Part shown: one piece after another, positions 1 to 64,000 of the stretch
How positions within the stretch are numbered: the stretch's first letter is position 1
Layout of the letters: every line of letters starts with the position of its first letter
Origin: Treponema sp.
GTDB taxonomy: Bacteria; Spirochaetota; Spirochaetia; Treponematales; Breznakiellaceae
Length of the DNA: 64,000 nt
Reading direction: 5' to 3'
Assembly: GCA_009781475.1 (NCBI GenBank)
Contig: WQYB01000007.1
Coordinates: 1-64,000, forward strand
Translations under genes and position numbers: made by a program
Notes under the pieces: generated by a model
What the model was told of the DNA's origin: nothing
What the model saw: the letters and a program-made list of their open reading frames with translations, nothing else
Database searches by the model: none

Positions 1-1002
1 ACAGCGGCAATTATCGGAATAGAAAAAAATGTTATTAAAAACGAAGGTAATTTAAATTCGGAAACAGGGCTTCCTCTTTCTGTTTTTAATGTAAGAGCTG
101 AACATGAAGTCGGTATTTTTGAATTAGGAATGAATAGACCTAACGAGATTTCAGAAATCACTGATGTGTTAAAACCAAACATCGCTTTGGTAACAAACAT
201 AGGTTCTGCCCATATCGAATATTTCGGCAGCAAAGAGAAAATAGTTAACGAAAAAAAATGTATTTATAATTTTTTAAATAATGATGATATTGCTTTAGTA
301 CCTAAAAATGACGAGTTTGCAGATGAGCTTGCAGACGGCGTAAACGGAAAAATAAAATACTATAGCGCAAACAGCTTTACAGAATTCGGCGGAGCGTTAA
401 GTTTAGGTATCGAAGGAACAGAAATTTTATGGGCTGGCGAAAAAATACATTTTGCGCTTCCCGGTAAACATAATTTGGATGATGCGATGGCAGCTATTGC
501 TATTGCAAAAGAAATTCCTGTAAGCGATAAAGCGATTAAACAGGGGTTGGAATCAGTAAAACCGCTTTTTGGAAGGCTTGAGATTTTAAAGGGACGAGTT
601 ACTGTAATACGAGATTGTTATAATGCAAACCCTGAATCCACAGCAAAAAGCATCGAGTTTTGTGATTCAATCGAATGGTCTGCAAGAAAAGTGTATGTTA
701 TCGCTGATATGCTGGAATTAGGCGGTATGTCAGTTTCCGAACATAAAAAAATCGGTTTTCTTTTATCGGTATCAGCGGCAAAAAAAGTTTTTTTATTCGG
801 CGAAGAAATAAAAAAAGCGGCGGATTGTCTTTGCGATAATGATAAACCGTATTTTTATACAAATGATATAAATGAGCTTTCAAAAGCTCTTGACAGTTTT
901 ATTAAACAAGGCGATCTTGTGCTTTTAAAAGGCTCGCGCGGATGCGCTTTGGAAAGATTAACTGATATGTTAATCGCCCAGGAGGTAAAAAGTGTTTTAT
1001 GA
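1..1002 (+). CDS. murF: UDP-N-acetylmuramoyl-tripeptide--D-Ala-D-Ala ligase (MurF), 5' truncated
   Basis: MurF adds D-Ala-D-Ala to the UDP-MurNAc tripeptide in the cytoplasm, the last soluble step of peptidoglycan precursor synthesis. Frame 1 is open from the first base of the window, so the start lies outside; 333 residues are visible. The Mur-ligase central-domain motif NLNSETGLPLSVF sits at about residues 17-29 and is followed by EVGIFELGMNR. The C-terminal ligase domain holds DCYNANPES near residue 206 and LLKGSRG near the end. The ATP-binding P-loop must be upstream of the window. The 3' end overlaps mraY by 11 nt, consistent with one operon. An internal ATG at 130 is not a credible start, because conserved sequence extends upstream of it. 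Confidence 0.95.
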   Translation, partial: TAAIIGIEKNVIKNEGNLNSETGLPLSVFNVRAEHEVGIFELGMNRPNEISEITDVLKPNIALVTNIGSAHIEYFGSKEKIVNEKKCIYNFLNNDDIALVPKNDEFADELADGVNGKIKYYSANSFTEFGGALSLGIEGTEILWAGEKIHFALPGKHNLDDAMAAIAIAKEIPVSDKAIKQGLESVKPLFGRLEILKGRVTVIRDCYNANPESTAKSIEFCDSIEWSARKVYVIADMLELGGMSVSEHKKIGFLLSVSAAKKVFLFGEEIKKAADCLCDNDKPYFYTNDINELSKALDSFIKQGDLVLLKGSRGCALERLTDMLIAQEVKSVL

Positions 1003-2071
1003 ATTGATTGAGCTTTTATACAGCTTTTTTACTCCGTTCCGTGTTTTCGGTTATCTTACATTCAGAAGCGCTTTTGCCGCTCTTACAACTTTATTAATTT
1101 GTTTTATTTTCGGCGGCAGAATTATCGAATTTTTAAGAACGTTAAAAATAGGACAGTCAATAAGACAGGACGGACCTGCAACACATTTAATAAAATCAGG
1201 AACTCCGACAATGGGCGGAATGTTTATTATAATGTCCGTAATTATTGCCATGTTAATGTGGGGTAATTTGCAAAACAGGCTTATCTGGATAACAATGGGA
1301 GCATTTTTGGCATTCGGCGTAATCGGTTTTATCGATGATTATTTAAAAGTAACAAGAGGTAATTCTGACGGACTTCGTGCGTGGGTTAAACTTGTAATGC
1401 AGTTTGCTGTGGCTATATCAATTGTTTTAATTATTTATTTTACAGGTACTGAAGACACAACAGCATTATACATACCATTTTTTAAAGACCCTGTTTTAGA
1501 TATGGGTTTTTGGTGGATACCTTTTGCAGTATTACTGGTTGTAGGTGAATCAAACGCAGTTAACTTTTCTGACGGGCTCGATGGTTTATTGGCAGGTCTT
1601 TTAATAATAGTTTTTCTTACACTTGCTGTTTTAACATATATTACAGGAAGAATCGATTATTCTGAATATCTTGGTATTCCGTATATTCCGGAAGCGGGCG
1701 AGTTAACAGTTTTTTGTTTAGCCGCAGCAGGTGCTTGTGTGGGTTTCCTTTGGTTTAACGCTCACCCGGCAGAAGTTTTTATGGGTGATACAGGTTCTCT
1801 TTCGTTAGGCGGCGTAATTGCAGTAATTTCACTTATAACTAAAAAAGAATTATTGATTTTAGTTATAGGAGGTGTTTTTGTTCTGGAAATTGCATCTGTA
1901 ATAATTCAAGTGGTATCTTTTAAATTAAGAAAAAAGAGAGTATTTAAGATGGCTCCGCTTCATCATCATTACGAACTGATGGGATGGTCGGAAATAAAAA
2001 CTGTAATCCGTTTTTGGATATTGGGCGGAATATTTGCGGTAATCGCCCTTTCAACTTTAAAAATTCAATAA
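992..2071 (+). CDS. mraY: Phospho-N-acetylmuramoyl-pentapeptide-transferase (MraY)
   Basis: MraY transfers phospho-MurNAc-pentapeptide from UDP to undecaprenyl phosphate, forming lipid I in the inner membrane. The protein has 359 residues, normal for the family, and about ten hydrophobic segments. Family motifs are all visible: TMGGMFI near residue 73, FIDDYLKVTRGNSDGL near 112, NAVNFSDGLDGLLAG near 188, MGDTGSLSLGG near 264, and the HHHYELMGW loop near 324. The start is GTG at 992, chosen because GGAGGT at 981-986 lies 5 nt upstream. It overlaps murF by 11 nt. The gene is followed 9 nt later by ftsW, so murD, which often intervenes, is absent here. Confidence 0.97.
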   Translation: MFYELIELLYSFFTPFRVFGYLTFRSAFAALTTLLICFIFGGRIIEFLRTLKIGQSIRQDGPATHLIKSGTPTMGGMFIIMSVIIAMLMWGNLQNRLIWITMGAFLAFGVIGFIDDYLKVTRGNSDGLRAWVKLVMQFAVAISIVLIIYFTGTEDTTALYIPFFKDPVLDMGFWWIPFAVLLVVGESNAVNFSDGLDGLLAGLLIIVFLTLAVLTYITGRIDYSEYLGIPYIPEAGELTVFCLAAAGACVGFLWFNAHPAEVFMGDTGSLSLGGVIAVISLITKKELLILVIGGVFVLEIASVIIQVVSFKLRKKRVFKMAPLHHHYELMGWSEIKTVIRFWILGGIFAVIALSTLKIQ

Positions 2072-2080
2072 GGAATTTTA

Positions 2081-3292
2081 ATGTATCAATTTGATGCTGA
2101 AAGAACATTAAATCAAAAAACAACAGTTCATCTGTTTTACTTCTGCGTTATACTGCTTTTGGGCACTGGTCTTGTTACTCTTTATTCAGCATCATATTCA
2201 TTTGCAGAACGTTTTTTCAGAGACGGAAATTATTTTTTTACAAGACAATTAATTTTTGGAGTAATTGGCATAATAGCGTTTTTTATATTTGCGCATATAA
2301 ATATTAATACTTTAAGAAAATGCACTATGCCTTTTGTAATTATCGCAGCTTCGTTATGTGTTTTAACTTTAGTACCCGGTATTGGAATTGAACGTTACGG
2401 CGCTTCCCGGTGGATCGAAGTCGGCTCGCTGTCTTATCAGCCTTCAGAAATGGTTAAATTTGTACTTCCGCTTTATTTGGCTCATATCTTTGATAAAAAA
2501 TTCAATAATTTATCAATTAAAGCAGAAGAAAATTCTCCTTTAAACAATCTTTATTCAAGCATATTACCTCCTGTATTGGTAACAGGGTTATTTTTTGTTC
2601 TAATATATCTTCAAAATAATTTTTCTACAGCAGTTTTTATTTTATTTAATGCTTTAATTATTTTCTTTCTGGTCGGAGTACGTTATCGTTATTTCCTTGC
2701 GGCAATTGTAATGATAATTCCTGTAGCAGCTCTTTTGGTTTTTACAAAAGAACACAGGGTAAGACGTCTTATAAGTTTTATTAAACCCGAATGGGACCCG
2801 CTGGGAGCCGGTTTCCAGGTTAATGCAAGCAAGGATACGATTGTTTCAAGCGGTTTTTGGGGTAAAGGTATCGGCGAAGGAACCCGGAAAATATCAAGTG
2901 TGCCGGAAATTCATTCGGATTTTATATTCAGCGCGTATGTAGAAGAAACAGGGTTTATCGGTATAATTTTATTTTTTGCTTTATTTACAGTTTTTGCTAT
3001 TTTAGGATATAAAGCGGCTTTAAACAGTAAATCGGTATTTGGAAAACTTCTAGCCGCCGGATTAACCACAATTATTGTAACGCAGGCTTTATTAAATATT
3101 GCTGTTGTTTCCGGGGCGCTGCCTGCAACCGGTATTCCTTTACCTTTCTTTTCTGCGGGGGGTTCTTCGCTTTTAACAACACTTGTCTGCGCAGGGTTAA
3201 TAATTAATGTCGCTAAAAATGACAGACAAAATATAAATGAAGATACTGTAAATACAGATTTTAATTATTCGGAGGAAAAAATTGAGTACTGA
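2081..3292 (+). CDS. ftsW: Septal SEDS glycosyltransferase FtsW
   Basis: FtsW is the SEDS-family peptidoglycan polymerase of the divisome, working with a class B penicillin-binding protein at the septum. The 403-residue protein is polytopic. It carries the SEDS signature GASRWIEVGSLSYQPSEMVKF at about residues 107-127 and the C-terminal PATGIPLPFFSAGGSSLL motif near residue 350. Its place between mraY and divIB, in a division cluster, favours FtsW over the elongation paralogue RodA. The short hydrophilic C-terminal tail overlaps the divIB start by 11 nt. The upstream spacing to mraY is 9 nt, with a weak AGGA as ribosome-binding site. Confidence 0.93.
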   Translation: MYQFDAERTLNQKTTVHLFYFCVILLLGTGLVTLYSASYSFAERFFRDGNYFFTRQLIFGVIGIIAFFIFAHININTLRKCTMPFVIIAASLCVLTLVPGIGIERYGASRWIEVGSLSYQPSEMVKFVLPLYLAHIFDKKFNNLSIKAEENSPLNNLYSSILPPVLVTGLFFVLIYLQNNFSTAVFILFNALIIFFLVGVRYRYFLAAIVMIIPVAALLVFTKEHRVRRLISFIKPEWDPLGAGFQVNASKDTIVSSGFWGKGIGEGTRKISSVPEIHSDFIFSAYVEETGFIGIILFFALFTVFAILGYKAALNSKSVFGKLLAAGLTTIIVTQALLNIAVVSGALPATGIPLPFFSAGGSSLLTTLVCAGLIINVAKNDRQNINEDTVNTDFNYSEEKIEY

Positions 3293-4112
3293 TTATTATT
3301 ATGCCGCCTCAGATGATTATTCTGTTAAAAGAAAATCCGCGGGTAAAATTGAAAAAGGATTAAAAAGACTTATCATTATTGCCGCTGTTATTATAGCTGC
3401 GCATATTATTTGGTTATTCGGCGTAAGTCCGTTTATTCCATTTTCTACAATTGATGTACACGGATTTTCTGATCTGCAGCGTAACAATGTTCTAACCATC
3501 GCAGGTATCGATGAATATTCGTCATTCATATCAACAAATACAAAAATAATACAGGAAAAACTTTCCGCTGTCGCTCTTGTAGAATCGGCAGTTGTAATAA
3601 AACGTTTTCCAGACAGGCTTTCAATTTTCCTTTATCCCCGTGAACCTGCTGCTGTAGCGTTAACAAATGTAAATTCAAAACAGGTTCCCGTATATATTGA
3701 CAGACACGGAGTATTTTTTAAAATAGGCAATAGCGATTCACAGGAATATATGGATCTTCCGGTTCTGTCCGGAATTGATAATCCTCAGATAAATATGCGT
3801 CTTCCAACTGCGCTTGTTTCACTTGTAGAAAGTCTGGCAGTAATTTCTTCTAATTCTCCTGAACTGTTATCTGCAATTTCCGAAATTCGGATTGAAAGAA
3901 AAACATGGGATGGCTTTGATTTGGTTTTGTTTCCTGTTCACAGTTCAATAAGGGTAAGAATTGAAAATAATTTAACAGAACATACGCTTCGGTATATGCT
4001 GCTTATGTTAAATGTTTTCGAAAATGAACCTAAACCGCTTGATTATCAAAAACCGTATGAAATTGATTTTAGATCCGGTATGGGATCATATAAAATAGGG
4101 GAGCAGTCATGA
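3282..4112 (+). CDS. divIB: Cell-division protein FtsQ/DivIB (POTRA domain)
   Basis: FtsQ/DivIB is a bitopic divisome scaffold that links the early cytoplasmic ring to the periplasmic synthesis enzymes. The 276-residue protein has a charged cytoplasmic N-terminus and one membrane segment at about residues 29-50. A POTRA domain starts at TIDVHGFSDLQRNNVLTIAGI, and the DivIB/FtsQ beta domain follows, with VYIDRHGVFF near residue 146. The start is a TTG at 3282, supported by GGAGG at 3271-3275. The stop codon overlaps the ATG of ftsA as ATGA, so translation is probably coupled. Sequence conservation in this family is low, so the call rests on architecture and on its position next to ftsA and ftsZ. 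Confidence 0.85.
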   Translation: MSTDYYYAASDDYSVKRKSAGKIEKGLKRLIIIAAVIIAAHIIWLFGVSPFIPFSTIDVHGFSDLQRNNVLTIAGIDEYSSFISTNTKIIQEKLSAVALVESAVVIKRFPDRLSIFLYPREPAAVALTNVNSKQVPVYIDRHGVFFKIGNSDSQEYMDLPVLSGIDNPQINMRLPTALVSLVESLAVISSNSPELLSAISEIRIERKTWDGFDLVLFPVHSSIRVRIENNLTEHTLRYMLLMLNVFENEPKPLDYQKPYEIDFRSGMGSYKIGEQS

Positions 4113-5377
4113 ATAATATAATTGTTTCATTAGACATTGGCTCAACATGGATACGAGTAGTTATTTGTGAACGTGAAACTGACGGAAGTTTAAAAGTTAT
4201 TGGAGTTGGAAAACGTCCGTCTACAGGTTTAAGAAAAGGCGTAGTTGTTAATATCGAAGCTACCCTCCGTGCAATTGCAGCGGCGATTGAAGATGCGGAA
4301 ATGATGAGCGGTTTGGAAGTAACCGATTGCTGGACAGGAATAGGCGGAAATCATATAAGCGGGATTAACTCGCGCGGAGTTGTGGGAGTTACAGGGAAGA
4401 GAAAAGATACAAGAGAAAGAGAAATTGATCAGGATGATATTGATCGTGTAATAGAAGCGGCAAAAGCTGTTGTAATTCCGACTGACCGCCAAATTCTGGA
4501 AGTAATTCCGCAGAATTTTAAAGTAGATGATCAAAAAGGAATAAGAAACCCAATCGATATGATCGGGGTGCGTCTTGAATCTGATGTTCATATAATTACA
4601 TGCGCTGTAACAGGCGCACAGAATTTAATAAAATGTGTAAATCGCGCCGGCTTTAGAGTAAATGAACTTATATTGCAAACGCTTGCCGCAGGAAAAGCAG
4701 TTCTTACACAGGAAGAAATTGATCTTGGAGTTTTGTTACTCGATCTTGGCGGCGGAACAACTGATGTTCTAGTTTATGTAGAAGGCACTCCGTATTCGAC
4801 ATATACAATACCGGCAGGCGGAACGCAGGTAACAAGTGATATTTCAATAATTAAAAATATTTCACTTGAAAACGCAGAGAAAATTAAAATTGACGCAGGC
4901 TGCTGCTGGGATGCTCTGTTAGACGACGATGATACTGTAATAGTACCGGGTGTCGGCGGAAGACCTCCGATGTCAATTCCAAGATCGCAGATTTTATCGA
5001 TTATTAAACCCAGAATGGGAGAAATATTTAAACTTGTAAAACAGCAGATAGATACTTTAAACTTAAGCCGTCCATTGGGAGGCGGAGTTGTTTTAACAGG
5101 CGGAACAGCAGAGCTGCCCGGCGTTGTTGAACTTGCAAATCAGGTTTTAAAATTACCTGCAAGACTTGGAACTCCGATACCTACGCAGAATTTAGGAGGG
5201 CTTGTAGAAGAATACCGCACTCCTTCTTACGCTACTGTTATAGGATTAGCGCTTGAAGGAAACAGAAGATCAAATATGGAAAGCGGTGAAAGCGGTTCGG
5301 ATTCACGCCAGAATGACAAAAAAAATATGGCGTTAATAAGTAAATTAAAGTTATGGTTAAAGGAAGAATTTTTTTGA
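4109..5377 (+). CDS. ftsA: Cell-division actin-like ATPase FtsA
   Basis: FtsA is the actin-like protein that tethers FtsZ filaments to the membrane and recruits the divisome. The 422-residue protein shows the actin-fold phosphate motifs SLDIGSTWIRVVI near residue 7, LLLDLGGGTTDVLVY near residue 210 and GGGVVLTGGTAELPGV near residue 325. A C-terminal amphipathic helix, ALISKLKLWLKEEFF, is the expected membrane-targeting sequence. It overlaps divIB by 4 nt. The 163 nt to ftsZ contain a long hairpin repeat (5402-5483) and a possible separate ftsZ promoter, so ftsA may be the end of one transcription unit. Confidence 0.96.
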   Translation: MNNIIVSLDIGSTWIRVVICERETDGSLKVIGVGKRPSTGLRKGVVVNIEATLRAIAAAIEDAEMMSGLEVTDCWTGIGGNHISGINSRGVVGVTGKRKDTREREIDQDDIDRVIEAAKAVVIPTDRQILEVIPQNFKVDDQKGIRNPIDMIGVRLESDVHIITCAVTGAQNLIKCVNRAGFRVNELILQTLAAGKAVLTQEEIDLGVLLLDLGGGTTDVLVYVEGTPYSTYTIPAGGTQVTSDISIIKNISLENAEKIKIDAGCCWDALLDDDDTVIVPGVGGRPPMSIPRSQILSIIKPRMGEIFKLVKQQIDTLNLSRPLGGGVVLTGGTAELPGVVELANQVLKLPARLGTPIPTQNLGGLVEEYRTPSYATVIGLALEGNRRSNMESGESGSDSRQNDKKNMALISKLKLWLKEEFF

Positions 5378-5401
5378 TGGAAATGTTCAAGAAGAAAGAA
5401 A

Positions 5402-5483
5402 AACCACAGAGGACACGGAGTTTCACAGAGTCGCGATACGATAGCTCATTCTTCCTCCGTGTTTCTCCGTGTACTCCGTGGTT
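5402..5483. repeat. Heptamer-periodic inverted repeat, ftsA-ftsZ copy
   Basis: The left arm is 5402-5430 and the right arm is 5455-5483; the arms are near-perfect reverse complements separated by 24 nt. Each arm is built from three CACGGAG-like heptamers spaced 10-11 nt apart, with CCAC at the outer end. The transcript would fold into a stem of about 29 bp between ftsA and ftsZ. The same sequence organisation recurs at 18992-19073 and 57459-57547, so this is a dispersed family and not a gene-specific element. The right arm is followed by a T-rich stretch at 5487-5496, so weak termination is possible. Confidence 0.9.
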
Positions 5484-5496
5484 AACTTCTTTTTTT

Positions 5497-5525
5497 AAGA
5501 CAATCTAATCAATTAAAGATATAAA
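5497..5525 (+). promoter_or_regulatory. Possible sigma-70 promoter of ftsZ
   Basis: AAGACA at 5497-5502 is followed after 17 nt by TATAAA at 5520-5525. The -10 box ends 15 nt before the ftsZ ATG, and a G-rich ribosome-binding site (GGGGGGA) starts within that gap. The -35 box matches only four of six consensus bases, so this is a candidate only. It would let ftsZ be transcribed independently of the hairpin upstream. Confidence 0.35.
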
Positions 5526-5540
5526 ATTGGGGGGATAGTA

Positions 5541-6869
5541 ATGAATGTTTTAGCGGTATGTGAGCTTGCGGCAAATCAGGTTAAGGGGACGCAGTCACCT
5601 GTAATTCAATTTAGACCTCAGGAGAGGTCTAAACAGACAATGTCCTGCGAGGCTTCAGCTTTAAAGGTAGTTTCGTCTAACGATGAAAATCAAATGTTAA
5701 TGAACTACCAGGATGTACCTGCGGTTATAAAAGTAATTGCAGCAGGCGGCGGCGGAGCGAATGCGTTAAACCGCATGATCGATGCAAAATTAACAGGTGT
5801 TAATTTTATCGCTGTAAATACAGATATTCAAGATCTATATAATAAAAGTAAAGCTGATATTAAGATCCAGATTGGCACAAAAATCACAGGCGGATGGGGA
5901 GCCGGAGGAAACCCTGAAATAGGTGAAAAAGCTGCAATTGAAGATCAGAATTTAATCGCTGATGCTCTTGATGATGCTCACATGGTTTTTATTACAGCCG
6001 GAATGGGAGGCGGAACAGGAACAGGTTCGGCTCCGGTTATCGCTAAAATTGCAAAAGACCTTGGCGCTTTAACAGTAGCAGTTGTTACAACTCCTTTTGA
6101 ATTTGAAGCAGATTTCAGAATGAAACAGGCAGAAGAAGGTATTGCTAAACTGCGTGAAGTTGTAGACACATTGATTATTATTCCAAATCAGCACTTATTT
6201 AAAATTGTTGACAATAAAACTACATTCGATAAAGCGTATCATTTGGCAGACGAAGTTTTATGCCGCGCAGTACAGGGAATATCAGAGCTTATCACAAAAA
6301 CCGGTTTTAAAAATACCGATTTTGCCGATGCCAAAACCATTATGAAAGATAAAGGTGATGCTTTAATGGGAATTGGTTACGGGACAGGTGATAATCGTGC
6401 CATGGACGCTGTTAAAAATGCCGTTGATAATCCTTTACTGGAAGACACCAGTATAAACGGAGCTACAGGTGTTTTAATTAATATCGCAGGACCGGAAGAT
6501 ATCACTCTTGTTGAAATACAAAGTATTATTAAATCCATTAAAGAAAAATGCGATTCAAAAGTAAATCTTATACATGGTATAAGAATTGATCCGGAAATGG
6601 AAAGCGGCATTCAGGTAACTGTTATCGCAACAGGTTTCAGACAAACTCAAATAAATGTAAAACAGACAAGAATTGAAAAAATAGAAAATTCAAATATTGT
6701 CGATTTAAATGAATACGGAATGATGCTGGACAGAAAAAAAGGACCGGATTATTTAAACTATCTGCCTCAGCGTGAATACCATGATGATTTGGATGTTCCG
6801 TCTATTATACGCAAACACCATTATCAACTGGAAGAAAAATCGGCTTTGGATTTAGCGGAGAAGTATTAA
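5541..6869 (+). CDS. ftsZ: Cell-division tubulin homologue FtsZ
   Basis: FtsZ is the GTP-dependent tubulin homologue that forms the Z ring. The 442-residue protein has the nucleotide-binding [11 protein letters not shown] at residues 69-79, the tubulin signature [10 protein letters not shown] near 157, and the catalytic T7 loop NTDFADAK near 258. A conserved C-terminal peptide, [11 protein letters not shown], lies near residue 415 and would bind FtsA. About 57 residues precede the usual start of the GTPase core, longer than in most FtsZ proteins. The ATG at 5541 has a strong G-rich ribosome-binding site at 5529-5535, so the extension is probably translated. After the C-terminal peptide there is a further 15-residue tail. 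Confidence 0.97.
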
Positions 6870-6870
6870 T

Positions 6871-7794
6871 TTGGAAAAAAATATTCTTTTAAAAAGATAT
6901 TGTTCCCGGCTTATTGCGATAGAACGTCTGTCTGAACTGACAAAAGAATGCTACCGTTTCGAAATTGCACGTTTTTTAAATTATATGGAAAACGAAAAAA
7001 TGAAACTGGAAAATGCAGATGCGGATTTTTTATCGGTTTATCTTATTAAACGCAGGAATATTGATGATATTGATTCCCGTACAGCCGCAAAAGCGATATC
7101 TGCATTAAGATCATTTTTTAGATTTGCAGTAGATGAAAGGCTTAGAAATGACAATCCTGCAGATCTTCTTGAAGGTCCAAGGCAAAAAGTTAAATTACCC
7201 GAGGTAATGGACAAGGATACCATTGAAGATTTTTTAAACTTGATTGATTTATCAAAACCGCAGGGAGAAAGAGACAAGTGTCTTTTTGAACTGATATATT
7301 CATCGGGATTGCGTGTTTCTGAAGCAGTAAGATTAAATATCATGGATATTGATTTTGATAACAATGGCGGAATAGCGAAAGTAAGGGGAAAGGGAGATAA
7401 AGAGCGTATTGTGATTTTTGGTAAAGAAGCGGCAGCTCAATTAAATCATTACATTAGCTATGTCCGCCCAAAGATGGCAGGTACTGTAAATAAAAGCCGG
7501 GCGCTGTATATTAGTAAGAGCGGAAAAAGGCTTTCCAGAAAAGGTATCTGGAAAAATTACGCAAAATGGGCAAATTTAGCCGGAACTTCATCGCATATAC
7601 ATACATTGCGGCATAGTTTTGCGACTTCGCTTCTTGAAGGCGGAGCAGATTTAAGGACAGTTCAGGAATTATTGGGACATTCTGATCTAAGAACAACTCA
7701 GATTTACACGCACATGGAAAGATCGGTACTTAAAGAAAATCACCGGAAATTCCTTCCTAAATTAAATTCCGGCAAAAGTGTGAGTATAGTATGA
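6871..7794 (+). CDS. xerD: Tyrosine recombinase, XerD-like
   Basis: This 307-residue tyrosine recombinase is of the XerC/XerD type that resolves chromosome dimers at dif. It has an N-terminal core-binding SAM-like domain (residues 1-90) and a C-terminal catalytic domain. The catalytic Arg lies in SSGLRVSE near 148, HTLRH is near 244, GHSDLRTT near 270, and the nucleophilic Tyr is in IYTH near 280. The start is TTG at 6871, one base after the ftsZ stop, with GGAG at 6857-6860. A second Xer protein is encoded at 11716. I call this one XerD-like because the other occupies the codV/xerC position next to hslV, but the assignment between C and D is not certain. Confidence 0.8.
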   Translation: MEKNILLKRYCSRLIAIERLSELTKECYRFEIARFLNYMENEKMKLENADADFLSVYLIKRRNIDDIDSRTAAKAISALRSFFRFAVDERLRNDNPADLLEGPRQKVKLPEVMDKDTIEDFLNLIDLSKPQGERDKCLFELIYSSGLRVSEAVRLNIMDIDFDNNGGIAKVRGKGDKERIVIFGKEAAAQLNHYISYVRPKMAGTVNKSRALYISKSGKRLSRKGIWKNYAKWANLAGTSSHIHTLRHSFATSLLEGGADLRTVQELLGHSDLRTTQIYTHMERSVLKENHRKFLPKLNSGKSVSIV

Positions 7795-8540
7795 AAAAAT
7801 TCAGAGATTTTGTTGTAGCGCTGATTATTATTGCCGCTGTTGGTTCATTAATTTATTATATGTATCAAAGAGGAAGTACAAGAACAAATAGGGAACTTGC
7901 AAGGCGCATGCTGGAAATTAGTCCCAAAGGCGGACCGCCTGAAACAATTGACGGACTTCGCCATGCAATTGCGTTATACGAAGATCAGATTGAAAGAAAT
8001 GTAAGGGAAGGAGCGCAGACAGGGGTTTACTGGAAAATACTGGCTACAAGACTTATCGACAGAAAAATGCACAATGATGCGCTGGAGGCTTTAGAAAGAG
8101 CGATTTATTATAATTCTGAAGATCCTGTTCTCTTTTATTTAACAGGAGTTTCTGCCGGGATTGTAGCAAAATCAAGAGTTGGTTTTACAGCTAACGCACC
8201 AATGGAACAGGAACAATATTTCAAACTGGCGGAAAACGCTTATTTAAGAGCTTTACAATTAGACATAACATACACAAGACCTATGTACGGACTTGCGGTT
8301 CTTTACGCATTTGAACTAAATCGTCCGCAGGACGCAATTGTACAGCTTGAACGTTTATTAATGATAACTCCATCTGATATTCCGTCATTGTTTGTACTGG
8401 CAAGATCCTATTATATGCTGGATGATTTTACAAGAGCTATTGAAATATATGACAGTATAGTTGATCGCACCAGGAATAAAGAATTCAGAGAAGAGGCTTT
8501 AAAATTAAAAGATTATATTCAAGGAATGTTATATGAATAA
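7791..8540 (+). CDS. Membrane-anchored TPR-repeat protein
   Basis: The 249-residue protein starts with a short basic stretch and one membrane segment (residues 7-25), so the rest is probably periplasmic or cytoplasmic-membrane tethered. Helical repeats resembling TPRs follow. One is at about residues 95-120 (ALEALERAIYYNSEDPVLFY); others lie near 150-180 and 185-230, including DAIVQLERLLMITPSDIPSL. No catalytic motif is visible. It overlaps xerD by 4 nt (ATGA) and dprA by 8 nt, so it is co-transcribed and probably translationally coupled. The function is unknown; a scaffold role in division or envelope assembly is a guess from location only. Confidence 0.8.
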   Translation: MKKFRDFVVALIIIAAVGSLIYYMYQRGSTRTNRELARRMLEISPKGGPPETIDGLRHAIALYEDQIERNVREGAQTGVYWKILATRLIDRKMHNDALEALERAIYYNSEDPVLFYLTGVSAGIVAKSRVGFTANAPMEQEQYFKLAENAYLRALQLDITYTRPMYGLAVLYAFELNRPQDAIVQLERLLMITPSDIPSLFVLARSYYMLDDFTRAIEIYDSIVDRTRNKEFREEALKLKDYIQGMLYE

Positions 8541-9561
8541 AAAAGGTTTATTGGCGTTAATCATTTCTCTATTACCCGGTTTAAAAATTACGGATAGAAT
8601 AAAAATACTTGAAACATTTGATAATGAAGAAGAATTATTCGTACAGTCAAAAAATGATATAGAAATTATTCTGAATCGCAGATTAAATACATTCTGGGAT
8701 ATAAGCGAAATCTGCGACAGGGCAGGCAGCATTGATACTACTTGCAAAATGAGATCGATTAAATGGGTTTCATGGGATGACTTTGATTATCCTCCGCTTT
8801 TAAGAGAAATGTATGATCCGCCGTGTGTAATTTTTTATAAAGGTGTTCTTCCAAATCCGGAAAAACCTCTATTGGGAATGGTGGGAACAAGAAATCCAAG
8901 TTCGCAGGCTTCTGAGCAGGCATATAAAATAGCGGGTAATCTCGGTAGATGCGGAGTGTCTGTAGTTTCCGGTCTTGCGATTGGAATTGATGCGATGTCT
9001 CACAGGGGTAATTTAATCGGAAACGCTCCCGGTTTCGCTGTATTGGGTTCTGGTTTAGATGAAGTATATCCTTCAGTTAATAGACCTTTAGCAAAAAGGA
9101 TATTGGATTCAGGCGGCGCTTTAATTTCCGAATATCCTCCCGGCACAAAACCTGCAAAATGGACATTTCCTGCAAGAAACAGAATAATCGCCGCTCTTTC
9201 CCGAAGTGTATTGGTAGTAGAAGCTCCGGTTAAATCAGGAGCATTAATAACTGCAGCTTTCGCTTTAGAGCAGGGAAAAGATCTATGGGTTGCAACATCG
9301 GGTATTGATTTGCTTCCTGTTGGTACTGATATAAAAGAGAGCCTGAAGTATGATAAAAGAGGTACAACAAAATTAGCTAATGACGGAGCGGAAATAATTC
9401 ATTCAGCGTGTGATGTGCTTGAAAAATGGGAATTACAAACAGCAAGAAGTTATGTAAATAAAGCCGTTTCGGCTTTTGAATATGGATTAAACGAAGAAGA
9501 ACAGCCGGTAAAAAATAAACTTGTATCTTCAATGGCAGATTTCTTAAAAATCGAAATTTAA
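8533..9561 (+). CDS. dprA: DNA-processing protein DprA/Smf
   Basis: DprA binds incoming single-stranded DNA and loads RecA during natural transformation; it is also conserved in many bacteria not known to be competent. The 342-residue protein has the extended Rossmann fold. MVGTRNPSSQASEQA lies near residue 116, VSGLAIGIDAMSHRG near 147, and LGSGLDEVYPSVNR near 173. Further on are ISEYPPGTKP, FPARNRIIAALS and KSGALITAAFALEQGKD. The N-terminal 80 residues form the usual helical domain, and a short C-terminal tail replaces the DML1-like domain. It overlaps the TPR gene by 8 nt and is followed by topA after 10 nt, a pairing common in bacteria. Confidence 0.95.
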   Translation: MNKKGLLALIISLLPGLKITDRIKILETFDNEEELFVQSKNDIEIILNRRLNTFWDISEICDRAGSIDTTCKMRSIKWVSWDDFDYPPLLREMYDPPCVIFYKGVLPNPEKPLLGMVGTRNPSSQASEQAYKIAGNLGRCGVSVVSGLAIGIDAMSHRGNLIGNAPGFAVLGSGLDEVYPSVNRPLAKRILDSGGALISEYPPGTKPAKWTFPARNRIIAALSRSVLVVEAPVKSGALITAAFALEQGKDLWVATSGIDLLPVGTDIKESLKYDKRGTTKLANDGAEIIHSACDVLEKWELQTARSYVNKAVSAFEYGLNEEEQPVKNKLVSSMADFLKIEI

Positions 9562-9571
9562 AGGATGTGGT

Positions 9572-11716
9572 ATGTCAACAGAAAAAACAGTGAAGACGAA
9601 ACCAGTAAAAAAGAAATCAAAACAGGAAAAACAAATTCTTGTAATTGTTGAATCCCCGGGTAAAGTGAAAACAATAGAAAAGTATTTGGGTCCCAGTTAC
9701 AATGTTAAGGCATCGATGGGGCATTTGATTGATTTACCAAAATCCAGAACAGCAATTGATGTTGATCATAACTTTGAACCTGAATATATAACTGTGCGCG
9801 GAAGAGCAAAAATTTTAAAAGAATTGCAGACAGATGCAAAAAAATCAGGCAAAGTGCTGCTTGCATGTGATAATGACCGTGAAGGTGAAGCGATAGCATG
9901 GCATTTACGGAATGCTATTAACGCAAAAACAGCGCAAGTTCCGATAGAGCGTATCAGTTTTAATGAAATAACGCCGCAAGCTGTTAACGAAGCGGTTTTA
10001 AATCCAAGAACAATTGATGAATCAAAAGTATCGGCGCAAAAGGCAAGACGTGTTTTGGACAGGCTTGTTGGATATAACCTGTCGCCGCTTTTGTGGAAAA
10101 AAGTAAAAAACGGTCTTTCGGCTGGGCGTGTTCAATCTGTTGCTTTGCGTCTTATCTGCGACAGGGAAAAAGAAGTTGAAAATTTTATCCCTGATGAATA
10201 CTGGACACTGGAAGCAGATTTTAAATCCGGTAAATCAGTTTATACCTCTCAGCTTATGTTATGGAATAACAGTAAGCCGGAATTAAAAAATGAATCTGAA
10301 GTAAATGCGATTATAGAAAAAATTAAAAATAACGAATGTATTGTTTCTGATATAAGAGAAACAGAAAAAACAATCAGGCCAAAAGCGCCGTTTACAACAT
10401 CACAGCTGCAGCAGACTGCGGCAAACCGCCTTGGTTTCACCTCACGCAAGACAATGCAGGTTGCGCAGCAGCTTTATGAAGGCGTAAGTCTTGGCGCTTC
10501 CAGGGTAGGTTTAATTACATATATGCGTACAGACAGCGTTAGAATTTCCAATACTGCGCTTGAAGATGTAAGGACATGGCTTGGTAAAAATTATCCCGGC
10601 GAGCTGCCTGAAAAAGCTGTTGAGTATACGGTTGGCAAGAATTCGCAGGATGCTCACGAAGCTATAAGACCGACATATACAGAATATACGCCTGATTCAA
10701 TAAAAGAACATCTTTCAAAAGATCAGCTTCGCCTTTATACGATAATTTGGGAACGTTTTGTATCAAGTCAGATGAGCAGCGCTAAAAGTAAAACAGTCAG
10801 CGTAGATATAAAAGTTACTGCCGGCTCTGAAGAAGGGATTTTCCGCGTCAGCGGTACAAAATTAATCGAAAAAGGTTTTTACAAAGTTATTAAACTTCTT
10901 TCATCTAAAGATGAAAACGGCGGCTCTTATCCTTCATTAAAAATCGGTAATGTTGTAAAAGTAGAAAAATTCAGAAGCGAACAGCACTTTACACAGGGAC
11001 CTGCCCGTTATTCGGATGCATCTATCGTAAAAACACTTGAAGAAAAAGGAATAGGACGGCCTTCTACTTACGCTTCAATTATTTCCGTTTTGCTGGATCG
11101 CTATTATGTTACGCGATCAAACAAACAGCTTGTCCCGACAGTTTTGGGAAAGTTGATTTACGAAGTATTGGTAGAACATTTTCCGCTTTATGTTGATGTT
11201 GATTTTACAGCGTCTATGGAAACAAAACTGGACGAAGTAGAAGAAAACAGAGTCAGCTGGCCGGAAATGATTAAAGAGTTCTGGCATCCGTTTAAAAATA
11301 CTGTTGATGAAGTAATTAAAACAGTTGAATCCTACAAAGGTACACTTGATGAAGTTACAGATTTGGTGTGCGAAAAATGTGAAAAACCCATGATGAAAAA
11401 ACTGGGACGTTTTGGATATTTTCTTGCGTGCTCGGGATTTCCCGAATGCAGAAATACAAAATCAGTGCCCCTTGCCAAATGCCCTAAGTGTGAAGGCGAT
11501 ATAATTGCGCGAAAAACAAAAGGCAGGGGAAAAGAATTTTACGGATGTACAAAATATCCTGATTGTGATTTTATCAGTCACTTTAAACCCATAAAGCAGG
11601 ATTGCCCCAAGTGCGGATTTTTTATGGTAGAAAAATACGACAAGAAAAACGGCGCTCACAAGGTTTGTATAAACCCCGATTGTGATTACTTACACAGTGC
11701 GGATGGAGACGAATAG
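9572..11716 (+). CDS. topA: DNA topoisomerase I (type IA)
   Basis: TopA relaxes negative supercoils by a single-strand passage mechanism. The 714-residue enzyme starts with a lysine-rich leader. The Toprim domain follows, with VIVESPGKVKTIEKYLG near residue 25 and the acidic DNDREGEAIAWHL near 101. The active-site tyrosine is in GLITYMRTDSVR near residue 317. Three C-terminal four-cysteine zinc-binding motifs follow, starting near residues 600, 635 and 677. The start at 9572 has AAGGA upstream. The TAG stop shares its last base with the GTG of xerC. Confidence 0.97.
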   Translation: MSTEKTVKTKPVKKKSKQEKQILVIVESPGKVKTIEKYLGPSYNVKASMGHLIDLPKSRTAIDVDHNFEPEYITVRGRAKILKELQTDAKKSGKVLLACDNDREGEAIAWHLRNAINAKTAQVPIERISFNEITPQAVNEAVLNPRTIDESKVSAQKARRVLDRLVGYNLSPLLWKKVKNGLSAGRVQSVALRLICDREKEVENFIPDEYWTLEADFKSGKSVYTSQLMLWNNSKPELKNESEVNAIIEKIKNNECIVSDIRETEKTIRPKAPFTTSQLQQTAANRLGFTSRKTMQVAQQLYEGVSLGASRVGLITYMRTDSVRISNTALEDVRTWLGKNYPGELPEKAVEYTVGKNSQDAHEAIRPTYTEYTPDSIKEHLSKDQLRLYTIIWERFVSSQMSSAKSKTVSVDIKVTAGSEEGIFRVSGTKLIEKGFYKVIKLLSSKDENGGSYPSLKIGNVVKVEKFRSEQHFTQGPARYSDASIVKTLEEKGIGRPSTYASIISVLLDRYYVTRSNKQLVPTVLGKLIYEVLVEHFPLYVDVDFTASMETKLDEVEENRVSWPEMIKEFWHPFKNTVDEVIKTVESYKGTLDEVTDLVCEKCEKPMMKKLGRFGYFLACSGFPECRNTKSVPLAKCPKCEGDIIARKTKGRGKEFYGCTKYPDCDFISHFKPIKQDCPKCGFFMVEKYDKKNGAHKVCINPDCDYLHSADGDE

Positions 11717-12699
11717 TGAATTTATCGAAAATGAATCACACGGAGACACGGAGACACGGAGTCACGGAGTTTAATTTAGTTAATGAATATTTATCGTATC
11801 TGCAGGCAGTGCGCGGATGCTCGGTGCGTACTCTTGAATCTTATGGTAATGATTTATCACGTTATGCAAATTATTGTACCAATCACAATATTGAAATTCA
11901 AAATGCCGCTCCTTATGAAGTTCAAAGTTTTATAGCTGATTTATCAGCGGAAAATATGGCTGCCGCAAGCGTAAACAGATGTCTTTCTTCAATTCGCGGA
12001 TTTTACCGCTGGATGGTTCGCTTTGATAAAAAAAAGGAAAATCCATGTACATCTTTAAAAAATATTAAAACACCTGTTAGAATGCCGAATGTTTTATGGG
12101 AAAATGAAATGGCAGATTTCGCCTCTCTTCCAGAATCATCAGGTATTTTATGGCCCGAAAGGGATAAGGCGTTAATCATGGCAATGTATTCGGCAGGTCT
12201 TCGCATCGGAGAAATAGTTACTTTAACGATGTCTAACATTTCTGCCAAATTTGATGAAGCAAAAATAACAGGAAAAGGCGGTAAACAGCGTTATGTGTTT
12301 TTCTCTGATGAAGCAAAAGAAGCTATTTTAGAGTATCTTCCAAAAAGAGAAACCCGTTTAAAAATGGCTGGAATCGACGGAAAAAAATATGCTTTATTTG
12401 TAAATAGCAAGGGAAAACCAATTTCAATTCCGGGAGTGCGCTGGATAATTTCACGTTATGCTCAGTATTCAGGAATTGGAAAAAATATTCATCCGCATTC
12501 GCTGCGTCACAGTTTTGCAACTCATCTTGTAAACTCAGGCTGTGATGTTCGTGTTGTACAGGAAATGCTCGGACATTCCAGCATATCGACAACACAGCGT
12601 TATACGCATGTTAATATCGAAAAAATGAAAAATGTATATATGAACGCGCATCCACACGCTAAAAATGTGGAAGGAGTAAAACATGAGAGAAAGACCTGA
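11716..12699 (+). CDS. xerC: Tyrosine recombinase XerC with repeat-derived N-terminus
   Basis: This is the second XerC/XerD-type recombinase of the window (327 residues), in the codV/xerC position before hslV. The catalytic Arg is in SAGLRIGE near residue 162, [12 protein letters not shown] near 259, GHSSISTT near 286, and the Tyr in RYTH near 296. The GTG start at 11716 overlaps the topA stop by one base and has GGAG at 11705-11708; an in-frame ATG at 11731 is the alternative. Residues 7-18 ([12 protein letters not shown]) are encoded by a dispersed CACGGAG repeat at 11737-11769 and precede the normal core-binding domain at [11 protein letters not shown]. The recombinase therefore carries a repeat-derived N-terminal tail. 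Confidence 0.92.
11737..11769 (+). repeat. CACGGAG-type repeat inside xerC
   Basis: Four CACGGAG heptamers separated by 1-3 nt run from 11737 to 11769. This is a single arm of the same family as the hairpins at 5402, 18992 and 57459; no reverse-complement partner arm is visible nearby. It is read in frame as part of the XerC N-terminus. Confidence 0.9.
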
Positions 12700-13228
12700 A
12701 ATTCACTCAACAACAGTGATTGCAGTAAGAAAAGACGGCAAAGTAGCTATGGCAGGAGACGGTCAGGTTACTATGGGTAATACAGTAATGAAAAACAACG
12801 CAAGGAAAGTACGCCGTCTTATGGATGGAAAAGTTTTGTGCGGATTTGCAGGAGCTACAGCCGATGCTTTTACACTCTTTGATCGTTTTGAAGTTAAGTT
12901 AAAAGAATATTCAGGAGACCTTGCAAGAGCTGCTGTTGAATTAGCCAAGGACTGGAGAATGGATCGTATTTTAAGAAGACTGGAAGCATTGCTTTTGGTA
13001 GCTGATCTTTCAAAAACATTATTAATTTCCGGAACCGGTGATGTTATAGAACCAGCCGAAAATGCGCTTGCAATAGGATCAGGAGGAAATTACGCTTATG
13101 CCGCAGCTTTGGCATTTCTGGAAGGCAGTAATTTCAGCGCTGCGCAAATAGCGGAAAAAAGTTTACAGATTGCAGGTAACATCTGTATATATACAAATAT
13201 GCAAATAACATTAGAGGAATTATCATGA
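12683..13228 (+). CDS. hslV: ATP-dependent protease proteolytic subunit HslV
   Basis: HslV is the proteasome-related peptidase that forms double hexamers capped by HslU. The 181-residue protein contains the N-terminal nucleophile core [19 protein letters not shown]. The catalytic Thr is residue 10, so a nine-residue propeptide (MRERPEIHS) should be removed on assembly. This is longer than the single Met of the E. coli enzyme. [13 protein letters not shown] near residue 53 and the C-terminal [15 protein letters not shown] near residue 130 are typical. The ATG at 12683 overlaps xerC by 17 nt and has AAGGAG upstream. The stop overlaps the hslU start as ATGA. Confidence 0.96.
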
Positions 13229-14799
13229 GCGAAACAAAACAATTAACAGAAAAGAAAAATGAACTTACCCCGAGGGAAATAGTATCGGAGCTGGATAAAT
13301 ATATTGTAGGTCAGAAAAAAGCAAAAAGAGCAGTCGCTGTAGCGCTGCGTAACCGCATCAGAAGATTAAAACTTGATCCAGAGTTACGTGAAGATATTGC
13401 TCCCAAAAATATTTTAATGATAGGTCCCACCGGAGTTGGAAAAACCGAAATTGCCCGCCGTCTTGCAAAACTTGCCGGCTCTCCTTTTATAAAAGTGGAA
13501 GCAACCAAGTACACCGAAGTAGGTTATGTAGGACGCGATGTTGAATCTATGGTACGCGATTTAATGGCTGCAGGTTTTCAAATGGTAAAACAGGAAATGC
13601 AGGAATCTGTTACAGCAGAAGCTGAAAAACGGGCAGAAGAAGCGTTACTTGATCTATTGCTTCCTACCAATAATAAAAAACAAAAAGAACCTAAACAAAA
13701 GGGCAGTCCTGTAGTGAGACCTATGGGTACTTTTTCGATTAATCCTGAAAATTCCAACTCAAGTATAATCGCTACAACACTGCAATTGGGAATACCTGTT
13801 TTTAATAATAAAAATCAGGATGGAATACAGGATCAGCAAAATACAAATGTTAATCCAGAATTTTTAACCGATGGCGCAGACGGCGCTGAAGAAATTAAAA
13901 ATGAAGCGGATGACAAATTTAAAGCGACAAGAGAAAAACTTAGAGCCATGCTGCGTGACGGTAAAATGGAAGACAGAACCGTAGAACTTATGATAAATCA
14001 AAACCCGCAGTTTCCGGCTATCGAAATGATGGGCGGCAATATGGAGGATTTAGAATCGACTCTTTCAGGTTTTGCAGGTTTCTTTGGCGGCGGAAAAAAG
14101 AAAAAAGTTGTTACGGTTGCAAGAGCACGGGAAATCTTAAAAGCCGAAGAAGCGGAAAAACTTGTAGATCGTGATAAGGTAAGCGACGAAGCGCGCCAAA
14201 GGGTAGAAGAAACAGGAATTATTTTTATTGACGAAATCGATAAAATCGCTGTAAAAGGTGACAGAGGCGGAGGTCCTGATGTAAGCCGTGAAGGCGTTCA
14301 GCGTGATATTCTGCCGATTGTCGAAGGAGCGACAGTTAATACAAAATGGGGACCTGTTAATACCGACCATATTTTATTTATAGCTGCGGGAGCTTTTAAT
14401 GTTAGTAAACCATCGGATTTAATCCCGGAATTACAGGGACGTTTTCCTTTAAGGGTTGAGCTTGATTCATTGGGTAAAGATGATTTTTTACGTATTTTAA
14501 CAGAACCTAAAAACGCGCTTATCAAACAATACACAGAACTGCTTGGAACTGAGGATGTAAAAATAGTATTTACGCCTGATGCAATCGAGCATCTTGCGGC
14601 TCTTGCTGCGGAAGTCAATTCCAAACTGGAAAATATCGGAGCAAGGCGTCTTCATACGATAATGGAAACCTTGCTCGAAGAGCTTTCCTTTGAAGCATCT
14701 GATATAGCGCCGGCAAATATTGACATAACTGTCGATTATGTCAATCAAAAACTGATAGATATCGTTAAGGATCAAGACCTTGGCAGGTATATTTTATAA
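13225..14799 (+). CDS. hslU: HslU AAA+ unfoldase with enlarged I-domain
   Basis: HslU is the AAA+ ATPase that unfolds substrates and feeds them to HslV. The Walker A motif [12 protein letters not shown] is near residue 67, the pore motif [16 protein letters not shown] near 97, Walker [12 protein letters not shown] near 332, and the HslV-docking C-terminus ends in LGRYIL. The protein has 524 residues against roughly 440-470 in typical HslU. The excess lies in the I-domain (about residues 135-300), which holds a low-complexity Asn/Gln/Lys-rich stretch and a Gly/Lys patch FGGGKKKK near residue 290. The ATPase body is intact. It overlaps hslV by 4 nt. Confidence 0.96.
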
Positions 14800-14824
14800 A
14801 GAAGGCTTAAAAATTAGCCGATTA
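14797..14824 (+). promoter_or_regulatory. Possible sigma-28 (flagellar) promoter before flgB
   Basis: TAAA at 14797-14800 and GCCGATTA at 14817-14824 resemble the sigma-28 consensus TAAA-N15-GCCGATAA, with a 16 nt spacer and one mismatch in the -10 element. It lies at the hslU stop, 37 nt before the flgB GTG. The position is right for the head of the flagellar operon, but the one-base longer spacer weakens the call. Confidence 0.35.
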
Positions 14825-14861
14825 TTAATATGGAAGAAGTTTTTATTTTGGAGGAAGGTTT

Positions 14862-15275
14862 GTGAATACATTTGCAAGATCAATTGATTTACTCCATCGC
14901 GCGATGGACGTTAGTACAGTTCGCAGACAGGTAATTGCCAACAATTTGGCTAATGCCGATGTACCCAATTTTAAGAGATCTGTTGTTAATTTTGAAAGCG
15001 AATTAAAACGAGCGTTGGATTCAGAAAATAAAAGACCTCCTCTTGAATTAAACATGACACATGAAAAACATATGCCAGGTTATAAAGCAAGAGATTATAG
15101 AGACGTGCAAATTAGACGGGTTTTAGATTATGTCAGCACTTATGGAAATAACGGAAATAACGTTGACCCCGAACAAGAATTCATGCTTGCCACACAAAAC
15201 CAGATGAGCTACACGCTTTTTGCACAGGCAGCGGCATTTGAGTTCAGTCAAATAAATCAGGTATTAAGAGGTTAG
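14862..15275 (+). CDS. flgB: Flagellar basal-body proximal rod protein FlgB
   Basis: FlgB is a proximal rod subunit joining the MS ring to the distal rod of the periplasmic flagellum. The 137-residue protein has the N-terminal rod/hook motif RRQVIANNLANADVPNFKR at residues 24-42 and the coiled C-terminal region. The GTG start at 14862 is supported by GGAGGAAGG at 14850-14858. It is the first gene of the run flgB, flgC, fliE, fliF, fliG, fliH, fliI, fliJ, the classic spirochaete order. Ten nt separate it from flgC. Confidence 0.96.
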   Translation: MNTFARSIDLLHRAMDVSTVRRQVIANNLANADVPNFKRSVVNFESELKRALDSENKRPPLELNMTHEKHMPGYKARDYRDVQIRRVLDYVSTYGNNGNNVDPEQEFMLATQNQMSYTLFAQAAAFEFSQINQVLRG

Positions 15276-15285
15276 GAGTAAATCG

Positions 15286-15747
15286 ATGGGTATTTTTAGT
15301 TCAATAAACATTGCATCTACAGGTTTGAGCGCCAACAGATTAAGACTCGATGTTATTGCAGATAACATGGCGAACGTAAATACAACCCGTACTACAGAAG
15401 GCGGCGCTTTTAAAAGAAGCCGTGTTATTATGCGTCCTGTTACAGAAGGTCCGTATTGGAGATCTCCTTTTCTTCCTGATGCCCTGGACAATAATCTTGG
15501 CAAGGGAGTAAGGGTTGTTGAAGTGCAAAAAGATCGTTCTACAGAACCTCGTTATGTATACGATCCTACACATCCCGATGCTATTTTAACCGGCAGATGG
15601 GAAGGTTATGTAGAAATGCCTAATGTTGATGTTGTTACAGAAATGGTAGATATGATTTCTGCTTCACGATCTTATGAAGCGAACGCTGCCATTATTGAAG
15701 GATCAAAAGCTATGTTCCAAAGAGCTTTAGATATTGGAGCAAGATAA
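15286..15747 (+). CDS. flgC: Flagellar basal-body rod protein FlgC
   Basis: FlgC is a proximal rod protein secreted through the flagellar export gate. The 153-residue protein begins FSSINIASTGLSANRLRLD. It has the rod motif VIADNMANVNTTRT near residue 23 and the C-terminal VDMISASRSYEANAAIIEG near 124, both diagnostic. A clear AGGAG lies upstream of the ATG at 15286. Confidence 0.97.
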   Translation: MGIFSSINIASTGLSANRLRLDVIADNMANVNTTRTTEGGAFKRSRVIMRPVTEGPYWRSPFLPDALDNNLGKGVRVVEVQKDRSTEPRYVYDPTHPDAILTGRWEGYVEMPNVDVVTEMVDMISASRSYEANAAIIEGSKAMFQRALDIGAR

Positions 15748-15773
15748 AATAATTATTTTTTTGGGAGGGTTTC

Positions 15774-16169
15774 ATGACAATTTTTAATAACGAATCTTAT
15801 GTTACAGCTTCAGCTGCGAAAAATTACGGTACTGTTTTAAATCGTACTCATCCGAGCCATATGCTTCCGCCGGACAGTCCTTATTCCGGCAGCGGAAGAA
15901 ATATCCTTTTATTAAGAGATACTGTAGGCGCTAACGGTATAACAGGAGCCGGAACATTTGAAGATGCTATGCTTCAAGCGCTTGATAAAGTTTCGGCAGC
16001 GCAGTTAAACGCCAGTGATTTACAAAAAGAAGCGATTATTAATCCGGGTTCTGTTGATATTCACGACATTACAATCGCACAAGCAGAAGCGAGCATGGCT
16101 TTGGGAATTACACGCAACATTTTAAGCAGACTGGTACAAAGCTGGAGAGATTTAATAAATACAAGATAA
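15774..16169 (+). CDS. fliE: Flagellar hook-basal body complex protein FliE
   Basis: FliE links the MS ring (FliF) to the rod. The 131-residue protein keeps the conserved C-terminal half, including FEDAMLQALDKVSAAQLNAS near residue 62, VDIHDITIAQAEASMALGI near 92 and the terminal helix. Its N-terminal 45 residues are poorly conserved and longer than in enterobacterial FliE. The ATG at 15774 follows a GGGAGG ribosome-binding site. It sits between flgC and fliF as expected. Confidence 0.94.
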   Translation: MTIFNNESYVTASAAKNYGTVLNRTHPSHMLPPDSPYSGSGRNILLLRDTVGANGITGAGTFEDAMLQALDKVSAAQLNASDLQKEAIINPGSVDIHDITIAQAEASMALGITRNILSRLVQSWRDLINTR

Positions 16170-16191
16170 TATATTTTTGGGGAGGGGAGAA

Positions 16192-17907
16192 ATGAACGAA
16201 TTTTTCAAAAAGGTTATGACCAAGGCTACAGCTTTGTGGGCAGGATGGTCGATGCAGCAGCGGCTGATTATTAGCGCTATTTTAATCGTAGTACTTATCG
16301 GTATAATAGCGCTATTCAGAGTTTCAGCTACACCTGTTTTAGTTTCTGTTATTGACGCGCCAATAAGGGATCAAGCAGCGCTGGAAAGAATTATGCTTCG
16401 TATTAACGAAGAAAATGTCAGCGTTAGTGCAACACCGACAGGGTTAGTGCAGGTTGCAGATGCCGCTACTGCAAGGCGAATGAGAGCAATTCTTATCAGA
16501 GAAGATTTAATTCCTTCAGGAGTTAATCCCTGGGAAGTTTTCGACAGAGAACGATGGACTACCACCGATTTAGAGCGTAATGTAAATTTACAGCGGGCGC
16601 ATCAGAGAATGCTCATTGAACATATAAGAGCAATTGATGATATTGATGATGTCGGAATTCAAATTGTCTGGCCTCAGGACAGGATGTTCCGTTCAGAGCG
16701 AAATCCGCCGAGCGTAAGTGTTCGTTTAACTCCAAAACCCGGAAGTGATATAACATCATTCCCCCAAAACCGCAGAAAAATTGAAGGTATACAAAAACTA
16801 ATTCAATTGGCGATAGAAGGATTACACCCTGAAAATATTGTAATTACAGATCACAGGGGTGTTATACTTAACGATTTTGAAGGAATGGCTGCAGCCGACA
16901 GGCTTGCTCTTATCGATCAGGAACAAAAGCAAATAAGAAGGCAGGAAGAACATTACAGAGAAGAAATATTATCTTCTTTACAGAGAATATTTACAGCTGA
17001 ACGTGTCAGGGATCTTAACATAAAAATAGAAATGGATATGTCTCAAAAATCAATTGACGCAACTGAATATTCCCCGATTATAATGAAACCAAGAACACCC
17101 GGCCTTGCTTATGATGATGAAGAGCGTATTCAATCTATAACATTGTCTCGATCTTCTTCAGATACGACATTCGAAGGAACAGGGTTTAATCCCGAAGGTC
17201 CAACAGGTGTTGAAGGACATGTAGCTCCGTCTTTTAGAGACATGAGTAATCTTTATGGCAGAATGACATCAAGAACTAATACTCATAATGAAGCTGTTAA
17301 TGTAAAGAAAATTTTAACAGAAAAAAGTCCTTCAATGGATCGTGTAACAGTTTCCGTAAATATAGACGGATCATGGAGATGGAAATTCGATACTAAAGGA
17401 AATCCGATTATTGGAATTGACGGTTCAATAGAAAGAGAATATTTCCCTGTTTCTGAAGAAGATTTACGAAGAGCAGAAGACCTTGTAAAAGGTGCTATCG
17501 GTTTTAGTTCGGCAAGAGGTGATTCTGTTATTGTTACAAATATCCAGATTGACAGAACTTATGAACATCGTGAAGAAGACGCTGCTTACTTCAGAAAGAA
17601 GCAGGTTCAAACAACAGTTATTGTATTTGTTGTCGGTTTGACATTAATATTATTTGGTTTTATGCTGTTTAGAATGATCTCTCGCGAGATTGAAAGACGC
17701 AAAAGGCTTGCAGAAGAAGAAAGAGCAAGACGTGAACAGATGCTGCGTGAGAGTGCAATGGCTGAAGCTGAACAGGAAGGAATGGATGTATCCATTTCGC
17801 TGGAAGAACGTACAAGGATGGAATTGATGGAAAGCGCCATCAATATGGCAAAAGAACATCCGGAAGACGCTGCCCAGCTTATCAGAACCTGGTTATTGGA
17901 GGAATAG
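16192..17907 (+). CDS. fliF: Flagellar M-ring protein FliF
   Basis: FliF forms the MS ring in the inner membrane, the base on which the rod and switch assemble. The protein has 571 residues. A first membrane segment lies at about residues 24-44. The YscJ-like ring-building domain includes VNPWEVFDRERWTTTDLERN near 106 and HPENIVITDHRG near 213. A second membrane segment is near residues 471-492, and the cytoplasmic C-terminal tail (EHPEDAAQLIRTWL) binds FliG. I chose ATG 16192 over an upstream in-frame TTG at 16177, because the strong GGGGAGGGGAG lies just upstream of 16192 and downstream of the TTG. Confidence 0.96.
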   Translation: MNEFFKKVMTKATALWAGWSMQQRLIISAILIVVLIGIIALFRVSATPVLVSVIDAPIRDQAALERIMLRINEENVSVSATPTGLVQVADAATARRMRAILIREDLIPSGVNPWEVFDRERWTTTDLERNVNLQRAHQRMLIEHIRAIDDIDDVGIQIVWPQDRMFRSERNPPSVSVRLTPKPGSDITSFPQNRRKIEGIQKLIQLAIEGLHPENIVITDHRGVILNDFEGMAAADRLALIDQEQKQIRRQEEHYREEILSSLQRIFTAERVRDLNIKIEMDMSQKSIDATEYSPIIMKPRTPGLAYDDEERIQSITLSRSSSDTTFEGTGFNPEGPTGVEGHVAPSFRDMSNLYGRMTSRTNTHNEAVNVKKILTEKSPSMDRVTVSVNIDGSWRWKFDTKGNPIIGIDGSIEREYFPVSEEDLRRAEDLVKGAIGFSSARGDSVIVTNIQIDRTYEHREEDAAYFRKKQVQTTVIVFVVGLTLILFGFMLFRMISREIERRKRLAEEERARREQMLRESAMAEAEQEGMDVSISLEERTRMELMESAINMAKEHPEDAAQLIRTWLLEE

Positions 17908-17910
17908 TTT

Positions 17911-18969
17911 ATGTCAAAAACTGGATTACAACCCGGAGCTGCTGTAGGCGGCTCCAAAAAGAAAGGTGTAAAAGAATATACAGGCCGCCAAAAGGCTGCA
18001 ATATTTTTAGTAACAATAGGTTCAGAAATTTCTTCGGAAATTTTCAAGTATCTGCGTGAAGATGAAATTGAAACACTAACATTCGAAATTGCGCGTCTTG
18101 AAACGATAGACGCTGAACAAAAAGATGCTATCCTGCAGGAATTTCAGGAATTAATGATGGCTAATCAATTTATCTCCACCGGCGGTATTGATTACGCAAG
18201 AGAGCTTTTGGAAAAATCACTTGGAAGCCAGAAGGCAATCGATATAATCAATAGGTTAACATCGAGTCTTCAGGTTCGTCCTTTCGACTTTATCCGCCGC
18301 ACAGACCCTGCGCATCTTTTAAACTTTATTCAGCAGGAACATCCGCAGACAATCGCGCTTATTCTTGCATACCTTGAACCGGGAAAGGCTTCTGTAATTT
18401 TACAGAACCTGCCGCATGAAGTTCAAAGTGATGTCGCGCGCCGTATCGCAACAATGGACAGAACAAGTCCTGAAGTTTTACGCGAAGTAGAACGTGTTCT
18501 TGAAAAGAAATTGTCTTCACTATCAAGCGAAGATTACACAGCGGCAGGCGGTGTTGAAAGTATCGTTGAAATTCTTAACCTTGTTGACCGTGCATCTGAA
18601 AAGCAGATTATCGAAGCGCTCGAAGACGAAGATCCCGAACTTGCAGAAGAGATCAAAAAGAGAATGTTCGTATTCGAAGACATTGTTATGCTCGACGATC
18701 GCGCCATTCAGAAAGTTATGCGCGAAGTCGACTCGCAAGAACTTGCAAAAGCGCTTAAGTCTGTTGACTCCGAAGTTCAGGACAAAATATTCAAAAACAT
18801 GTCAAAACGCGCAGCAAGTATGCTTAAGGAAGACATGGAGTACATGGGTCCTGTACGCTTGAAGGACGTAGAAGAAGCGCAGCAGAAAATAGTTTCGATT
18901 ATCAGACACCTTGAAGATACAGGCGAAATTGTTGTAGCACGCGCCGGTGAAGATGAATTGGTTGTGTAA
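17911..18969 (+). CDS. fliG: Flagellar motor switch protein FliG
   Basis: FliG is the rotor protein that contacts the stator and transmits torque. The 352-residue protein has an N-terminal FliF-binding domain starting near residue 25 (GRQKAAIFLVTIGSE). The middle domain carries the EHPQTIALILAYLEP motif near residue 147. The C-terminal charged motor domain, FVFEDIVMLDDRAIQKVMREVDS near residue 250, keeps the acidic and basic residues typical of the torque helix. It is preceded by GGAGG across the fliF stop. A hairpin repeat separates it from fliH. Confidence 0.97.
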   Translation: MSKTGLQPGAAVGGSKKKGVKEYTGRQKAAIFLVTIGSEISSEIFKYLREDEIETLTFEIARLETIDAEQKDAILQEFQELMMANQFISTGGIDYARELLEKSLGSQKAIDIINRLTSSLQVRPFDFIRRTDPAHLLNFIQQEHPQTIALILAYLEPGKASVILQNLPHEVQSDVARRIATMDRTSPEVLREVERVLEKKLSSLSSEDYTAAGGVESIVEILNLVDRASEKQIIEALEDEDPELAEEIKKRMFVFEDIVMLDDRAIQKVMREVDSQELAKALKSVDSEVQDKIFKNMSKRAASMLKEDMEYMGPVRLKDVEEAQQKIVSIIRHLEDTGEIVVARAGEDELVV

Positions 18970-18991
18970 CACTGTGTGTTAAAGAAGATTT

Positions 18992-19073
18992 AACCACGGA
19001 GTACACAGAGTTTCACGGAGGAAGAAAAAACCTTCGTATTAAAACTCCGTGTTCCTCCGTGTCCTCTGTGGTT
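18992..19073. repeat. Heptamer-periodic inverted repeat, fliG-fliH copy
   Basis: The arms are 18992-19020 and 19045-19073, again 29 nt each with a 24 nt loop. This is exactly the geometry of the copy at 5402-5483. The outer ends read AACCAC on the left and GTGGTT on the right, and each arm contains three CACGGAG/CACAGAG heptamers. It lies within the flagellar operon, 23 nt after the fliG stop and 30 nt before the fliH start, so the hairpin would be part of the polycistronic mRNA. Confidence 0.92.
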
Positions 19074-19103
19074 AATATTCTTAATTTATTATGAGGATAA
19101 ATT

Positions 19104-20303
19104 ATGTTAAAGGCTGTTTTCAGACCAAATGAATTGGTGGCGCTTACTGATAAAATCGTTATTGATTCTCCCACATCTTATTCCGAGCTTTCACATTTTG
19201 CTGCGGTAGAAGAAATAGAAGAAGATATTACCAGTGTAGAAGAATACACAGGTCCTACAGCAGATGACCTTCGCCGTGAAGCGGAAATGTTTAAAGCTCA
19301 GTGGGAAAATGAAAAAGAAAGAATGTTTGAAAGTGCAAGGAATGAAGCTGAAAACATTGTCCAGGAAGCGCAGAGAGCGGCTTTCGCAGAAGTTAAAAGA
19401 CAAACTGACGAAGCGCAGGTAATAAAACAACAGGCACTAGCGGAAGCAGAGCAGATAATTTCTGACGCTCAAACTAGAGCAAATGAACTTGAAAATGAAA
19501 TAAGGCAATCGCTTGAAGGGGAGCGCAAAGAAGCAAGAGAACAGGGAAGAGTAGAAGGAAGAGAAGATGGTTATACCGAAGGAAAAACAGAGGTTGATCA
19601 TTTAATTCAAAGAACTCAGGTTATGCTTGAACGTGCGCAGGATAAAAGAGGAGAGATTTTAAAAGAAACAGAAAAAGAAATAGTTGATCTTGTTCTTTTA
19701 ATATCAAGAAAAGTAATAAAAGTAATTTCTGAAAATCAGCGTGATGTTATTGTTTATAATGTCATCGAAGCACTTCGTAAAGTTAAAGCCAAAGGAAGCG
19801 TAATAATAAGAGTTAATCTTGCTGATTTAAAACTTGTTACAGAACATAAACAGGATTTTATTAAACAAATCGAAAGTGTTGATACAATTCACGTAATGGA
19901 AGACAGTTCTGTTGATTTGGGCGGCTGTATTATTGAAACTGATTTTGGTGAAATTGATGCTCGTATAGCAAGTCAGCTTGCCGAACTGGAAAATAAAATT
20001 TTGGAAATTTCACCTATCAGATCACGTATTAAGGAAAACTTGCCGCCACCAATAGTAAGAACCGCAAATTTAAATGCAGGGCTTGCTGCGGCTTCAAATC
20101 TTATGGGAATGCCGGAAAACAAAACAGATTTTGCTTCAGATGATGAAGATGATGAAAGTGAACTGTCACAGGGTGCAAGCGCCGCTCTTACAGCTTCTGC
20201 TGCATTGGCTGCTTTGGCTACAATGGCTACAAAAGGTAAAAGAGATTCGGACAAAGTTATTACGAGTAAAATGGAAAAACATTTTAAAAGAAAAACAGAT
20301 TAG
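19104..20303 (+). CDS. fliH: Flagellar export apparatus protein FliH
   Basis: FliH is the stator-like regulator of the export ATPase FliI. The 399-residue protein has a short N-terminus ([11 protein letters not shown]) used to bind the C ring or export gate. A long charged coiled coil lies at about residues 55-180, containing the [14 protein letters not shown] glycine-repeat element. The FliH/V-ATPase E-like domain (residues 190-300) includes [20 protein letters not shown] near 270. Compared with ordinary FliH (about 230-310 residues) it has an extra C-terminal tail of about 90 residues, acidic then Ala-rich (near residues 340-380) and finally basic. The ATG at 19104 has a GAGGA upstream. Confidence 0.93.
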
Positions 20304-20325
20304 TCCGTAATACTTGGGGGGGGAC

Positions 20326-21813
20326 ATGACTGATATAGATACAATTTTGTTTAATAAATATCTGGATTCAGCAAATAAAACAGATCCAATAAAGTATGTA
20401 GGCAAAGTTTCCAAAGTACAGGGATTATTAATTGAAAGTAAAGGTCCTCAGGCAATTATCGGAGAGATATGCAGAATTGTTGCTCCTAAAGGAAGAGGGA
20501 TAATAAGAGCGGAAGTTGTCGGATTAAAAGATGAAACTGTTCAATTAATGGCTTATGAAGAAACAGATGGTATTGAAATAGGAGATCGTGTTATAGCTTT
20601 AGGTTCTCGTTTGGAAGTTCCTGTATCAGACAGATTATTGGGAAGAGTTCTAGATGCGCTTGGAAATCCAATAGATGATAAAGGAGAAATAGCGTCTGAA
20701 TTTATGTATCCTGCGTTAACAAGCCCTCCTGATCCGCTGACAAGACGGCGTGTTACAGAACGTATAATAACAGGTGTACGGGCAATAGACGGACTTTTGG
20801 CAGTAGGAAAAGGACAACGCCTTGGAATTTTCGCAGGTTCCGGTGTCGGAAAGTCGACCCTGCTTGGTATGATTGCACGTAACACTACTGCAGATGTTAA
20901 CGTTGTAGCTCTTATAGGAGAGCGCGGAAGAGAAGTAAATGACTTTATAGAAAATGATTTAGGACCCGAAGGATTAGCAAGAAGCGTATTAGTAGTAACT
21001 CCTTCAAATTCTCCGCCGCTTGCACGTCTTAGAGGCGCTTATGTCGCTACTGCCGTTGCCGAATATTTCAGGGATCAGGGAAAAGATGTTATGCTTTTAT
21101 TTGATTCTGTTACGCGTTTTGCCAGAGCTATGAGAGAAATTGGGCTTGCATCCGGAGAGCCTCCTGCACAAAGAGGTTATCCGCCAAGTATGTTTGACTC
21201 GATGCCGAAGTTATTGGAGAGATCGGGTACTTCAGACAAAGGCAGCATTACAGGCTTTTACACAATACTTGTTGATGGTGATGATATGGATGAACCGGTT
21301 GCCGATACAGTGCGAGGAATTCTTGACGGGCATATTGTTCTTTCCCGTGATCTTGCACAAGGTTATCATTATCCTGCAATTGATATTTTAGACAGTATTT
21401 CGCGTCTTGCTCCAAGTGTAACAGGAGAAGCAACCAAAAAAGCGGCAGGTATTATACGCAGAAATATGGCAGCTTATGCAAAAGCAGAAGATTTAATTAA
21501 TGTAGGAGCTTATCATCATGGTTCCAATCCTGAAATAGACGAAGCAATAGCAAAACATGGTTATATCGAGAAATTTTTAATACAGGATGTTGATGAACCT
21601 TCATCACTTGAAGAAACATTGGAAGGTCTTTCAGCTATAACCGGCGTTAATATCCCGCAGGAAGAAATGACAGATAACAATGAAATACAGGCAGTCAAAC
21701 GTCCAAGAGTAAAAGAAACTAAATCAAATGAAATAATAAAACCGGCAAATATAGAAGACAATACTATGGCATTAAACAGCGTAGCTGCTTTATTTTCTTC
21801 CATGACAAATTAA
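20326..21813 (+). CDS. fliI: Flagellum-specific ATP synthase FliI
   Basis: FliI is the hexameric ATPase that energises and orders flagellar protein export. The 495-residue protein shows the F1-beta-like fold. Walker A is FAGSGVGKSTLLG near residue 170, the P-loop-associated LIGERGREVNDFI near 195, Walker B DVMLLFDSVTRFARA near 255, and GEPPAQRGYPPSMF near 279. The ATG at 20326 is preceded by an eight-base G run (20316-20323). An in-frame TTG at 20314 lies upstream of that run, so it is not the start. A C-terminal extension of about 50 residues beyond the usual end is poorly conserved. Confidence 0.96.
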   Translation: MTDIDTILFNKYLDSANKTDPIKYVGKVSKVQGLLIESKGPQAIIGEICRIVAPKGRGIIRAEVVGLKDETVQLMAYEETDGIEIGDRVIALGSRLEVPVSDRLLGRVLDALGNPIDDKGEIASEFMYPALTSPPDPLTRRRVTERIITGVRAIDGLLAVGKGQRLGIFAGSGVGKSTLLGMIARNTTADVNVVALIGERGREVNDFIENDLGPEGLARSVLVVTPSNSPPLARLRGAYVATAVAEYFRDQGKDVMLLFDSVTRFARAMREIGLASGEPPAQRGYPPSMFDSMPKLLERSGTSDKGSITGFYTILVDGDDMDEPVADTVRGILDGHIVLSRDLAQGYHYPAIDILDSISRLAPSVTGEATKKAAGIIRRNMAAYAKAEDLINVGAYHHGSNPEIDEAIAKHGYIEKFLIQDVDEPSSLEETLEGLSAITGVNIPQEEMTDNNEIQAVKRPRVKETKSNEIIKPANIEDNTMALNSVAALFSSMTN

Positions 21814-21817
21814 AATT

Positions 21818-22240
21818 ATGAAAAGATTTAAGTTTCCATTGGAAAAAGTTCTCCAATTAAGAAAATATAAGGAAGAAGAATGTAAGATAGCTTTAGGACA
21901 GGCAATAAGCGTATTAAACATGATCGAAAATAAAATAAAAGAAACTGCCGTAAAACATCATCAGGCAGCTTTCCAGCGGTTTAATGAACCTTTGGATATG
22001 GCTTCCTGGGACTTATATATTTTACGCCTTGAACAGGAAGCTGAAAAATTGGCGGCTCAAGCGGCTCAAGCGCAAATTGTTGTTGATGAAAAACGGGCTT
22101 TATACCTTGAAGCGCAAAAAGATTTAAAAGCGATAGAAAAATTAAAAGAAAAACAGAAAAAAGCATACCGCAAGGAAATGCTGGATAATGAAATGGCAGA
22201 AGTTGATGATATAACCTCGGCAAGGTATATATCAGGATAA
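21818..22240 (+). CDS. fliJ: Flagellar export chaperone FliJ
   Basis: FliJ is the small central-stalk-like chaperone of the export ATPase complex. The 140-residue protein begins KRFKFPLEKVLQLRKYKEEE, the usual FliJ opening, and is almost entirely charged coiled coil. It starts 4 nt after fliI and is the last gene of the flagellar run. The hydrophobic and AT-rich gene that follows is unrelated. Confidence 0.92.
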   Translation: MKRFKFPLEKVLQLRKYKEEECKIALGQAISVLNMIENKIKETAVKHHQAAFQRFNEPLDMASWDLYILRLEQEAEKLAAQAAQAQIVVDEKRALYLEAQKDLKAIEKLKEKQKKAYRKEMLDNEMAEVDDITSARYISG

Positions 22241-22273
22241 AATGGAAAAAAAGGAGAAGATAGGAGAAGAAAT

Positions 22274-23197
22274 ATGAAGCAAATTTTTATAATTTTTTTA
22301 TCTATCTTATTAATAGGATGCGGAGGATATGTAGAGTTTCAAAAAATTGAACGAGATTATAAACAAGAAAAATATATTTTTTCCAAGGATTTTTCGGAAG
22401 AATATAAAGAGTATATAATATTTGTTTTAGATGCATTTAATGAGGACTACTATTTAAAAAATGAAGTACTATATATTTCACGAGAACTTTGGAATGATAA
22501 AGAAAGACTATGGAATTATTGTAATAAAGCTACTCCTATATGGGTAGAAGATCATAAAAAGATTCGCAGAGGAGAAGATACGGCACATTCAAGATTGTTA
22601 AGAAATGGGTTAACAAATGAAGAAATTAACGGATTATTTGATGAAATAATAAAAGAAAATATAAATCCACGCAGAAGAGAAACAAAATATTTTAGTGATT
22701 CTTTACCTTTTGAATTAACAATAATTGAAGATACAGATTTAAAAATTAATAAAAATGGAACTTTTGAATTTGGTAATAATATATTTAGCTTCATGGATGT
22801 TAGCGAAGATCATCCTTTTTCTGACGATATTGGTTTATTTATTTATCATAAAAATAATTTACTTGGAATTTGCATTAGTATTCAATACTTATCTGGAGGC
22901 AGTGTAGGATATGTTCATGTAATTAATATTAATACAAAAGAAGATATAACATTTGAAAAATATCCTGATGTTTTAAATCGTTTAAGAGAATTCTTCTATA
23001 TTGATAATATTTTTATTACAGCATTTGATGAAAGAGCTTACGCTTTTGATGATTATACTGGTGAATTGTTATGGACTCAGAGATATAATTTGAAAGACGG
23101 TAAACGTGTTATTATGTATGATGATCATTTTATTATAGATGATGAAGATGGTTATAAATATAAAATATATGGAGATGGAAGAAAAGAAATAATGTAA
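22274..23197 (+). CDS. Hypothetical lipoprotein
   Basis: I do not recognise this family. The 307-residue protein starts with a lipoprotein signal, with lipobox LIGC and lipidated Cys at residue 16. The mature part is rich in Asp, Glu, Lys, Ile and Asn and has no cysteine cluster or catalytic motif I can name. The C-terminal third (AFDERAYAFDDYTGELLWTQ near residue 251 and the repeats after it) resembles a few blades of a beta-propeller or PQQ-like repeat. Two purine-rich ribosome-binding sites (AGGAGAAG) precede the ATG. The gene looks more AT-rich than the flagellar genes before it, in keeping with an accessory island. Confidence 0.75.
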   Translation: MKQIFIIFLSILLIGCGGYVEFQKIERDYKQEKYIFSKDFSEEYKEYIIFVLDAFNEDYYLKNEVLYISRELWNDKERLWNYCNKATPIWVEDHKKIRRGEDTAHSRLLRNGLTNEEINGLFDEIIKENINPRRRETKYFSDSLPFELTIIEDTDLKINKNGTFEFGNNIFSFMDVSEDHPFSDDIGLFIYHKNNLLGICISIQYLSGGSVGYVHVININTKEDITFEKYPDVLNRLREFFYIDNIFITAFDERAYAFDDYTGELLWTQRYNLKDGKRVIMYDDHFIIDDEDGYKYKIYGDGRKEIM

Positions 23198-23547
23198 TTT
23201 GTTAGAAAAATCATCATAAGGTGAACAGCGAAAAGACTTGACGGCGATATATGGCTGCTTTTCACAATAGATATGTTAGTGTATCCAGCGTTCATTATAA
23301 AATAAATAAAATTATCATTTATATAGGATTTTTAACAATTATCTTTGCGCTGGATGAGCTATAAAGGATTGTCGAGATTTCTGCCATCCTGAGCTGGCAA
23401 GGATTTTTGCAAGTCACCTTTAGGAATTTTAAATAAATTTCATTTTTTCTCATTTTCAGTCATGCGCCACAGCATATTCACGCCATATATAGGTATGAAA
23501 AAGTCAGGCTTTTGTCTGACTTAAAAAAACCTTGTTTGGGGGAAAAT
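23198..23547. other. Non-coding stretch of 350 bp before the Rpn gene
   Basis: No coding frame is credible here. The stretch holds an 8-bp inverted repeat (ATCCAGCG at 23283-23290 and CGCTGGAT at 23348-23355, 57 nt apart). It also holds a smaller TGCCA/TGGCA hairpin near 23390-23407 and a 7-bp stem-loop (AAGTCAG at 23501-23507, CTGACTT at 23516-23522). The last lies 25 nt before the Rpn start, so it would sit in the mRNA leader. It is followed on the plus strand by A residues, not T, so it is not a plus-strand intrinsic terminator. Confidence 0.5.
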
Positions 23548-24447
23548 ATGAAAAAAATACAATTTATCGAAAAGGACGCAGACCTGCTTCCGCCGTATGA
23601 CGACCGTATATTTAAAGCGCTGCTTACTCATCCTGATGCAAAACAAGTACTAATTGACATCGTATCTACTGTAATTGAACGACCTGTCATAGATGTACAG
23701 ATACGGAATATTGAACTGCCTGTTATGGACATTGAAGAAAAATCAGAACGTTTTGATGTAAACTGTACCGTAGAAAATGGAGATCAAGTAGATGTCGAAA
23801 TGCACTGTGAAGAAAGGGTTAATATTGGAGAAATAAACCGTAGTTTTATAAACAAATACATCTATTATCTGGCTGATTTACATTCATCACAGAAATCAAA
23901 AGGAATAAAATACAAGGATTTGGTAAGAACATATCAAGCTACTTTTTCCGTACACCCTGTTTTTCCATATTGTAATGATTTTATTCACAGATTTTCGTTA
24001 AGAAAGCAAAATGGTGAACAATTAAGCGACCAGATTAACATGGTGATAATTGAGTTAAATAAACTAAATGATTTATTAACAAAACCAGTTAATAATATGA
24101 CATCATTTGAGATGTGGTCAATTTTCTTTAAATTTGCTCCTGATATAGAGCAAAGAAATCTAATAAATGATATAATAAACAGTAAAGAGGAGATAGGTAT
24201 GGCAGCTACATTATTACGAGAAATAAGCAAAGACGAACATGAACGAGCGAGGCTTCGAAGCCGTCGAATGTATGAAACTGATAGAGAGTCTGACAGACTT
24301 ACTTCCGAAGAGATAGGTGAAATTAGAGGTGAAATTAGAGGGATTGAAAAAGGCGAAAAACGAGAGCGTGAAAGGTGGCAGGTTATTGATGCTGAAAATA
24401 AAGCAGAAATTGCACGTTTGAAAGCAGAGTTAGAGAAAAGGCAATAG
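23548..24447 (+). CDS. rpn: Rpn family PD-(D/E)XK nuclease (recombination-promoting nuclease / PDDEXK_2)
   Basis: This 299-residue protein belongs to the Rpn family, often mis-annotated as a transposase. The N-terminal nuclease domain opens with YDDRIFKALLTHPDAKQVLIDIV near residue 17. The catalytic strand has Asp70 (RFDVNCT) and Glu84 in VDVEMHCEE; His86 replaces the usual Gln or Lys after the Glu. The HSSQKSKGIKYKDLVRTYQ region and the downstream helical domain are typical. The C-terminal 80 residues are highly charged and contain a GEIR repeat (12 bp tandem unit at 24316-24339). I start it at ATG 23548, with TTTGGGGGA at 23535-23542. A TTG at 23512 is in frame but lacks a ribosome-binding site. 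Rpn nucleases are known from E. coli as phage-defence effectors. Confidence 0.85.
   Translation: MKKIQFIEKDADLLPPYDDRIFKALLTHPDAKQVLIDIVSTVIERPVIDVQIRNIELPVMDIEEKSERFDVNCTVENGDQVDVEMHCEERVNIGEINRSFINKYIYYLADLHSSQKSKGIKYKDLVRTYQATFSVHPVFPYCNDFIHRFSLRKQNGEQLSDQINMVIIELNKLNDLLTKPVNNMTSFEMWSIFFKFAPDIEQRNLINDIINSKEEIGMAATLLREISKDEHERARLRSRRMYETDRESDRLTSEEIGEIRGEIRGIEKGEKRERERWQVIDAENKAEIARLKAELEKRQ
24199..24447 (+). CDS. Candidate intragenic small protein (RpnS-like antitoxin), in frame within rpn
   Basis: An ATG at 24199, codon 218 of the Rpn gene and in the same frame, is preceded by AGAGGAG at 24186-24192 with 6 nt spacing. That is as strong as any ribosome-binding site in the window. It would give an 82-residue protein equal to the Rpn C-terminus, starting MAATLLREISKDE, highly charged and helical, with the GEIR repeat. 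In E. coli, rpn genes are known to make such C-terminal small proteins, which inhibit the full-length toxin. Caution: the Shine-Dalgarno match arises from a Lys-Glu-Glu codon run, so it could be fortuitous. No separate stop or promoter is needed. Confidence 0.45.
   Translation: MAATLLREISKDEHERARLRSRRMYETDRESDRLTSEEIGEIRGEIRGIEKGEKRERERWQVIDAENKAEIARLKAELEKRQ
24316..24339 (+). repeat. 12-bp tandem duplication in the Rpn C-terminal region
   Basis: GGTGAAATTAGA occurs twice in direct tandem (24316-24327 and 24328-24339) and encodes two GEIR units. The unit length is a multiple of three, so copy-number change would alter the length of the Rpn C-terminus and of the candidate small protein without a frameshift. 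Confidence 0.9.
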
Positions 24448-24462
24448 TTAAATAATATTGGG

Positions 24463-24532
24463 GATACAAGATATCGTATGACAAGCGCTTTAAAGCAACC
24501 AAAGTTAAAAACTTCTCGATACCACTTGTATC
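24463..24532. repeat. Inverted repeat downstream of rpn
   Basis: GATACAAGATATCG at 24463-24476 is nearly the reverse complement of CGATACCACTTGTATC at 24517-24532; the outer 8 bp match perfectly, with a 40 nt loop. It lies just after the rpn stop. No T run follows on the plus strand, so an intrinsic terminator is unlikely. A mobile-element end or remnant is possible, but no flanking target duplication is evident. Confidence 0.5.
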
Positions 24533-24571
24533 ACAAAAAATTTAAAAGTAATAGGTATACTTTTTAATGAA

Positions 24572-24787
24572 TTAAATATGCCCGATTTCGCCTTCAAAGG
24601 TTTCGGGAACATGATGGAGCATAAAGGAGCCTGGAGAATAGGTTTTTATAGTCTCTTTATAAGCATCTTCAAGGTTGTCGTAGGAAGCAATAACCTGATT
24701 TCCGACAATAACAATATGTTTACCAAGGAATTTTTTGCGTATTTCTGACCTGTTATTTCCGTAGAATTCATATTCATTTTCAAGCAT
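24572..24787 (-). CDS. Small conserved protein, DUF5678-like
   Basis: This 71-residue reverse-strand gene has a clear AGAGGA ribosome-binding site 6 nt before its ATG at 24787. It contains FLGKHIVIVGNQVIASYDNL, a pattern like the DUF5678 family, in which a short beta-hairpin (keeps or carries a value) is followed by a helix. Such proteins are often encoded next to retropepsin-like or toxin-like genes. No partner of that type is visible here. The gene is divergent from the M16 peptidase gene, with only 68 bp between start codons. The function is unknown. An upstream in-frame codon at 24814 has no ribosome-binding site. Confidence 0.7.
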   Translation of the reverse strand: MLENEYEFYGNNRSEIRKKFLGKHIVIVGNQVIASYDNLEDAYKETIKTYSPGSFMLHHVPETFEGEIGHI

Positions 24788-24819
24788 GATTATCCTCTTA
24801 TATTTATATATCATATTTA

Positions 24820-24849
24820 TTGAATAAACACAACCAAATACTATATAAT
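24820..24849 (+). promoter_or_regulatory. Promoter predicting a leaderless mRNA for the M16 peptidase
   Basis: TTGAAT at 24820-24825 is followed by 18 nt and then by a perfect TATAAT at 24844-24849. Only 6 nt separate the -10 box from the ATG at 24856, so transcription should start at or next to the A of the start codon. No Shine-Dalgarno sequence is present. Confidence 0.65.
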
Positions 24850-24855
24850 ACCTCT

Positions 24856-27693
24856 ATGAAAACCATTAAATTAATTGCCGTTTTTCTGGCTGCCTTTTTT
24901 GTTTTAACTTGTGCTACAAAACCTGCTTTAGATAATAACTATGCCGATGCACAGAAAGTTCCATTAATAAATGAAGCAATAACCGGAACGCTGCCTAATG
25001 GACTGCGCTATTTTATTCTGGAAAACTCGTTTCCGCAAAATAGGGCACATGTTGCGCTTGTTGTTAATGCAGGCTCGGTTTTGGAAAAAAACAATGAACG
25101 TGGTTTTGCGCATTTTGTCGAACACATGGCATTTAAAGGAACTGCAAGGTTTCCGGAAATGGAATTAATCGATTATTTACGTTCGCTTGGAATGCGTTTT
25201 GGACCCGATGCAAATGCATACACATCATATAATGAAACAGTTTATCACTTTGATATACCAATAGAAACCGAAAACGGTATTAAAAGAATTCCGCACAGGG
25301 CTCTTGCGATCCTTGATGACTGGACACATTCTGTTAGTTTTAATCCAGAGGATGTTCATAGCGAAAGTCTTGTTGTTCTAGAAGAAATAAGAGCAAGGTT
25401 AGGACCAATGGACAGAGTTCGTAAAACTGTTTTTCCAATTCTTTTCAGGGGAAGCGATTATGCGAATAGAGATGTAATTGGTCTTGCCAGGAGCATAGAA
25501 AGAGCTACACCGCGGCAATTAAAAGCGTTTTATGACAGATGGTATACAAGCGACAATATGGCGCTTATCTTTGTCGGAGATTTTGACGGTAAAGCGCTGG
25601 AAGCGGAGCTCGCCGGTCATTTTAACATGCCTGCCTCAAGAAGACCTGTAAACCGTCCTATACATGATCTGCCGCCTCCGAAAAACGGTAATTTCAATGT
25701 AGAAATTATGACTGACCCGGAACTTACAGCGACAAGTTTTAATATTTATTACAAACAAAGACAAGGTGCGCCAAGAGGAACAATTCCGTACTTCCGGGAA
25801 AAAATAATACATATATTAATTAATCAAATGCTTTCCATGCGTTTTGAAGAAGTATATGAAAACCCGGAATCTGCATCAAGCGGTTCATGGACAAATATGT
25901 GGCAGTGGGTTAACTCTCAATTTTTTGTTTTAGGAACACAGCCGAAAACAGCAAGCGCAGAACAGGCTTTAATAGAACTTCTTATGGAAAAAGAATCGAT
26001 TAGCCGTTTTGGATTTACAGAAAGTGAACTTCAACGCGCTAAATTAAATCTTGTATCTAATTTAGAAAGATCGTTATCAGAAAAAGACAGAGGAGAATCA
26101 CGCCTTTTTTTAAATAGTTTTGTAAGTCATTTTCTGTACGGAGAAGATTTTGCAGGTATTGAATGGGAATTAAACACGGTAAATGCAATGCTTCCCGGTA
26201 TTGATTTGGAAGAAATAAGCCGAACAGTAAGAAATTATTTTTCCGCTAATGATGTAAATGTATTTTTAATCGCGCCTTTAGCTGAAGCGCATACTCTGCC
26301 GTCTGCAAACAGGATAAGAGCAATTTTCAGAGAAACACAAAACGCTCAGATAAGACCAAGGCAAAATGAAATATTTTCAAGTGAATTACTTGAACAGCTT
26401 CCAACACCTGGAACAATTATTTCTGAAACAAAAGATGAACAGACAGGAGCTGTTACTTTAAGATTATCAAACGGCGCTACAGTAATTTATAAAGAAACAG
26501 AAAACAGGAATAATGAAATAGTATTTTACGCAATGGCAAAGGGAGGGTCTTCAAGCGCAGCAGTTGATAATATTGTTTCTGTAAAACTTCTTGCGGATAT
26601 GCTTAATGCTTCAGGGCTTGGACAATATTCAAGAATGGAATTAATTAATAAATTGGCAGGTAAACAAGTTTCAATTTCATTTTTTGGTTCTGACTATTTC
26701 AGAGGTTTACAAGGTTCGTCTACAACACAGGATTTTAATACATTATTTGAAATGCTTCACCTTTTCTTTACAAACCCGCGATTGGATGAAAGAGCTATAA
26801 CTGCAATGCTCGATCAATATAAAACAAGCCTGATTCATCAAATGGAAAATCCGCAAAATGTTTTTATGTGGGAATTAAACAATATACTTAACAGTCATCC
26901 GTTGTTCCAAAGCCTCGGTTATGACGATATAAACAGAGCTTCCATAATACAGGCTCGGGATTATTTAAATAATTACATTAACCCGGCAGATTATACATTT
27001 ATTTTTACAGGAAATATAAATCCTGATATTATAAGGGAATTGACTGCACTTTATATCGCTTCAATTCCGCCAGCGCGTTCAATGAATACATGGGTAAACC
27101 CCGGTATAACACATCCGCAGCCGGGAAGAAGAATAATTAATAAAGGAATTGATGAAAGATCAATTGTTTATTTAGGATGGTTTGTTCCTGAACATGAAGG
27201 ATTCAACGAACAGAAAAATCAAATTTCTGATGTTTTATCTGAATATTTGCAAATTTTATTGTCAGATGAGATACGTGAAAATCTAAGCGGTGTTTATTCA
27301 ATATCTGCAGGTTCATCTATTTCTGTTATACCTATAGGTACTAAAGGTATTAACGTTTATTTTATGTGCAGTCCAAACAGGGTAGAAGAATTAATAAGCG
27401 CTGTTCGACAAAACATAATGGATATATTCAGGCAGCCTTTGGACATTGATACATTTAATATGGCAAAAGAAGCATTATTAATGGGACATGACAGGTCTAT
27501 GCAGCAAAACATGCATATCGCAAGAAGTTTCGCAAATTCTTCTGTACTTTATAATACGCCGCTTAACAGGCTTAATTTAAGACCGGATGCGATAAGAGCT
27601 GTTACACCGCAGGATGTACAAGAGCTATGCCGCCAAATATTAGATACAAATGCTGTTGAATTAATACTTTTCCCTGAAGGGTGGGGTGAATAA
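24856..27693 (+). CDS. M16 family zinc peptidase lipoprotein (pitrilysin-like)
   Basis: This 945-residue exported protein is a two-unit M16 peptidase of the zinc protease/PqqL type. A lipoprotein-like signal ends at Cys19 (FVLTC). The inverted zinc motif is His86-Phe-Val-Glu89-His90 in AHFVEHMAFKGT, and the third ligand is expected in the LVVLEEIRAR segment near residue 176. The second M16 unit (after about residue 530) has no HxxEH, as usual for the inactive half. The start is ATG 24856 because the signal peptide begins there; the upstream in-frame TTG at 24820 is inside the promoter. The gene ends exactly at the stop of the convergent transglutaminase-like gene. It would act in the periplasm or at the outer membrane, on peptide substrates not identifiable here. 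Confidence 0.92.
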   Translation: MKTIKLIAVFLAAFFVLTCATKPALDNNYADAQKVPLINEAITGTLPNGLRYFILENSFPQNRAHVALVVNAGSVLEKNNERGFAHFVEHMAFKGTARFPEMELIDYLRSLGMRFGPDANAYTSYNETVYHFDIPIETENGIKRIPHRALAILDDWTHSVSFNPEDVHSESLVVLEEIRARLGPMDRVRKTVFPILFRGSDYANRDVIGLARSIERATPRQLKAFYDRWYTSDNMALIFVGDFDGKALEAELAGHFNMPASRRPVNRPIHDLPPPKNGNFNVEIMTDPELTATSFNIYYKQRQGAPRGTIPYFREKIIHILINQMLSMRFEEVYENPESASSGSWTNMWQWVNSQFFVLGTQPKTASAEQALIELLMEKESISRFGFTESELQRAKLNLVSNLERSLSEKDRGESRLFLNSFVSHFLYGEDFAGIEWELNTVNAMLPGIDLEEISRTVRNYFSANDVNVFLIAPLAEAHTLPSANRIRAIFRETQNAQIRPRQNEIFSSELLEQLPTPGTIISETKDEQTGAVTLRLSNGATVIYKETENRNNEIVFYAMAKGGSSSAAVDNIVSVKLLADMLNASGLGQYSRMELINKLAGKQVSISFFGSDYFRGLQGSSTTQDFNTLFEMLHLFFTNPRLDERAITAMLDQYKTSLIHQMENPQNVFMWELNNILNSHPLFQSLGYDDINRASIIQARDYLNNYINPADYTFIFTGNINPDIIRELTALYIASIPPARSMNTWVNPGITHPQPGRRIINKGIDERSIVYLGWFVPEHEGFNEQKNQISDVLSEYLQILLSDEIRENLSGVYSISAGSSISVIPIGTKGINVYFMCSPNRVEELISAVRQNIMDIFRQPLDIDTFNMAKEALLMGHDRSMQQNMHIARSFANSSVLYNTPLNRLNLRPDAIRAVTPQDVQELCRQILDTNAVELILFPEGWGE

Positions 27694-28713
27694 TCATCTT
27701 GTTACGTTAAAACCAAAATCACCGCAGCTCCAGTAAAGACTGTCCCCGGCTTTTCTTATATAGATGCGCAATATATAACTGCCGCTCTGAAATCTTGGAA
27801 TATTTACACGGTAAGTGTCTGCCAGCTGCGGGTAGGTTCTGCTGATTGTAGTTGTTGTATTTCCGGCTAACCTAATCCACTGATAACCGAATTCATATCC
27901 TTCATTTAAAACAAAATCAATTTCCGGTGTGTCATTAATTTTAATATGACTTACCCTTGGCAGATTTGTCCATGTTTTAACTGACTGAAAAAAAAGCATA
28001 TCAAGAAACGGCAGCGATTCAAATTCGCTAGAAGTTAGCGGAGGATCAAGTAATTGATGAGATCTGTTTAATGGAAGATGATCGTAAATAAAAATTGACG
28101 GGTCTGTAAAAAGATAATCGGTTCTGTACCTTGCATTAAAGGTTCGCCCTTCTATATAACCCGCGTTCCATGTAGAATCAATTAAAAAACGTTTACCGTT
28201 TATGGTTACTATATTCCAGGAATGATTTGAAACATTTACATCTTCTGTTCTGAATAAACTTCTCCCGAATCCGCGGGCGTATCCTTCCACTATTGTACAT
28301 TCAATTTCAAGTAAATCACAAAAATATTTTAATACTTGCGAATAACCTGCGCAAATACCGCTTCCGCGCCTTATAACATCATTAAAACTCTGTGAAGCAT
28401 GCCGCCCTGAAAAATATGACTGCGTATCGTAGCTTATATTTAAAGCTACCCAATCATGTAATTTTTTTACAAGATCAAAATCGCAGGTTGCGTTTTCTTT
28501 AATATATTGAACTAATTGTACGATAAACTCATCTGTATTATTTTGCCTAAGCGATGTTATTTCCCTCGGCAGCTGCCTAATCGCAGGGTCAGGAGTGTTC
28601 ATCTGGAAAGTAAACGTATTTTGACCATTAACTCCTGTAACTGTTACGTTAGTTTGAGCATAAATTAATGTGTAAAATAAAGTGAATAAAAGGACTAATA
28701 AAATTTTTTTCAT
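27694..28713 (-). CDS. Secreted transglutaminase-like protein
   Basis: The 339-residue protein has a cleavable signal peptide (MKKILLVLLFTLFYTLIYAQ) and a transglutaminase-like cysteine-peptidase core. The catalytic triad is visible: Cys121 in GSGICAGYSQ, His164 in NHSWN and Asp179 in LIDSTW. The C-terminal 130 residues look like an all-beta domain (EYGYQWIRL-type strands). Bacterial members of this fold are usually peptidases or amidases and not protein cross-linkers. The GAGG ribosome-binding site precedes ATG 28713. It lies 18 nt downstream of the caspase/FGE gene, so the two form an operon, and it converges with the M16 gene with no spacing. Confidence 0.88.
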   Translation of the reverse strand: MKKILLVLLFTLFYTLIYAQTNVTVTGVNGQNTFTFQMNTPDPAIRQLPREITSLRQNNTDEFIVQLVQYIKENATCDFDLVKKLHDWVALNISYDTQSYFSGRHASQSFNDVIRRGSGICAGYSQVLKYFCDLLEIECTIVEGYARGFGRSLFRTEDVNVSNHSWNIVTINGKRFLIDSTWNAGYIEGRTFNARYRTDYLFTDPSIFIYDHLPLNRSHQLLDPPLTSSEFESLPFLDMLFFQSVKTWTNLPRVSHIKINDTPEIDFVLNEGYEFGYQWIRLAGNTTTTISRTYPQLADTYRVNIPRFQSGSYILRIYIRKAGDSLYWSCGDFGFNVTR

Positions 28714-28731
28714 ATAAAACCTCGATTCATT

Positions 28732-30327
28732 TTATTCCGAACGTACAAGTCTGATACCTGCAATATTATTTCTTCCATCAGGGCTAAAAGGATATCCGTA
28801 ACTTCGAGATGCTGAACGTCTTTGATCAGCTACTGCCCAGACATCGCTTCCACGCATTACACGAAAAGTTCCGGTTGAAGCTCCAGTTGGATTTGTTTGA
28901 TCTATATTTGGGTAAGCTCCATAAAAGTCCCAGCACCATTCACGAGTGTTACCGTACATATCATATAAACCCCATGGGTTAGGTGCATAAGAACCAACCT
29001 GCTTTTTTCCCCCGCCAAAATTTGCCTGATTTGATAATAATCTGTCTCCTGTATAAAATGGTGTCTTTGTCCCTGCTCGGCAGGCATATTCCCATTCGGC
29101 TTCTGTAGGCAATCTGTATCCGTTTGCGTTTTTATTCCATGTAACTGTTCTGTTATTACCAACACCGTTTATTGTATAAGCAAGAGTAAGCCCGTCTCTT
29201 AAACTGCGTCTGTTACAATATTCTATAGCATCAATCCAGCTTACTTCAACAGCAAAATTAAAATTAAAACGATCAACTTCTGTTCCCATTATTTCACTAT
29301 ATTCGCTATGTGTTACCATGTATGTACTCATATAAAATGAACTTAATGAAACTTGTCTTTGAGGACCTTCGTCCGATATGCGTCCTTCTTCACTTTCAGG
29401 ACTACCCATAGTAAAAGTACCTTCCGGTATGCGGACAAAACCTTCAAATACAGGACGCACACCTAATGTTGATGCAGCGGAAGGTGTAACTTGTACTGAT
29501 GCAGCAGGACGGGAGCCAAGAAACGCTGTTCCAAAATATTGACTGTAAATTGCAGGTATTTGCTGTCTGTTGCTTGCCTGTGATACATCAGCACCCGTTA
29601 AGCGAAATATTTCATTAACGTCAATTTCAGGATTTTCAAGATTATGCAAAAGATGATAAGTAAAAAGACCGTTTCTGCCAGTGCCGTCTGAAGCAACAGA
29701 ACCTGCGCTTGTTGCATAAATAATTATGCTGTCTGCCGGCTGGTTTGATACTGCAATAAGACCGCGGGTTAAAGAGCGGCTCCAGCTAAAAGGATTATCA
29801 CGGCAAGCATCAAGGACTACGACATTTAAAATATTTCCGGCGCTGTTTAATTCATCCAGCATAACCTGGACATTGACAGCGCGCACTCTTAAAAAACTTT
29901 CGCTTTGTATATTTATATCAACAGGTAAAAGATAATTTTCTCCGTTGGATTGAACCCCATGACCTGCGTAAAATAAAAATCCGTATGTGTTTTTATTGGC
30001 ACTAAGTTTATTTTTAAATGAAACAATTGCATTTTCCATTTGATCAAGATTTCCGTTAAGTATTTTATCTACAGTAAAACCAAGTCTTTGTAATGCGGCA
30101 GTTATATCATTTGCGTCATTTAAAGGATTCCTTAATCCGGAAATTGCGGTATAATTCCCGTTACCTATAACAAGAGCATGTTTGATTACATTCGAATCAT
30201 CATATTGAGTAACATTTACTGTGCGCCTTCCCGAAGGATCGATATTTGTACTGTCAACTTGTCTATTACATGAAAATAATGCAAAGAAGATAACAAACAA
30301 ATATAAAAACTTTTTTAAAAACAACAT
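28732..30327 (-). CDS. Lipoprotein with caspase-like (C14) and FGE/SUMF1 domains
   Basis: The 531-residue protein has a lipoprotein signal with Cys20 (ALFSC). A caspase-like peptidase C14 domain spans about residues 48-272: ALVIGNGNYTAISGLRNPLNDA opens it, with the catalytic His123 in YAGHGVQ and Cys175 in LDACRDNPF. An FGE-sulfatase (SUMF1) domain spans about 297-531, with IPEGTFTMGSPESEEG, RLPTEAEWEYACRAG, NPWGLYDMYGNTREW and the ending IAGIRLVR. The usual RGGSW reads RGSDVW, and the sulfatase-activating cysteines are absent, so this domain is probably structural or ligand-binding. I start it at ATG 30327, where the signal peptide begins; the longer frame has no ribosome-binding site. The gene heads the operon with the transglutaminase-like gene. 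Confidence 0.9.
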   Translation of the reverse strand: MLFLKKFLYLFVIFFALFSCNRQVDSTNIDPSGRRTVNVTQYDDSNVIKHALVIGNGNYTAISGLRNPLNDANDITAALQRLGFTVDKILNGNLDQMENAIVSFKNKLSANKNTYGFLFYAGHGVQSNGENYLLPVDINIQSESFLRVRAVNVQVMLDELNSAGNILNVVVLDACRDNPFSWSRSLTRGLIAVSNQPADSIIIYATSAGSVASDGTGRNGLFTYHLLHNLENPEIDVNEIFRLTGADVSQASNRQQIPAIYSQYFGTAFLGSRPAASVQVTPSAASTLGVRPVFEGFVRIPEGTFTMGSPESEEGRISDEGPQRQVSLSSFYMSTYMVTHSEYSEIMGTEVDRFNFNFAVEVSWIDAIEYCNRRSLRDGLTLAYTINGVGNNRTVTWNKNANGYRLPTEAEWEYACRAGTKTPFYTGDRLLSNQANFGGGKKQVGSYAPNPWGLYDMYGNTREWCWDFYGAYPNIDQTNPTGASTGTFRVMRGSDVWAVADQRRSASRSYGYPFSPDGRNNIAGIRLVRSE

Positions 30328-30333
30328 TTTTAT

Positions 30334-30362
30334 AATATATTGCATGAACTTTTCTAAGTCAA
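30334..30362 (-). promoter_or_regulatory. Promoter predicting a leaderless mRNA for the caspase/FGE operon
   Basis: On the reverse strand, TTGACT (30362-30357) is followed by exactly 17 nt and TATATT (30339-30334). Six nt then precede the ATG at 30327. Both boxes match five of six consensus bases, and no Shine-Dalgarno sequence is present. Confidence 0.65.
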
Positions 30363-30393
30363 TATAGGAAGTTAAAGTAAAGGTTTGGCTCCC

Positions 30394-30422
30394 TTGTCCC
30401 AAACCTCATTTCAAGGTAAAAT
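30394..30422 (+). promoter_or_regulatory. Candidate dnaE promoter with near-leaderless geometry
   Basis: TTGTCC at 30394-30399, a 17 nt spacer and TAAAAT at 30417-30422 precede the dnaE ATG (30431) by 8 nt. The -35 box matches four of six bases. No Shine-Dalgarno sequence at useful spacing is present (AAGG at 30413-30416 is 14 nt away). Confidence 0.5.
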
Positions 30423-30430
30423 TCAAAAAT

Positions 30431-33400
30431 ATGGCAAATTTTGTCCATCTTCATGTACATTCTGACTATTCACTTGCAGACGCAGCAGTTTCCATTGAAT
30501 CTTTGGTTAAAAAAGCCGGAGAACTGGGTATGTCCCACCTTGCCCTGACTGATCACGGAAATTTATTCGGAGCGATGGAGTTTATTCAAGCGTGTAAAAA
30601 ATTTGATAACAAGGTAAAACCGATTATAGGCTGCGAAGTTTATGTTTCTCCCGGTTCCCGTTTTGATAAAAGCGGAATGGAACACGAAAATAAATATTAT
30701 CATTTAATTCTTTTATCGGTAAACAGAAAGGGTTATCAAAATCTTGTAAAACTGTGTTCGTATGCATATACCGAAGGTTTTTATTATCGCCCTCGTATAG
30801 ATGAAGAATTATTATCAAAATATCACGAAGGAATAATTGCGTTTTCCGCATGTATTTCAGGCGAAATACCGCGCCTTATAATGAACGGCAAGATGGAAGA
30901 TGCGGTTAAAAAAGCTCTTTTTTACCGTGATCTTTTCGGAAAAGATGAAAAAGGCGAACCTAACTTTTATCTGGAAATACAGGATCATGGCATTACATCC
31001 GAATGGCTGCGTGAAAGTGATTTATCTCAAAAAGAGATAAACGAAAAAATTATAGAAATTTCCGCCAAAACCGGCATACCTTTAGTTGCAACTAACGATG
31101 TTCATTATCTTGAAAAAGATGATTATATTGCGCATGATATCCTGCTTTGTATTGGAACTGCAAAAGTACGTACCGAAGAAAAGCGTAAAAAATATTTCGG
31201 CGATCAGTTTTATTTTAAATCAGCAGATGAAATGGTTTTACTTTTTAAGGATTATCCGCAAGCTGTTGAAAACACCGTAAAAATTGCAAATCGCTGTAAT
31301 ACAGATGTTCCGAATATCGAAGTAAAAGAACTGCCGCAGTATCTTCCCGATTTTGAAATCCCGCAAGGGTTTAATAATACCGATGATTATCTGCGCCACC
31401 TTGCAAATGAAGGGCTTAAAAAACGTTACCAAAAAGAAATGGAAAGTGATACTGAAGCATGGAAAGATATAAAAAAGAGATCAGATTTTGAACTTGATAT
31501 ATTAATCAGTATGGGTTTTACAGGTTATTTTTTAATTGTTTGGGATTTTATAAAATATGCAAGAGAACATGAAATCCCTGTAGGACCCGGTAGGGGTTCT
31601 GGAGCGGGTTCCATAGTTGCGTACTCTCTTCGCATAACGGATATTGATCCTATAAAATACGGTCTTTTATTTGAAAGATTTTTAAATCCCGAACGTATAT
31701 CAATGCCTGATTTTGATATTGACTTTGCAAATTACGGCAGAAATGATGTAAAAAATTATGTCACAGAAAAATACGGTAAAGAAAGAGTAGGGCAGATAAT
31801 CACATTTGGAACTTTAGGAGCAAAACAGGTAATAAAAGATGTTGCAAGAACTTTAGGAATTTCAATTCCTGAATCTGATATGATAACAAAACTTATTCAA
31901 AGAACTCCGGGTATGACGCTGGAAGGAGCGTTTAAAAACGAACCGCGTCTTAAAGAACTTGAAAATGATCTGCGTTATACAGAATTATTCGCGCTTGCGC
32001 GTAAACTGGAAGGACTTAACCGCCATTCATCGATTCATGCTGCAGGAGTTGTAATAGGGAAGTATCCTTTAATAGATTTAATTCCGCTTTATCAGGAAAG
32101 AGAAGATTCAAAAACAGGAAAACTGGGCGGTATTGCGACTCAGTACAGTATGGATTATCTGGAATCATGCGGTATTTTAAAAATGGATTTTTTAGGTCTT
32201 AAAACACTTGATGTTATAAAACACACGGAAGAATTAATACGCCAGCGCGGCGGAAAGTATAAAGATTTTTGTGTTAAAGATCAAAATGAAAATGATAAAA
32301 AAACTTTTAAAATGTTAGGCGAAGGAAACAGTTTCGGAGTATTCCAGTTTGAATCAGACGGTATGCAGGATATTCTAAAGCAAACAAAGCCGAATACCAT
32401 AGAAGATTTAATCGCATTAAATGCCATGTACCGCCCGGGACCCATGCAGAATATTCCGCGTTTTGTCGATTCCAAAAACGGAAAGCAGCAGATAACATAT
32501 CCAGATCCAAGCCTGGAAGGAATTCTTAAAGAAACATACGGAGTTATTGTTTACCAGGAACAGGTAATGCAGGTTGCAAGGATTATTGCAGGTTATAGCA
32601 TGGGTAAAGCAGATATTTTGCGCCGTGCAATGGGAAAAAAGAAAAAAGAAATCCTTGATGAAGAAAAAATACCATTTTTGGAAGGAGCTGCAAAACAGGG
32701 ATTTTCACAGGCAAAGGCAAGCACAATTTATGATATGCTGGTTCCATTCGCCGGATATGGTTTTAATAAAAGTCATGCCGCAGCGTATTCTGTAATCGCA
32801 TATCATACAGCATACCTAAAAGCCAATTTTCCTGCTGAGTTTATGGCAGCTAACCTTACAAACGATATACACAGCGCCGACAAAGACAGGCTTTCCAATT
32901 GTATAGACGAAGCAAGAAGGATGGGGATTCCTGTTGACCCGCCTGATGTAAACAGGTCTGACAGGCTTTTTACCGTTGTAGACGGAAGAATTGTATACGG
33001 GTTATTGGGAATTAAAGGGTTAGGTGAAGTTTCTGCTCAGGAAATTGTAAGAGGAAGACAGGAAGAGCCGTATAAAAGTTTTACAGATTTTTTAGACAAA
33101 GTTGATATTAAAACTGCCGGTAAAAAAGTTATAGAGCTTTTGGTGCAGACAGGAGCCTTTGATCAATTCAATGTAACGCGGGAAACCCTGGAAGGCAACT
33201 TGGAAAGAGCAGTTGAATATGCTTTAAGAAAAAAAGAAGATCAGCAGTTTGGGCAAACAAGCCTTTTTGATGATTCAAATGAAACACAAATGCCTGATTA
33301 TAAATTTGAAGAGTTTGCGCCTATTAGCCGCACTGACAGATTAAATTTGGAAAAGCAGCTTATAGGTTTTTATTTTTCAGGGCATCCGATGGATGAATAT

Positions 33401-34417
33401 AAACAAATATGGCAGGATGTTGTAAATGTAAATCTTTCGCAGATAGAAAATTTAAAACCCGGAAACTGTGTTCTTGTTGGTATTATAAAAAATATTAAAT
33501 CTGTAACTACTGCAAAGGGAACCAAAATGGCTTTTGCAGTGCTTGCAGATTATAACGGAGAAATCGAAGTTACTTTTTTTTCAGGTCCCTGGGAAAGAAT
33601 GATGAACCTGATAAAACCTGACACTGTTTCGATATTAAAAGGCAAAATTGATTATCAAAAAGATAAAGACAAGTACAGTTTTATAGCGGAAAATATTGTA
33701 AACAGGTTTGAAGTAGATGCGGTTGTTAAAGAAGTTAAAGAACTGGAAGAAAAAAATAAAATACATAAAACTACATGGGATTACATGGCAGATTTAAAAA
33801 GTTCATATATACAAAATGCAAAAAAAGGCAGTTATACTATTATAGGTTATTTAAAATCGCTGCGTGATTTTAAAGATAAAAACGGCAATGACATGGCTTT
33901 CGGTACTTTACAGGATTTTGAAGGTGAAATTGATCTTGTGTTTTTCTCAAAAGTTTACGCAGAATGCCGACATCTTTTAAATTTGGATGAAATTACTGCG
34001 TTTAAAGGAAGTATAGACCCAGAAAATGAACGTAACCCTGAAAAAATAAGTTTTAAAGTTACAAGTATGGCGGATTTTCCGCAATTAAATAGAAGCGCTG
34101 CGCGTAAAGAAGCGGCAGGAGAAACTCCGGAAAAACCGGAAATTGTTAAAATTACAGAAAAAAAACCGGATGAAGTTCATATTAAATTAAAAGACGGAGC
34201 GTCAGATAATAATATTGAGTTAAATAAATTACGTGATTTTTTGGCGGAAAATTCCGGATCTCATACTGTTTTTATTCATATTCCTGTTGATGACGAAGAA
34301 AATCCTGTAAAAATTATCAGGGCAAGCTGCGGTTTGGATATTACATCAGAAAATTATGAAAATATAATCGATGATTTAAAAAATATTAATTGTGTAGCGG
34401 ATGTTTGGAGGAAATAA
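30431..34417 (+). CDS. dnaE: DNA polymerase III alpha subunit (DnaE) with two tandem OB folds
   Basis: DnaE is the replicative polymerase catalytic subunit. The 1328-residue protein starts with a PHP domain (FVHLHVHSDYSLADAA). The palm aspartates are in PDFDIDFANYG near residue 427. The fingers/thumb hold GPGRGSGAGS near 386 and RPGPMQNIPRFVDSKNG near 672, and a helix-hairpin-helix lies near 860 (YGLLGIKGLGEVSAQEI). Two similar OB-fold segments then follow: NCVLVGIIKNIKSVTTAKG near 1013 and GSYTIIGYLKSLRDFKDKNG near 1132, each ending in an EIxxxFFS strand. The protein is about 160 residues longer than E. coli DnaE, much of it from the second OB copy. The stop overlaps the yggT ATG. Confidence 0.96.
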   Translation: MANFVHLHVHSDYSLADAAVSIESLVKKAGELGMSHLALTDHGNLFGAMEFIQACKKFDNKVKPIIGCEVYVSPGSRFDKSGMEHENKYYHLILLSVNRKGYQNLVKLCSYAYTEGFYYRPRIDEELLSKYHEGIIAFSACISGEIPRLIMNGKMEDAVKKALFYRDLFGKDEKGEPNFYLEIQDHGITSEWLRESDLSQKEINEKIIEISAKTGIPLVATNDVHYLEKDDYIAHDILLCIGTAKVRTEEKRKKYFGDQFYFKSADEMVLLFKDYPQAVENTVKIANRCNTDVPNIEVKELPQYLPDFEIPQGFNNTDDYLRHLANEGLKKRYQKEMESDTEAWKDIKKRSDFELDILISMGFTGYFLIVWDFIKYAREHEIPVGPGRGSGAGSIVAYSLRITDIDPIKYGLLFERFLNPERISMPDFDIDFANYGRNDVKNYVTEKYGKERVGQIITFGTLGAKQVIKDVARTLGISIPESDMITKLIQRTPGMTLEGAFKNEPRLKELENDLRYTELFALARKLEGLNRHSSIHAAGVVIGKYPLIDLIPLYQEREDSKTGKLGGIATQYSMDYLESCGILKMDFLGLKTLDVIKHTEELIRQRGGKYKDFCVKDQNENDKKTFKMLGEGNSFGVFQFESDGMQDILKQTKPNTIEDLIALNAMYRPGPMQNIPRFVDSKNGKQQITYPDPSLEGILKETYGVIVYQEQVMQVARIIAGYSMGKADILRRAMGKKKKEILDEEKIPFLEGAAKQGFSQAKASTIYDMLVPFAGYGFNKSHAAAYSVIAYHTAYLKANFPAEFMAANLTNDIHSADKDRLSNCIDEARRMGIPVDPPDVNRSDRLFTVVDGRIVYGLLGIKGLGEVSAQEIVRGRQEEPYKSFTDFLDKVDIKTAGKKVIELLVQTGAFDQFNVTRETLEGNLERAVEYALRKKEDQQFGQTSLFDDSNETQMPDYKFEEFAPISRTDRLNLEKQLIGFYFSGHPMDEYKQIWQDVVNVNLSQIENLKPGNCVLVGIIKNIKSVTTAKGTKMAFAVLADYNGEIEVTFFSGPWERMMNLIKPDTVSILKGKIDYQKDKDKYSFIAENIVNRFEVDAVVKEVKELEEKNKIHKTTWDYMADLKSSYIQNAKKGSYTIIGYLKSLRDFKDKNGNDMAFGTLQDFEGEIDLVFFSKVYAECRHLLNLDEITAFKGSIDPENERNPEKISFKVTSMADFPQLNRSAARKEAAGETPEKPEIVKITEKKPDEVHIKLKDGASDNNIELNKLRDFLAENSGSHTVFIHIPVDDEENPVKIIRASCGLDITSENYENIIDDLKNINCVADVWRK

Positions 34418-34998
34418 TGAGTTTAATATTTCAATCTATTGCAATTGTCATTGGAATTTATTCTTTATTGATATTTATCAGTATTATATTTTCCTGGTTT
34501 AGAGGTTTTGTAAGCGGCGCTCCTGTAACCATAATTAATAAAATAACAGATCCATACCTTAACTGGTGGAGACGTTATCTGAATTTAAGAGTAGGTGTAA
34601 TTGATTTTTCTGTTATTGTGGCAATCATGTTTCTTTATCTATTGCAAAATATATTTTTTATGCTTGCAATACCCGAAAGTTTAACTTTAGGCAATGTTTT
34701 AAATATCTTATTATATTCGATATGGTCAGTTATTCAATTTATTGTAATTTTTTGCCTTATTGTAATTATTCTTAGAGCAATTGCTTTTTTTACAAATCGT
34801 AATATTTATAGCCCCTTTTGGAGGATAATAGATTCAATATCAGGACCCATATTATACCGTTTTAATAGATTGTTTTTTGGAAAAAGAATAGGAAATTACA
34901 TGCAAGGTTTAATTTTATCGGTTTTATTATTAATTGCTGTATTGATTGGCGGAAGGTTTATTGTTAGAATACTTGCCGGTTTTCTTTCTGGTTTATAA
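34417..34998 (+). CDS. YggT family membrane protein
   Basis: The 193-residue protein has two YggT-like halves, each with two hydrophobic segments flanking SWFRG/DPYLNWWRRYLNLR (near residues 22-60) and INRNIYSPFWRIIDSISGPILYRFNRL-type sequence (near 127-155, quoted in part). YggT proteins have roles in membrane or osmotic functions and are often near division genes, but no activity is proven. The ATG at 34417 shares its A with the dnaE stop and has GGAGG at 34407-34411, so translation is coupled. I do not use the in-frame upstream codon at 34390, inside dnaE. Confidence 0.85.
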   Translation: MSLIFQSIAIVIGIYSLLIFISIIFSWFRGFVSGAPVTIINKITDPYLNWWRRYLNLRVGVIDFSVIVAIMFLYLLQNIFFMLAIPESLTLGNVLNILLYSIWSVIQFIVIFCLIVIILRAIAFFTNRNIYSPFWRIIDSISGPILYRFNRLFFGKRIGNYMQGLILSVLLLIAVLIGGRFIVRILAGFLSGL

Positions 34999-35003
34999 AT
35001 AAA

Positions 35004-37079
35004 ATGTTTTTACGTAATATAACGGAGCCGATTAAGGCAGTCAGCGGAATTAAAGCAGCGTCTGTACAAAATCTTTCAAAACTTGGAATAAACACAGTTT
35101 CAGATATTATTGTACATTATCCTCGTGATTGGGAAAATAGAAAAGTTCTTGTTCCTTTAAAGGATTTTCAAAATAATATTGTTTGTACAATAGTTACAGT
35201 TATTGACAGAACATTTATGGGGTACGGAAATACAAAAGCCATGAAGCTATTTATAGAAGATGAATCTGCTAGAGCTGTATTATTGTGTTTTAACTTAAAA
35301 AGACGAAGTTATATGGAAAAACAATTTGAGGTTGGAACAAAACACATGATTTGGGGGAAATTTAAATATATAAAAGGAGAAATACAATCGAGCTCTTTTA
35401 ATTACGGATCACCTTTATCAAATAAAAACTTTGGAAAGATATTACCTGTTTATCCGCTTACTGCAGGATTAAATCAAAATGATTTTCGGAAATTTACGGA
35501 TATATTTTTAAAAAAATATATTAACAGCGTTGAAGACGAACTGCCTGCCGGTATTATTGAAAAATATGATCTATTGCAGAAAAAAGATGCAATAAATGAA
35601 ATTCATTATCCGTCATCAATGGATTTGCTTGAAAAAGCAAAAAAAACCATTATATATGAAGAGCTTTTTTATCTTGAAGTAATGATCGCCAGACGGACAA
35701 TAGAAAGAAAAAAAAATGTAAAAAATATCTTAAATGTAAATGATAAAATAAATATTTCTCTTACGCCGCTGCAGCAGCATCTTTTAAAAAGGCTTCCTTT
35801 TCAATTAACAAAAGGACAGATGGACGCAGTTTTGGAAATTAATCAGGATATGTCATCAAATATTCCAATGGCTCGCCTTTTACAGGGAGATGTCGGCTCA
35901 GGTAAAACACTGGTTTCATTCATGGCTGCCTTAAAAGCGGTAGAAGAAAAAGGACAAGCTGCGATTATGGCTCCGACAGAATTACTTGCAAGGCAGCATG
36001 CAGAAAATGCGGCTAAACTGCTGGAACCTATGGGAATTAGAATTGCTTTTCTTACAGGAAATGTAAAATCGGCAGGCAGAAAAGAACTTTTGAAAAATTT
36101 AAAAAACGCAATGGTAGATATAGTTATTGGAACCCACGCTCTTTTTTCAAAAGATGTAGAATACAAAAATTTAAAACTTGTTATAATTGACGAACAGCAT
36201 CGTTTTGGCGTAACTCAGCGTTCTTTAATTATGTCAAAAGGAGATTCACCTGCACTTTTAATGATGAGTGCAACACCAATTCCGCGTTCATTGGCGCTGA
36301 CAATTTTTGGTGACATGGATGTATCTATTATTAAAGATAACCCGCCAGGAAGAAAACAAATTATAACTCATCTTGCAAAAGAATCAAATGAAAAAAAAGT
36401 TTATGATTTTGTACGAAAAGAAATAATAAAAGGAAGACAGGCGTATTTTGTTTACCCTCTGATAGCAGACGGGGAAGAAATAAAAGACGCGCAGTCGATG
36501 GCGCAGCGTCTTTCAAAAAAAATATTTCCGGACAGCAAAGTAGCTCTTATTCATTCTAAAATTCCTGATGAAGAAAAAAAACAGACAATGGATAATTTTA
36601 GAAAGGGTGATATTAATATTTTAGCGGCTACTAGCGTAGTAGAAGTTGGAGTTGATGTGCCGAATGCTACTTGTATGGTAATTGAACACGCCGAACGCTT
36701 TGGTTTATCTGCTCTCCATCAATTACGGGGACGTGTAGGAAGAGGGCAGGAGCAGTCATATTGCTTTTTGGTTTATTCCGATGAATATACAGAAGATGCA
36801 AAAAATCGCCTGCTTGTAATGCTTGAAAATTCAGACGGTTTTATTATTGCAGAAGAAGATTTAAAAATAAGAGGTCCGGGACAGATAACAGGTATAGAGC
36901 AATCAGGGTATCTTTCATTAGGACTTGCAAATCCGGTGCGTGATTTTGAAGAATTAAAAAAAGCCCGTGATGATGTTTTTTCGATTTTAGAAAATGATCC
37001 TGATCTTTTACTTGAAAACAACAGAATAATCGCAAGGGTTTTACAGGAAGCTCCGCCATTTAATGAAGTAACACTTTAA
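35004..37079 (+). CDS. recG: ATP-dependent DNA helicase RecG
   Basis: RecG reverses stalled replication forks and branch-migrates Holliday junctions. The 691-residue protein has the N-terminal wedge/OB domain. The SF2 motor motifs are LLQGDVGSGKTLV near residue 293 (Walker A), VIIDEQHRFGVTQR near 393 (DExH), MMSATPIPRSLALTIFGDMD near 419, and VEHAERFGLSALHQLRGRVGRG near 556 in part. The TRG-like QSYCFLVY/GPGQITG region follows. No ribosome-binding site is evident at ATG 35004, which lies 5 nt after the yggT stop, so coupling is likely. The gene converges on pcrA with 6 nt between stops. Confidence 0.95.
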   Translation: MFLRNITEPIKAVSGIKAASVQNLSKLGINTVSDIIVHYPRDWENRKVLVPLKDFQNNIVCTIVTVIDRTFMGYGNTKAMKLFIEDESARAVLLCFNLKRRSYMEKQFEVGTKHMIWGKFKYIKGEIQSSSFNYGSPLSNKNFGKILPVYPLTAGLNQNDFRKFTDIFLKKYINSVEDELPAGIIEKYDLLQKKDAINEIHYPSSMDLLEKAKKTIIYEELFYLEVMIARRTIERKKNVKNILNVNDKINISLTPLQQHLLKRLPFQLTKGQMDAVLEINQDMSSNIPMARLLQGDVGSGKTLVSFMAALKAVEEKGQAAIMAPTELLARQHAENAAKLLEPMGIRIAFLTGNVKSAGRKELLKNLKNAMVDIVIGTHALFSKDVEYKNLKLVIIDEQHRFGVTQRSLIMSKGDSPALLMMSATPIPRSLALTIFGDMDVSIIKDNPPGRKQIITHLAKESNEKKVYDFVRKEIIKGRQAYFVYPLIADGEEIKDAQSMAQRLSKKIFPDSKVALIHSKIPDEEKKQTMDNFRKGDINILAATSVVEVGVDVPNATCMVIEHAERFGLSALHQLRGRVGRGQEQSYCFLVYSDEYTEDAKNRLLVMLENSDGFIIAEEDLKIRGPGQITGIEQSGYLSLGLANPVRDFEELKKARDDVFSILENDPDLLLENNRIIARVLQEAPPFNEVTL

Positions 37080-37085
37080 AAAATC

Positions 37086-39152
37086 CTAGCCAAGCATTGC
37101 TTTTATTTGAGCAATATATTTTTCAGCTTGATCATCGTCTATTATATCTTTTTCTTTAACATGAGATGTAAGTAAATCCTTTGGTATTTCTTCAAGAAAC
37201 GGGGAAGGATTACATTCTTTTGTATTTTGAAGATGACGGCGGCTGCGGCAGCTTGTTATGTACAATTTTTCACGGGCTCTTGTAATCGCTACATAAAAAA
37301 GCCGTCTTTCTTCTTCGATGTTTCCTGAAATGCTGTCGCCGGATTCTTCCAGACTTTTTTCATGAGGGATTAGTCCCTCTTCTGCGCCGGCAATAAAAAC
37401 AACAGGAAACTCAAGTCCTTTTGCGCTGTGAATTGTCATTAGATTCACCTTGCTTTCGTTGTCTTCTTCTCCATCATCTCGTGTGATAAGGCTTATACGA
37501 TTAAGCCAGGGATAAAGCCCGGCATCAAGATTATCAGGATCAGATTCCCAGTTTTCTATCATCTTTATAAAATATTCTATATTACTGTATTTCCATCTTG
37601 CTTTTTTTTCATCTTTGCCGTGTTCAAGAACAAGATAGCTCCAGTAATCGATTTCATTAATTAATTTTAAAACACATCGTGAAAGTTTCCATGGTTTTCC
37701 GTCTTCTTCCTGACGTTCCAGTAAAAGTGTACGAAAATTTTCTATCATGGCAGCAAATTCTTCTATTTCGGTTGCAGCTCCTTTTTCCTGGAAAAGACCT
37801 TGCTGTCCCTGAGAACGAGCGTAATTTAATCTTGTTATTGAATCCCATATACTGATGGAGTTTTTTTTCGCGGTTTCATTTAATAAAGCAATTGTTGTTT
37901 TTCCAATACCTCTTCTTGGAGTATTAATAATCCTTAAAAGACTTACATCATCATCAGGATTTGCAATAACTCTAAGATATGATGTAATATCTTTAATTTC
38001 TTTACGTTGAAAAAAACTTGTTCCGCCCGATACTCGGTAAGGAATATTTTCCGAAAGGAACGCTTCTTCAATATTGCGGGAAAGGGAATTTGTTCTTGTA
38101 AGAACGCCGAAATCGCGGTATTTAAAGTTTTCGCCGATTATTAATGATCTGATTTGACTTGCGATAAATTCCGCTTCGGCTGTTTCATTTTCAGGATAAT
38201 AAAGCTCTATAGGCTTTCCTCCTTCTTTAGGCGACCAGAGAACTTTATCTTTTCTTCCGGTATTATGTGATATAACCCCGTTAGCTGCGTTTAATATTGC
38301 AGAAGTTGACCTATAATTCTGTTCAAGTTTAATTTCTTTACAAGCTGGAAAGTTTTTTTCGAATAATAAAATATTTTCAAAATTAGCGCCTCGCCAGGAA
38401 TAAATAGACTGGTCATCGTCTCCTACTACACAAATATTGGCGTTTTCATCTTTGGTTAACAATCTTAATAATTTATATTGAAGCAAACTGGTATCCTGAA
38501 ACTCATCTACAAGTATATACTTGTATTTGTTTTTGTATTTTTGTAAAACATCGGCATTAGTCTGTAAAAGTTCCAGTGGAATAGTTAAAAGATCGTCAAA
38601 ATCAACAGCATTATATATTTTTAAAGATTGCTGGTATTCATTATATACATTTTGTAAATCCATTCCAAAAAGATTAGCGCTTTCCTTCCATTGTACTAAC
38701 CCTGTTTTTATTTTGGAAAAAAATTGATTTAATAAATAAATATCTATTTTATGAGAAAACATTTTACATTCACGAAGTGATTCTTTTATTAAAGTCATTT
38801 TGTCGGTTTCATCATATATAGAAAAATTCTTTCTAAAACCTAAAAGTTCGCTGTTATCTTTTATAATGGTCAGTCCAAATGCATGAAATGTGCTTACAGT
38901 AAGGCTTTGCATTTTTTTTGCGGTTAACTCTTTTATCCTATGTTCCATTTCACGAGCGGCTTTATTTGTAAAAGTAAGAGCCAAAATGGAAGATTGAGTA
39001 ATTCCTTTTTCCAGCATATATGCAATTCGGTAAGTTATAACTCTTGTTTTTCCAGAACCCGCACCTGCGATAATTAAAACAGGACCTTCGATACTGGTCA
39101 CTGCCATTTTTTGAGGTTCGTTAAGATCGTTTATTAAATTGATTTTAGCCAT
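37086..39152 (-). CDS. pcrA: UvrD/PcrA-type ATP-dependent DNA helicase
   Basis: This SF1A 3'-5' helicase acts in repair and removal of RecA or transcription complexes. The 688-residue protein has the motif set LNEPQKMAVTSIEGPVLIIAG, GAGSGKT at residues 30-36 (Walker A), VDEFQDTSLLQYKLL near 217 (Walker B), VGDDDQSIYSWRGA near 243, and EQNYRSTSAILNAAN near 278. Motif V/VI is MTIHSAKGLEFPVVFIAG and YVAITRARE. It is shorter at the C-terminus than E. coli UvrD, and lacks the UvrB-interacting tail, so PcrA or Rep are equally fitting names. It starts 7 nt after rdgB on the same strand, without a clear ribosome-binding site. Confidence 0.93.
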   Translation of the reverse strand: MAKINLINDLNEPQKMAVTSIEGPVLIIAGAGSGKTRVITYRIAYMLEKGITQSSILALTFTNKAAREMEHRIKELTAKKMQSLTVSTFHAFGLTIIKDNSELLGFRKNFSIYDETDKMTLIKESLRECKMFSHKIDIYLLNQFFSKIKTGLVQWKESANLFGMDLQNVYNEYQQSLKIYNAVDFDDLLTIPLELLQTNADVLQKYKNKYKYILVDEFQDTSLLQYKLLRLLTKDENANICVVGDDDQSIYSWRGANFENILLFEKNFPACKEIKLEQNYRSTSAILNAANGVISHNTGRKDKVLWSPKEGGKPIELYYPENETAEAEFIASQIRSLIIGENFKYRDFGVLTRTNSLSRNIEEAFLSENIPYRVSGGTSFFQRKEIKDITSYLRVIANPDDDVSLLRIINTPRRGIGKTTIALLNETAKKNSISIWDSITRLNYARSQGQQGLFQEKGAATEIEEFAAMIENFRTLLLERQEEDGKPWKLSRCVLKLINEIDYWSYLVLEHGKDEKKARWKYSNIEYFIKMIENWESDPDNLDAGLYPWLNRISLITRDDGEEDNESKVNLMTIHSAKGLEFPVVFIAGAEEGLIPHEKSLEESGDSISGNIEEERRLFYVAITRAREKLYITSCRSRRHLQNTKECNPSPFLEEIPKDLLTSHVKEKDIIDDDQAEKYIAQIKAMLG

Positions 39153-39159
39153 TTTATCA

Positions 39160-39756
39160 TTATGTTACTTTTATTAATAAATCAGCGATTAACTTACCGG
39201 CTTTACCGCGGTGGCTTAATGCATTTTTTTCATCTGCTGATGCTTGTGCCAGAGTACAATTAAGATGCGGAACAAAAAAAATCGGATCATAACCAAAGCC
39301 GCCATCACCTCTCATTTGGCTTTTTTCTACAATTTCGCCTTCAAGTGTTTCCTGCACAATGTAAAAACGATTGTTGTCAAGTAAAAGCGCCATAGAGCAT
39401 ACGAAGCGGGCGGTTCTTACAGAATTATCCCCAAGCTCGTCAAGCAGCATTATATTTTGCTGGAGGCTTGTCAGTTTTTTTCCGTTTTCCATTCCGTAGC
39501 GGGCAGATAAAACACCAGGTCTTCCGTCAAGGCCGTCAACGCAAAGACCTGAATCATCTGCTATAACAACTTCATTTTTTCCAAGTAATTTATATAATTC
39601 CCTCGCTTTAATTAAAGAGTTTTCATAAAAAGTTTGACCTGTTTCTTCAGGGTTAAATGAATACCCTTCATCAGCCGGAATTTTTAAATCTCTGCCAAGA
39701 ATTGCCGCAAGCTCATCTTTTTTGTGCCTATTATTTGTAGCGAACCATATATTCAT
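39160..39756 (-). CDS. rdgB: XTP/dITP diphosphatase (RdgB/HAM1 family)
   Basis: RdgB hydrolyses non-canonical purine nucleoside triphosphates such as ITP, dITP and XTP. The 198-residue protein has the HAM1 motifs FATNNRHKKDEL at residues 5-16, the metal-binding ADDSGLCVDGLDGRPGV near 65, and SARYG after it. The later GGFGYDPIFF near 148 and SHRGKA near 183 complete the set. I start at ATG 39756 (MNIWFATNN). The ATG at 39765 is also in frame, but a TACAAT -10-like box at 39769-39764 lies 7 nt upstream of 39756, which suggests a leaderless transcript from there. pcrA follows in the same direction. Confidence 0.93.
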   Translation of the reverse strand: MNIWFATNNRHKKDELAAILGRDLKIPADEGYSFNPEETGQTFYENSLIKARELYKLLGKNEVVIADDSGLCVDGLDGRPGVLSARYGMENGKKLTSLQQNIMLLDELGDNSVRTARFVCSMALLLDNNRFYIVQETLEGEIVEKSQMRGDGGFGYDPIFFVPHLNCTLAQASADEKNALSHRGKAGKLIADLLIKVT

Positions 39757-39809
39757 AAATATCATTGTAGACTTTTTTTTATATTCAATCTATACTTTAT
39801 ACAATAGAT
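39757..39809. promoter_or_regulatory. Divergent promoter region of 53 bp between rdgB and a lipoprotein gene
   Basis: Only 53 bp separate the two divergent start codons. On the reverse strand TACAAT (39769-39764) lies 7 nt before the rdgB ATG; on the forward strand TACAAT (39800-39805) lies 4 nt before the lipoprotein ATG. The -35 boxes are weak on both strands. Neither gene has a Shine-Dalgarno sequence. The short gap leaves no room for two promoters with normal leaders. Confidence 0.45.
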
Positions 39810-40469
39810 ATGAAAATTAATTTAAGAATAAATAAATATATCCCGGTTGCTTTAGCTGCGTTTGTTATATTAATAATTGTTTCGTGTAAAATGTCCGAAC
39901 CTAAAATTACTTATGGTTTTTTACAGCTTGTGCAGTATCAGGGAGATGCCGGACTGCAGGAATATTTTTCATTTTTTATTCTGCCGGAAGATGATGATGG
40001 AATAGAAAACCTGGATGAATTATTCCTTTATCATGACAGAGAACAGCTTCGCTGGAATATAAAAAGCGATGAATGGCTGCGTTATGTGTATGACGGAAAA
40101 GAATGGATTGGCACTAGAAGTCTTGCTTTGCCTCAAGGCAGTCTTCCGCAGGGAGTTTACAGGGCTGTACTGGTAAATAAAGGCGGAGAAAGTTCACAAA
40201 GAAATTTTACATTTGACGGAGTTGTACGCTATCCGTTTCCTGAATTAAGAATTAGCGGCGGGTCTTACACTGTTATTTCACAATGGCCTGTAAACCGTTT
40301 TGTATGTTATGATAGCTCTGGAAATTATATTTATACCATTACTCTGGATTCCTTGACAGGCAATGTGTCACAGTTAAGGCTGCCGTCAAATACACTTACA
40401 GTAGCTTTATGGGCAGAAGACGAGGATAATTATTGCAGCGCTTTTACGGATGTGGTTCCATTATACTGA
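39810..40469 (+). CDS. Hypothetical lipoprotein
   Basis: I do not recognise this family. The 219-residue protein has a basic N-terminus, a membrane segment and a lipobox-like IVSC with Cys26. The mature part is mostly beta strand by pattern (ITYGFLQLVQYQ, YPFPELRISGGSYTVI) and ends acidic. It might be an immunoglobulin-like or FlgD-like envelope protein. It overlaps trmB in a TGATG junction, so the two are translationally coupled. It could anchor to the inner leaflet of the outer membrane, but nothing here shows a substrate. Confidence 0.78.
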   Translation: MKINLRINKYIPVALAAFVILIIVSCKMSEPKITYGFLQLVQYQGDAGLQEYFSFFILPEDDDGIENLDELFLYHDREQLRWNIKSDEWLRYVYDGKEWIGTRSLALPQGSLPQGVYRAVLVNKGGESSQRNFTFDGVVRYPFPELRISGGSYTVISQWPVNRFVCYDSSGNYIYTITLDSLTGNVSQLRLPSNTLTVALWAEDEDNYCSAFTDVVPLY

Positions 40470-41134
40470 TGTTTAAAAGTTATGTAATACGTGCGGGACG
40501 TTGTACTGCAGCTCAAAAAAAAGCATACGAAGCTCATTGTGCTGATTTTTTAATTCCTGTCAGTGATGATAAATTAGTATTTTCCGATTTTTTTAAAAAT
40601 GATAATTTAACAGTTGAAATTGGTTTTGGCAGCGGCTTTGCAACTGCCGAAATAGCACAGGCTAACCCTGATAAAAATTATCTTGGTATTGAAGTTCATA
40701 AACCCGGTATTGGGCGGCTGTTATGGGAAATTGAAAACCGTAATCTTTCAAATATCAGAATAATCGAATATGATGCAGTACAAGTTTTTGAAAAAATGAT
40801 TCCTTCAGATTCGCTTGATGCCATTCATATTTTTTTTCCCGATCCCTGGCCTAAAAAAAGACATCGAAAACGCCGATTAATTCAAAGACCATTTACTAAT
40901 ATTCTTGCAAGTTGTCTAAAAGCGGGAGGTTATTTATATATGGTAACTGATTGGGAGGATTATGCTGCTCATGCTTTGGAAGAACTGACATTAACTGATT
41001 CACTTAAAAATATGTATGATGATTTTGCGCCAATTCAATCCTGGAGACCTAAAACAAGATTTGAAAACAAAGGATTAGAAAAGGAGCATAAGATAAATGA
41101 GATTTATTTTACAAGAAGGCTTTTATGCTCTTAA
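40469..41134 (+). CDS. trmB: tRNA (guanine46-N7)-methyltransferase TrmB
   Basis: TrmB methylates G46 in the variable loop of many tRNAs using S-adenosylmethionine. The 221-residue protein has the SAM-binding motif VEIGFGSGFATAEIAQANP near residue 50 and YLGIEVHKPGIGRLL near 71. The family hallmark FFPDPWPKKRHRKRRLIQ is near residue 126, and TRFENKGLEKEHKI marks the C-terminus. I start at ATG 40469 (MFKSYVIRAG), which overlaps the preceding stop, and not at 40433, which lies inside the lipoprotein gene. It overlaps the FGGY kinase gene by 10 nt. Confidence 0.95.
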   Translation: MFKSYVIRAGRCTAAQKKAYEAHCADFLIPVSDDKLVFSDFFKNDNLTVEIGFGSGFATAEIAQANPDKNYLGIEVHKPGIGRLLWEIENRNLSNIRIIEYDAVQVFEKMIPSDSLDAIHIFFPDPWPKKRHRKRRLIQRPFTNILASCLKAGGYLYMVTDWEDYAAHALEELTLTDSLKNMYDDFAPIQSWRPKTRFENKGLEKEHKINEIYFTRRLLCS

Positions 41135-42555
41135 CAATTGATATAGGAACATCAAGTTTTAAATCAGCTCTTTGGAAAATTGACGAAAGCAAAAGTTGTA
41201 TTTTGGCATACGCTTCCTTTCCTCTTAAAATAGATATAAGTAATAATATTAAACACGAAACATCTCCTTTGTTATGGATAAAATCATTTGAAGATTGCTG
41301 TAAAAAATTATTATTAGATGCAAATATTGAAAATCTTAAATTAGTAAAGGCAGTAATAATAAGCGGAAACGGTCCAAGTCTTGTGCCTGTTTTAAATGAG
41401 CCGTCTTTTTGCGGAGGCAGATTAAAAGTACCTGCCGAAAACGCAAGGCTTTGGCTGGATCGCCGCGCTGTAAAATATCAGGATGAAGTTTCATCGGTGA
41501 TGGGTGGTTTTGTAGATGCCAGTTTTTTTCTTCCTAAAATTCTGTATATAAAAAATGATGAAAGTGATATATATAAAAAAACAAAATATTTTATTGGATG
41601 TCCCGAATACCTCGCCTACGCTTTGACAGGACAGGCAAAAACTGTTATTCCATGTGAAGGATTTGATCGGTGGTTTTGGAATAATGAAAAACTTGAAAAG
41701 CTGCATCTTGAAAAGGAGAAATTTCCGGATTTTATAAAACCATCAGATCAATTTGGAATAATTCTGCCGGATATTGCACAACATTTTGGTTTTAATAAAA
41801 ATACTCCGGTTATATCAGGCGGACCTGATTTTTTTGCCGCTATTTTAGGAAGCGGGGTAGTAAAACCCGGACAGGCATGTGACAGAGCAGGCTCTTCTGA
41901 AGGAATTAATCTATGTGTTAAAAATAATGTAAACGATAAAAGGCTTATGTCATACGCTCATCCTGTAAAACCTTATTGGAATTTATCGGGGATTATTAAC
42001 ACTACAGGAAAAGCTATTGAATGGGGATGTAATTTATTTGATATTAGTTTTAATGATTTTATAAAATTATCAGAAAATACACAAAGCGGCAGCTCAGGAA
42101 TAGTTTTTAATCCGTATCTTGCGGGAGAACGCACTCCGCTTTGGGAGCCAAACGCAAGGGCAAACTGGAACGGAATAAACCTGACATCAAAAAAAAGCGA
42201 TTTTGCAAAATCAATACTTGAAAGTATAGGTTTTGCGATAAGAGATGTAATTGGTGTAATGGAAGAAACCGGTGAGAAAACAGAACAGTTGCACGTAACG
42301 GGAAAACTTGCCGGATGTGCGGCTTTAAATCAAATTAAAGCTGATATTACAGGAAAAATTGTATTGGAAGGAATGTACAAAGAATCGGAACTTTTAGGAC
42401 TTGCAGTCATTGGACGATGTTCACTTGGAGATTATTCATCTTATGAAGAAGCGTCTTCAAATATGGTTAAATTTGAAAAGCAGTACGAACCAAATCCAAA
42501 GAACGCGGAGCTTTATAATCAATTATTTAACAATTATAAAAATTACAGAAGATAA
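41125..42555 (+). CDS. FGGY family carbohydrate kinase (xylulokinase-like)
   Basis: The 476-residue protein belongs to the FGGY sugar-kinase family, which phosphorylates carbohydrates with ATP. Phosphate-1 motif LTIDIGTSSFKSALW is at residues 3-17, RLWLDRRAVKYQ near 111, the second actin-fold motif PVISGGPDFFAAILGSG near 230, and FNPYLAGERTPLWEPNARA near 329. The C-terminal motif LHVTGKLAGCAALNQIKADI is near 391, with G-K-L-A replacing the usual GGGA. The substrate cannot be read from the sequence; xylulose, ribulose or a related pentose is plausible. Its neighbour downstream is a BMP-type importer with its own promoter. Confidence 0.88.
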   Translation: MLLTIDIGTSSFKSALWKIDESKSCILAYASFPLKIDISNNIKHETSPLLWIKSFEDCCKKLLLDANIENLKLVKAVIISGNGPSLVPVLNEPSFCGGRLKVPAENARLWLDRRAVKYQDEVSSVMGGFVDASFFLPKILYIKNDESDIYKKTKYFIGCPEYLAYALTGQAKTVIPCEGFDRWFWNNEKLEKLHLEKEKFPDFIKPSDQFGIILPDIAQHFGFNKNTPVISGGPDFFAAILGSGVVKPGQACDRAGSSEGINLCVKNNVNDKRLMSYAHPVKPYWNLSGIINTTGKAIEWGCNLFDISFNDFIKLSENTQSGSSGIVFNPYLAGERTPLWEPNARANWNGINLTSKKSDFAKSILESIGFAIRDVIGVMEETGEKTEQLHVTGKLAGCAALNQIKADITGKIVLEGMYKESELLGLAVIGRCSLGDYSSYEEASSNMVKFEKQYEPNPKNAELYNQLFNNYKNYRR

Positions 42556-42564
42556 AATCCGCAA

Positions 42565-42593
42565 TTGACATAATTATTATTTTCTTTTATTAT
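42565..42593 (+). promoter_or_regulatory. Strong promoter predicting a leaderless mRNA for the BMP importer operon
   Basis: A perfect TTGACA at 42565-42570 is followed by exactly 17 nt and TATTAT at 42588-42593. The ATG at 42601 lies 7 nt after the -10 box. No Shine-Dalgarno sequence is present. This geometry leaves no room for a riboswitch in the leader. Confidence 0.7.
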
Positions 42594-42600
42594 TATATAA

Positions 42601-43599
42601 ATGAGAAAATATACCATAGTCTTTTTAATTTTATTAATTTTATGCACTCAAGGATGTTTTGGCAAGGCAAGATCAAACGAAGATTTATCTGTTTTAGTTT
42701 TTATAACAGGTGTAATTGCAGGAAGTCCTCCGTATGAATTAATGACGCAAGGGGCAATAGAGTTTGAAAAAAATAATCCTGGTGTAACTGTAAAAATATA
42801 TGAAGCAGGAATGAATCAGGCTTTATGGGAAATGCAGTTGGCAGAAATGGTTTCCGGCGGTGAATATGATGTGGTAATTGGTTCCAATCCGTCACTTCCT
42901 GAAATATGCGTAAATGTTGCAAGAATGTTTCCAAATCAGAAATTTATAATTACAGATGCTGATCATGAAGGCAATAATCAAATAAGAACGTATAATTATA
43001 ATCAATATGAACAATCATTATTTTTAGGTTTTCTGGCTGGATTAATTACAACAAGTAACATGCCGAATATTAATAATCAAAGAAAGATTGGTTTTATAGC
43101 AGCGCAGGAATTTCCGCTTTTAACAAGACAAATGGTTCCCGGTTTTTTGGAAGGAGCAAGGCTTGCAGACCCTTCCATTGAACTTGATTTTAGAGTTGTA
43201 GGTTCATGGGCAGATGCAAACAAAGCGGCAGAACTGACTTCTGCAATGATAAACTCAGGTGTTGATGTTTTTACTTCAATAGCAGGAGGCGCTGCTCAGG
43301 GAATGATAAAAGCAGCTTCTGATAGCGGTGTATATATAGTTTGGTATAATACCGATGCCTATAATCTGGCTCCAGGTATTATTGCCGGCTGCGGAATAAT
43401 GAATCAAAAAGAACTTGTAATGGAAATACTTAACGATGTTTTAAAAAATGAAGTTGTTTACGGTATTTCGCAAACTATTGGTGTAAAAGAAGGCTATTTG
43501 GGATTTATTTTTGATCATAGCGGATATCAAAACCTTCCGTTTGATATAAAAAACAGATTCGAATTATTTTTTACAGAATATTTTTATTCCGGTAATTAA
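42601..43599 (+). CDS. BMP family substrate-binding lipoprotein (PnrA/RfuA-like)
   Basis: The 332-residue protein is a BMP-family periplasmic binding protein (basic membrane protein, COG1744), the receptor of a nucleoside- or riboflavin-type ABC importer. A lipoprotein signal ends near Cys19 (TQGC). Family features are VLVFITGVIAGSPPYELMTQG near residue 31, YDVVIGSNPSLPE near 91, YNQYEQSLFLGFLAGL near 136, GFIAAQEFPLL near 161 and DVFTSIAGGAAQGMIKAA near 222. The hydrophobic hinge between two Rossmann lobes fits a purine nucleoside (PnrA) or riboflavin (RfuA) site, and I cannot separate these by eye. The downstream genes supply the ATPase and both permeases. Confidence 0.88.
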   Translation: MRKYTIVFLILLILCTQGCFGKARSNEDLSVLVFITGVIAGSPPYELMTQGAIEFEKNNPGVTVKIYEAGMNQALWEMQLAEMVSGGEYDVVIGSNPSLPEICVNVARMFPNQKFIITDADHEGNNQIRTYNYNQYEQSLFLGFLAGLITTSNMPNINNQRKIGFIAAQEFPLLTRQMVPGFLEGARLADPSIELDFRVVGSWADANKAAELTSAMINSGVDVFTSIAGGAAQGMIKAASDSGVYIVWYNTDAYNLAPGIIAGCGIMNQKELVMEILNDVLKNEVVYGISQTIGVKEGYLGFIFDHSGYQNLPFDIKNRFELFFTEYFYSGN

Positions 43600-43611
43600 T
43601 ATTCTATAATT

Positions 43612-45114
43612 ATGAATATAGCAGAAATAAAAAATATAAATAAACAATACCCTGATAGCGATGTAAAAGCAAATTGTAATATTAATTTTAATTTAAAAAA
43701 GGGAGAAATACTGTGTATTGCCGGTGAAAATGGAGCCGGCAAAACTACTTTAATGAAGATACTCTGTAATCTTGAAAAACAGGATTCAGGACAAGTAAAA
43801 CTAAACGGCAATACAGCAATGGTTCATCAGCATTTTATGCTGTTTCCGGAATATACAGTAGCAGAAAATATTGTACTGGGAAAAGAACCGCGCAAATTCG
43901 GTATTTTCTTTGATTTCAAAAAAGCAAAATATATTTCGGAAAAAATAATAAATAAAAATAATTTTTCAATCATAAATAAAATAAATAATAAAGTAAAAGA
44001 GCTTACGGTAGGAGAGATGCAGCAGGTAGAAATCTGCCGCATACTTTATCAAAATACAGACATTATTATACTGGATGAGCCAACTTCGATACTAACCTTT
44101 GAAGAAACACAAGCGCTTTTTAATACGCTTAAAAAACTAATAATCAATGGAAAATCGATTATTTTTATTACTCATAAACTTCAGGAGATTAAACAGATTG
44201 CAAATCGTGTTTTAATACTTAGACAGGGTAATCTGGTTAAAATAAGTGATATATCAGAAATTGATATAGATGAAATTTCAAGGTTAATGATTAACGGAGA
44301 AATAGAAAATGGTACAGATAAAACAGTTTTCCAGAATAATTTAAATTACATAAAGGATAAAACTCCTATATTAAGTTTTAAAAATGTAACTGTTATGCGC
44401 CACGGTCAAAAACGTCCGTTACTTGATAATGTTTCATTTTCTGTTAATTCAGGAGAAATCCTTGGTTTTACAGGTATCGGAGGAAACGGACTTGGCGTAA
44501 TTGAAGCAGTATTGGGAGGTTTTTTACATCCTGTATCCGGGAAAGTGATGTATAAAGATAAAGATATTTCTCAATTTGATACACACGCTCTTAGAAAACA
44601 AGGACTAGCTTATGTTCCTGCGGACAGAATAAATGTCGCTAGCGCTAAAGAAGCGTCTATTAAGGAGAATATTGATATAAATAGAAAAAATTATAATTTT
44701 AAGGATAATAAGTATTATTCAAAAATTATAGAAAAATATAACATAGACGCTCCAGATTTAAATAAAAAATGCTTAACACTTTCCGGAGGTAATTTACAGA
44801 AAATAATTTTAGGAAGAGAAATTGATAATCTTAAGGATTATATTGTTTTTTCTGAACCTACATGGGGATTGGATGTAAAATCAAGCAGATTTGTTTTAAA
44901 AGAGATAGACACATTGAGAAAAAATGGAGCTGCAGTTATATTAATTTCCACAAATTTGGATGAAATACTGGAGCTTTCAAACCGTATTATTGTAATGTAT
45001 AAAGGGAAGATAAAAGGTGAATATATTAATAAAAACGAAAATAATTTAAAAGAAATAATTAATAAAAATAAACATGGAAAAAGTAATAACATAACAGGTA
45101 TCGAAAATGAATAA
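43612..45114 (+). CDS. BMP-type ABC importer ATPase (two nucleotide-binding domains)
   Basis: This 500-residue protein has two ABC domains, as in the RbsA/MglA/NupO group. The first domain has Walker A GENGAGKTTLMK near residue 39, a signature LTVGEMQQVEICR near 131 and Walker B IIILDEPTS near 150. The second has a degenerate Walker A, GFTGIGGNGLGVIEAV near 286. Its signature is intact, LTLSGGNLQKIILGRE near 389, and its Walker B is YIVFSEPTWGLDV near 408. Only the first domain should hydrolyse ATP well. It follows the receptor gene by 12 nt and overlaps the next permease gene by 8 nt. Confidence 0.92.
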   Translation: MNIAEIKNINKQYPDSDVKANCNINFNLKKGEILCIAGENGAGKTTLMKILCNLEKQDSGQVKLNGNTAMVHQHFMLFPEYTVAENIVLGKEPRKFGIFFDFKKAKYISEKIINKNNFSIINKINNKVKELTVGEMQQVEICRILYQNTDIIILDEPTSILTFEETQALFNTLKKLIINGKSIIFITHKLQEIKQIANRVLILRQGNLVKISDISEIDIDEISRLMINGEIENGTDKTVFQNNLNYIKDKTPILSFKNVTVMRHGQKRPLLDNVSFSVNSGEILGFTGIGGNGLGVIEAVLGGFLHPVSGKVMYKDKDISQFDTHALRKQGLAYVPADRINVASAKEASIKENIDINRKNYNFKDNKYYSKIIEKYNIDAPDLNKKCLTLSGGNLQKIILGREIDNLKDYIVFSEPTWGLDVKSSRFVLKEIDTLRKNGAAVILISTNLDEILELSNRIIVMYKGKIKGEYINKNENNLKEIINKNKHGKSNNITGIENE

Positions 45115-46144
45115 ATTTAAAGAAAAATTAAAATTATTTTCGTTAAGCGTGACAGCTATTCCTATTATTTCTGTTATAGTTTTGATTTTACTTATTTTTA
45201 TTTTTAGTGACACGCCTGTAAAGACAATGTACTTCTTTTTTTTAGGTCCATTTAGAAATATATTTAATATTGGCAATTTATTAAATTCCATGGTTCCGCT
45301 TATATTCGGAGCGCTTGGTATAATAATAGCAATGAAAGCGGGAAGTCTTAATCTTGGCGGCGAAGGGCAGATTTATTTTGGTGCTTTTATTACATTAATA
45401 ACAGCACTATCTCTTGTTTCTTTTGGTGTATTTGGAATGATAATTGCATTTTTGGCAGGAGCTCTTGCTTCCGGTTCTGTTGCTGCTATAAGCGGTATAT
45501 GTAAGGCAAAATGGAATACAAACGAATTAATTACAACTTTTTTAATGTCTTGTGCCATAATTCCAATAGTTAATTATTTAATTACAGGACCATTTTTAGA
45601 TCCACAAACCTCGCTTGTATCAACAAAAAAGATTGCGGAAAACATGAGGCTTTCGTTTATTTTAAAACCTTCAAGTTTAAATACCGGTTTTTTTATATCA
45701 TTGGTTTTTGTTTATGGAGTAAATATATTTTTGAATAAAACAAGACCCGGATATGAATTTAGAATGATAGGGTTTAATGATATGTTCGCACGTTACGGAG
45801 GAATAAATGTAAAGTTAAATACTATTTTTTCATTGGCTTTAAGCGGATGTTTATATGGTATAGCAGGAAGTATTGCTGTTTTGGGTACGCATCATGCCGT
45901 AATTAAGGAATTTTCAGCCGGGCTTGGATGGAGCGGTCTTACTGTAGCGTTAATAGCAAACTTTTCTCCCGTTGGAGTAATACCTTGCGCTTTTTTTCTT
46001 GCATGGATTAATACCGGAGCCAGACTTGCGATGCAAAACACTGGATTAACGTATGAAATTGTATATATAGTACAGGCAGTAATATTTTTACTTGCAACAA
46101 GTTTATTTATTAGAAACTTAATGAATAAAAAAAGGAAAATATAA
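45107..46144 (+). CDS. BMP-type ABC importer permease 1
   Basis: The 345-residue integral membrane protein belongs to the BPD_transp_2 family (RbsC/NupP type). It has about nine hydrophobic segments. The family motif GALGIIIAMKAGSLNLGGEGQI is near residue 67, and the coupling region GFNDMFARYGGINVKLNTIFSLALSGCLYG (quoted in part as FARYGGINVK) near 224 contacts the ATPase. It overlaps the ATPase gene by 8 nt and is 2 nt from the second permease. Confidence 0.92.
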   Translation: MNKFKEKLKLFSLSVTAIPIISVIVLILLIFIFSDTPVKTMYFFFLGPFRNIFNIGNLLNSMVPLIFGALGIIIAMKAGSLNLGGEGQIYFGAFITLITALSLVSFGVFGMIIAFLAGALASGSVAAISGICKAKWNTNELITTFLMSCAIIPIVNYLITGPFLDPQTSLVSTKKIAENMRLSFILKPSSLNTGFFISLVFVYGVNIFLNKTRPGYEFRMIGFNDMFARYGGINVKLNTIFSLALSGCLYGIAGSIAVLGTHHAVIKEFSAGLGWSGLTVALIANFSPVGVIPCAFFLAWINTGARLAMQNTGLTYEIVYIVQAVIFLLATSLFIRNLMNKKRKI

Positions 46145-46146
46145 TT

Positions 46147-46983
46147 ATGGAAAATATTTTTACCTTTTTTAAAAGTACAATTATAATTATGATACCGATA
46201 TTTTACGCCGCCGTCGGAGGTTTGTTTCCAGCACTTGCAGGTTCGTTAAATATCGCATTGGAAGGGTTAATTTTAATCAGCGCTTTTTCATCGTTTGCGG
46301 TATATTATTTTTCAGGCAGTATAATAGCTGCTATAATATCAGCTTGTTTAGCGGCGGTTTTGCTGGCAGTTTTACATTCATTTGCCGCTTTTAAACTAAA
46401 AGCAAATTTATTTATAACCGGTATTGCGATTAATTTGCTTTCAAGCGGTCTTTGTGCAGTTTTGTCTGACAAATTATTTAATACAAAAGGAGTAGTAGCT
46501 TTAACTGAGAAAACTTCCAATTTGATGGAATGGTATATAATACTTGGTTTATTTTTATTATTGGTCACCTGGATAACTATCTATAAAACACCATTTGGTT
46601 ACAGGCTTCGCTCTTGCGATAAAAATTCTCAGTCGCTTATTTCTTTGGGAATTAATCCTAAAAAATATCAGAGCGCAGCAATTATTATTTCTGCGTTTTT
46701 CTGCGGAATAGGAGGTTCATTTTTAAGCCTGAATATTAACGCTTATGTGCCGGAAATGTCCGCCGGCAGAGGCTGGATAGCGTTAGCATTGATTTTCCTT
46801 GGTTTCCGAAAACCTGTTATAGTATTCATTGCGGCATTAATATTCGCTTTAGCCGAAGGATATTCTAATTATGCTCAAGGATTTTTTGATATTCCATCAG
46901 GTTTTGTGCTTGCTTTTCCGTATATTTGTTCATTATTTGCGATAATTGTTGTTTCTATTGTTCCAAAAAAATCAAGTTTATAG
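46147..46983 (+). CDS. BMP-type ABC importer permease 2
   Basis: The 278-residue polytopic protein is the second BPD_transp_2 permease. It carries ALAGSLNIALEGLILISAF near residue 26, FITGIAINLLSSGLCAVLS near 93 and GYRLRSCDKNSQSLISLGIN near 156, the coupling element. It is shorter than its partner, as in NupQ-type subunits. The four genes 42601-46983 form one complete importer. Its stop lies 16 nt before the start of the cyclase gene. Confidence 0.92.
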   Translation: MENIFTFFKSTIIIMIPIFYAAVGGLFPALAGSLNIALEGLILISAFSSFAVYYFSGSIIAAIISACLAAVLLAVLHSFAAFKLKANLFITGIAINLLSSGLCAVLSDKLFNTKGVVALTEKTSNLMEWYIILGLFLLLVTWITIYKTPFGYRLRSCDKNSQSLISLGINPKKYQSAAIIISAFFCGIGGSFLSLNINAYVPEMSAGRGWIALALIFLGFRKPVIVFIAALIFALAEGYSNYAQGFFDIPSGFVLAFPYICSLFAIIVVSIVPKKSSL

Positions 46984-46999
46984 TATAATGAATGGAAAT

Positions 47000-48649
47000 A
47001 TGAGTTTTCTATCGAAAATTTTCAAAAAAAGTAAATCTCCCGTTCTTACTGTAAAAGATGATTCCAATATGCCTTCGGAGCAAGACCTTGTAAGAGCAGG
47101 AGCTCTTTTAGCGCGGGAAAAAAACTTTAAAGATCTTGTTAGTTCATTTGTAGAGCACGCTCAGGACATTGTCAGAGCCGATCTTTCTGCATTTTATGTG
47201 CTTAAAGACCCTGATGATAAAAAAAGCGATTTAAAATTATACTATAAAAGAGGAAGATACACGGTTCCGGATATAATAAACGGCGATATTGATCTTATCA
47301 ATTTTTTACGCGATTGCAAAGAAGCCTTAATTTTTAATAATAAATTTGAAAATAAACAAACTGCTTTTGTTCCGGTGTTTTTGAAAGAAACGCTTATCAA
47401 TCCGCAGATGAAAAGCGCAATGGCTCTTCCTATAGTAAGCCCTCCGCGTGAGATAGGCGTTTTATTTGTAGCGTCTCAAAAGCCGCTTTTTTTTAATAAA
47501 CAGCGTTTTCATTTTTTGGATTGTTATACAAAACTTGCCGCAGGCGTAATGCAGACTTCAAAACTGTTTGATGAAACCCGTGAATCGTCGCGTAAAATTG
47601 ACTCGCTGGAAAGATACCAGGAAAATGTTTTTAATTCCATGACAAATATGGTAGTAACAACAGATGCCGCAGGGCATATTTATTATTTTAACGAACCGGC
47701 AGCTCAATCAATGGGGCTTAAACAGGAAGATCTAGGACGTAATCTTGATAATGTATTTAAAAATACTCTTTCTGCAAATATGTTAAAAACAATTAAACAG
47801 AGCCTTAATGACGGCAATGAAGTTTTGGGGATAGAAGGAATTTACCGCGGCAAAGAAAGTGAAATTGATTATTCTCTGAATGTATCTCCTTTAAAAACAC
47901 CGCGGGGAAAAAAAGAGGGTCTTACTCTTCTTTTTACAAACCAAACCCGTGAAAAAGAATTAAAACAAACAGTACAGGCTGTAAGCGATGAAAGACGCAT
48001 TATAAAAGATATGTTTGCCCGTTATATGTCAAGCGAAGTCATGGAAAAATTAATGGAAACTCCTGATAACATTAATTTAGGCGGCGATAAAAGAATAGCT
48101 ACAGTATTTTTTGCTGATATTCGCGGATATACATCTTTTTCTGAAGGGCGTGAACCGGAAGAAATTATTGAAATTTTAAATGAATATTTCAGTGAAGCTG
48201 TAGAACAGGTAGTAAAGTACCGCGGTTATATAGATAAATTCATAGGTGATTGTATAATGGCAGTTTGGGGCGTTCCGATGATGCCGGAAAAAGATGATGC
48301 TTATAACGCTGTTTCATGCGCTCTTGCTATTCAGGAAATTGTTAAATCTGCAAAAAGAAAATTTTTCCGCAAGGGGGCTTCCAATTTACGAATAGGAATT
48401 GGGATAAACTCAGGTCCGTTGGTTGCCGGAAATCTTGGAAGTTTGCAGCGTATGGATTATTCGGTAATAGGAGACACAGTTAACCTTGCTGCCAGGCTTG
48501 AAGGTGTTTCCGGTCCTGAAGAAGTTATAATTTCACATGAAACATATAATCAATTAAACGGTAAGTTTGAAGTAGAAGAAAGACCGGCAGTCCGCGTTAA
48601 AGGTAAAGAAAAGCCGATTAGAATATATAATGTTGTTGGTTTAAAATAA
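47000..48649 (+). CDS. GAF-PAS adenylate cyclase (class III)
   Basis: The 549-residue protein has a GAF-like sensor at about residues 30-190 and a PAS domain at about 205-330 (NMVVTTDAAGHIYYFNEPAA). The class III catalytic domain follows at about 365-545. The metal-binding Asp lies in VFFADIRGYTSF, with the second in FIGDCIMAVWG. The adenine-selecting Lys is in DKFIGD, and the transition-state Asn/Arg are in GDTVNLAARLEG. The residues fit ATP over GTP, so cAMP is the likely product. No membrane segment is seen, so it is cytoplasmic. I start at ATG 47000. A TATAAT at 46984-46989 lies 10 nt before it; the ATG at 46988 overlaps that box and is unlikely. Confidence 0.88.
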   Translation: MSFLSKIFKKSKSPVLTVKDDSNMPSEQDLVRAGALLAREKNFKDLVSSFVEHAQDIVRADLSAFYVLKDPDDKKSDLKLYYKRGRYTVPDIINGDIDLINFLRDCKEALIFNNKFENKQTAFVPVFLKETLINPQMKSAMALPIVSPPREIGVLFVASQKPLFFNKQRFHFLDCYTKLAAGVMQTSKLFDETRESSRKIDSLERYQENVFNSMTNMVVTTDAAGHIYYFNEPAAQSMGLKQEDLGRNLDNVFKNTLSANMLKTIKQSLNDGNEVLGIEGIYRGKESEIDYSLNVSPLKTPRGKKEGLTLLFTNQTREKELKQTVQAVSDERRIIKDMFARYMSSEVMEKLMETPDNINLGGDKRIATVFFADIRGYTSFSEGREPEEIIEILNEYFSEAVEQVVKYRGYIDKFIGDCIMAVWGVPMMPEKDDAYNAVSCALAIQEIVKSAKRKFFRKGASNLRIGIGINSGPLVAGNLGSLQRMDYSVIGDTVNLAARLEGVSGPEEVIISHETYNQLNGKFEVEERPAVRVKGKEKPIRIYNVVGLK

Positions 48650-48672
48650 TTAAGTTAAATTAAAGGAGTTTG

Positions 48673-51285
48673 ATGATGTTAGATTTTATTAATTCTTTTT
48701 TGGAAATAGACATTCCTTTTTGGATGATAGCCGCTGTTCCTGCAGTATTGCTTTTATTAATACTTTTTATTTTATGGTTTGTAAATACCAGATTATTTAA
48801 ATCGCGTTTGAAAAGAATTATAAATGCAAAAGATGAACAGCAGACTTTAATAGCGATTAAGAATTTTGAAAAAAAATATCCGCCGAAAAAACTTATACAT
48901 TATTCAAAGCGTATGGAAAGATATTCGCGCCAAATGGGACCTCAGGTTGTCCGTGAAACAGGTCTAGCGGACAGATGGGTGCAAAAACTTATTTCATCAA
49001 AATTGCCGAGAGCAAAGGATTTAAGGCGAGTTTTACTTTTCTGCCCGCAGTCGTTTTTATTTAAAGCATTTATTACAGCAGGAAAATATGCAAGACTGCA
49101 GAAAGTATTTATTAACTGGATGAAAGGAGAAGGAGAAGAAAAGGTTATTCGTCTTTTGGCAGATACATGCAGGGGCGAAGATTTTGATCCTTCTTTTGGA
49201 AAAATATTTTTAAAAACAAATGTAGAATTATTACGTGAATTAACAGGGGAGCCTGAATGGTTTGCGCGTTACTTTACATATCGTATTTTACTGCAGGATA
49301 TGGAGACCCTGACAGCAAGAAGTATGGAAGACGGTCTAGTTGATCCGCATCCGCTTGTAAGAAAAATCCTTGCTGAAAATGTTTCTTTTAACAGGGAAAA
49401 AACATGGGAAATATTGTGGGATAGACTTATACATGATCCTGTATTCGAAGTGCGCGAAGCCGCCCGCAAACGTATTGGAAAAGAATTTGTCGATTTATAC
49501 AGTCCAAAAGATGCAGCTCTAACTGACGATGAAAAAGCAAGGGTTTTGGAACTTCTAGATCCGTCTTCTCAGGAAGACAGACTGTTTGCAATGGCTTCTT
49601 TGGAGAATGAAAACAAAGCGCTGCGTTACCCTGCCGCAGCCTTTATGGATAAATGCGGAGTTTTATCTTCGATATTGGCTAAAAATACAATGGATGATCC
49701 TGTAACTGTCGAACATACAGTTTCTCTGTTAAAAAAAGCATTGGAAGTAAATGTTTCAGGATTTTTAAAAGAATACAGCTCAGGAGACGGAGCTCCTCTT
49801 TTAGTTGCATCGCGTCTTTTAGCTGTTCCCGGAGTGGTTCAGGAACATGTTTGTTATTTGCAGAAAAAAGTTTTTGCTTTTTTTAATAATAGGAAAATTG
49901 ATCCGTCTGTAAAAGAAATTTATGTAAATACTCTGGAAGCAGTTTCGTATAACGGGAACGTGAAATCTTTCGAAATTTATACTGAAGAACTGTCACGCAG
50001 GGAAAACGATCAAACTTTCATAGAAGTACTTCTCAGCCATATTCCAATACAGGCAGAAGCGATGTTATTCCCTGTTCTTTTCAGATTTTTGGAAAATGAA
50101 AATTTCCCGTTACAGGATAAGATAGCTCGTGTGCTTGGTTTTTTCAAATCAGATATTATTTTACCGAAAGTTTTTCAGATATTAAACGGACCTAGAGCAG
50201 ATCATCCGCATGTTGTTCGTATAACAGCGTTAAAAATACTCGGATACCTGCGCCTGCCGTTCTGTTTACAAAGAATATTGGAAAATCTTCCGACTTTAAA
50301 ACCGCAGGAAATGGAAGAGTTTGGACGTTTATTTATAGATTATCCGCAGGATATATTTGAAGATAAAGTAAAAAATCTGCTTGCATCTCCGGATGCAAAA
50401 ATAAGGGCTGCGTTAATAAGCATTCTTCCTGTAACAAAAAATGATAGTTTCTTAAAAGAAATAAGAGCGGCGTTAAAAGATGTTGATCCTGATGTACGTG
50501 TTGCTGCGATAAAAGCACTTTTGGGATTCGGCGAAATTAAACTTTTAAATCAGGAAACTTCGATGCTCCGTGATCCTGTAGAAAGGGTTCGTCTTGCTAC
50601 AGCGGAAGTTATTGCAATTCACGGCAATACAGCAGCGATGGAAATATTAAAAACAATTACAACAGATCCGAACGAGACAGAAACAGTCAAAATAGGAGTT
50701 ATTGAAGGATTAGGACAGGCAGTAGGAGCTGAAGGAATACCAATACTGGTTTCTGTATTGGATTCTGATGATGATCTAAAAACTCATGCAGAAAAAGCTC
50801 TAACGATGAGAATATCCAAAAAAGATATAACTCAGTTAATCGAAATATTTAAAGATGCAGAACCTCCATTACGTGAAAAACTAATTCCGGTTTTCAAAGT
50901 ACAGGGAAGAAAAGCAGAACCGCAAATTGTCGAAATTTTAAAAGATGAAGTTGCTTCCATTAAACCGTACATTGTAAAAATCCTTGAAGAAACCGGTTTT
51001 ATTAATGAAGCTAAAAGACGGCTTTCAAACAGAAGTGTAGAAAAAAGAAGAGAAGCTGCTTTACTGCTTTCGCTTATGGATACACTGCCTGCGTTTAGAG
51101 GACTTGTCCTTGCCGCAAAAGATCCGGATCAGGAAGTTCGTGTTTGCGTTGTTAAAGCTCTGGAAAAATTAAAAAGCCCGCACAGCCGCGAAATACTGGA
51201 AGGTCTTAAAGCAGACCCTGACAGCCGTATACGCAAATACACCTACTGGGCATTGGAAAGACTTGATTCGCTTGTTATGGAATAA
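48673..51285 (+). CDS. Large membrane-anchored HEAT-repeat protein
   Basis: This 870-residue protein has one N-terminal membrane segment (about residues 14-38) and then an almost wholly alpha-helical body. HEAT/PBS-type repeats are visible at several places, for example DPVFEVREAARKRIGKEF near 257, SPDAKIRAALISILPV near 575, DVDPDVRVAAIKALLGFG near 606 and DSDDDLKTHAEKAL near 697. A last repeat lies at DPDQEVRVCVVKALEKL near 817. It should be a scaffold for protein contacts at the membrane. It follows the cyclase gene with AAAGGAG at 48662-48668. The ATG at 48673 or 48676 is the start; the second has the better spacing. No partner can be named. Confidence 0.82.
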   Translation: MMLDFINSFLEIDIPFWMIAAVPAVLLLLILFILWFVNTRLFKSRLKRIINAKDEQQTLIAIKNFEKKYPPKKLIHYSKRMERYSRQMGPQVVRETGLADRWVQKLISSKLPRAKDLRRVLLFCPQSFLFKAFITAGKYARLQKVFINWMKGEGEEKVIRLLADTCRGEDFDPSFGKIFLKTNVELLRELTGEPEWFARYFTYRILLQDMETLTARSMEDGLVDPHPLVRKILAENVSFNREKTWEILWDRLIHDPVFEVREAARKRIGKEFVDLYSPKDAALTDDEKARVLELLDPSSQEDRLFAMASLENENKALRYPAAAFMDKCGVLSSILAKNTMDDPVTVEHTVSLLKKALEVNVSGFLKEYSSGDGAPLLVASRLLAVPGVVQEHVCYLQKKVFAFFNNRKIDPSVKEIYVNTLEAVSYNGNVKSFEIYTEELSRRENDQTFIEVLLSHIPIQAEAMLFPVLFRFLENENFPLQDKIARVLGFFKSDIILPKVFQILNGPRADHPHVVRITALKILGYLRLPFCLQRILENLPTLKPQEMEEFGRLFIDYPQDIFEDKVKNLLASPDAKIRAALISILPVTKNDSFLKEIRAALKDVDPDVRVAAIKALLGFGEIKLLNQETSMLRDPVERVRLATAEVIAIHGNTAAMEILKTITTDPNETETVKIGVIEGLGQAVGAEGIPILVSVLDSDDDLKTHAEKALTMRISKKDITQLIEIFKDAEPPLREKLIPVFKVQGRKAEPQIVEILKDEVASIKPYIVKILEETGFINEAKRRLSNRSVEKRREAALLLSLMDTLPAFRGLVLAAKDPDQEVRVCVVKALEKLKSPHSREILEGLKADPDSRIRKYTYWALERLDSLVME

Positions 51286-51316
51286 AGGTTAAAAAGTTTT
51301 GCTGTATTTTTTAGTT

Positions 51317-52396
51317 TTATTTTCTCTTTTTCAAAAATAATAAAACAATAAAAGCCAACAGGGGAATGAATAACAGAAAAAGCAGCCATAACTTTGATTT
51401 ACCGGAAGAGCTTTCTGATGTTATTTCTGTATTGTACGGCATTATATTAACAGTTGTATTAGTATTTTCTCTTTGTGTTGTTATTTCTGTTTCTCTTGCA
51501 GGAGAAGTTATTGCGGAATTTTCTTCCGTGATTAATAAATCAAAATTCCAATTCTGCCATGGAATATAATCAAAACCAGAAGCTGAATTAAAATCTCTAA
51601 AAGGAACATAATCATAATAAATATTATTAATGCAGGTATCTGCGTATTTGGTTCCCGGATATACTTCAAGAATTTCAAGTTCCAATACATCATTTTTTCT
51701 TAAGGGGTTTGGTAAATAAACAATTTGATAGTTTGGTGTATCTTCCAAATCAACATCAATGGAAAAATAGTTATCAACATAAAGGCGTATTTTTTTAGGA
51801 CGTGAATTTTCAAGGTATAACTGGGGTGTTGTATACGAAACAAAACCAATTGATATATGTAATGCAAAACATGTATTTGCTTGTATAAATAATTTTTCAT
51901 GTATTCCATGATCACCTGCGCCTTCAATCCAAAGCGGCTGAAATGGCGGTCTGTTAAATTGTGTTGGCTGATAAGAAACTTCTGCTTCAACAAGATAAGA
52001 ACTTGCAGAAATTTTATCGGCAATATGATAAAGAAATGTTTCATGGCTTCCGCGTAAATTCCTTCCTTGTGTTCCGTCAAATAATTGACCTGCTGTTGTG
52101 TATACATTTAAAATATTTTCATTTGATATAATTAAAAACCTTTCTGTTTTATTATCTTCCCATTTAACATTAATAAACGGTATTCCATTTGACATATCAA
52201 CAGTGTATGTACCTGTTTTCATTACTTGTTCAGGTTCATGTAAAAATGTAAATGAAATTATATTATCTGGTAAAAAATAAATAGTATTAGCTGGAGCCAT
52301 CCCATAGCTAGTATTATTTGGAACAAAAGAAAGCGATTGCGCAAAAATAAGAACAGGAAATACCGGTAATATCAGTAAAAATAAATATCCTTTCAT
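51317..52396 (-). CDS. Exported protein with NADase-type glycan-binding-like domain and C-terminal anchor
   Basis: The 359-residue protein has a cleavable signal peptide (IFAQSL), a long all-beta ectodomain and a C-terminal membrane segment near residues 333-354, followed by KKRK. The region from about 215 to 285 has RPKKIRLYVDNYFSI, ENDVLELEILEVYPGTKY-like strands (read here as KNDVLELEILEVYPGTKY) and DTCINNI. This pattern matches the discoidin-like domain called NADase-type glycan-binding, common in spirochaetes. No NADase catalytic domain is visible. A GAGGG ribosome-binding site precedes ATG 52396. The gene points away from the rimP operon and converges on the HEAT gene. Confidence 0.75.
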   Translation of the reverse strand: MKGYLFLLILPVFPVLIFAQSLSFVPNNTSYGMAPANTIYFLPDNIISFTFLHEPEQVMKTGTYTVDMSNGIPFINVKWEDNKTERFLIISNENILNVYTTAGQLFDGTQGRNLRGSHETFLYHIADKISASSYLVEAEVSYQPTQFNRPPFQPLWIEGAGDHGIHEKLFIQANTCFALHISIGFVSYTTPQLYLENSRPKKIRLYVDNYFSIDVDLEDTPNYQIVYLPNPLRKNDVLELEILEVYPGTKYADTCINNIYYDYVPFRDFNSASGFDYIPWQNWNFDLLITEENSAITSPARETEITTQRENTNTTVNIMPYNTEITSESSSGKSKLWLLFLLFIPLLAFIVLLFLKKRK

Positions 52397-52512
52397 TTCA
52401 CCCTCTATAAAATATCAGTAATGTATACTTATTTTCAGTATATTTAATGATATATTATATCGCTATTTACCCAAAAAAACAGATAAAAATGACCGGAAAT
52501 TGCCTTAAATGC

Positions 52513-52541
52513 TTGACATTTTTTTCAAAAAACGGTATCTT
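52513..52541 (+). promoter_or_regulatory. Promoter of the rimP-nusA-infB operon
   Basis: TTGACA at 52513-52518, a 17 nt spacer and TATCTT at 52536-52541 predict a start near 52548 and a leader of about 73 nt before rimP. It is the only good promoter in the 224 bp gap. Confidence 0.65.
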
Positions 52542-52564
52542 TTTATTAGTTTAGTTTTTCATTT

Positions 52565-52593
52565 AAAAAGGGCTCCAAAAAGCCCTTTTTTTT
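52565..52593 (+). terminator. Intrinsic terminator in the rimP-nusA operon leader (probable attenuator)
   Basis: A perfect 10-bp stem (52565-52574 with 52581-52590) and a 6-nt loop are followed by an uninterrupted T run to 52593. It lies about 17 nt downstream of the predicted start site and 27 nt upstream of rimP. No plus-strand gene ends nearby: the HEAT gene ends 1.3 kb upstream and the intervening gene runs the other way. So it sits in the operon's own leader. The stem and T runs also work on the reverse strand. No obvious antiterminator is seen in the short leader. Confidence 0.85.
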
Positions 52594-52620
52594 GTCAAAC
52601 AGTAAAATTGAGCGGGAGAC

Positions 52621-53109
52621 ATGATGCGTTATACAGGCAAAGAGGCTGCGGAATCAGAAAATGATGAATTCGCTTCTTTGCGTGAATCGCTTCAAACTGT
52701 TCTAAAAGGGCTGGAATTAAGCCTTATTGAGCTTGTTATTTCAAGGCATCGGGGAAGTGTTCAGGTAAAAATTGTAATTTACAACGGAACAGCAATCGGT
52801 ACGAATGAATGTTCAAAGGCTCATCGTACAATTTTACCCAGGCTGGAACTTTTCTTTGGCAATCAGGATATTTACCTGGAGGTTTCGTCACCGGGAATAG
52901 ACCGGTTAATCAAAACTGCAGAAGAGTTTACCTATTATATAGGCAGGGGAGTGCGCTGTTATAGTACCGAGATTTCTGACTGGAAAGCGGGTATTTTAGA
53001 ATCCATTGATGAAAATGGAATTATTATAAAGACGAAAGACGGGATCGAAAACGATATTAAGTTTGATGTTATCGCAAAAGCGAAACTCGATCCTTCACAG
53101 GAGGTATAA
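52621..53109 (+). CDS. rimP: Ribosome maturation factor RimP
   Basis: RimP assists 30S subunit maturation. The 162-residue protein has the N-terminal alpha/beta domain (GLELSLIELVISRHRGSVQVKI) and the conserved LEVSSPGIDRLIKTAEEFTYYIGRG near residue 86 (in part LEVSSPGIDRLI). The C-terminal SH3-like domain holds ESIDENGIIIKT. Two adjacent ATGs (52621 and 52624) are possible; GGGAG at 52614-52618 spaces the second better. It is the first gene of the rimP, nusA, infB, rbfA, truB operon, which is a classic arrangement. Confidence 0.93.
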   Translation: MMRYTGKEAAESENDEFASLRESLQTVLKGLELSLIELVISRHRGSVQVKIVIYNGTAIGTNECSKAHRTILPRLELFFGNQDIYLEVSSPGIDRLIKTAEEFTYYIGRGVRCYSTEISDWKAGILESIDENGIIIKTKDGIENDIKFDVIAKAKLDPSQEV

Positions 53110-53110
53110 G

Positions 53111-54589
53111 TTGGGAACAGATATGTCTGCAGCAATTCGTCAGTTAAATCAGGATAGAGGCATCCCTGAGGAACTGATACTTAGAACCATAGAAGATACA
53201 TTGATAGCCGCTTACAAACACCGCTTTGGCAATGCGGACAATGCTATTGTACAATTTGATGAAGAAAATCTTGAAGTCTCTATTTTTGCGAGAAAAAAAA
53301 TAGTGGAACAGGACGGAGTTTACGATCCTGTAACAGAAATTGATCTTGATGAAGCGAAAGAATTAAATCCGGACGCTGATGTCGGCGATGAAATATTAGT
53401 CGAAATAGACCCAAAACAATTTGATCGCATCGCTGTTCAAAGCGCTAAACAAAAAGCGCATCAAACAATCAGAGATATACAAAAAGACAGTCTTTATTCT
53501 GAATTTAAGGATAAAGAAGGTGAAATAATAATAGGTTATTATCAGCGTGAGCGTAACGGAACGATTTATGTTGATATTGGTAAAATGGAAGGTATTTTAC
53601 CTAAAAAATTCCAATCTCCAAGAGAAATTTACCATGTAAATGACAGAATCAAAGCGCTTATTGCTGAAGTAAAAAAAGATTCATCAGGGCTTCAAATTGT
53701 ACTTTCAAGAACTCATACCGAATTCGTACGTGCGATTTTTGAACTGGAAGTCCCCGAAATTTATGACAAAACTGTCGAAATACACAAAATTGTACGCGAG
53801 CCTGGCTTCCGCACAAAACTTGCCGTTTATTCAAACCGTGAAGATGTTGATCCTGTCGGCGCTTGTGTAGGGTTAAAAGGTGTTCGTATTCAAGCTGTTA
53901 TTAAAGAACTTGAAGGCGAAAAAATTGATATTTTAAAATACGATCCCGATCCAAGACGTTTTATTAAAAACGCTCTTTCTCCCGCTGAAGTGCGTGATGT
54001 AATAATTCTTGACGAAGGTAAACATCAGGCGCTGGCGGTTGTAAGCGATTCAATGCTGTCGCTTGCCATCGGTAAACAGGGGCTTAACGTTCGTCTTGCA
54101 AACAGGCTTGTTGACTGGAACATCGATGTCAAAACAGAATCACAATTTGCCGAAATGGATATTGCAGCAGAATCACGCCGTGCAGTTTCCGAACTCTTTG
54201 GTGATTCTGAAGGTTTTGATGATGAAATATCACGCATCAGCGAACTTCCAGGAGTTGACGCACGCATTGCAAAAACATTACTTGATAACGGTATTGATTT
54301 TATCGAAGACTTCCTGGGTCTAAGTCAGGAAGAATTGGAAGCGAAAGGATTAACATCATCTGACCTTGACGGACTTCGCAAACTTATTGAAGAATATGTT
54401 GAGATTGTTGAAGATGATTCATTTGATGAAAATCAGCAGGAAAAAGCGGCTGATGAAGAACAGGAAGAATCTTCAGAAGCGGAAGAGTATGAATGCCCGG
54501 AATGCGGATCAAAAATTACTGTTGATATGACAACATGCCCAAGCTGCGGAATAGGCTTGAGTTTTGAATACGAAGAGGAGGAGGGATAA
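53111..54589 (+). CDS. nusA: Transcription termination/antitermination factor NusA with C-terminal zinc ribbon
   Basis: NusA binds RNA polymerase and modulates pausing, termination and antitermination. The 492-residue protein has the N-terminal RNAP-binding domain, an S1 domain (GEIIIGYYQRERNGTIYVDIG near residue 137, in part), and two KH domains (VGACVGLKGVRIQAVIKEL and SLAIGKQGLNVRLANRL). A helix-hairpin-helix-like segment, SELPGVDARIAKTLLDNGI, then lies near 377. After an acidic linker it ends in a CPECG/CPSCG zinc ribbon (Cys462, 465, 476, 479), which is unusual for NusA. I choose TTG 53111 because AGGAGG at 53099-53104 is 6 nt upstream; the ATG at 53123 is too far. Confidence 0.94.
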   Translation: MGTDMSAAIRQLNQDRGIPEELILRTIEDTLIAAYKHRFGNADNAIVQFDEENLEVSIFARKKIVEQDGVYDPVTEIDLDEAKELNPDADVGDEILVEIDPKQFDRIAVQSAKQKAHQTIRDIQKDSLYSEFKDKEGEIIIGYYQRERNGTIYVDIGKMEGILPKKFQSPREIYHVNDRIKALIAEVKKDSSGLQIVLSRTHTEFVRAIFELEVPEIYDKTVEIHKIVREPGFRTKLAVYSNREDVDPVGACVGLKGVRIQAVIKELEGEKIDILKYDPDPRRFIKNALSPAEVRDVIILDEGKHQALAVVSDSMLSLAIGKQGLNVRLANRLVDWNIDVKTESQFAEMDIAAESRRAVSELFGDSEGFDDEISRISELPGVDARIAKTLLDNGIDFIEDFLGLSQEELEAKGLTSSDLDGLRKLIEEYVEIVEDDSFDENQQEKAADEEQEESSEAEEYECPECGSKITVDMTTCPSCGIGLSFEYEEEEG

Positions 54590-54597
54590 TAGGATTT

Positions 54598-57102
54598 ATG
54601 GCAGAAGAAACTGACAAAACGAAAAAACCAAAAGCGCAGCTTATTAAACATTCCCCGAATGAAGAAAATTCATCGGGTAAAAATCCTGCGGAACAGGTAG
54701 AGAAACGTAAAGTTAAGGTGGTGATGAAAAAACCTGTTGCCTCATCCTCCAAAAAAACTTCGCCGAAAGTAATTGTCAGCTCTCCTTCCGGTAAATCCCA
54801 ATCCAAAAAATTTGATTCTCATGGCGATAAAAGATCAGCCAACGAATCAGGTTCAGATTCTCGTGTAAGTTCATTTCCAATGGCACAGCGTCCTGCTGCC
54901 GCAGCAGGCAGAGTAGGCGGTAAATTAGTCAGCGGAGAAAGACATGGCGGTCAACACCGGCATCCGCGCTCGCAGCAGCCTAGAACAAACAGACAAGGCG
55001 GCGATTCGCCTCCGAATAAAGGCGGTTTTGGACAAAATCAAGGTAGAGATACAAGACATGGTCATGGACAAGGTCAAGGACATGGTCATAGCGGAAGACC
55101 GCCGTTTCCTCCAAGACCTGGCGGCGGCGGCGGCAAACCGGGCGGCGGTTTTAATCGTCCGCAAACAGGAAATCGCGGCGGAGGAATGAATGTTGTTCCG
55201 TCAGGACCGATACCTGAAGGAAAAGGACCTGCCAAGAGAAAATTTATTGCTAAAAAACCAGTATACAACCGAAAAGAAAAAGAACTTGAAATGGAGGAAA
55301 AACTCCTTCAAACCAAAAAGAAAATAACCCACGTAGCTAATCCCGTACCAAAATCAATCGATATAATGGAAGTAATTTCAGTTTCTGAATTAGCACGTAA
55401 AATGAATTTAAAAGCATCTGACCTTATTCAAAAATTAATGAGTATGGGGCAGATGGTCACAATAAATCAGCAGATTGATGCCGATACTGCAAGTATTCTG
55501 GCATCAGAGTTTGGAGCTGATGTAAAAATTGTAAGCCTTTACGACAAAACAGTAATTGAAACAACTTCGGATGATGACGCGATTCTGCTTCCGCGCCCGC
55601 CTGTTGTTACCGTTATGGGACATGTTGATCACGGTAAAACAAAACTGTTAGACGCAATCCGCAAAGCAGACGTAGTATCCGGCGAGTTTGGCGGAATTAC
55701 TCAGCATATCGGCGCTTATATGGTAGAAACACCGCACGGCAGCCTTACATTGCTTGATACACCCGGTCATGAGGCTTTCACACGCATGAGAGCCAGAGGC
55801 GCACAGGTAACAGACATTGTTATACTTGTTGTCGCAGCTGACGACGGAGTTATGCCGCAGACAATCGAAGCGATAAATCACGCTAAAGACGCAAAAGTTC
55901 CGATTATTGTCGCTGTAAATAAAATTGACAAACCAGAAGCAAACCCGGACAGAGTAAAAAGTCAGCTTTCCGATTTGGGATTAATGCCTGAGGATTGGGG
56001 AGGACAGACAATATTTGTTGAATTAAGCGCTTTACAGAAAACCGGTATCGATAAATTAATTGAATCGATCTTACTTGAAGCAGAACTTTTGGATTTAAAA
56101 GCAAACTTCCAGTGCAGCGCGGAAGGAAAAATCCTGGAATCAAAAGTTGATCACGGCAGAGGTATTGTAGCAACCGTTATGGTAGAAAGAGGTACTTTCG
56201 CTGTAGGTGATGCATTTGTCGCAGGTATTTGGCCTGGAAAAGTACGCGCTATTTTTAACGACAAAGGTGAAAAAATAAATAAAGCGACTCCTTCGATGCC
56301 TGTAGAAGTACTTGGGTTTGAAGGTATTCCGAACGCAGGAGATCCTCTGCAGGTTGTTACTGATGAAAAAGTAGCAAGAGAATTTTCATCCAAACGTCAG
56401 GAACTGCGCCGTTTTGAAGATGCAAAAATATTAAAGAAAGTTACCATGGATAATCTTCATGACATGATAAGTGATGGAACAATTCAGGAACTTAAAGTAA
56501 TTATTAAAGCAGACGTACAAGGTTCTGCCGAGGCTCTTAAAACCAGTCTTGAAAAATTGAGTACCAAAGAAATCAGGCTGCACGTTATTCAAGCGCTTCC
56601 AGGTCCTGTTAACGAAGGCGATGTCGATCTTGCCATCGCATCAAAGGCGATCATCATCAGCTTTAACGTACGCCCGCTTCCAAAAGCAAAAATACTTGCC
56701 GAACAGGAAAAAGTTGACATCAGAAAATATAATGTTATTTACAAGGCTGTCGAAGAAATCAGAGCCGCAATGGAAGGAATGTTAACGCCTGATACAAAAG
56801 AAGAAATTGTAGCTACTGTAGAAGTACGCGATACATTCAAAGTTCCGAAGATTGGCACTATCGCAGGCTGTTATGTATTATCAGGAACTGTAAAACGAAG
56901 CTGTATCGTAAATGTTATAAGAGAACAGATTGTTATACATTCCGGAAAGATCGCTTCTTTAAAACGTTTTAAAGATGATGCCCGCGAAGTTGCAGCAGGT
57001 TATGAATGCGGCATCGGGCTTGAAGGTTTTGATGATATACGTGTAGGTGATACGCTTGAAATTCTTGAAATTGTCGAAATCGCCCGCAAATTAAGCAGCT
57101 AA
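54598..57102 (+). CDS. infB: Translation initiation factor IF-2
   Basis: IF-2 is the GTPase that brings initiator tRNA to the 30S subunit and promotes subunit joining. The 834-residue protein begins with a basic, low-complexity region. This includes a Gly/His/Gln/Arg-rich stretch at about residues 100-200, with runs such as [12 protein letters not shown] and [12 protein letters not shown]. The IF2N helical motif [20 protein letters not shown] is near 264. G1 [14 protein letters not shown] is near 341, G3 [15 protein letters not shown] near 387, G4 NKIDKPEAN near 440, and the C-terminal IF2 domains follow intact. The ATG at 54598 follows GAGGAGGGA. The glycine-rich region looks repeat-expanded but stays in frame. 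Confidence 0.96.
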
Positions 57103-57103
57103 T

Positions 57104-57499
57104 ATGCCGCAGTTTCGCACAGAACGTCTTGGCCAGACGATCCAGGAAAAAATAGGCTCTCTTATCCTTGAAGGAAAAATAAAAGATAAAAGAGTTAATT
57201 CTTTTCTTTCCATTACAAAAGTTAAAGTGTCAAATGATTTGTCTTTTGCCGATGTTTATGTTTCTGATATTCGCGGAAAGATAAATGAAAAAGAAGTTGA
57301 AGGTCTTCAAAGCGCCGCAGGATTTATTCAATCGCAGCTCGGCTCTGTTATGCATATTAGAAAAACCCCGCGGCTTCGTTTTCACGCCGACACAAGCATA
57401 GGCGACGCTTTTGATCTGATCAAAAAAATTGAAAATTTGAATGCTTCTGAAAAGAATTCACACGGGGGCACAGAGGACACAAAGGACACGGAGTTATAA
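57104..57499 (+). CDS. rbfA: Ribosome-binding factor A with repeat-derived C-terminus
   Basis: RbfA binds the 30S subunit and helps late 16S rRNA maturation. The 131-residue protein has the KH-like fold: RTERLGQTIQEKIGSLILEG near residue 4, ITKVKVSNDLSFADVYVSD near 33, and LGSVMHIRKTPRLRFHADTS near 75. The last 13 residues (SHGGTEDTKDTEL) are encoded by the left arm of a CACGGAG-type hairpin (57459-57547), so the gene end has been made by, or extended through, the repeat. Many RbfA proteins end a few residues earlier. The start is 1 nt after the infB stop. Confidence 0.92.
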   Translation: MPQFRTERLGQTIQEKIGSLILEGKIKDKRVNSFLSITKVKVSNDLSFADVYVSDIRGKINEKEVEGLQSAAGFIQSQLGSVMHIRKTPRLRFHADTSIGDAFDLIKKIENLNASEKNSHGGTEDTKDTEL

Positions 57500-57547
57500 T
57501 AAAAATTGTCTTACACCGTGCCTCCGTGCTCTCCGTGTCTCCGTGTG
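57459..57547. repeat. Heptamer-periodic inverted repeat, rbfA-truB copy
   Basis: The left arm is 57459-57493 and lies within the rbfA coding end and its stop region; the right arm is 57514-57547, in the gap before truB. The arms pair with several mismatches around CACGGAG and CACAGAG heptamers. Unlike the copies at 5402 and 18992, the outer ends are CACACG and CGTGTG, without the CCAC. Confidence 0.88.
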
Positions 57548-57569
57548 ATAGAATTAGGAAAAATTTTTA

Positions 57570-58511
57570 GTGAATAATGTATTGAGTTCTGGATTAATTT
57601 TATTTAATAAAAAGCCTGGTGTTACTTCTTTTGACGCATTGCGGGATATAAAACGTGTGCTAGGCACTGGCAAGGTAGGGCACACAGGCACTCTTGATAA
57701 ATTCGCTCAAGGGCTTTTAATAGTTCTGACAGGAAAGGCACTAAAACTAAGCCAATGGTTTACAAACTGCGATAAACAGTACATTGGAAAAATTAAATTT
57801 GGTATAGAGACTGACACACTTGATCCCGAAGGACTAGAAGTCGCCAAAGCGGATCTGCCTTCGCAAGAAAAAGTGCAGCAGGTTTTAAAACAGTTTACAG
57901 GAAATATTTTACAGGAGCCGCCTGTCTTTTCTGCCATTCATGTAAACGGAAAACGCGCTTCGGATTTAACACGTTCCGGGTTAACGCCGCAAATGAAAAA
58001 ACGCCCTGTTACAATTTATGAAATTAAATTGCTTAATTGGGAGCCGCCGTTTGCACAAATATTTGTTCATTGTTCAAGCGGTACATACATACGCTCCCTT
58101 GCAAGAGACATAGCCATTGCCGCCGGTACAAGAGCGCATCTTTGCGAACTTACTCGTACACAAGTCGCGGGATTTAAGCTTGATAACAATTTAATTCACA
58201 CGGAGGCACAAAGGCACAAAGAACACGGAGGTAGAGAAAACAAGGGTTTTAATATTCGTATAATTGATAAAAAAGTTATAACATCTTTAGGTATACCCTG
58301 GTTTGATATAAATGCTGATGAAGTAAAACAAGTTATTCACGGAAAGCCACTATATCCCATTTTAAATAAAAAAAATATTATAAACTCCGTGTCTCCGTGT
58401 CCCCGTGTGAACTCTTTTCCCAACCAAGCTGTAGCTATTTTCTGCGATGAAACCCTTATTGCCATTATTGAAAACAAGGACGGAAAATGGAAATACGGCT
58501 GTGTGATGTAG
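57570..58511 (+). CDS. truB: tRNA pseudouridine synthase TruB with repeat-derived insert
   Basis: TruB makes pseudouridine 55 in the T loop of tRNAs. The 313-residue protein has the catalytic Asp43 in VGHTGTLDKFAQGLL; the Pro usually after the Asp is Lys here. Other signatures are LKLSQWFTNCDKQYIGKIKFG near 53 (in part SQWFTNCDKQYIG), QEPPVFSAIHVNGKRASDL near 113, and the C-terminal GTYIRSLARDIAIAAG near 171. Two arms of the CACGGAG repeat are read in frame in the C-terminal part: HTEAQRHKEHGG near residue 210 and SVSPCPRV near 272. They surround about 150 nt. The start is GTG 57570, with AGGA upstream. Confidence 0.92.
   Translation: MNNVLSSGLILFNKKPGVTSFDALRDIKRVLGTGKVGHTGTLDKFAQGLLIVLTGKALKLSQWFTNCDKQYIGKIKFGIETDTLDPEGLEVAKADLPSQEKVQQVLKQFTGNILQEPPVFSAIHVNGKRASDLTRSGLTPQMKKRPVTIYEIKLLNWEPPFAQIFVHCSSGTYIRSLARDIAIAAGTRAHLCELTRTQVAGFKLDNNLIHTEAQRHKEHGGRENKGFNIRIIDKKVITSLGIPWFDINADEVKQVIHGKPLYPILNKKNIINSVSPCPRVNSFPNQAVAIFCDETLIAIIENKDGKWKYGCVM
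58197..58230 (+). repeat. CACGGAG-type repeat arm inside truB (forward orientation)
   Basis: CACACGGAGGCACAAAGGCA and the 14 nt that follow form a heptamer-periodic arm in forward orientation. It is in frame with truB and translates as HTEAQRHKEHGG. Its partner arm is at 58385-58409. Confidence 0.88.
58385..58409 (-). repeat. CACGGAG-type repeat arm inside truB (reverse orientation)
   Basis: The reverse complement of 58385-58409 contains CACACGGGGACACGGAGACA and one more heptamer. It lies in inverted orientation 154 nt after the arm at 58197-58230, and both are in the truB reading frame. Confidence 0.88.
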
Positions 58512-58518
58512 TGAATAA

Positions 58519-58547
58519 TTGACAATATTAAAGATATTAATTATAAT
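58519..58547 (+). promoter_or_regulatory. Perfect consensus sigma-70 promoter of the glucosaminidase-like gene
   Basis: TTGACA at 58519-58524, exactly 17 nt and TATAAT at 58542-58547 match the consensus at every base. The predicted start is near 58554, giving a leader of about 47 nt with a GATGGAG ribosome-binding site before ATG 58601. Confidence 0.7.
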
Positions 58548-58600
58548 TAAATATAATTATAAAAATATACCAAATTTAGCGAAATTTGATGGAGTTTTGT

Positions 58601-60118
58601 ATGTTTAATGAAAAACAAAAAAGAATAACAATAATACTCATGATTATCATGATGTGTTTTATTTCATATCAGGGCTTTGCAGGCGGAAATAAAGACAGAA
58701 GCAATGAAAGAGATAGGGATAGAGGCAGAAACAGAAATAGAAATGCAGTAGTTCAGCAGGAAGAAATAATCATACCAGATACATTTTTTATGTTTAATGA
58801 ACCGTTTAATATGGATTTATTATTTGAACAGTTAATGGAACCTGCGTATGATGAACAAGAAAATAATCTTACAATAATTGATGCTCCGGCAGCTGATGCA
58901 CCTATTGAACAAGCAGCTCCCCCCGCCGCGGCAGTGACCGCTGTGGCTGCGGAAACTCCTGTGCAAACGGCTCAGGTTACAGGCAGGAGCAGAATGTCTG
59001 TTACAGACGAAATAGTTGAAAGATTAAGCCTAACGGAACTTTTTACTTTAACTTATTTTGTATCCAGATCATTTCCATTTATTGCAGAAGGGCAAAGCGG
59101 ATCTGTAAATTTTGTTACATCCAATGGGCAGTTAATAATCAGTAATGATATAGAATTGCAGAAAACTTTTGTTTTTCAGGAAAATGATACCGGTCAGCTA
59201 AGAGCGAGAAGAAATGATTTTCTGGATATTGTTTTCAGACCTGAAGGAACCGAAGTAATTCTGACATTCAGAAAAGTTTCTCAATTATACATACTTGATT
59301 CTATTAATTTTGATAACAGAAGTCATCCGATAAGCTCAGCAGAAGGAGAACCTATACGTCTTTTAGTATCAGGTCAGGATCAGCGTATTGTAAGAACCGG
59401 TTCTGCACCTTCTAATCAGCAGTCAAATCAACAGCAAAACCAGCAGCTAAATCCTTCGCCTTCATCACAAGCAGCTACAGCTCAACAACAGGCGACTACA
59501 CCGCAGGCAACTCAACAACCTCAGCAGCAGCAGCAGCAGGCTCAACAGCCTGCTCCTAGTCAGCAGCAGCAAAATACCGGCTCTAATATTGAAAGAACAA
59601 CAAATCATGATCGATTATTGATTTTAAGCAGCGGTACGTTAACTGAAAATGATGTTCTAAGATATTTGGGAGGCAGAAATATCAATGAAGCGCAAGTTAG
59701 AAGACTTGTAAGACTTTATATTGAAGAAGCAGCGTTTGAAGGTATAAACCACGACATTGCAATTGCACAGTTGATTTTTGCAACGCAATTTTTAACAAAT
59801 AGAACATTAATGACAGATCATAATTACGCCGGCTTTACAAGAACAGATTCAGTTTGGAACGGTTCGCAGTGGAACGGAAAGTTCGCAGATGAAAGACAGG
59901 GAGTGCGCTCTCATGTTCAGCATTTAAAACATTATTCGGCAGGAAGTTTGGAACGTGTTAACGGTAATGTTAATCCAAGATTTAGTGTTCTAAGAACAAG
60001 AGGTTATCTTGGAAATGTAAAAACACTGGGAGAATTATACCGGCACTGGGTAAACCGAAATTCTGACAGTTACAGAAATTCAATAAATAATATATTAAAC
60101 GGGCTTTATCAGCAGTAG
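58601..60118 (+). CDS. Exported glucosaminidase-like protein with Gln-rich linker
   Basis: The 505-residue protein has a signal peptide (near residues 8-27, ending GFAGG) followed by an Arg/Asn/Asp-rich stretch. A middle beta domain (residues 140-270) has no named family. A Gln/Pro-rich linker spans about 275-330. The C-terminal domain (about 380-505) resembles the GH73-type glucosaminidase domain of peptidoglycan hydrolases, with INHDIAIAQLIFATQFL, HNYAGF and GVRSHVQHLKHYSAG. In that family the first motif usually contains Glu-Thr (LETGFL); here residue 394 is Ala, so the catalytic Glu appears lost. It may bind peptidoglycan without cleaving it. I start at 58601, with GATGGAG at 58589-58595; upstream codons lack that. 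Confidence 0.75.
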   Translation: MFNEKQKRITIILMIIMMCFISYQGFAGGNKDRSNERDRDRGRNRNRNAVVQQEEIIIPDTFFMFNEPFNMDLLFEQLMEPAYDEQENNLTIIDAPAADAPIEQAAPPAAAVTAVAAETPVQTAQVTGRSRMSVTDEIVERLSLTELFTLTYFVSRSFPFIAEGQSGSVNFVTSNGQLIISNDIELQKTFVFQENDTGQLRARRNDFLDIVFRPEGTEVILTFRKVSQLYILDSINFDNRSHPISSAEGEPIRLLVSGQDQRIVRTGSAPSNQQSNQQQNQQLNPSPSSQAATAQQQATTPQATQQPQQQQQQAQQPAPSQQQQNTGSNIERTTNHDRLLILSSGTLTENDVLRYLGGRNINEAQVRRLVRLYIEEAAFEGINHDIAIAQLIFATQFLTNRTLMTDHNYAGFTRTDSVWNGSQWNGKFADERQGVRSHVQHLKHYSAGSLERVNGNVNPRFSVLRTRGYLGNVKTLGELYRHWVNRNSDSYRNSINNILNGLYQQ

Positions 60119-60149
60119 GATAAAACATTACTTTAAGCTAAAATAAGTC

Positions 60150-61961
60150 ATGTACGATTATAAACAACCCTGGAAAGAAAAAATTGCGGCAGTTATAAAT
60201 GTTCTTTTAAACGAAGCCGGTGTCAGCGAACAAATAAATCTGCAGCAGGTAGTTGCAGAAAATCCTCCCAATCCGCAAATGGGTGATATTGGTTTTCCGA
60301 TGTTTGGCTTTTCTAAATTACTGCGTAAAGGACCTCCGCAAATTGCATCAATCGTACAGGATAAAATTAAACAAGTTCTAAAAAATGAAAATTCAAACGC
60401 ATCTGTGGAAGCGCAAGGACCATATCTTAATGTAAGAATAGATAGAGCAGAGACTTCAAAAGCTATACTGAACGAAGTTTTTAAAGACCAAGATTTTTCT
60501 TTTGCAAAACCAAATAATATGAACGGCAGAAAAGTAATGGTAGAGTTTTCAAGCCCTAATACAAATAAACCGCTGCATCTTGGGCACTTAAGAAATGATG
60601 TATTAGGTGAAAGTATTTCACGTATTCTTGCAGCATGCGGCGCTGAAGTGCAAAAAGTTTGTATCATAAACGACAGAGGCATTCATATATGTAAATCCAT
60701 GCTCGCTTATAAAGAAAACGGTCAAAATACAACACCGCAGTCGGAAGGGGTAAAAAGCGACAGGTTTGTAGGTGATTGGTATGTCAGTTTCAGTAAAAAA
60801 CTAAAAACGGAAGTTGATGAACTTGTAAGTTCCGGAATTAAAAAAGAAGAAGCAGAAATACAAGCGCCGTCAATGAAAAAAGCACAGGAAATGCTGCGCA
60901 GCTGGGAAGAAGGAGACAGTGAAACAATTGAGCTTTGGAAAAAGATGAATGGCTGGGCAATAGAGGGAATGAAAAAAACTTATGAACGTACAGGAATCTC
61001 ATTTGATAAATATTATTTTGAAAGTGAAACCTATAAACTTGGCAAGGATGAAGTTTTAAAAGGACTTGAAAGCGGAATATTTTTTAAACAGGATGACGGT
61101 TCAATTGCCGCTGATTTAAACGAAGATAAACTTGATAAAAAAATATTAATGCGAAGTGACGGAACATCGATCTATATTACGCAGGATTTAGGTACGGCAG
61201 TAAGCCGGCATAAAGACTGGCCTTTTGAACAACTGATCTATGTAGTTGGATCTGAACAGCAGTATCATTTTAAGGTACTGTTTGTTCTATTAAAAAAATT
61301 AGGATACCCTTGGGCAGAAAATCTTCATCATCTTTCTTATGGTATGGTAAATCTTCCCGAAGGAAAAATGAAAAGCCGCGAAGGTACTGTTGTAGATGCT
61401 GACGATTTAATTGATTCGCTGAAAGAAATGGCATTAACAGAAATTCAGGAAAAGGGAAGGGAAGAAGCTGTAGGAGAGCCTCAAGCAGTTGCAGAAAATA
61501 TTGCCCTTGGCGCTTTGCATTATTTTTTATTGCAAACAAGCCCTGTAAAAGATATGCTCTTTGATCCGAAAGAATCACTTTCGTTTACAGGTAATACAGG
61601 TCCATATCTTCAGTATATGGGAGCTCGTATTTCATCAATGTTAAGAAAAAAAGAGCAGACAGAAAACGAAGAAATTAATTTTTCATTACTTGTTTCAGAT
61701 ATAGAATGGGAACTAATAAAATTAATTGCGATATATCCCGATACTTTAAGCGAAGCTGCAAATAATTTAGATCCTTCTCATCTTATAGGATATTTATATG
61801 AACTTTCAAAAACATTCAGCAGATTTTACCATGAATGTCCGATTTTAAATTGTGATGATACAAATCTTTCAAGCGTTAGACTAAAACTTTCTTATGCGGT
61901 AATGCTTATTTTAAAAGATGCTTTCCATTTGGTTTGCATACCATTTCTTGATATAATGTGA
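60150..61961 (+). CDS. argS: Arginyl-tRNA synthetase
   Basis: ArgS is the class I synthetase that charges tRNA-Arg. The 603-residue protein has the N-terminal Arg-tRNA recognition domain (Add-1). The HIGH-like motif SSPNTNKPLHLGHLRNDVLG is near residue 134, IINDRGIHICKSM near 172, YVVGSEQQYHFKVLF near 363, and KMKSREGTVVD near 406 takes the place of KMSKS. The DALR anticodon-binding domain ends it. No Shine-Dalgarno sequence is seen. A TAAAAT at 60139-60144 lies 5 nt before the ATG, so a leaderless mRNA is possible, but no convincing -35 box accompanies it. Confidence 0.95.
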   Translation: MYDYKQPWKEKIAAVINVLLNEAGVSEQINLQQVVAENPPNPQMGDIGFPMFGFSKLLRKGPPQIASIVQDKIKQVLKNENSNASVEAQGPYLNVRIDRAETSKAILNEVFKDQDFSFAKPNNMNGRKVMVEFSSPNTNKPLHLGHLRNDVLGESISRILAACGAEVQKVCIINDRGIHICKSMLAYKENGQNTTPQSEGVKSDRFVGDWYVSFSKKLKTEVDELVSSGIKKEEAEIQAPSMKKAQEMLRSWEEGDSETIELWKKMNGWAIEGMKKTYERTGISFDKYYFESETYKLGKDEVLKGLESGIFFKQDDGSIAADLNEDKLDKKILMRSDGTSIYITQDLGTAVSRHKDWPFEQLIYVVGSEQQYHFKVLFVLLKKLGYPWAENLHHLSYGMVNLPEGKMKSREGTVVDADDLIDSLKEMALTEIQEKGREEAVGEPQAVAENIALGALHYFLLQTSPVKDMLFDPKESLSFTGNTGPYLQYMGARISSMLRKKEQTENEEINFSLLVSDIEWELIKLIAIYPDTLSEAANNLDPSHLIGYLYELSKTFSRFYHECPILNCDDTNLSSVRLKLSYAVMLILKDAFHLVCIPFLDIM

Positions 61962-61990
61962 TGTTACGATTTTAAACCATTTATTAAAAT

Positions 61991-62016
61991 TTCGTGTTGG
62001 TTCGTGTGGTTTGTGG
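61991..62016. repeat. TTCGTG-type short repeat after argS
   Basis: TTCGTGTTGGTTCGTGTGGT followed by TTGTGG is a degenerate copy of a GGTTCGTG-periodic repeat. It is similar in style to, but distinct in sequence from, the CACGGAG family, and only one arm is visible. It lies between convergent argS and birA. Confidence 0.6.
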
Positions 62017-62031
62017 TAAAAAATTCTTTGT

Positions 62032-63032
62032 TTAAGGATTTAAAAAAGCAAGTGAAACCGACCCTTGTGTAAAATATAAAGTTTTATCATCAGTTTTTAT
62101 AATACAGCGCCCGGCTGGATCAATTCCCTGGAATATTCCTCTTGTAAGAATTTTCCCGGGTTTTTCAAATAAATTATCAGCTTTGTTTTCCGGTTCAAAA
62201 ACAATGGCTTTAGCATTTACGCAGTCAGCTAATGAGTTCCATTCGTCTGCTAATGAACGGTTACCTTGGGAGTACGCTGCTGTTGATTTAAAGGTGCGTT
62301 TTACATTTTCAAATTCATTTAATATACCTATTAACACTTCTTTTCTGGAAATATGATGTCCTATAATTTCTGCGCAGCTTGTTGCTTTTCCGGAAGGAAC
62401 AGTATTGTTTATATTTACACCAATTCCTGTTGTCAGCCATGTAATTAAATCACCTTCTCCGAAATTTCTGTAATGATTCCGGCTATTTTTCTATGATTAA
62501 TATAAATGTCATTAGGCCATCTGAGATAAGATTTTTTTCCGCAAATTTTTGAAAGAGTGCGTACAACTGCGATCTGCATTTTAAGGGTAAGCTGTGAATA
62601 ATCAGCAATTGAAAGAGAAGGTCTTTCAAGGATAGAAAAGAAAAGACCGCCCTGACGTGATATCCATGATCTGCCGTATCTGCCTCTGCCTGATGTTTGC
62701 TTTTCTGCTGTAAAAATACTTCCGCTGGCTGCTCCTTTTAAAGCGAAATCTCTGGCTTTATCCATAGTACTATTTATACTTTTATAATGAGTAAAAAATC
62801 TTTCATTTTCCCGAAACTCCCATGGGTATAAAAAATCTTTTTCTTTTTTTGGATCAAGGAGATAACCCGTGCCTTTTGTTTCGATTGAATATCCTGATTC
62901 AACAAGTGATTGAACAGTTTTCCATACAGCAACCCGTGATATACCGATTTCTTTGGCTAACTTTGTACCGCTAGTCGGTTCGCCCTGTTTTTCTCTTAAA
63001 TGTGCAAGTAATTTTACTTTACTTGATACCAT
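62032..63032 (-). pseudogene. birA: Biotin operon repressor / biotin--[acetyl-CoA carboxylase] ligase, frameshifted
   Basis: The gene is split by a one-base deletion near 62461. The first frame (63032-62445) encodes an N-terminal winged helix (GTKLAKEIGISRVAVWKTVQ near residue 22) and the ligase core: TSGRGRYGRSWIS, YLRWPNDIYINHRKIAGIITEIS. The match then ends at EKVI and a stop. In the next frame from 62460 the sequence continues smoothly as GEGDLITWLTTGIGVNIN, then the helical part, and the C-terminal SH3-like domain to 62032 (GRCIIKTDDKTLYFTQGSVS). One extra base would restore a full-length BirA of about 333 residues. A sequencing or assembly error, or a real mutation, would both look like this. 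ATG 63032 is the start. Confidence 0.85.
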
Positions 63033-63050
63033 ATTAACTCCCTTAATTCA

Positions 63051-64000
63051 TTATATGGCAAAATACAGAATTACACATGCTCCTGCAGCCATTAAAACAC
63101 CTATTGATAATCGCAGCCAATATTGTTTAAAGTTAACTTCTTTAAAAATAAAAATACCTATAATAATAGTCCAAAAAACATTAAGCTGCGTTATACTCCA
63201 TGCAACAGCATTAGGTATCATTCTGTATGAATAAATTGTTAAAAGGGTAGCGCATAAAAACATAGCTCCTGATATAAACGGCAGCCATGTTTTTTTGTTT
63301 ATTCTTATTATATCATTAAACCTTTGTTTAACTGTTGAGGGTTCGCTTGGTTTATTTCCAATTATCAAATAAACAATTACAGAAAAAATTATCAAAGACA
63401 TAGAATGATAAAATAACTGGGCAAAAGTGAATCTATCGCCTGTAATAGAAGGTCTGGAAACTATACTGTTAAAAAAAGCTGAAAAACCGAAACATACACC
63501 GGAAAATAATGCGAGCAAAATACCCAATATTTTATTTTTTCCGGCAGTTATTCCCTGCGGTACTTTAAGCCCGTCTTTTACATTTTGTATTCCAAGCTCT
63601 GCATCCGTCTTAATCTGAAAAAATAAGGCTGAACAAAACATTACTGTCATGCCAATAAACAAAAAAACGACTTTTATTCCTGAAGTCATATCGGCTATTA
63701 TTAACAGAATAAGAAGTGAACCAACAGGACCTTGAATATTTTTCCATTGATTAAAACGTGTAAGACCTATTTTGTCTATTGCCAAATTATAAGCAGCCAT
63801 TCCAAGAACCCAGATAAAACCCCGTAAAACAGTTAAAAGATGCCAGGGTGAAAGCATATTTTCAGGATCTTCAAAACCAAATCCCCAAATAACAGTAATC
63901 AAAACTATAGTTCCGAAAAAGTAGGCGATACCCATCCACATAGTATAAAGAATTACATTCTGTTTTGAAAATTTTCTGGGTACTGCATAAACAGCAAAAA
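63051..64000 (-). CDS. GRP/RhaT-like sugar or drug/metabolite transporter, 5' truncated
   Basis: The frame is open to the window edge on the reverse strand, so the start lies outside; the first visible residues read AVYAVPRKFSKQNVILYTMW. About nine to ten hydrophobic segments are present, in the ten-helix DMT pattern. NAVAWSITQLNVFWTIIIGI near the C-terminus, and the long central linker, resemble the GRP sugar-uptake and RhaT families. The substrate is unknown. The ATG at 63941 is internal to the conserved region and is not the start. It lies 18 nt upstream of birA on the same strand. Confidence 0.8.
   Translation of the reverse strand, partial: FAVYAVPRKFSKQNVILYTMWMGIAYFFGTIVLITVIWGFGFEDPENMLSPWHLLTVLRGFIWVLGMAAYNLAIDKIGLTRFNQWKNIQGPVGSLLILLIIADMTSGIKVVFLFIGMTVMFCSALFFQIKTDAELGIQNVKDGLKVPQGITAGKNKILGILLALFSGVCFGFSAFFNSIVSRPSITGDRFTFAQLFYHSMSLIIFSVIVYLIIGNKPSEPSTVKQRFNDIIRINKKTWLPFISGAMFLCATLLTIYSYRMIPNAVAWSITQLNVFWTIIIGIFIFKEVNFKQYWLRLSIGVLMAAGACVILYFAI

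Follow-up and report, generated by a model that had tools for sequence, protein, structure and literature searches.

The window analysed here is a stretch of 64,000 nucleotides from a Treponema sp. genome (contig WQYB01000007.1, assembly GCA_009781475.1; 3.29 Mb in 216 contigs, 93% complete). On its plus strand lies a gene for an Rpn family nuclease, rpnL, and inside this gene, in the same frame, a shorter ORF, rpnS, the product of which would be the C-terminal tail of RpnL. The locus comprises the following features:

23441..23504, plus strand: promoter-like regulon element upstream of rpnL, (G)TCATGC - about 17 nt - CCATATATA (model R1, 72 bits)
23501..23522, plus strand: short hairpin in the rpnL leader, AAGTCAG-N8-CTGACTT (direct sequence reading)
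23538..23543, plus strand: ribosome-binding site of rpnL, GGGGGA (anti-SD energy -8.4)
23548..24447, plus strand: rpnL, full-length Rpn nuclease of 299 aa, PD-(D/E)XK (D70, E84-x-H86) (PF12784, TIGR01784, AlphaFold2)
24168..24176, plus strand: internal promoter-like site TGATATAAT, extended -10 TGaTATAAT, for a predicted rpnS transcript (synonymous null, z 8.8)
24186..24192, plus strand: internal Shine-Dalgarno of rpnS, AGAGGAG (synonymous null, z -10.4; z -14.4 for 80 sites)
24199..24447, plus strand: rpnS, internal in-frame ORF of 82 aa, predicted antitoxin (conserved start codon)
24208..24216, plus strand: codons 221-223, right behind the rpnS start, with unusual synonymous-site conservation (synonymous-site scan)
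24315..24341, plus strand: 12-bp tandem repeat, 2.2 copies, 4-residue unit GEIR, within both products (repeat search, 100%)

The rpnL product matches PF12784 (1.8e-27) and TIGR01784 (1e-14), which makes it an 'Rpn family' protein, and has the N-terminal PD-(D/E)XK nuclease part of the COG5464/TIGR01784 kind. D70 and E84 are invariant across alignment A1 (35 sequences). An earlier sequence-only reading of the window had singled out the E-x-H motif (residues 84-86) as odd, and this was borne out in part: the motif is real, but it is not a lone oddity, H being found at the third place throughout the clade of the window gene, and it is no argument against activity. In sister clades H is replaced by T, S, Q or C while E84 is unchanged. 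The possibility that E-x-H marks a dead enzyme was rejected because the residue is clade-wide and because RpnA-Q84A of E. coli is still toxic (PMC5350276). The AlphaFold2 model of RpnL (pLDDT 86) has an alpha/beta nuclease core, a helical bridge and a single helix from residue 230 to 298, and Met218 lies inside a helix spanning 214-227. Searches against solved structures gave no fold match at E<=0.001, and a sequence search of the PDB was also without a relative.

In this genus rpn genes are multicopy, and fragments and broken copies are common. The source assembly has an intact paralogue that is 94% identical (L002) in addition to more distant paralogues. L002 aligns with positions 23349-24452 of the window only; the left part of the match takes in the regulon element, which is also present at unrelated genes, and on the right the match ends in the region of the stop codon. 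Terminal inverted repeats, by which the copies of an autonomous transposon could be told, were not noticed by eye at rpnL copies, without a dedicated search. The named relatives are Treponema MAGs (records WQXE, WQTD, WQSN and WQWU), which we take to be termite-gut genomes, going by isolate names. A MAG labelled Chitinispirillales has an Rpn gene 58% identical to rpnL of the window (L086:3001-3846), for which gene transfer or misbinning are both possible.

The sequence-only reading had claimed that AGAGGAG at 24186-24192 is followed after 6 nt by an in-frame ATG at 24199 and would give a protein of 82 residues, and this held exactly in the sequence. The ATG is in frame with that at 23548, and the 82 codons of rpnS correspond to residues 218-299 of RpnL, the stop codon being common to both. 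Among the internal in-frame ATGs of window genes, only 3 of 423 are preceded by a site that pairs with the anti-SD at -9 kcal/mol or below. Taken alone, and within the window, such a site is uncommon and could be due to chance; a chance A/G-rich site cannot be excluded from the window by itself and was rejected on the conservation in relatives, which is the decisive evidence. At the family level, ATG218 is found at the same column in 104 of 133 distinct related ORFs, and in alignment A1 the start codon is invariant, as are both Met218 and Ala219. In a further 14 of the 133 ORFs the ATG lies one codon earlier (EEGI-M-x-A) with the ribosome site retained, and in L131 the internal ATG is replaced by TTG, a legal start codon, again with the ribosome site retained. 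A further subfamily has GGAGG-N-ATG about 12 codons upstream of the usual internal start; the basis for this subfamily 3 start is the ORF listing, and a pattern count matched one sequence only. All aligned genus homologues that cover the site have a purine-rich, mostly AGGAGG-like sequence at the same spacing before the ATG, and this Shine-Dalgarno outlives changes in the amino acids that it encodes (KEE-IG-M, EEG-IA-M, KEA-LK-M and QEG-IA-M). Met241 was considered as an alternative internal start, 14 residues ahead of the repeats and therefore nearer the E. coli spacing, and was rejected; it lacks a Shine-Dalgarno and is not conserved beyond the closest clade.

Two tests at synonymous sites separate the constraint on the nucleotides from that on the protein. 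With codons redrawn randomly and amino acids held fixed, the summed Shine-Dalgarno pairing energy of 39 distinct sequences is -406.5 kcal/mol compared to -240 +/- 16 kcal/mol for the null (z -10.4). At the Shine-Dalgarno columns GAG is strongly chosen, although GAA is the preferred codon in general; at column 214, 35 of the 39 sequences have GAG, compared with 32% overall. Synonymous nulls for the Shine-Dalgarno and the promoter treat relatives as independent and, therefore, these z values are inflated and represent upper estimates. The synonymous-site scan, which covers the whole gene and corrects each pair for overall similarity, is the safer test: in the clade of the window gene (18 sequences) all top windows fall in codons 203-228, where N207-D208-I209, E214 and T221-L223 stand out as peaks, and codons 213-218 rank first among the 60 sequences of the second clade.

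The peak at codons 207-209 reads AATGATATAAT, an extended -10 box that is distinct from the ribosome site. This promoter-like TGATATAAT at 24168-24176 had been missed by the sequence-only reading. It is retained in nearly all members of the clade, even where the Asp codon is changed to Gly or Ala (GAT, GGT, GCT), and an rpnS transcript is predicted to begin near 24183, just ahead of the Shine-Dalgarno; this start is inferred without RNA data. Much of the second clade within the genus has a different site, TTGACA/C-17-TANAAT or a close variant, about 12 bases further upstream. Both sites exceed the synonymous null (z 8.8 in the clade of the window gene and z 10.0 in the second clade). In E. coli, an internal transcription start has been mapped in every rpn gene (PMC10327210). 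In total, the comparative data show that the internal start, the ribosome site and the promoter-like site are under selection at the nucleotide level; that the start is translated is an inference.

The tail carries variable 4-residue repeats. Arrays of 12 bp, in about 2 to 10 copies, are present in 39 of 104 relatives and begin 32-67 codons past the internal ATG (mostly 36-47); in the window copy, the 4-residue repeats begin about 38 residues past the internal start. Arrays of 21 bp, corresponding to coiled-coil heptads, are also found in the tails of relatives, and the tails of L002 and of rpnL in the window show a difference of 21 bases. Modelled alone, the 82 residues of RpnS form one helix (pLDDT 93); monomer modelling is unable to show the expected dimer.

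In several relatives the small gene also exists on its own. In L101 (2140-2928), rpnL is followed by two tandem stand-alone rpnS genes, each within about 20 bases of the stop codon before it; both open with the Shine-Dalgarno and ATG that begin the internal gene, and the first lacks one 4-residue unit compared with the tail of the rpnL upstream. L118 (2270-2932) and L123 (minus strand) each have one stand-alone rpnS directly downstream of rpnL, and L123 has an additional broken copy. The stand-alone genes differ in the number of 4-residue repeats. Given that rpnL is succeeded by stand-alone rpnS copies, the duplicated unit is the small gene and not the nuclease, and this duplication is shown by the sequence comparisons. 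An internal GGAGG and an ATG (GSEV-xx-M) are likewise conserved in the Rpn genes of the PF04754 type (YhgA-like) that these genomes carry, and it is likely, as inferred from sequence, that several Rpn families within one genome bear internal starts. PF04754-type genes with the internal GGAGG/ATG were seen in L139-L141, L156, L160-L162, L236 and L254. Separately, an orphan RpnS-like ORF of 77 residues (L007:1498-1731, minus strand; contig C149 of the same genome) resembles the tail of the L005-type Rpn and lies directly downstream of what by eye is a HEPN/minimal-nucleotidyltransferase-like pair.

The closest known system is RpnL/RpnS of E. coli (rpnA-E and rpnP2; PF04754, YhgA-like; Zhong et al. 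2023 preprint, PMC10327210). Shared with it are the N-terminal PD-(D/E)XK nuclease, the in-frame internal Shine-Dalgarno and ATG that yield the C-terminal tail, the 4-residue (12-bp) tail repeats and stand-alone rpnS genes downstream in some strains, the arrangement in L101, L118 and L123 being like that of rpnE-ypaA. To the internal transcription start of E. coli there corresponds, in the Treponema gene, a promoter-like site only. The Treponema gene departs from the E. coli kind in several respects, which are shown as differences in sequence or model: (i) the nuclease part is PF12784 with E-x-H as opposed to PF04754 with E-x-Q, (ii) RpnS has 82 aa compared to about 50, (iii) RpnS is predicted to be a single long helix whereas that of E. 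coli is a three-helix bundle, and (iv) the full-length gene lies behind an element shared with recombination and DNA-uptake genes, which is not a feature of the E. coli system, so that dual promoters, both putative, would be involved. Moreover, in E. coli and other figured species the repeats begin 8-20 residues past the internal start (PMC10327210), as opposed to about 38 here, and this, along with the differences above, is why we call the locus a variant. The rpn gene of Clostridioides difficile, from another phylum, likewise has tail repeats, and its internal start was shown by mutation in E. coli (PMC10327210). A more distant parallel is Cas10d/Cas11d of type I-D CRISPR (cited in PMC10327210), in which translation from an in-frame start inside the gene for the large subunit likewise yields a small subunit; unlike the predicted RpnS, Cas11d completes a complex rather than inhibiting, and the proteins are unrelated.

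The other claims of the sequence-only reading can be judged against these data. The 12-bp tandem unit (24315-24341, 2.2 copies, 100%) held, and the likeness to E. coli Rpn nucleases with inhibitors made from internal starts was correct (PMC10327210). Lack of conservation of the internal ATG and ribosome site was to have refuted the proposal; both are kept across genus and family beyond the demand of the protein, and the proposal stands unrefuted. Its toxin-antitoxin interpretation is supported, with further support from the stand-alone copies, while the antitoxin function remains inferred.

Upstream of rpnL lies an element of about 65 nt that has 25 copies at E<1e-5 in the same genome and is present in 37 of 40 genus genomes. 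The copies have the same orientation as the adjoining gene and are usually about 60 bases or less from its start. They precede recA, ssb, radC, comF, comM (Mg-chelatase family) and a gene for a RecQ-like helicase. Further copies stand ahead of genes for a secreted-type DNase and for ORF6N proteins, of the genes for three exported proteins and of rpn genes of several kinds. Two other genomes repeat much of this list, and in the genus the majority of sub-1 rpn genes are preceded by the element. Its most constant blocks are (G)TCATGC and CCATATA. Given that the gap between them, about 17 bases, corresponds to promoter spacing, it seems reasonable to suspect an alternative sigma factor, which, judging from the sequence, possibly reads the element. 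It may mark a regulon for DNA uptake and recombination, which is a tentative inference from sequence. The genome has comEC and dprA, but there is no element ahead of either; for this reason 'DNA-uptake/recombination regulon' is a safer name than 'competence regulon'. The literature searched contained no spirochaete regulon of such a kind and no competence regulon in these bacteria. The ribosome site of rpnL (-8.4) has a slightly weaker anti-SD energy than the internal site of rpnS (-9.0); because the rpnL start is also a strong site, the ratio of the two products cannot be read from the sequence.

Combining the comparative data with those reported for E. coli, we suggest that the locus is likely an RpnL toxin/RpnS antitoxin pair, with toxicity and neutralisation inferred from the E. 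coli system. In this model, (i) one frame would give rise to two proteins, RpnL (23548-24447) and RpnS (24199-24447), (ii) RpnL would be a PD-(D/E)XK DNA nuclease that is harmful to the cell when free, (iii) RpnS, the all-helical C-terminal tail made separately via the internal promoter TGATATAAT and ribosome site, would pair with the identical tail of RpnL and hold the nuclease inactive, (iv) the 4-residue repeats would decide which RpnS matches which RpnL, and (v) RpnL would be driven by a separate, regulated promoter common to recombination and DNA-uptake genes. If expression then moved from RpnS-rich to RpnL-rich, or if RpnS were lost, the nuclease might be freed to attack incoming DNA of phages or other sources. 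In E. coli, one added repeat abolishes recognition (PMC10327210). Toxicity and DNA cleavage by RpnL, neutralisation, complex formation and phage defence are all inferred by analogy with E. coli, and conditional release of RpnL via two promoters is inferred from the upstream element. The main reading rests on sequence comparison, with no spirochaete expression, toxicity or binding data behind it.

Alternatively, the small protein is made and acts not as an inhibitor but as a partner subunit that builds or aims an active RpnL complex in the manner of Cas11d and Cas10d (precedent cited in PMC10327210). Selection on the internal start is silent about the sign of the RpnS effect, and a single-helix RpnS would fit a scaffold role. 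Against this, the E. coli Rpn tails that were tested inhibit their own RpnL (PMC10327210), and a conserved separate promoter-like site for RpnS fits an antitoxin made in excess. We consider the partner-subunit model unlikely.

Two further explanations are less likely still. If there were no internal initiation, Met218 and the preceding Lys/Glu codons would be kept for the sake of the protein and A/G-rich codons would merely mimic a Shine-Dalgarno; in agreement with this, Met218 and Ala219 are invariant in A1 and lie within a helix, and K/E codons are purine-rich. However, GAG is favoured over the usually preferred GAA, synonymous sites across the whole gene peak at the site, the signal persists through amino-acid change, ATG shift and the change of ATG to TTG, and the stand-alone copies retain it. 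It has also to be considered that rpnL is a decaying or domesticated gene of a mobile type (annotated 'putative transposase'), neither product of which is now functional, given that the genus is rich in multicopy, fragmented and broken copies and that the Pfam and TIGRFAM names say transposase. Yet the window copy is intact with D70 and E84 kept, its 94% identical paralogue is intact, and constraint is visible both at synonymous sites and in the protein.

The toxin-antitoxin model, which we favor, would extend the range of intragenic Rpn systems from E. coli and C. difficile to the PF12784 branch in spirochaetes, on evolutionary evidence. The promoter-like site of rpnS is conserved there, and its start has changed place between subfamilies. 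It also offers a testable answer to how RpnL may be released, namely by separate promoters for the two proteins, that of the toxin being common to recombination and DNA-uptake genes. If the candidate regulon is true, it points to an undescribed regulon in these bacteria. A bolder reading, which as a whole is slightly more likely to prove wrong than right, is that the Rpn nucleases of these spirochaetes belong to a competence-like regulon of DNA uptake and recombination. Here, a dedicated promoter would turn on RpnL together with RecA, SSB, RadC, ComF, ComM and RecQ, while RpnS would be constantly made from the nested housekeeping-type promoter, tying Rpn activity to the entry of foreign DNA.

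Several minor observations were made. Copies of the element, in addition to that at 23441-23504 of the window, are those in L138-L157, L158-L182 and L215-L254. The three conserved exported proteins that share it are L159, L163 and L182 (contigs C19, C35 and C11 of the same genome), with homologues in G009 and G017; the two of the three that were scanned have no Pfam match, and all three might, speculatively, be surface components of a DNA-uptake machine. The hairpin in the rpnL leader, placed after the upstream element and ahead of the ribosome site of rpnL, has variants in L002, L008 and L138, and might conceivably serve leader regulation. Elsewhere in the window, the ORF at 28732-30402 (minus strand) is suggested, by eye only, to encode a caspase-like domain with a sulfatase-modifying-factor-like domain behind it.
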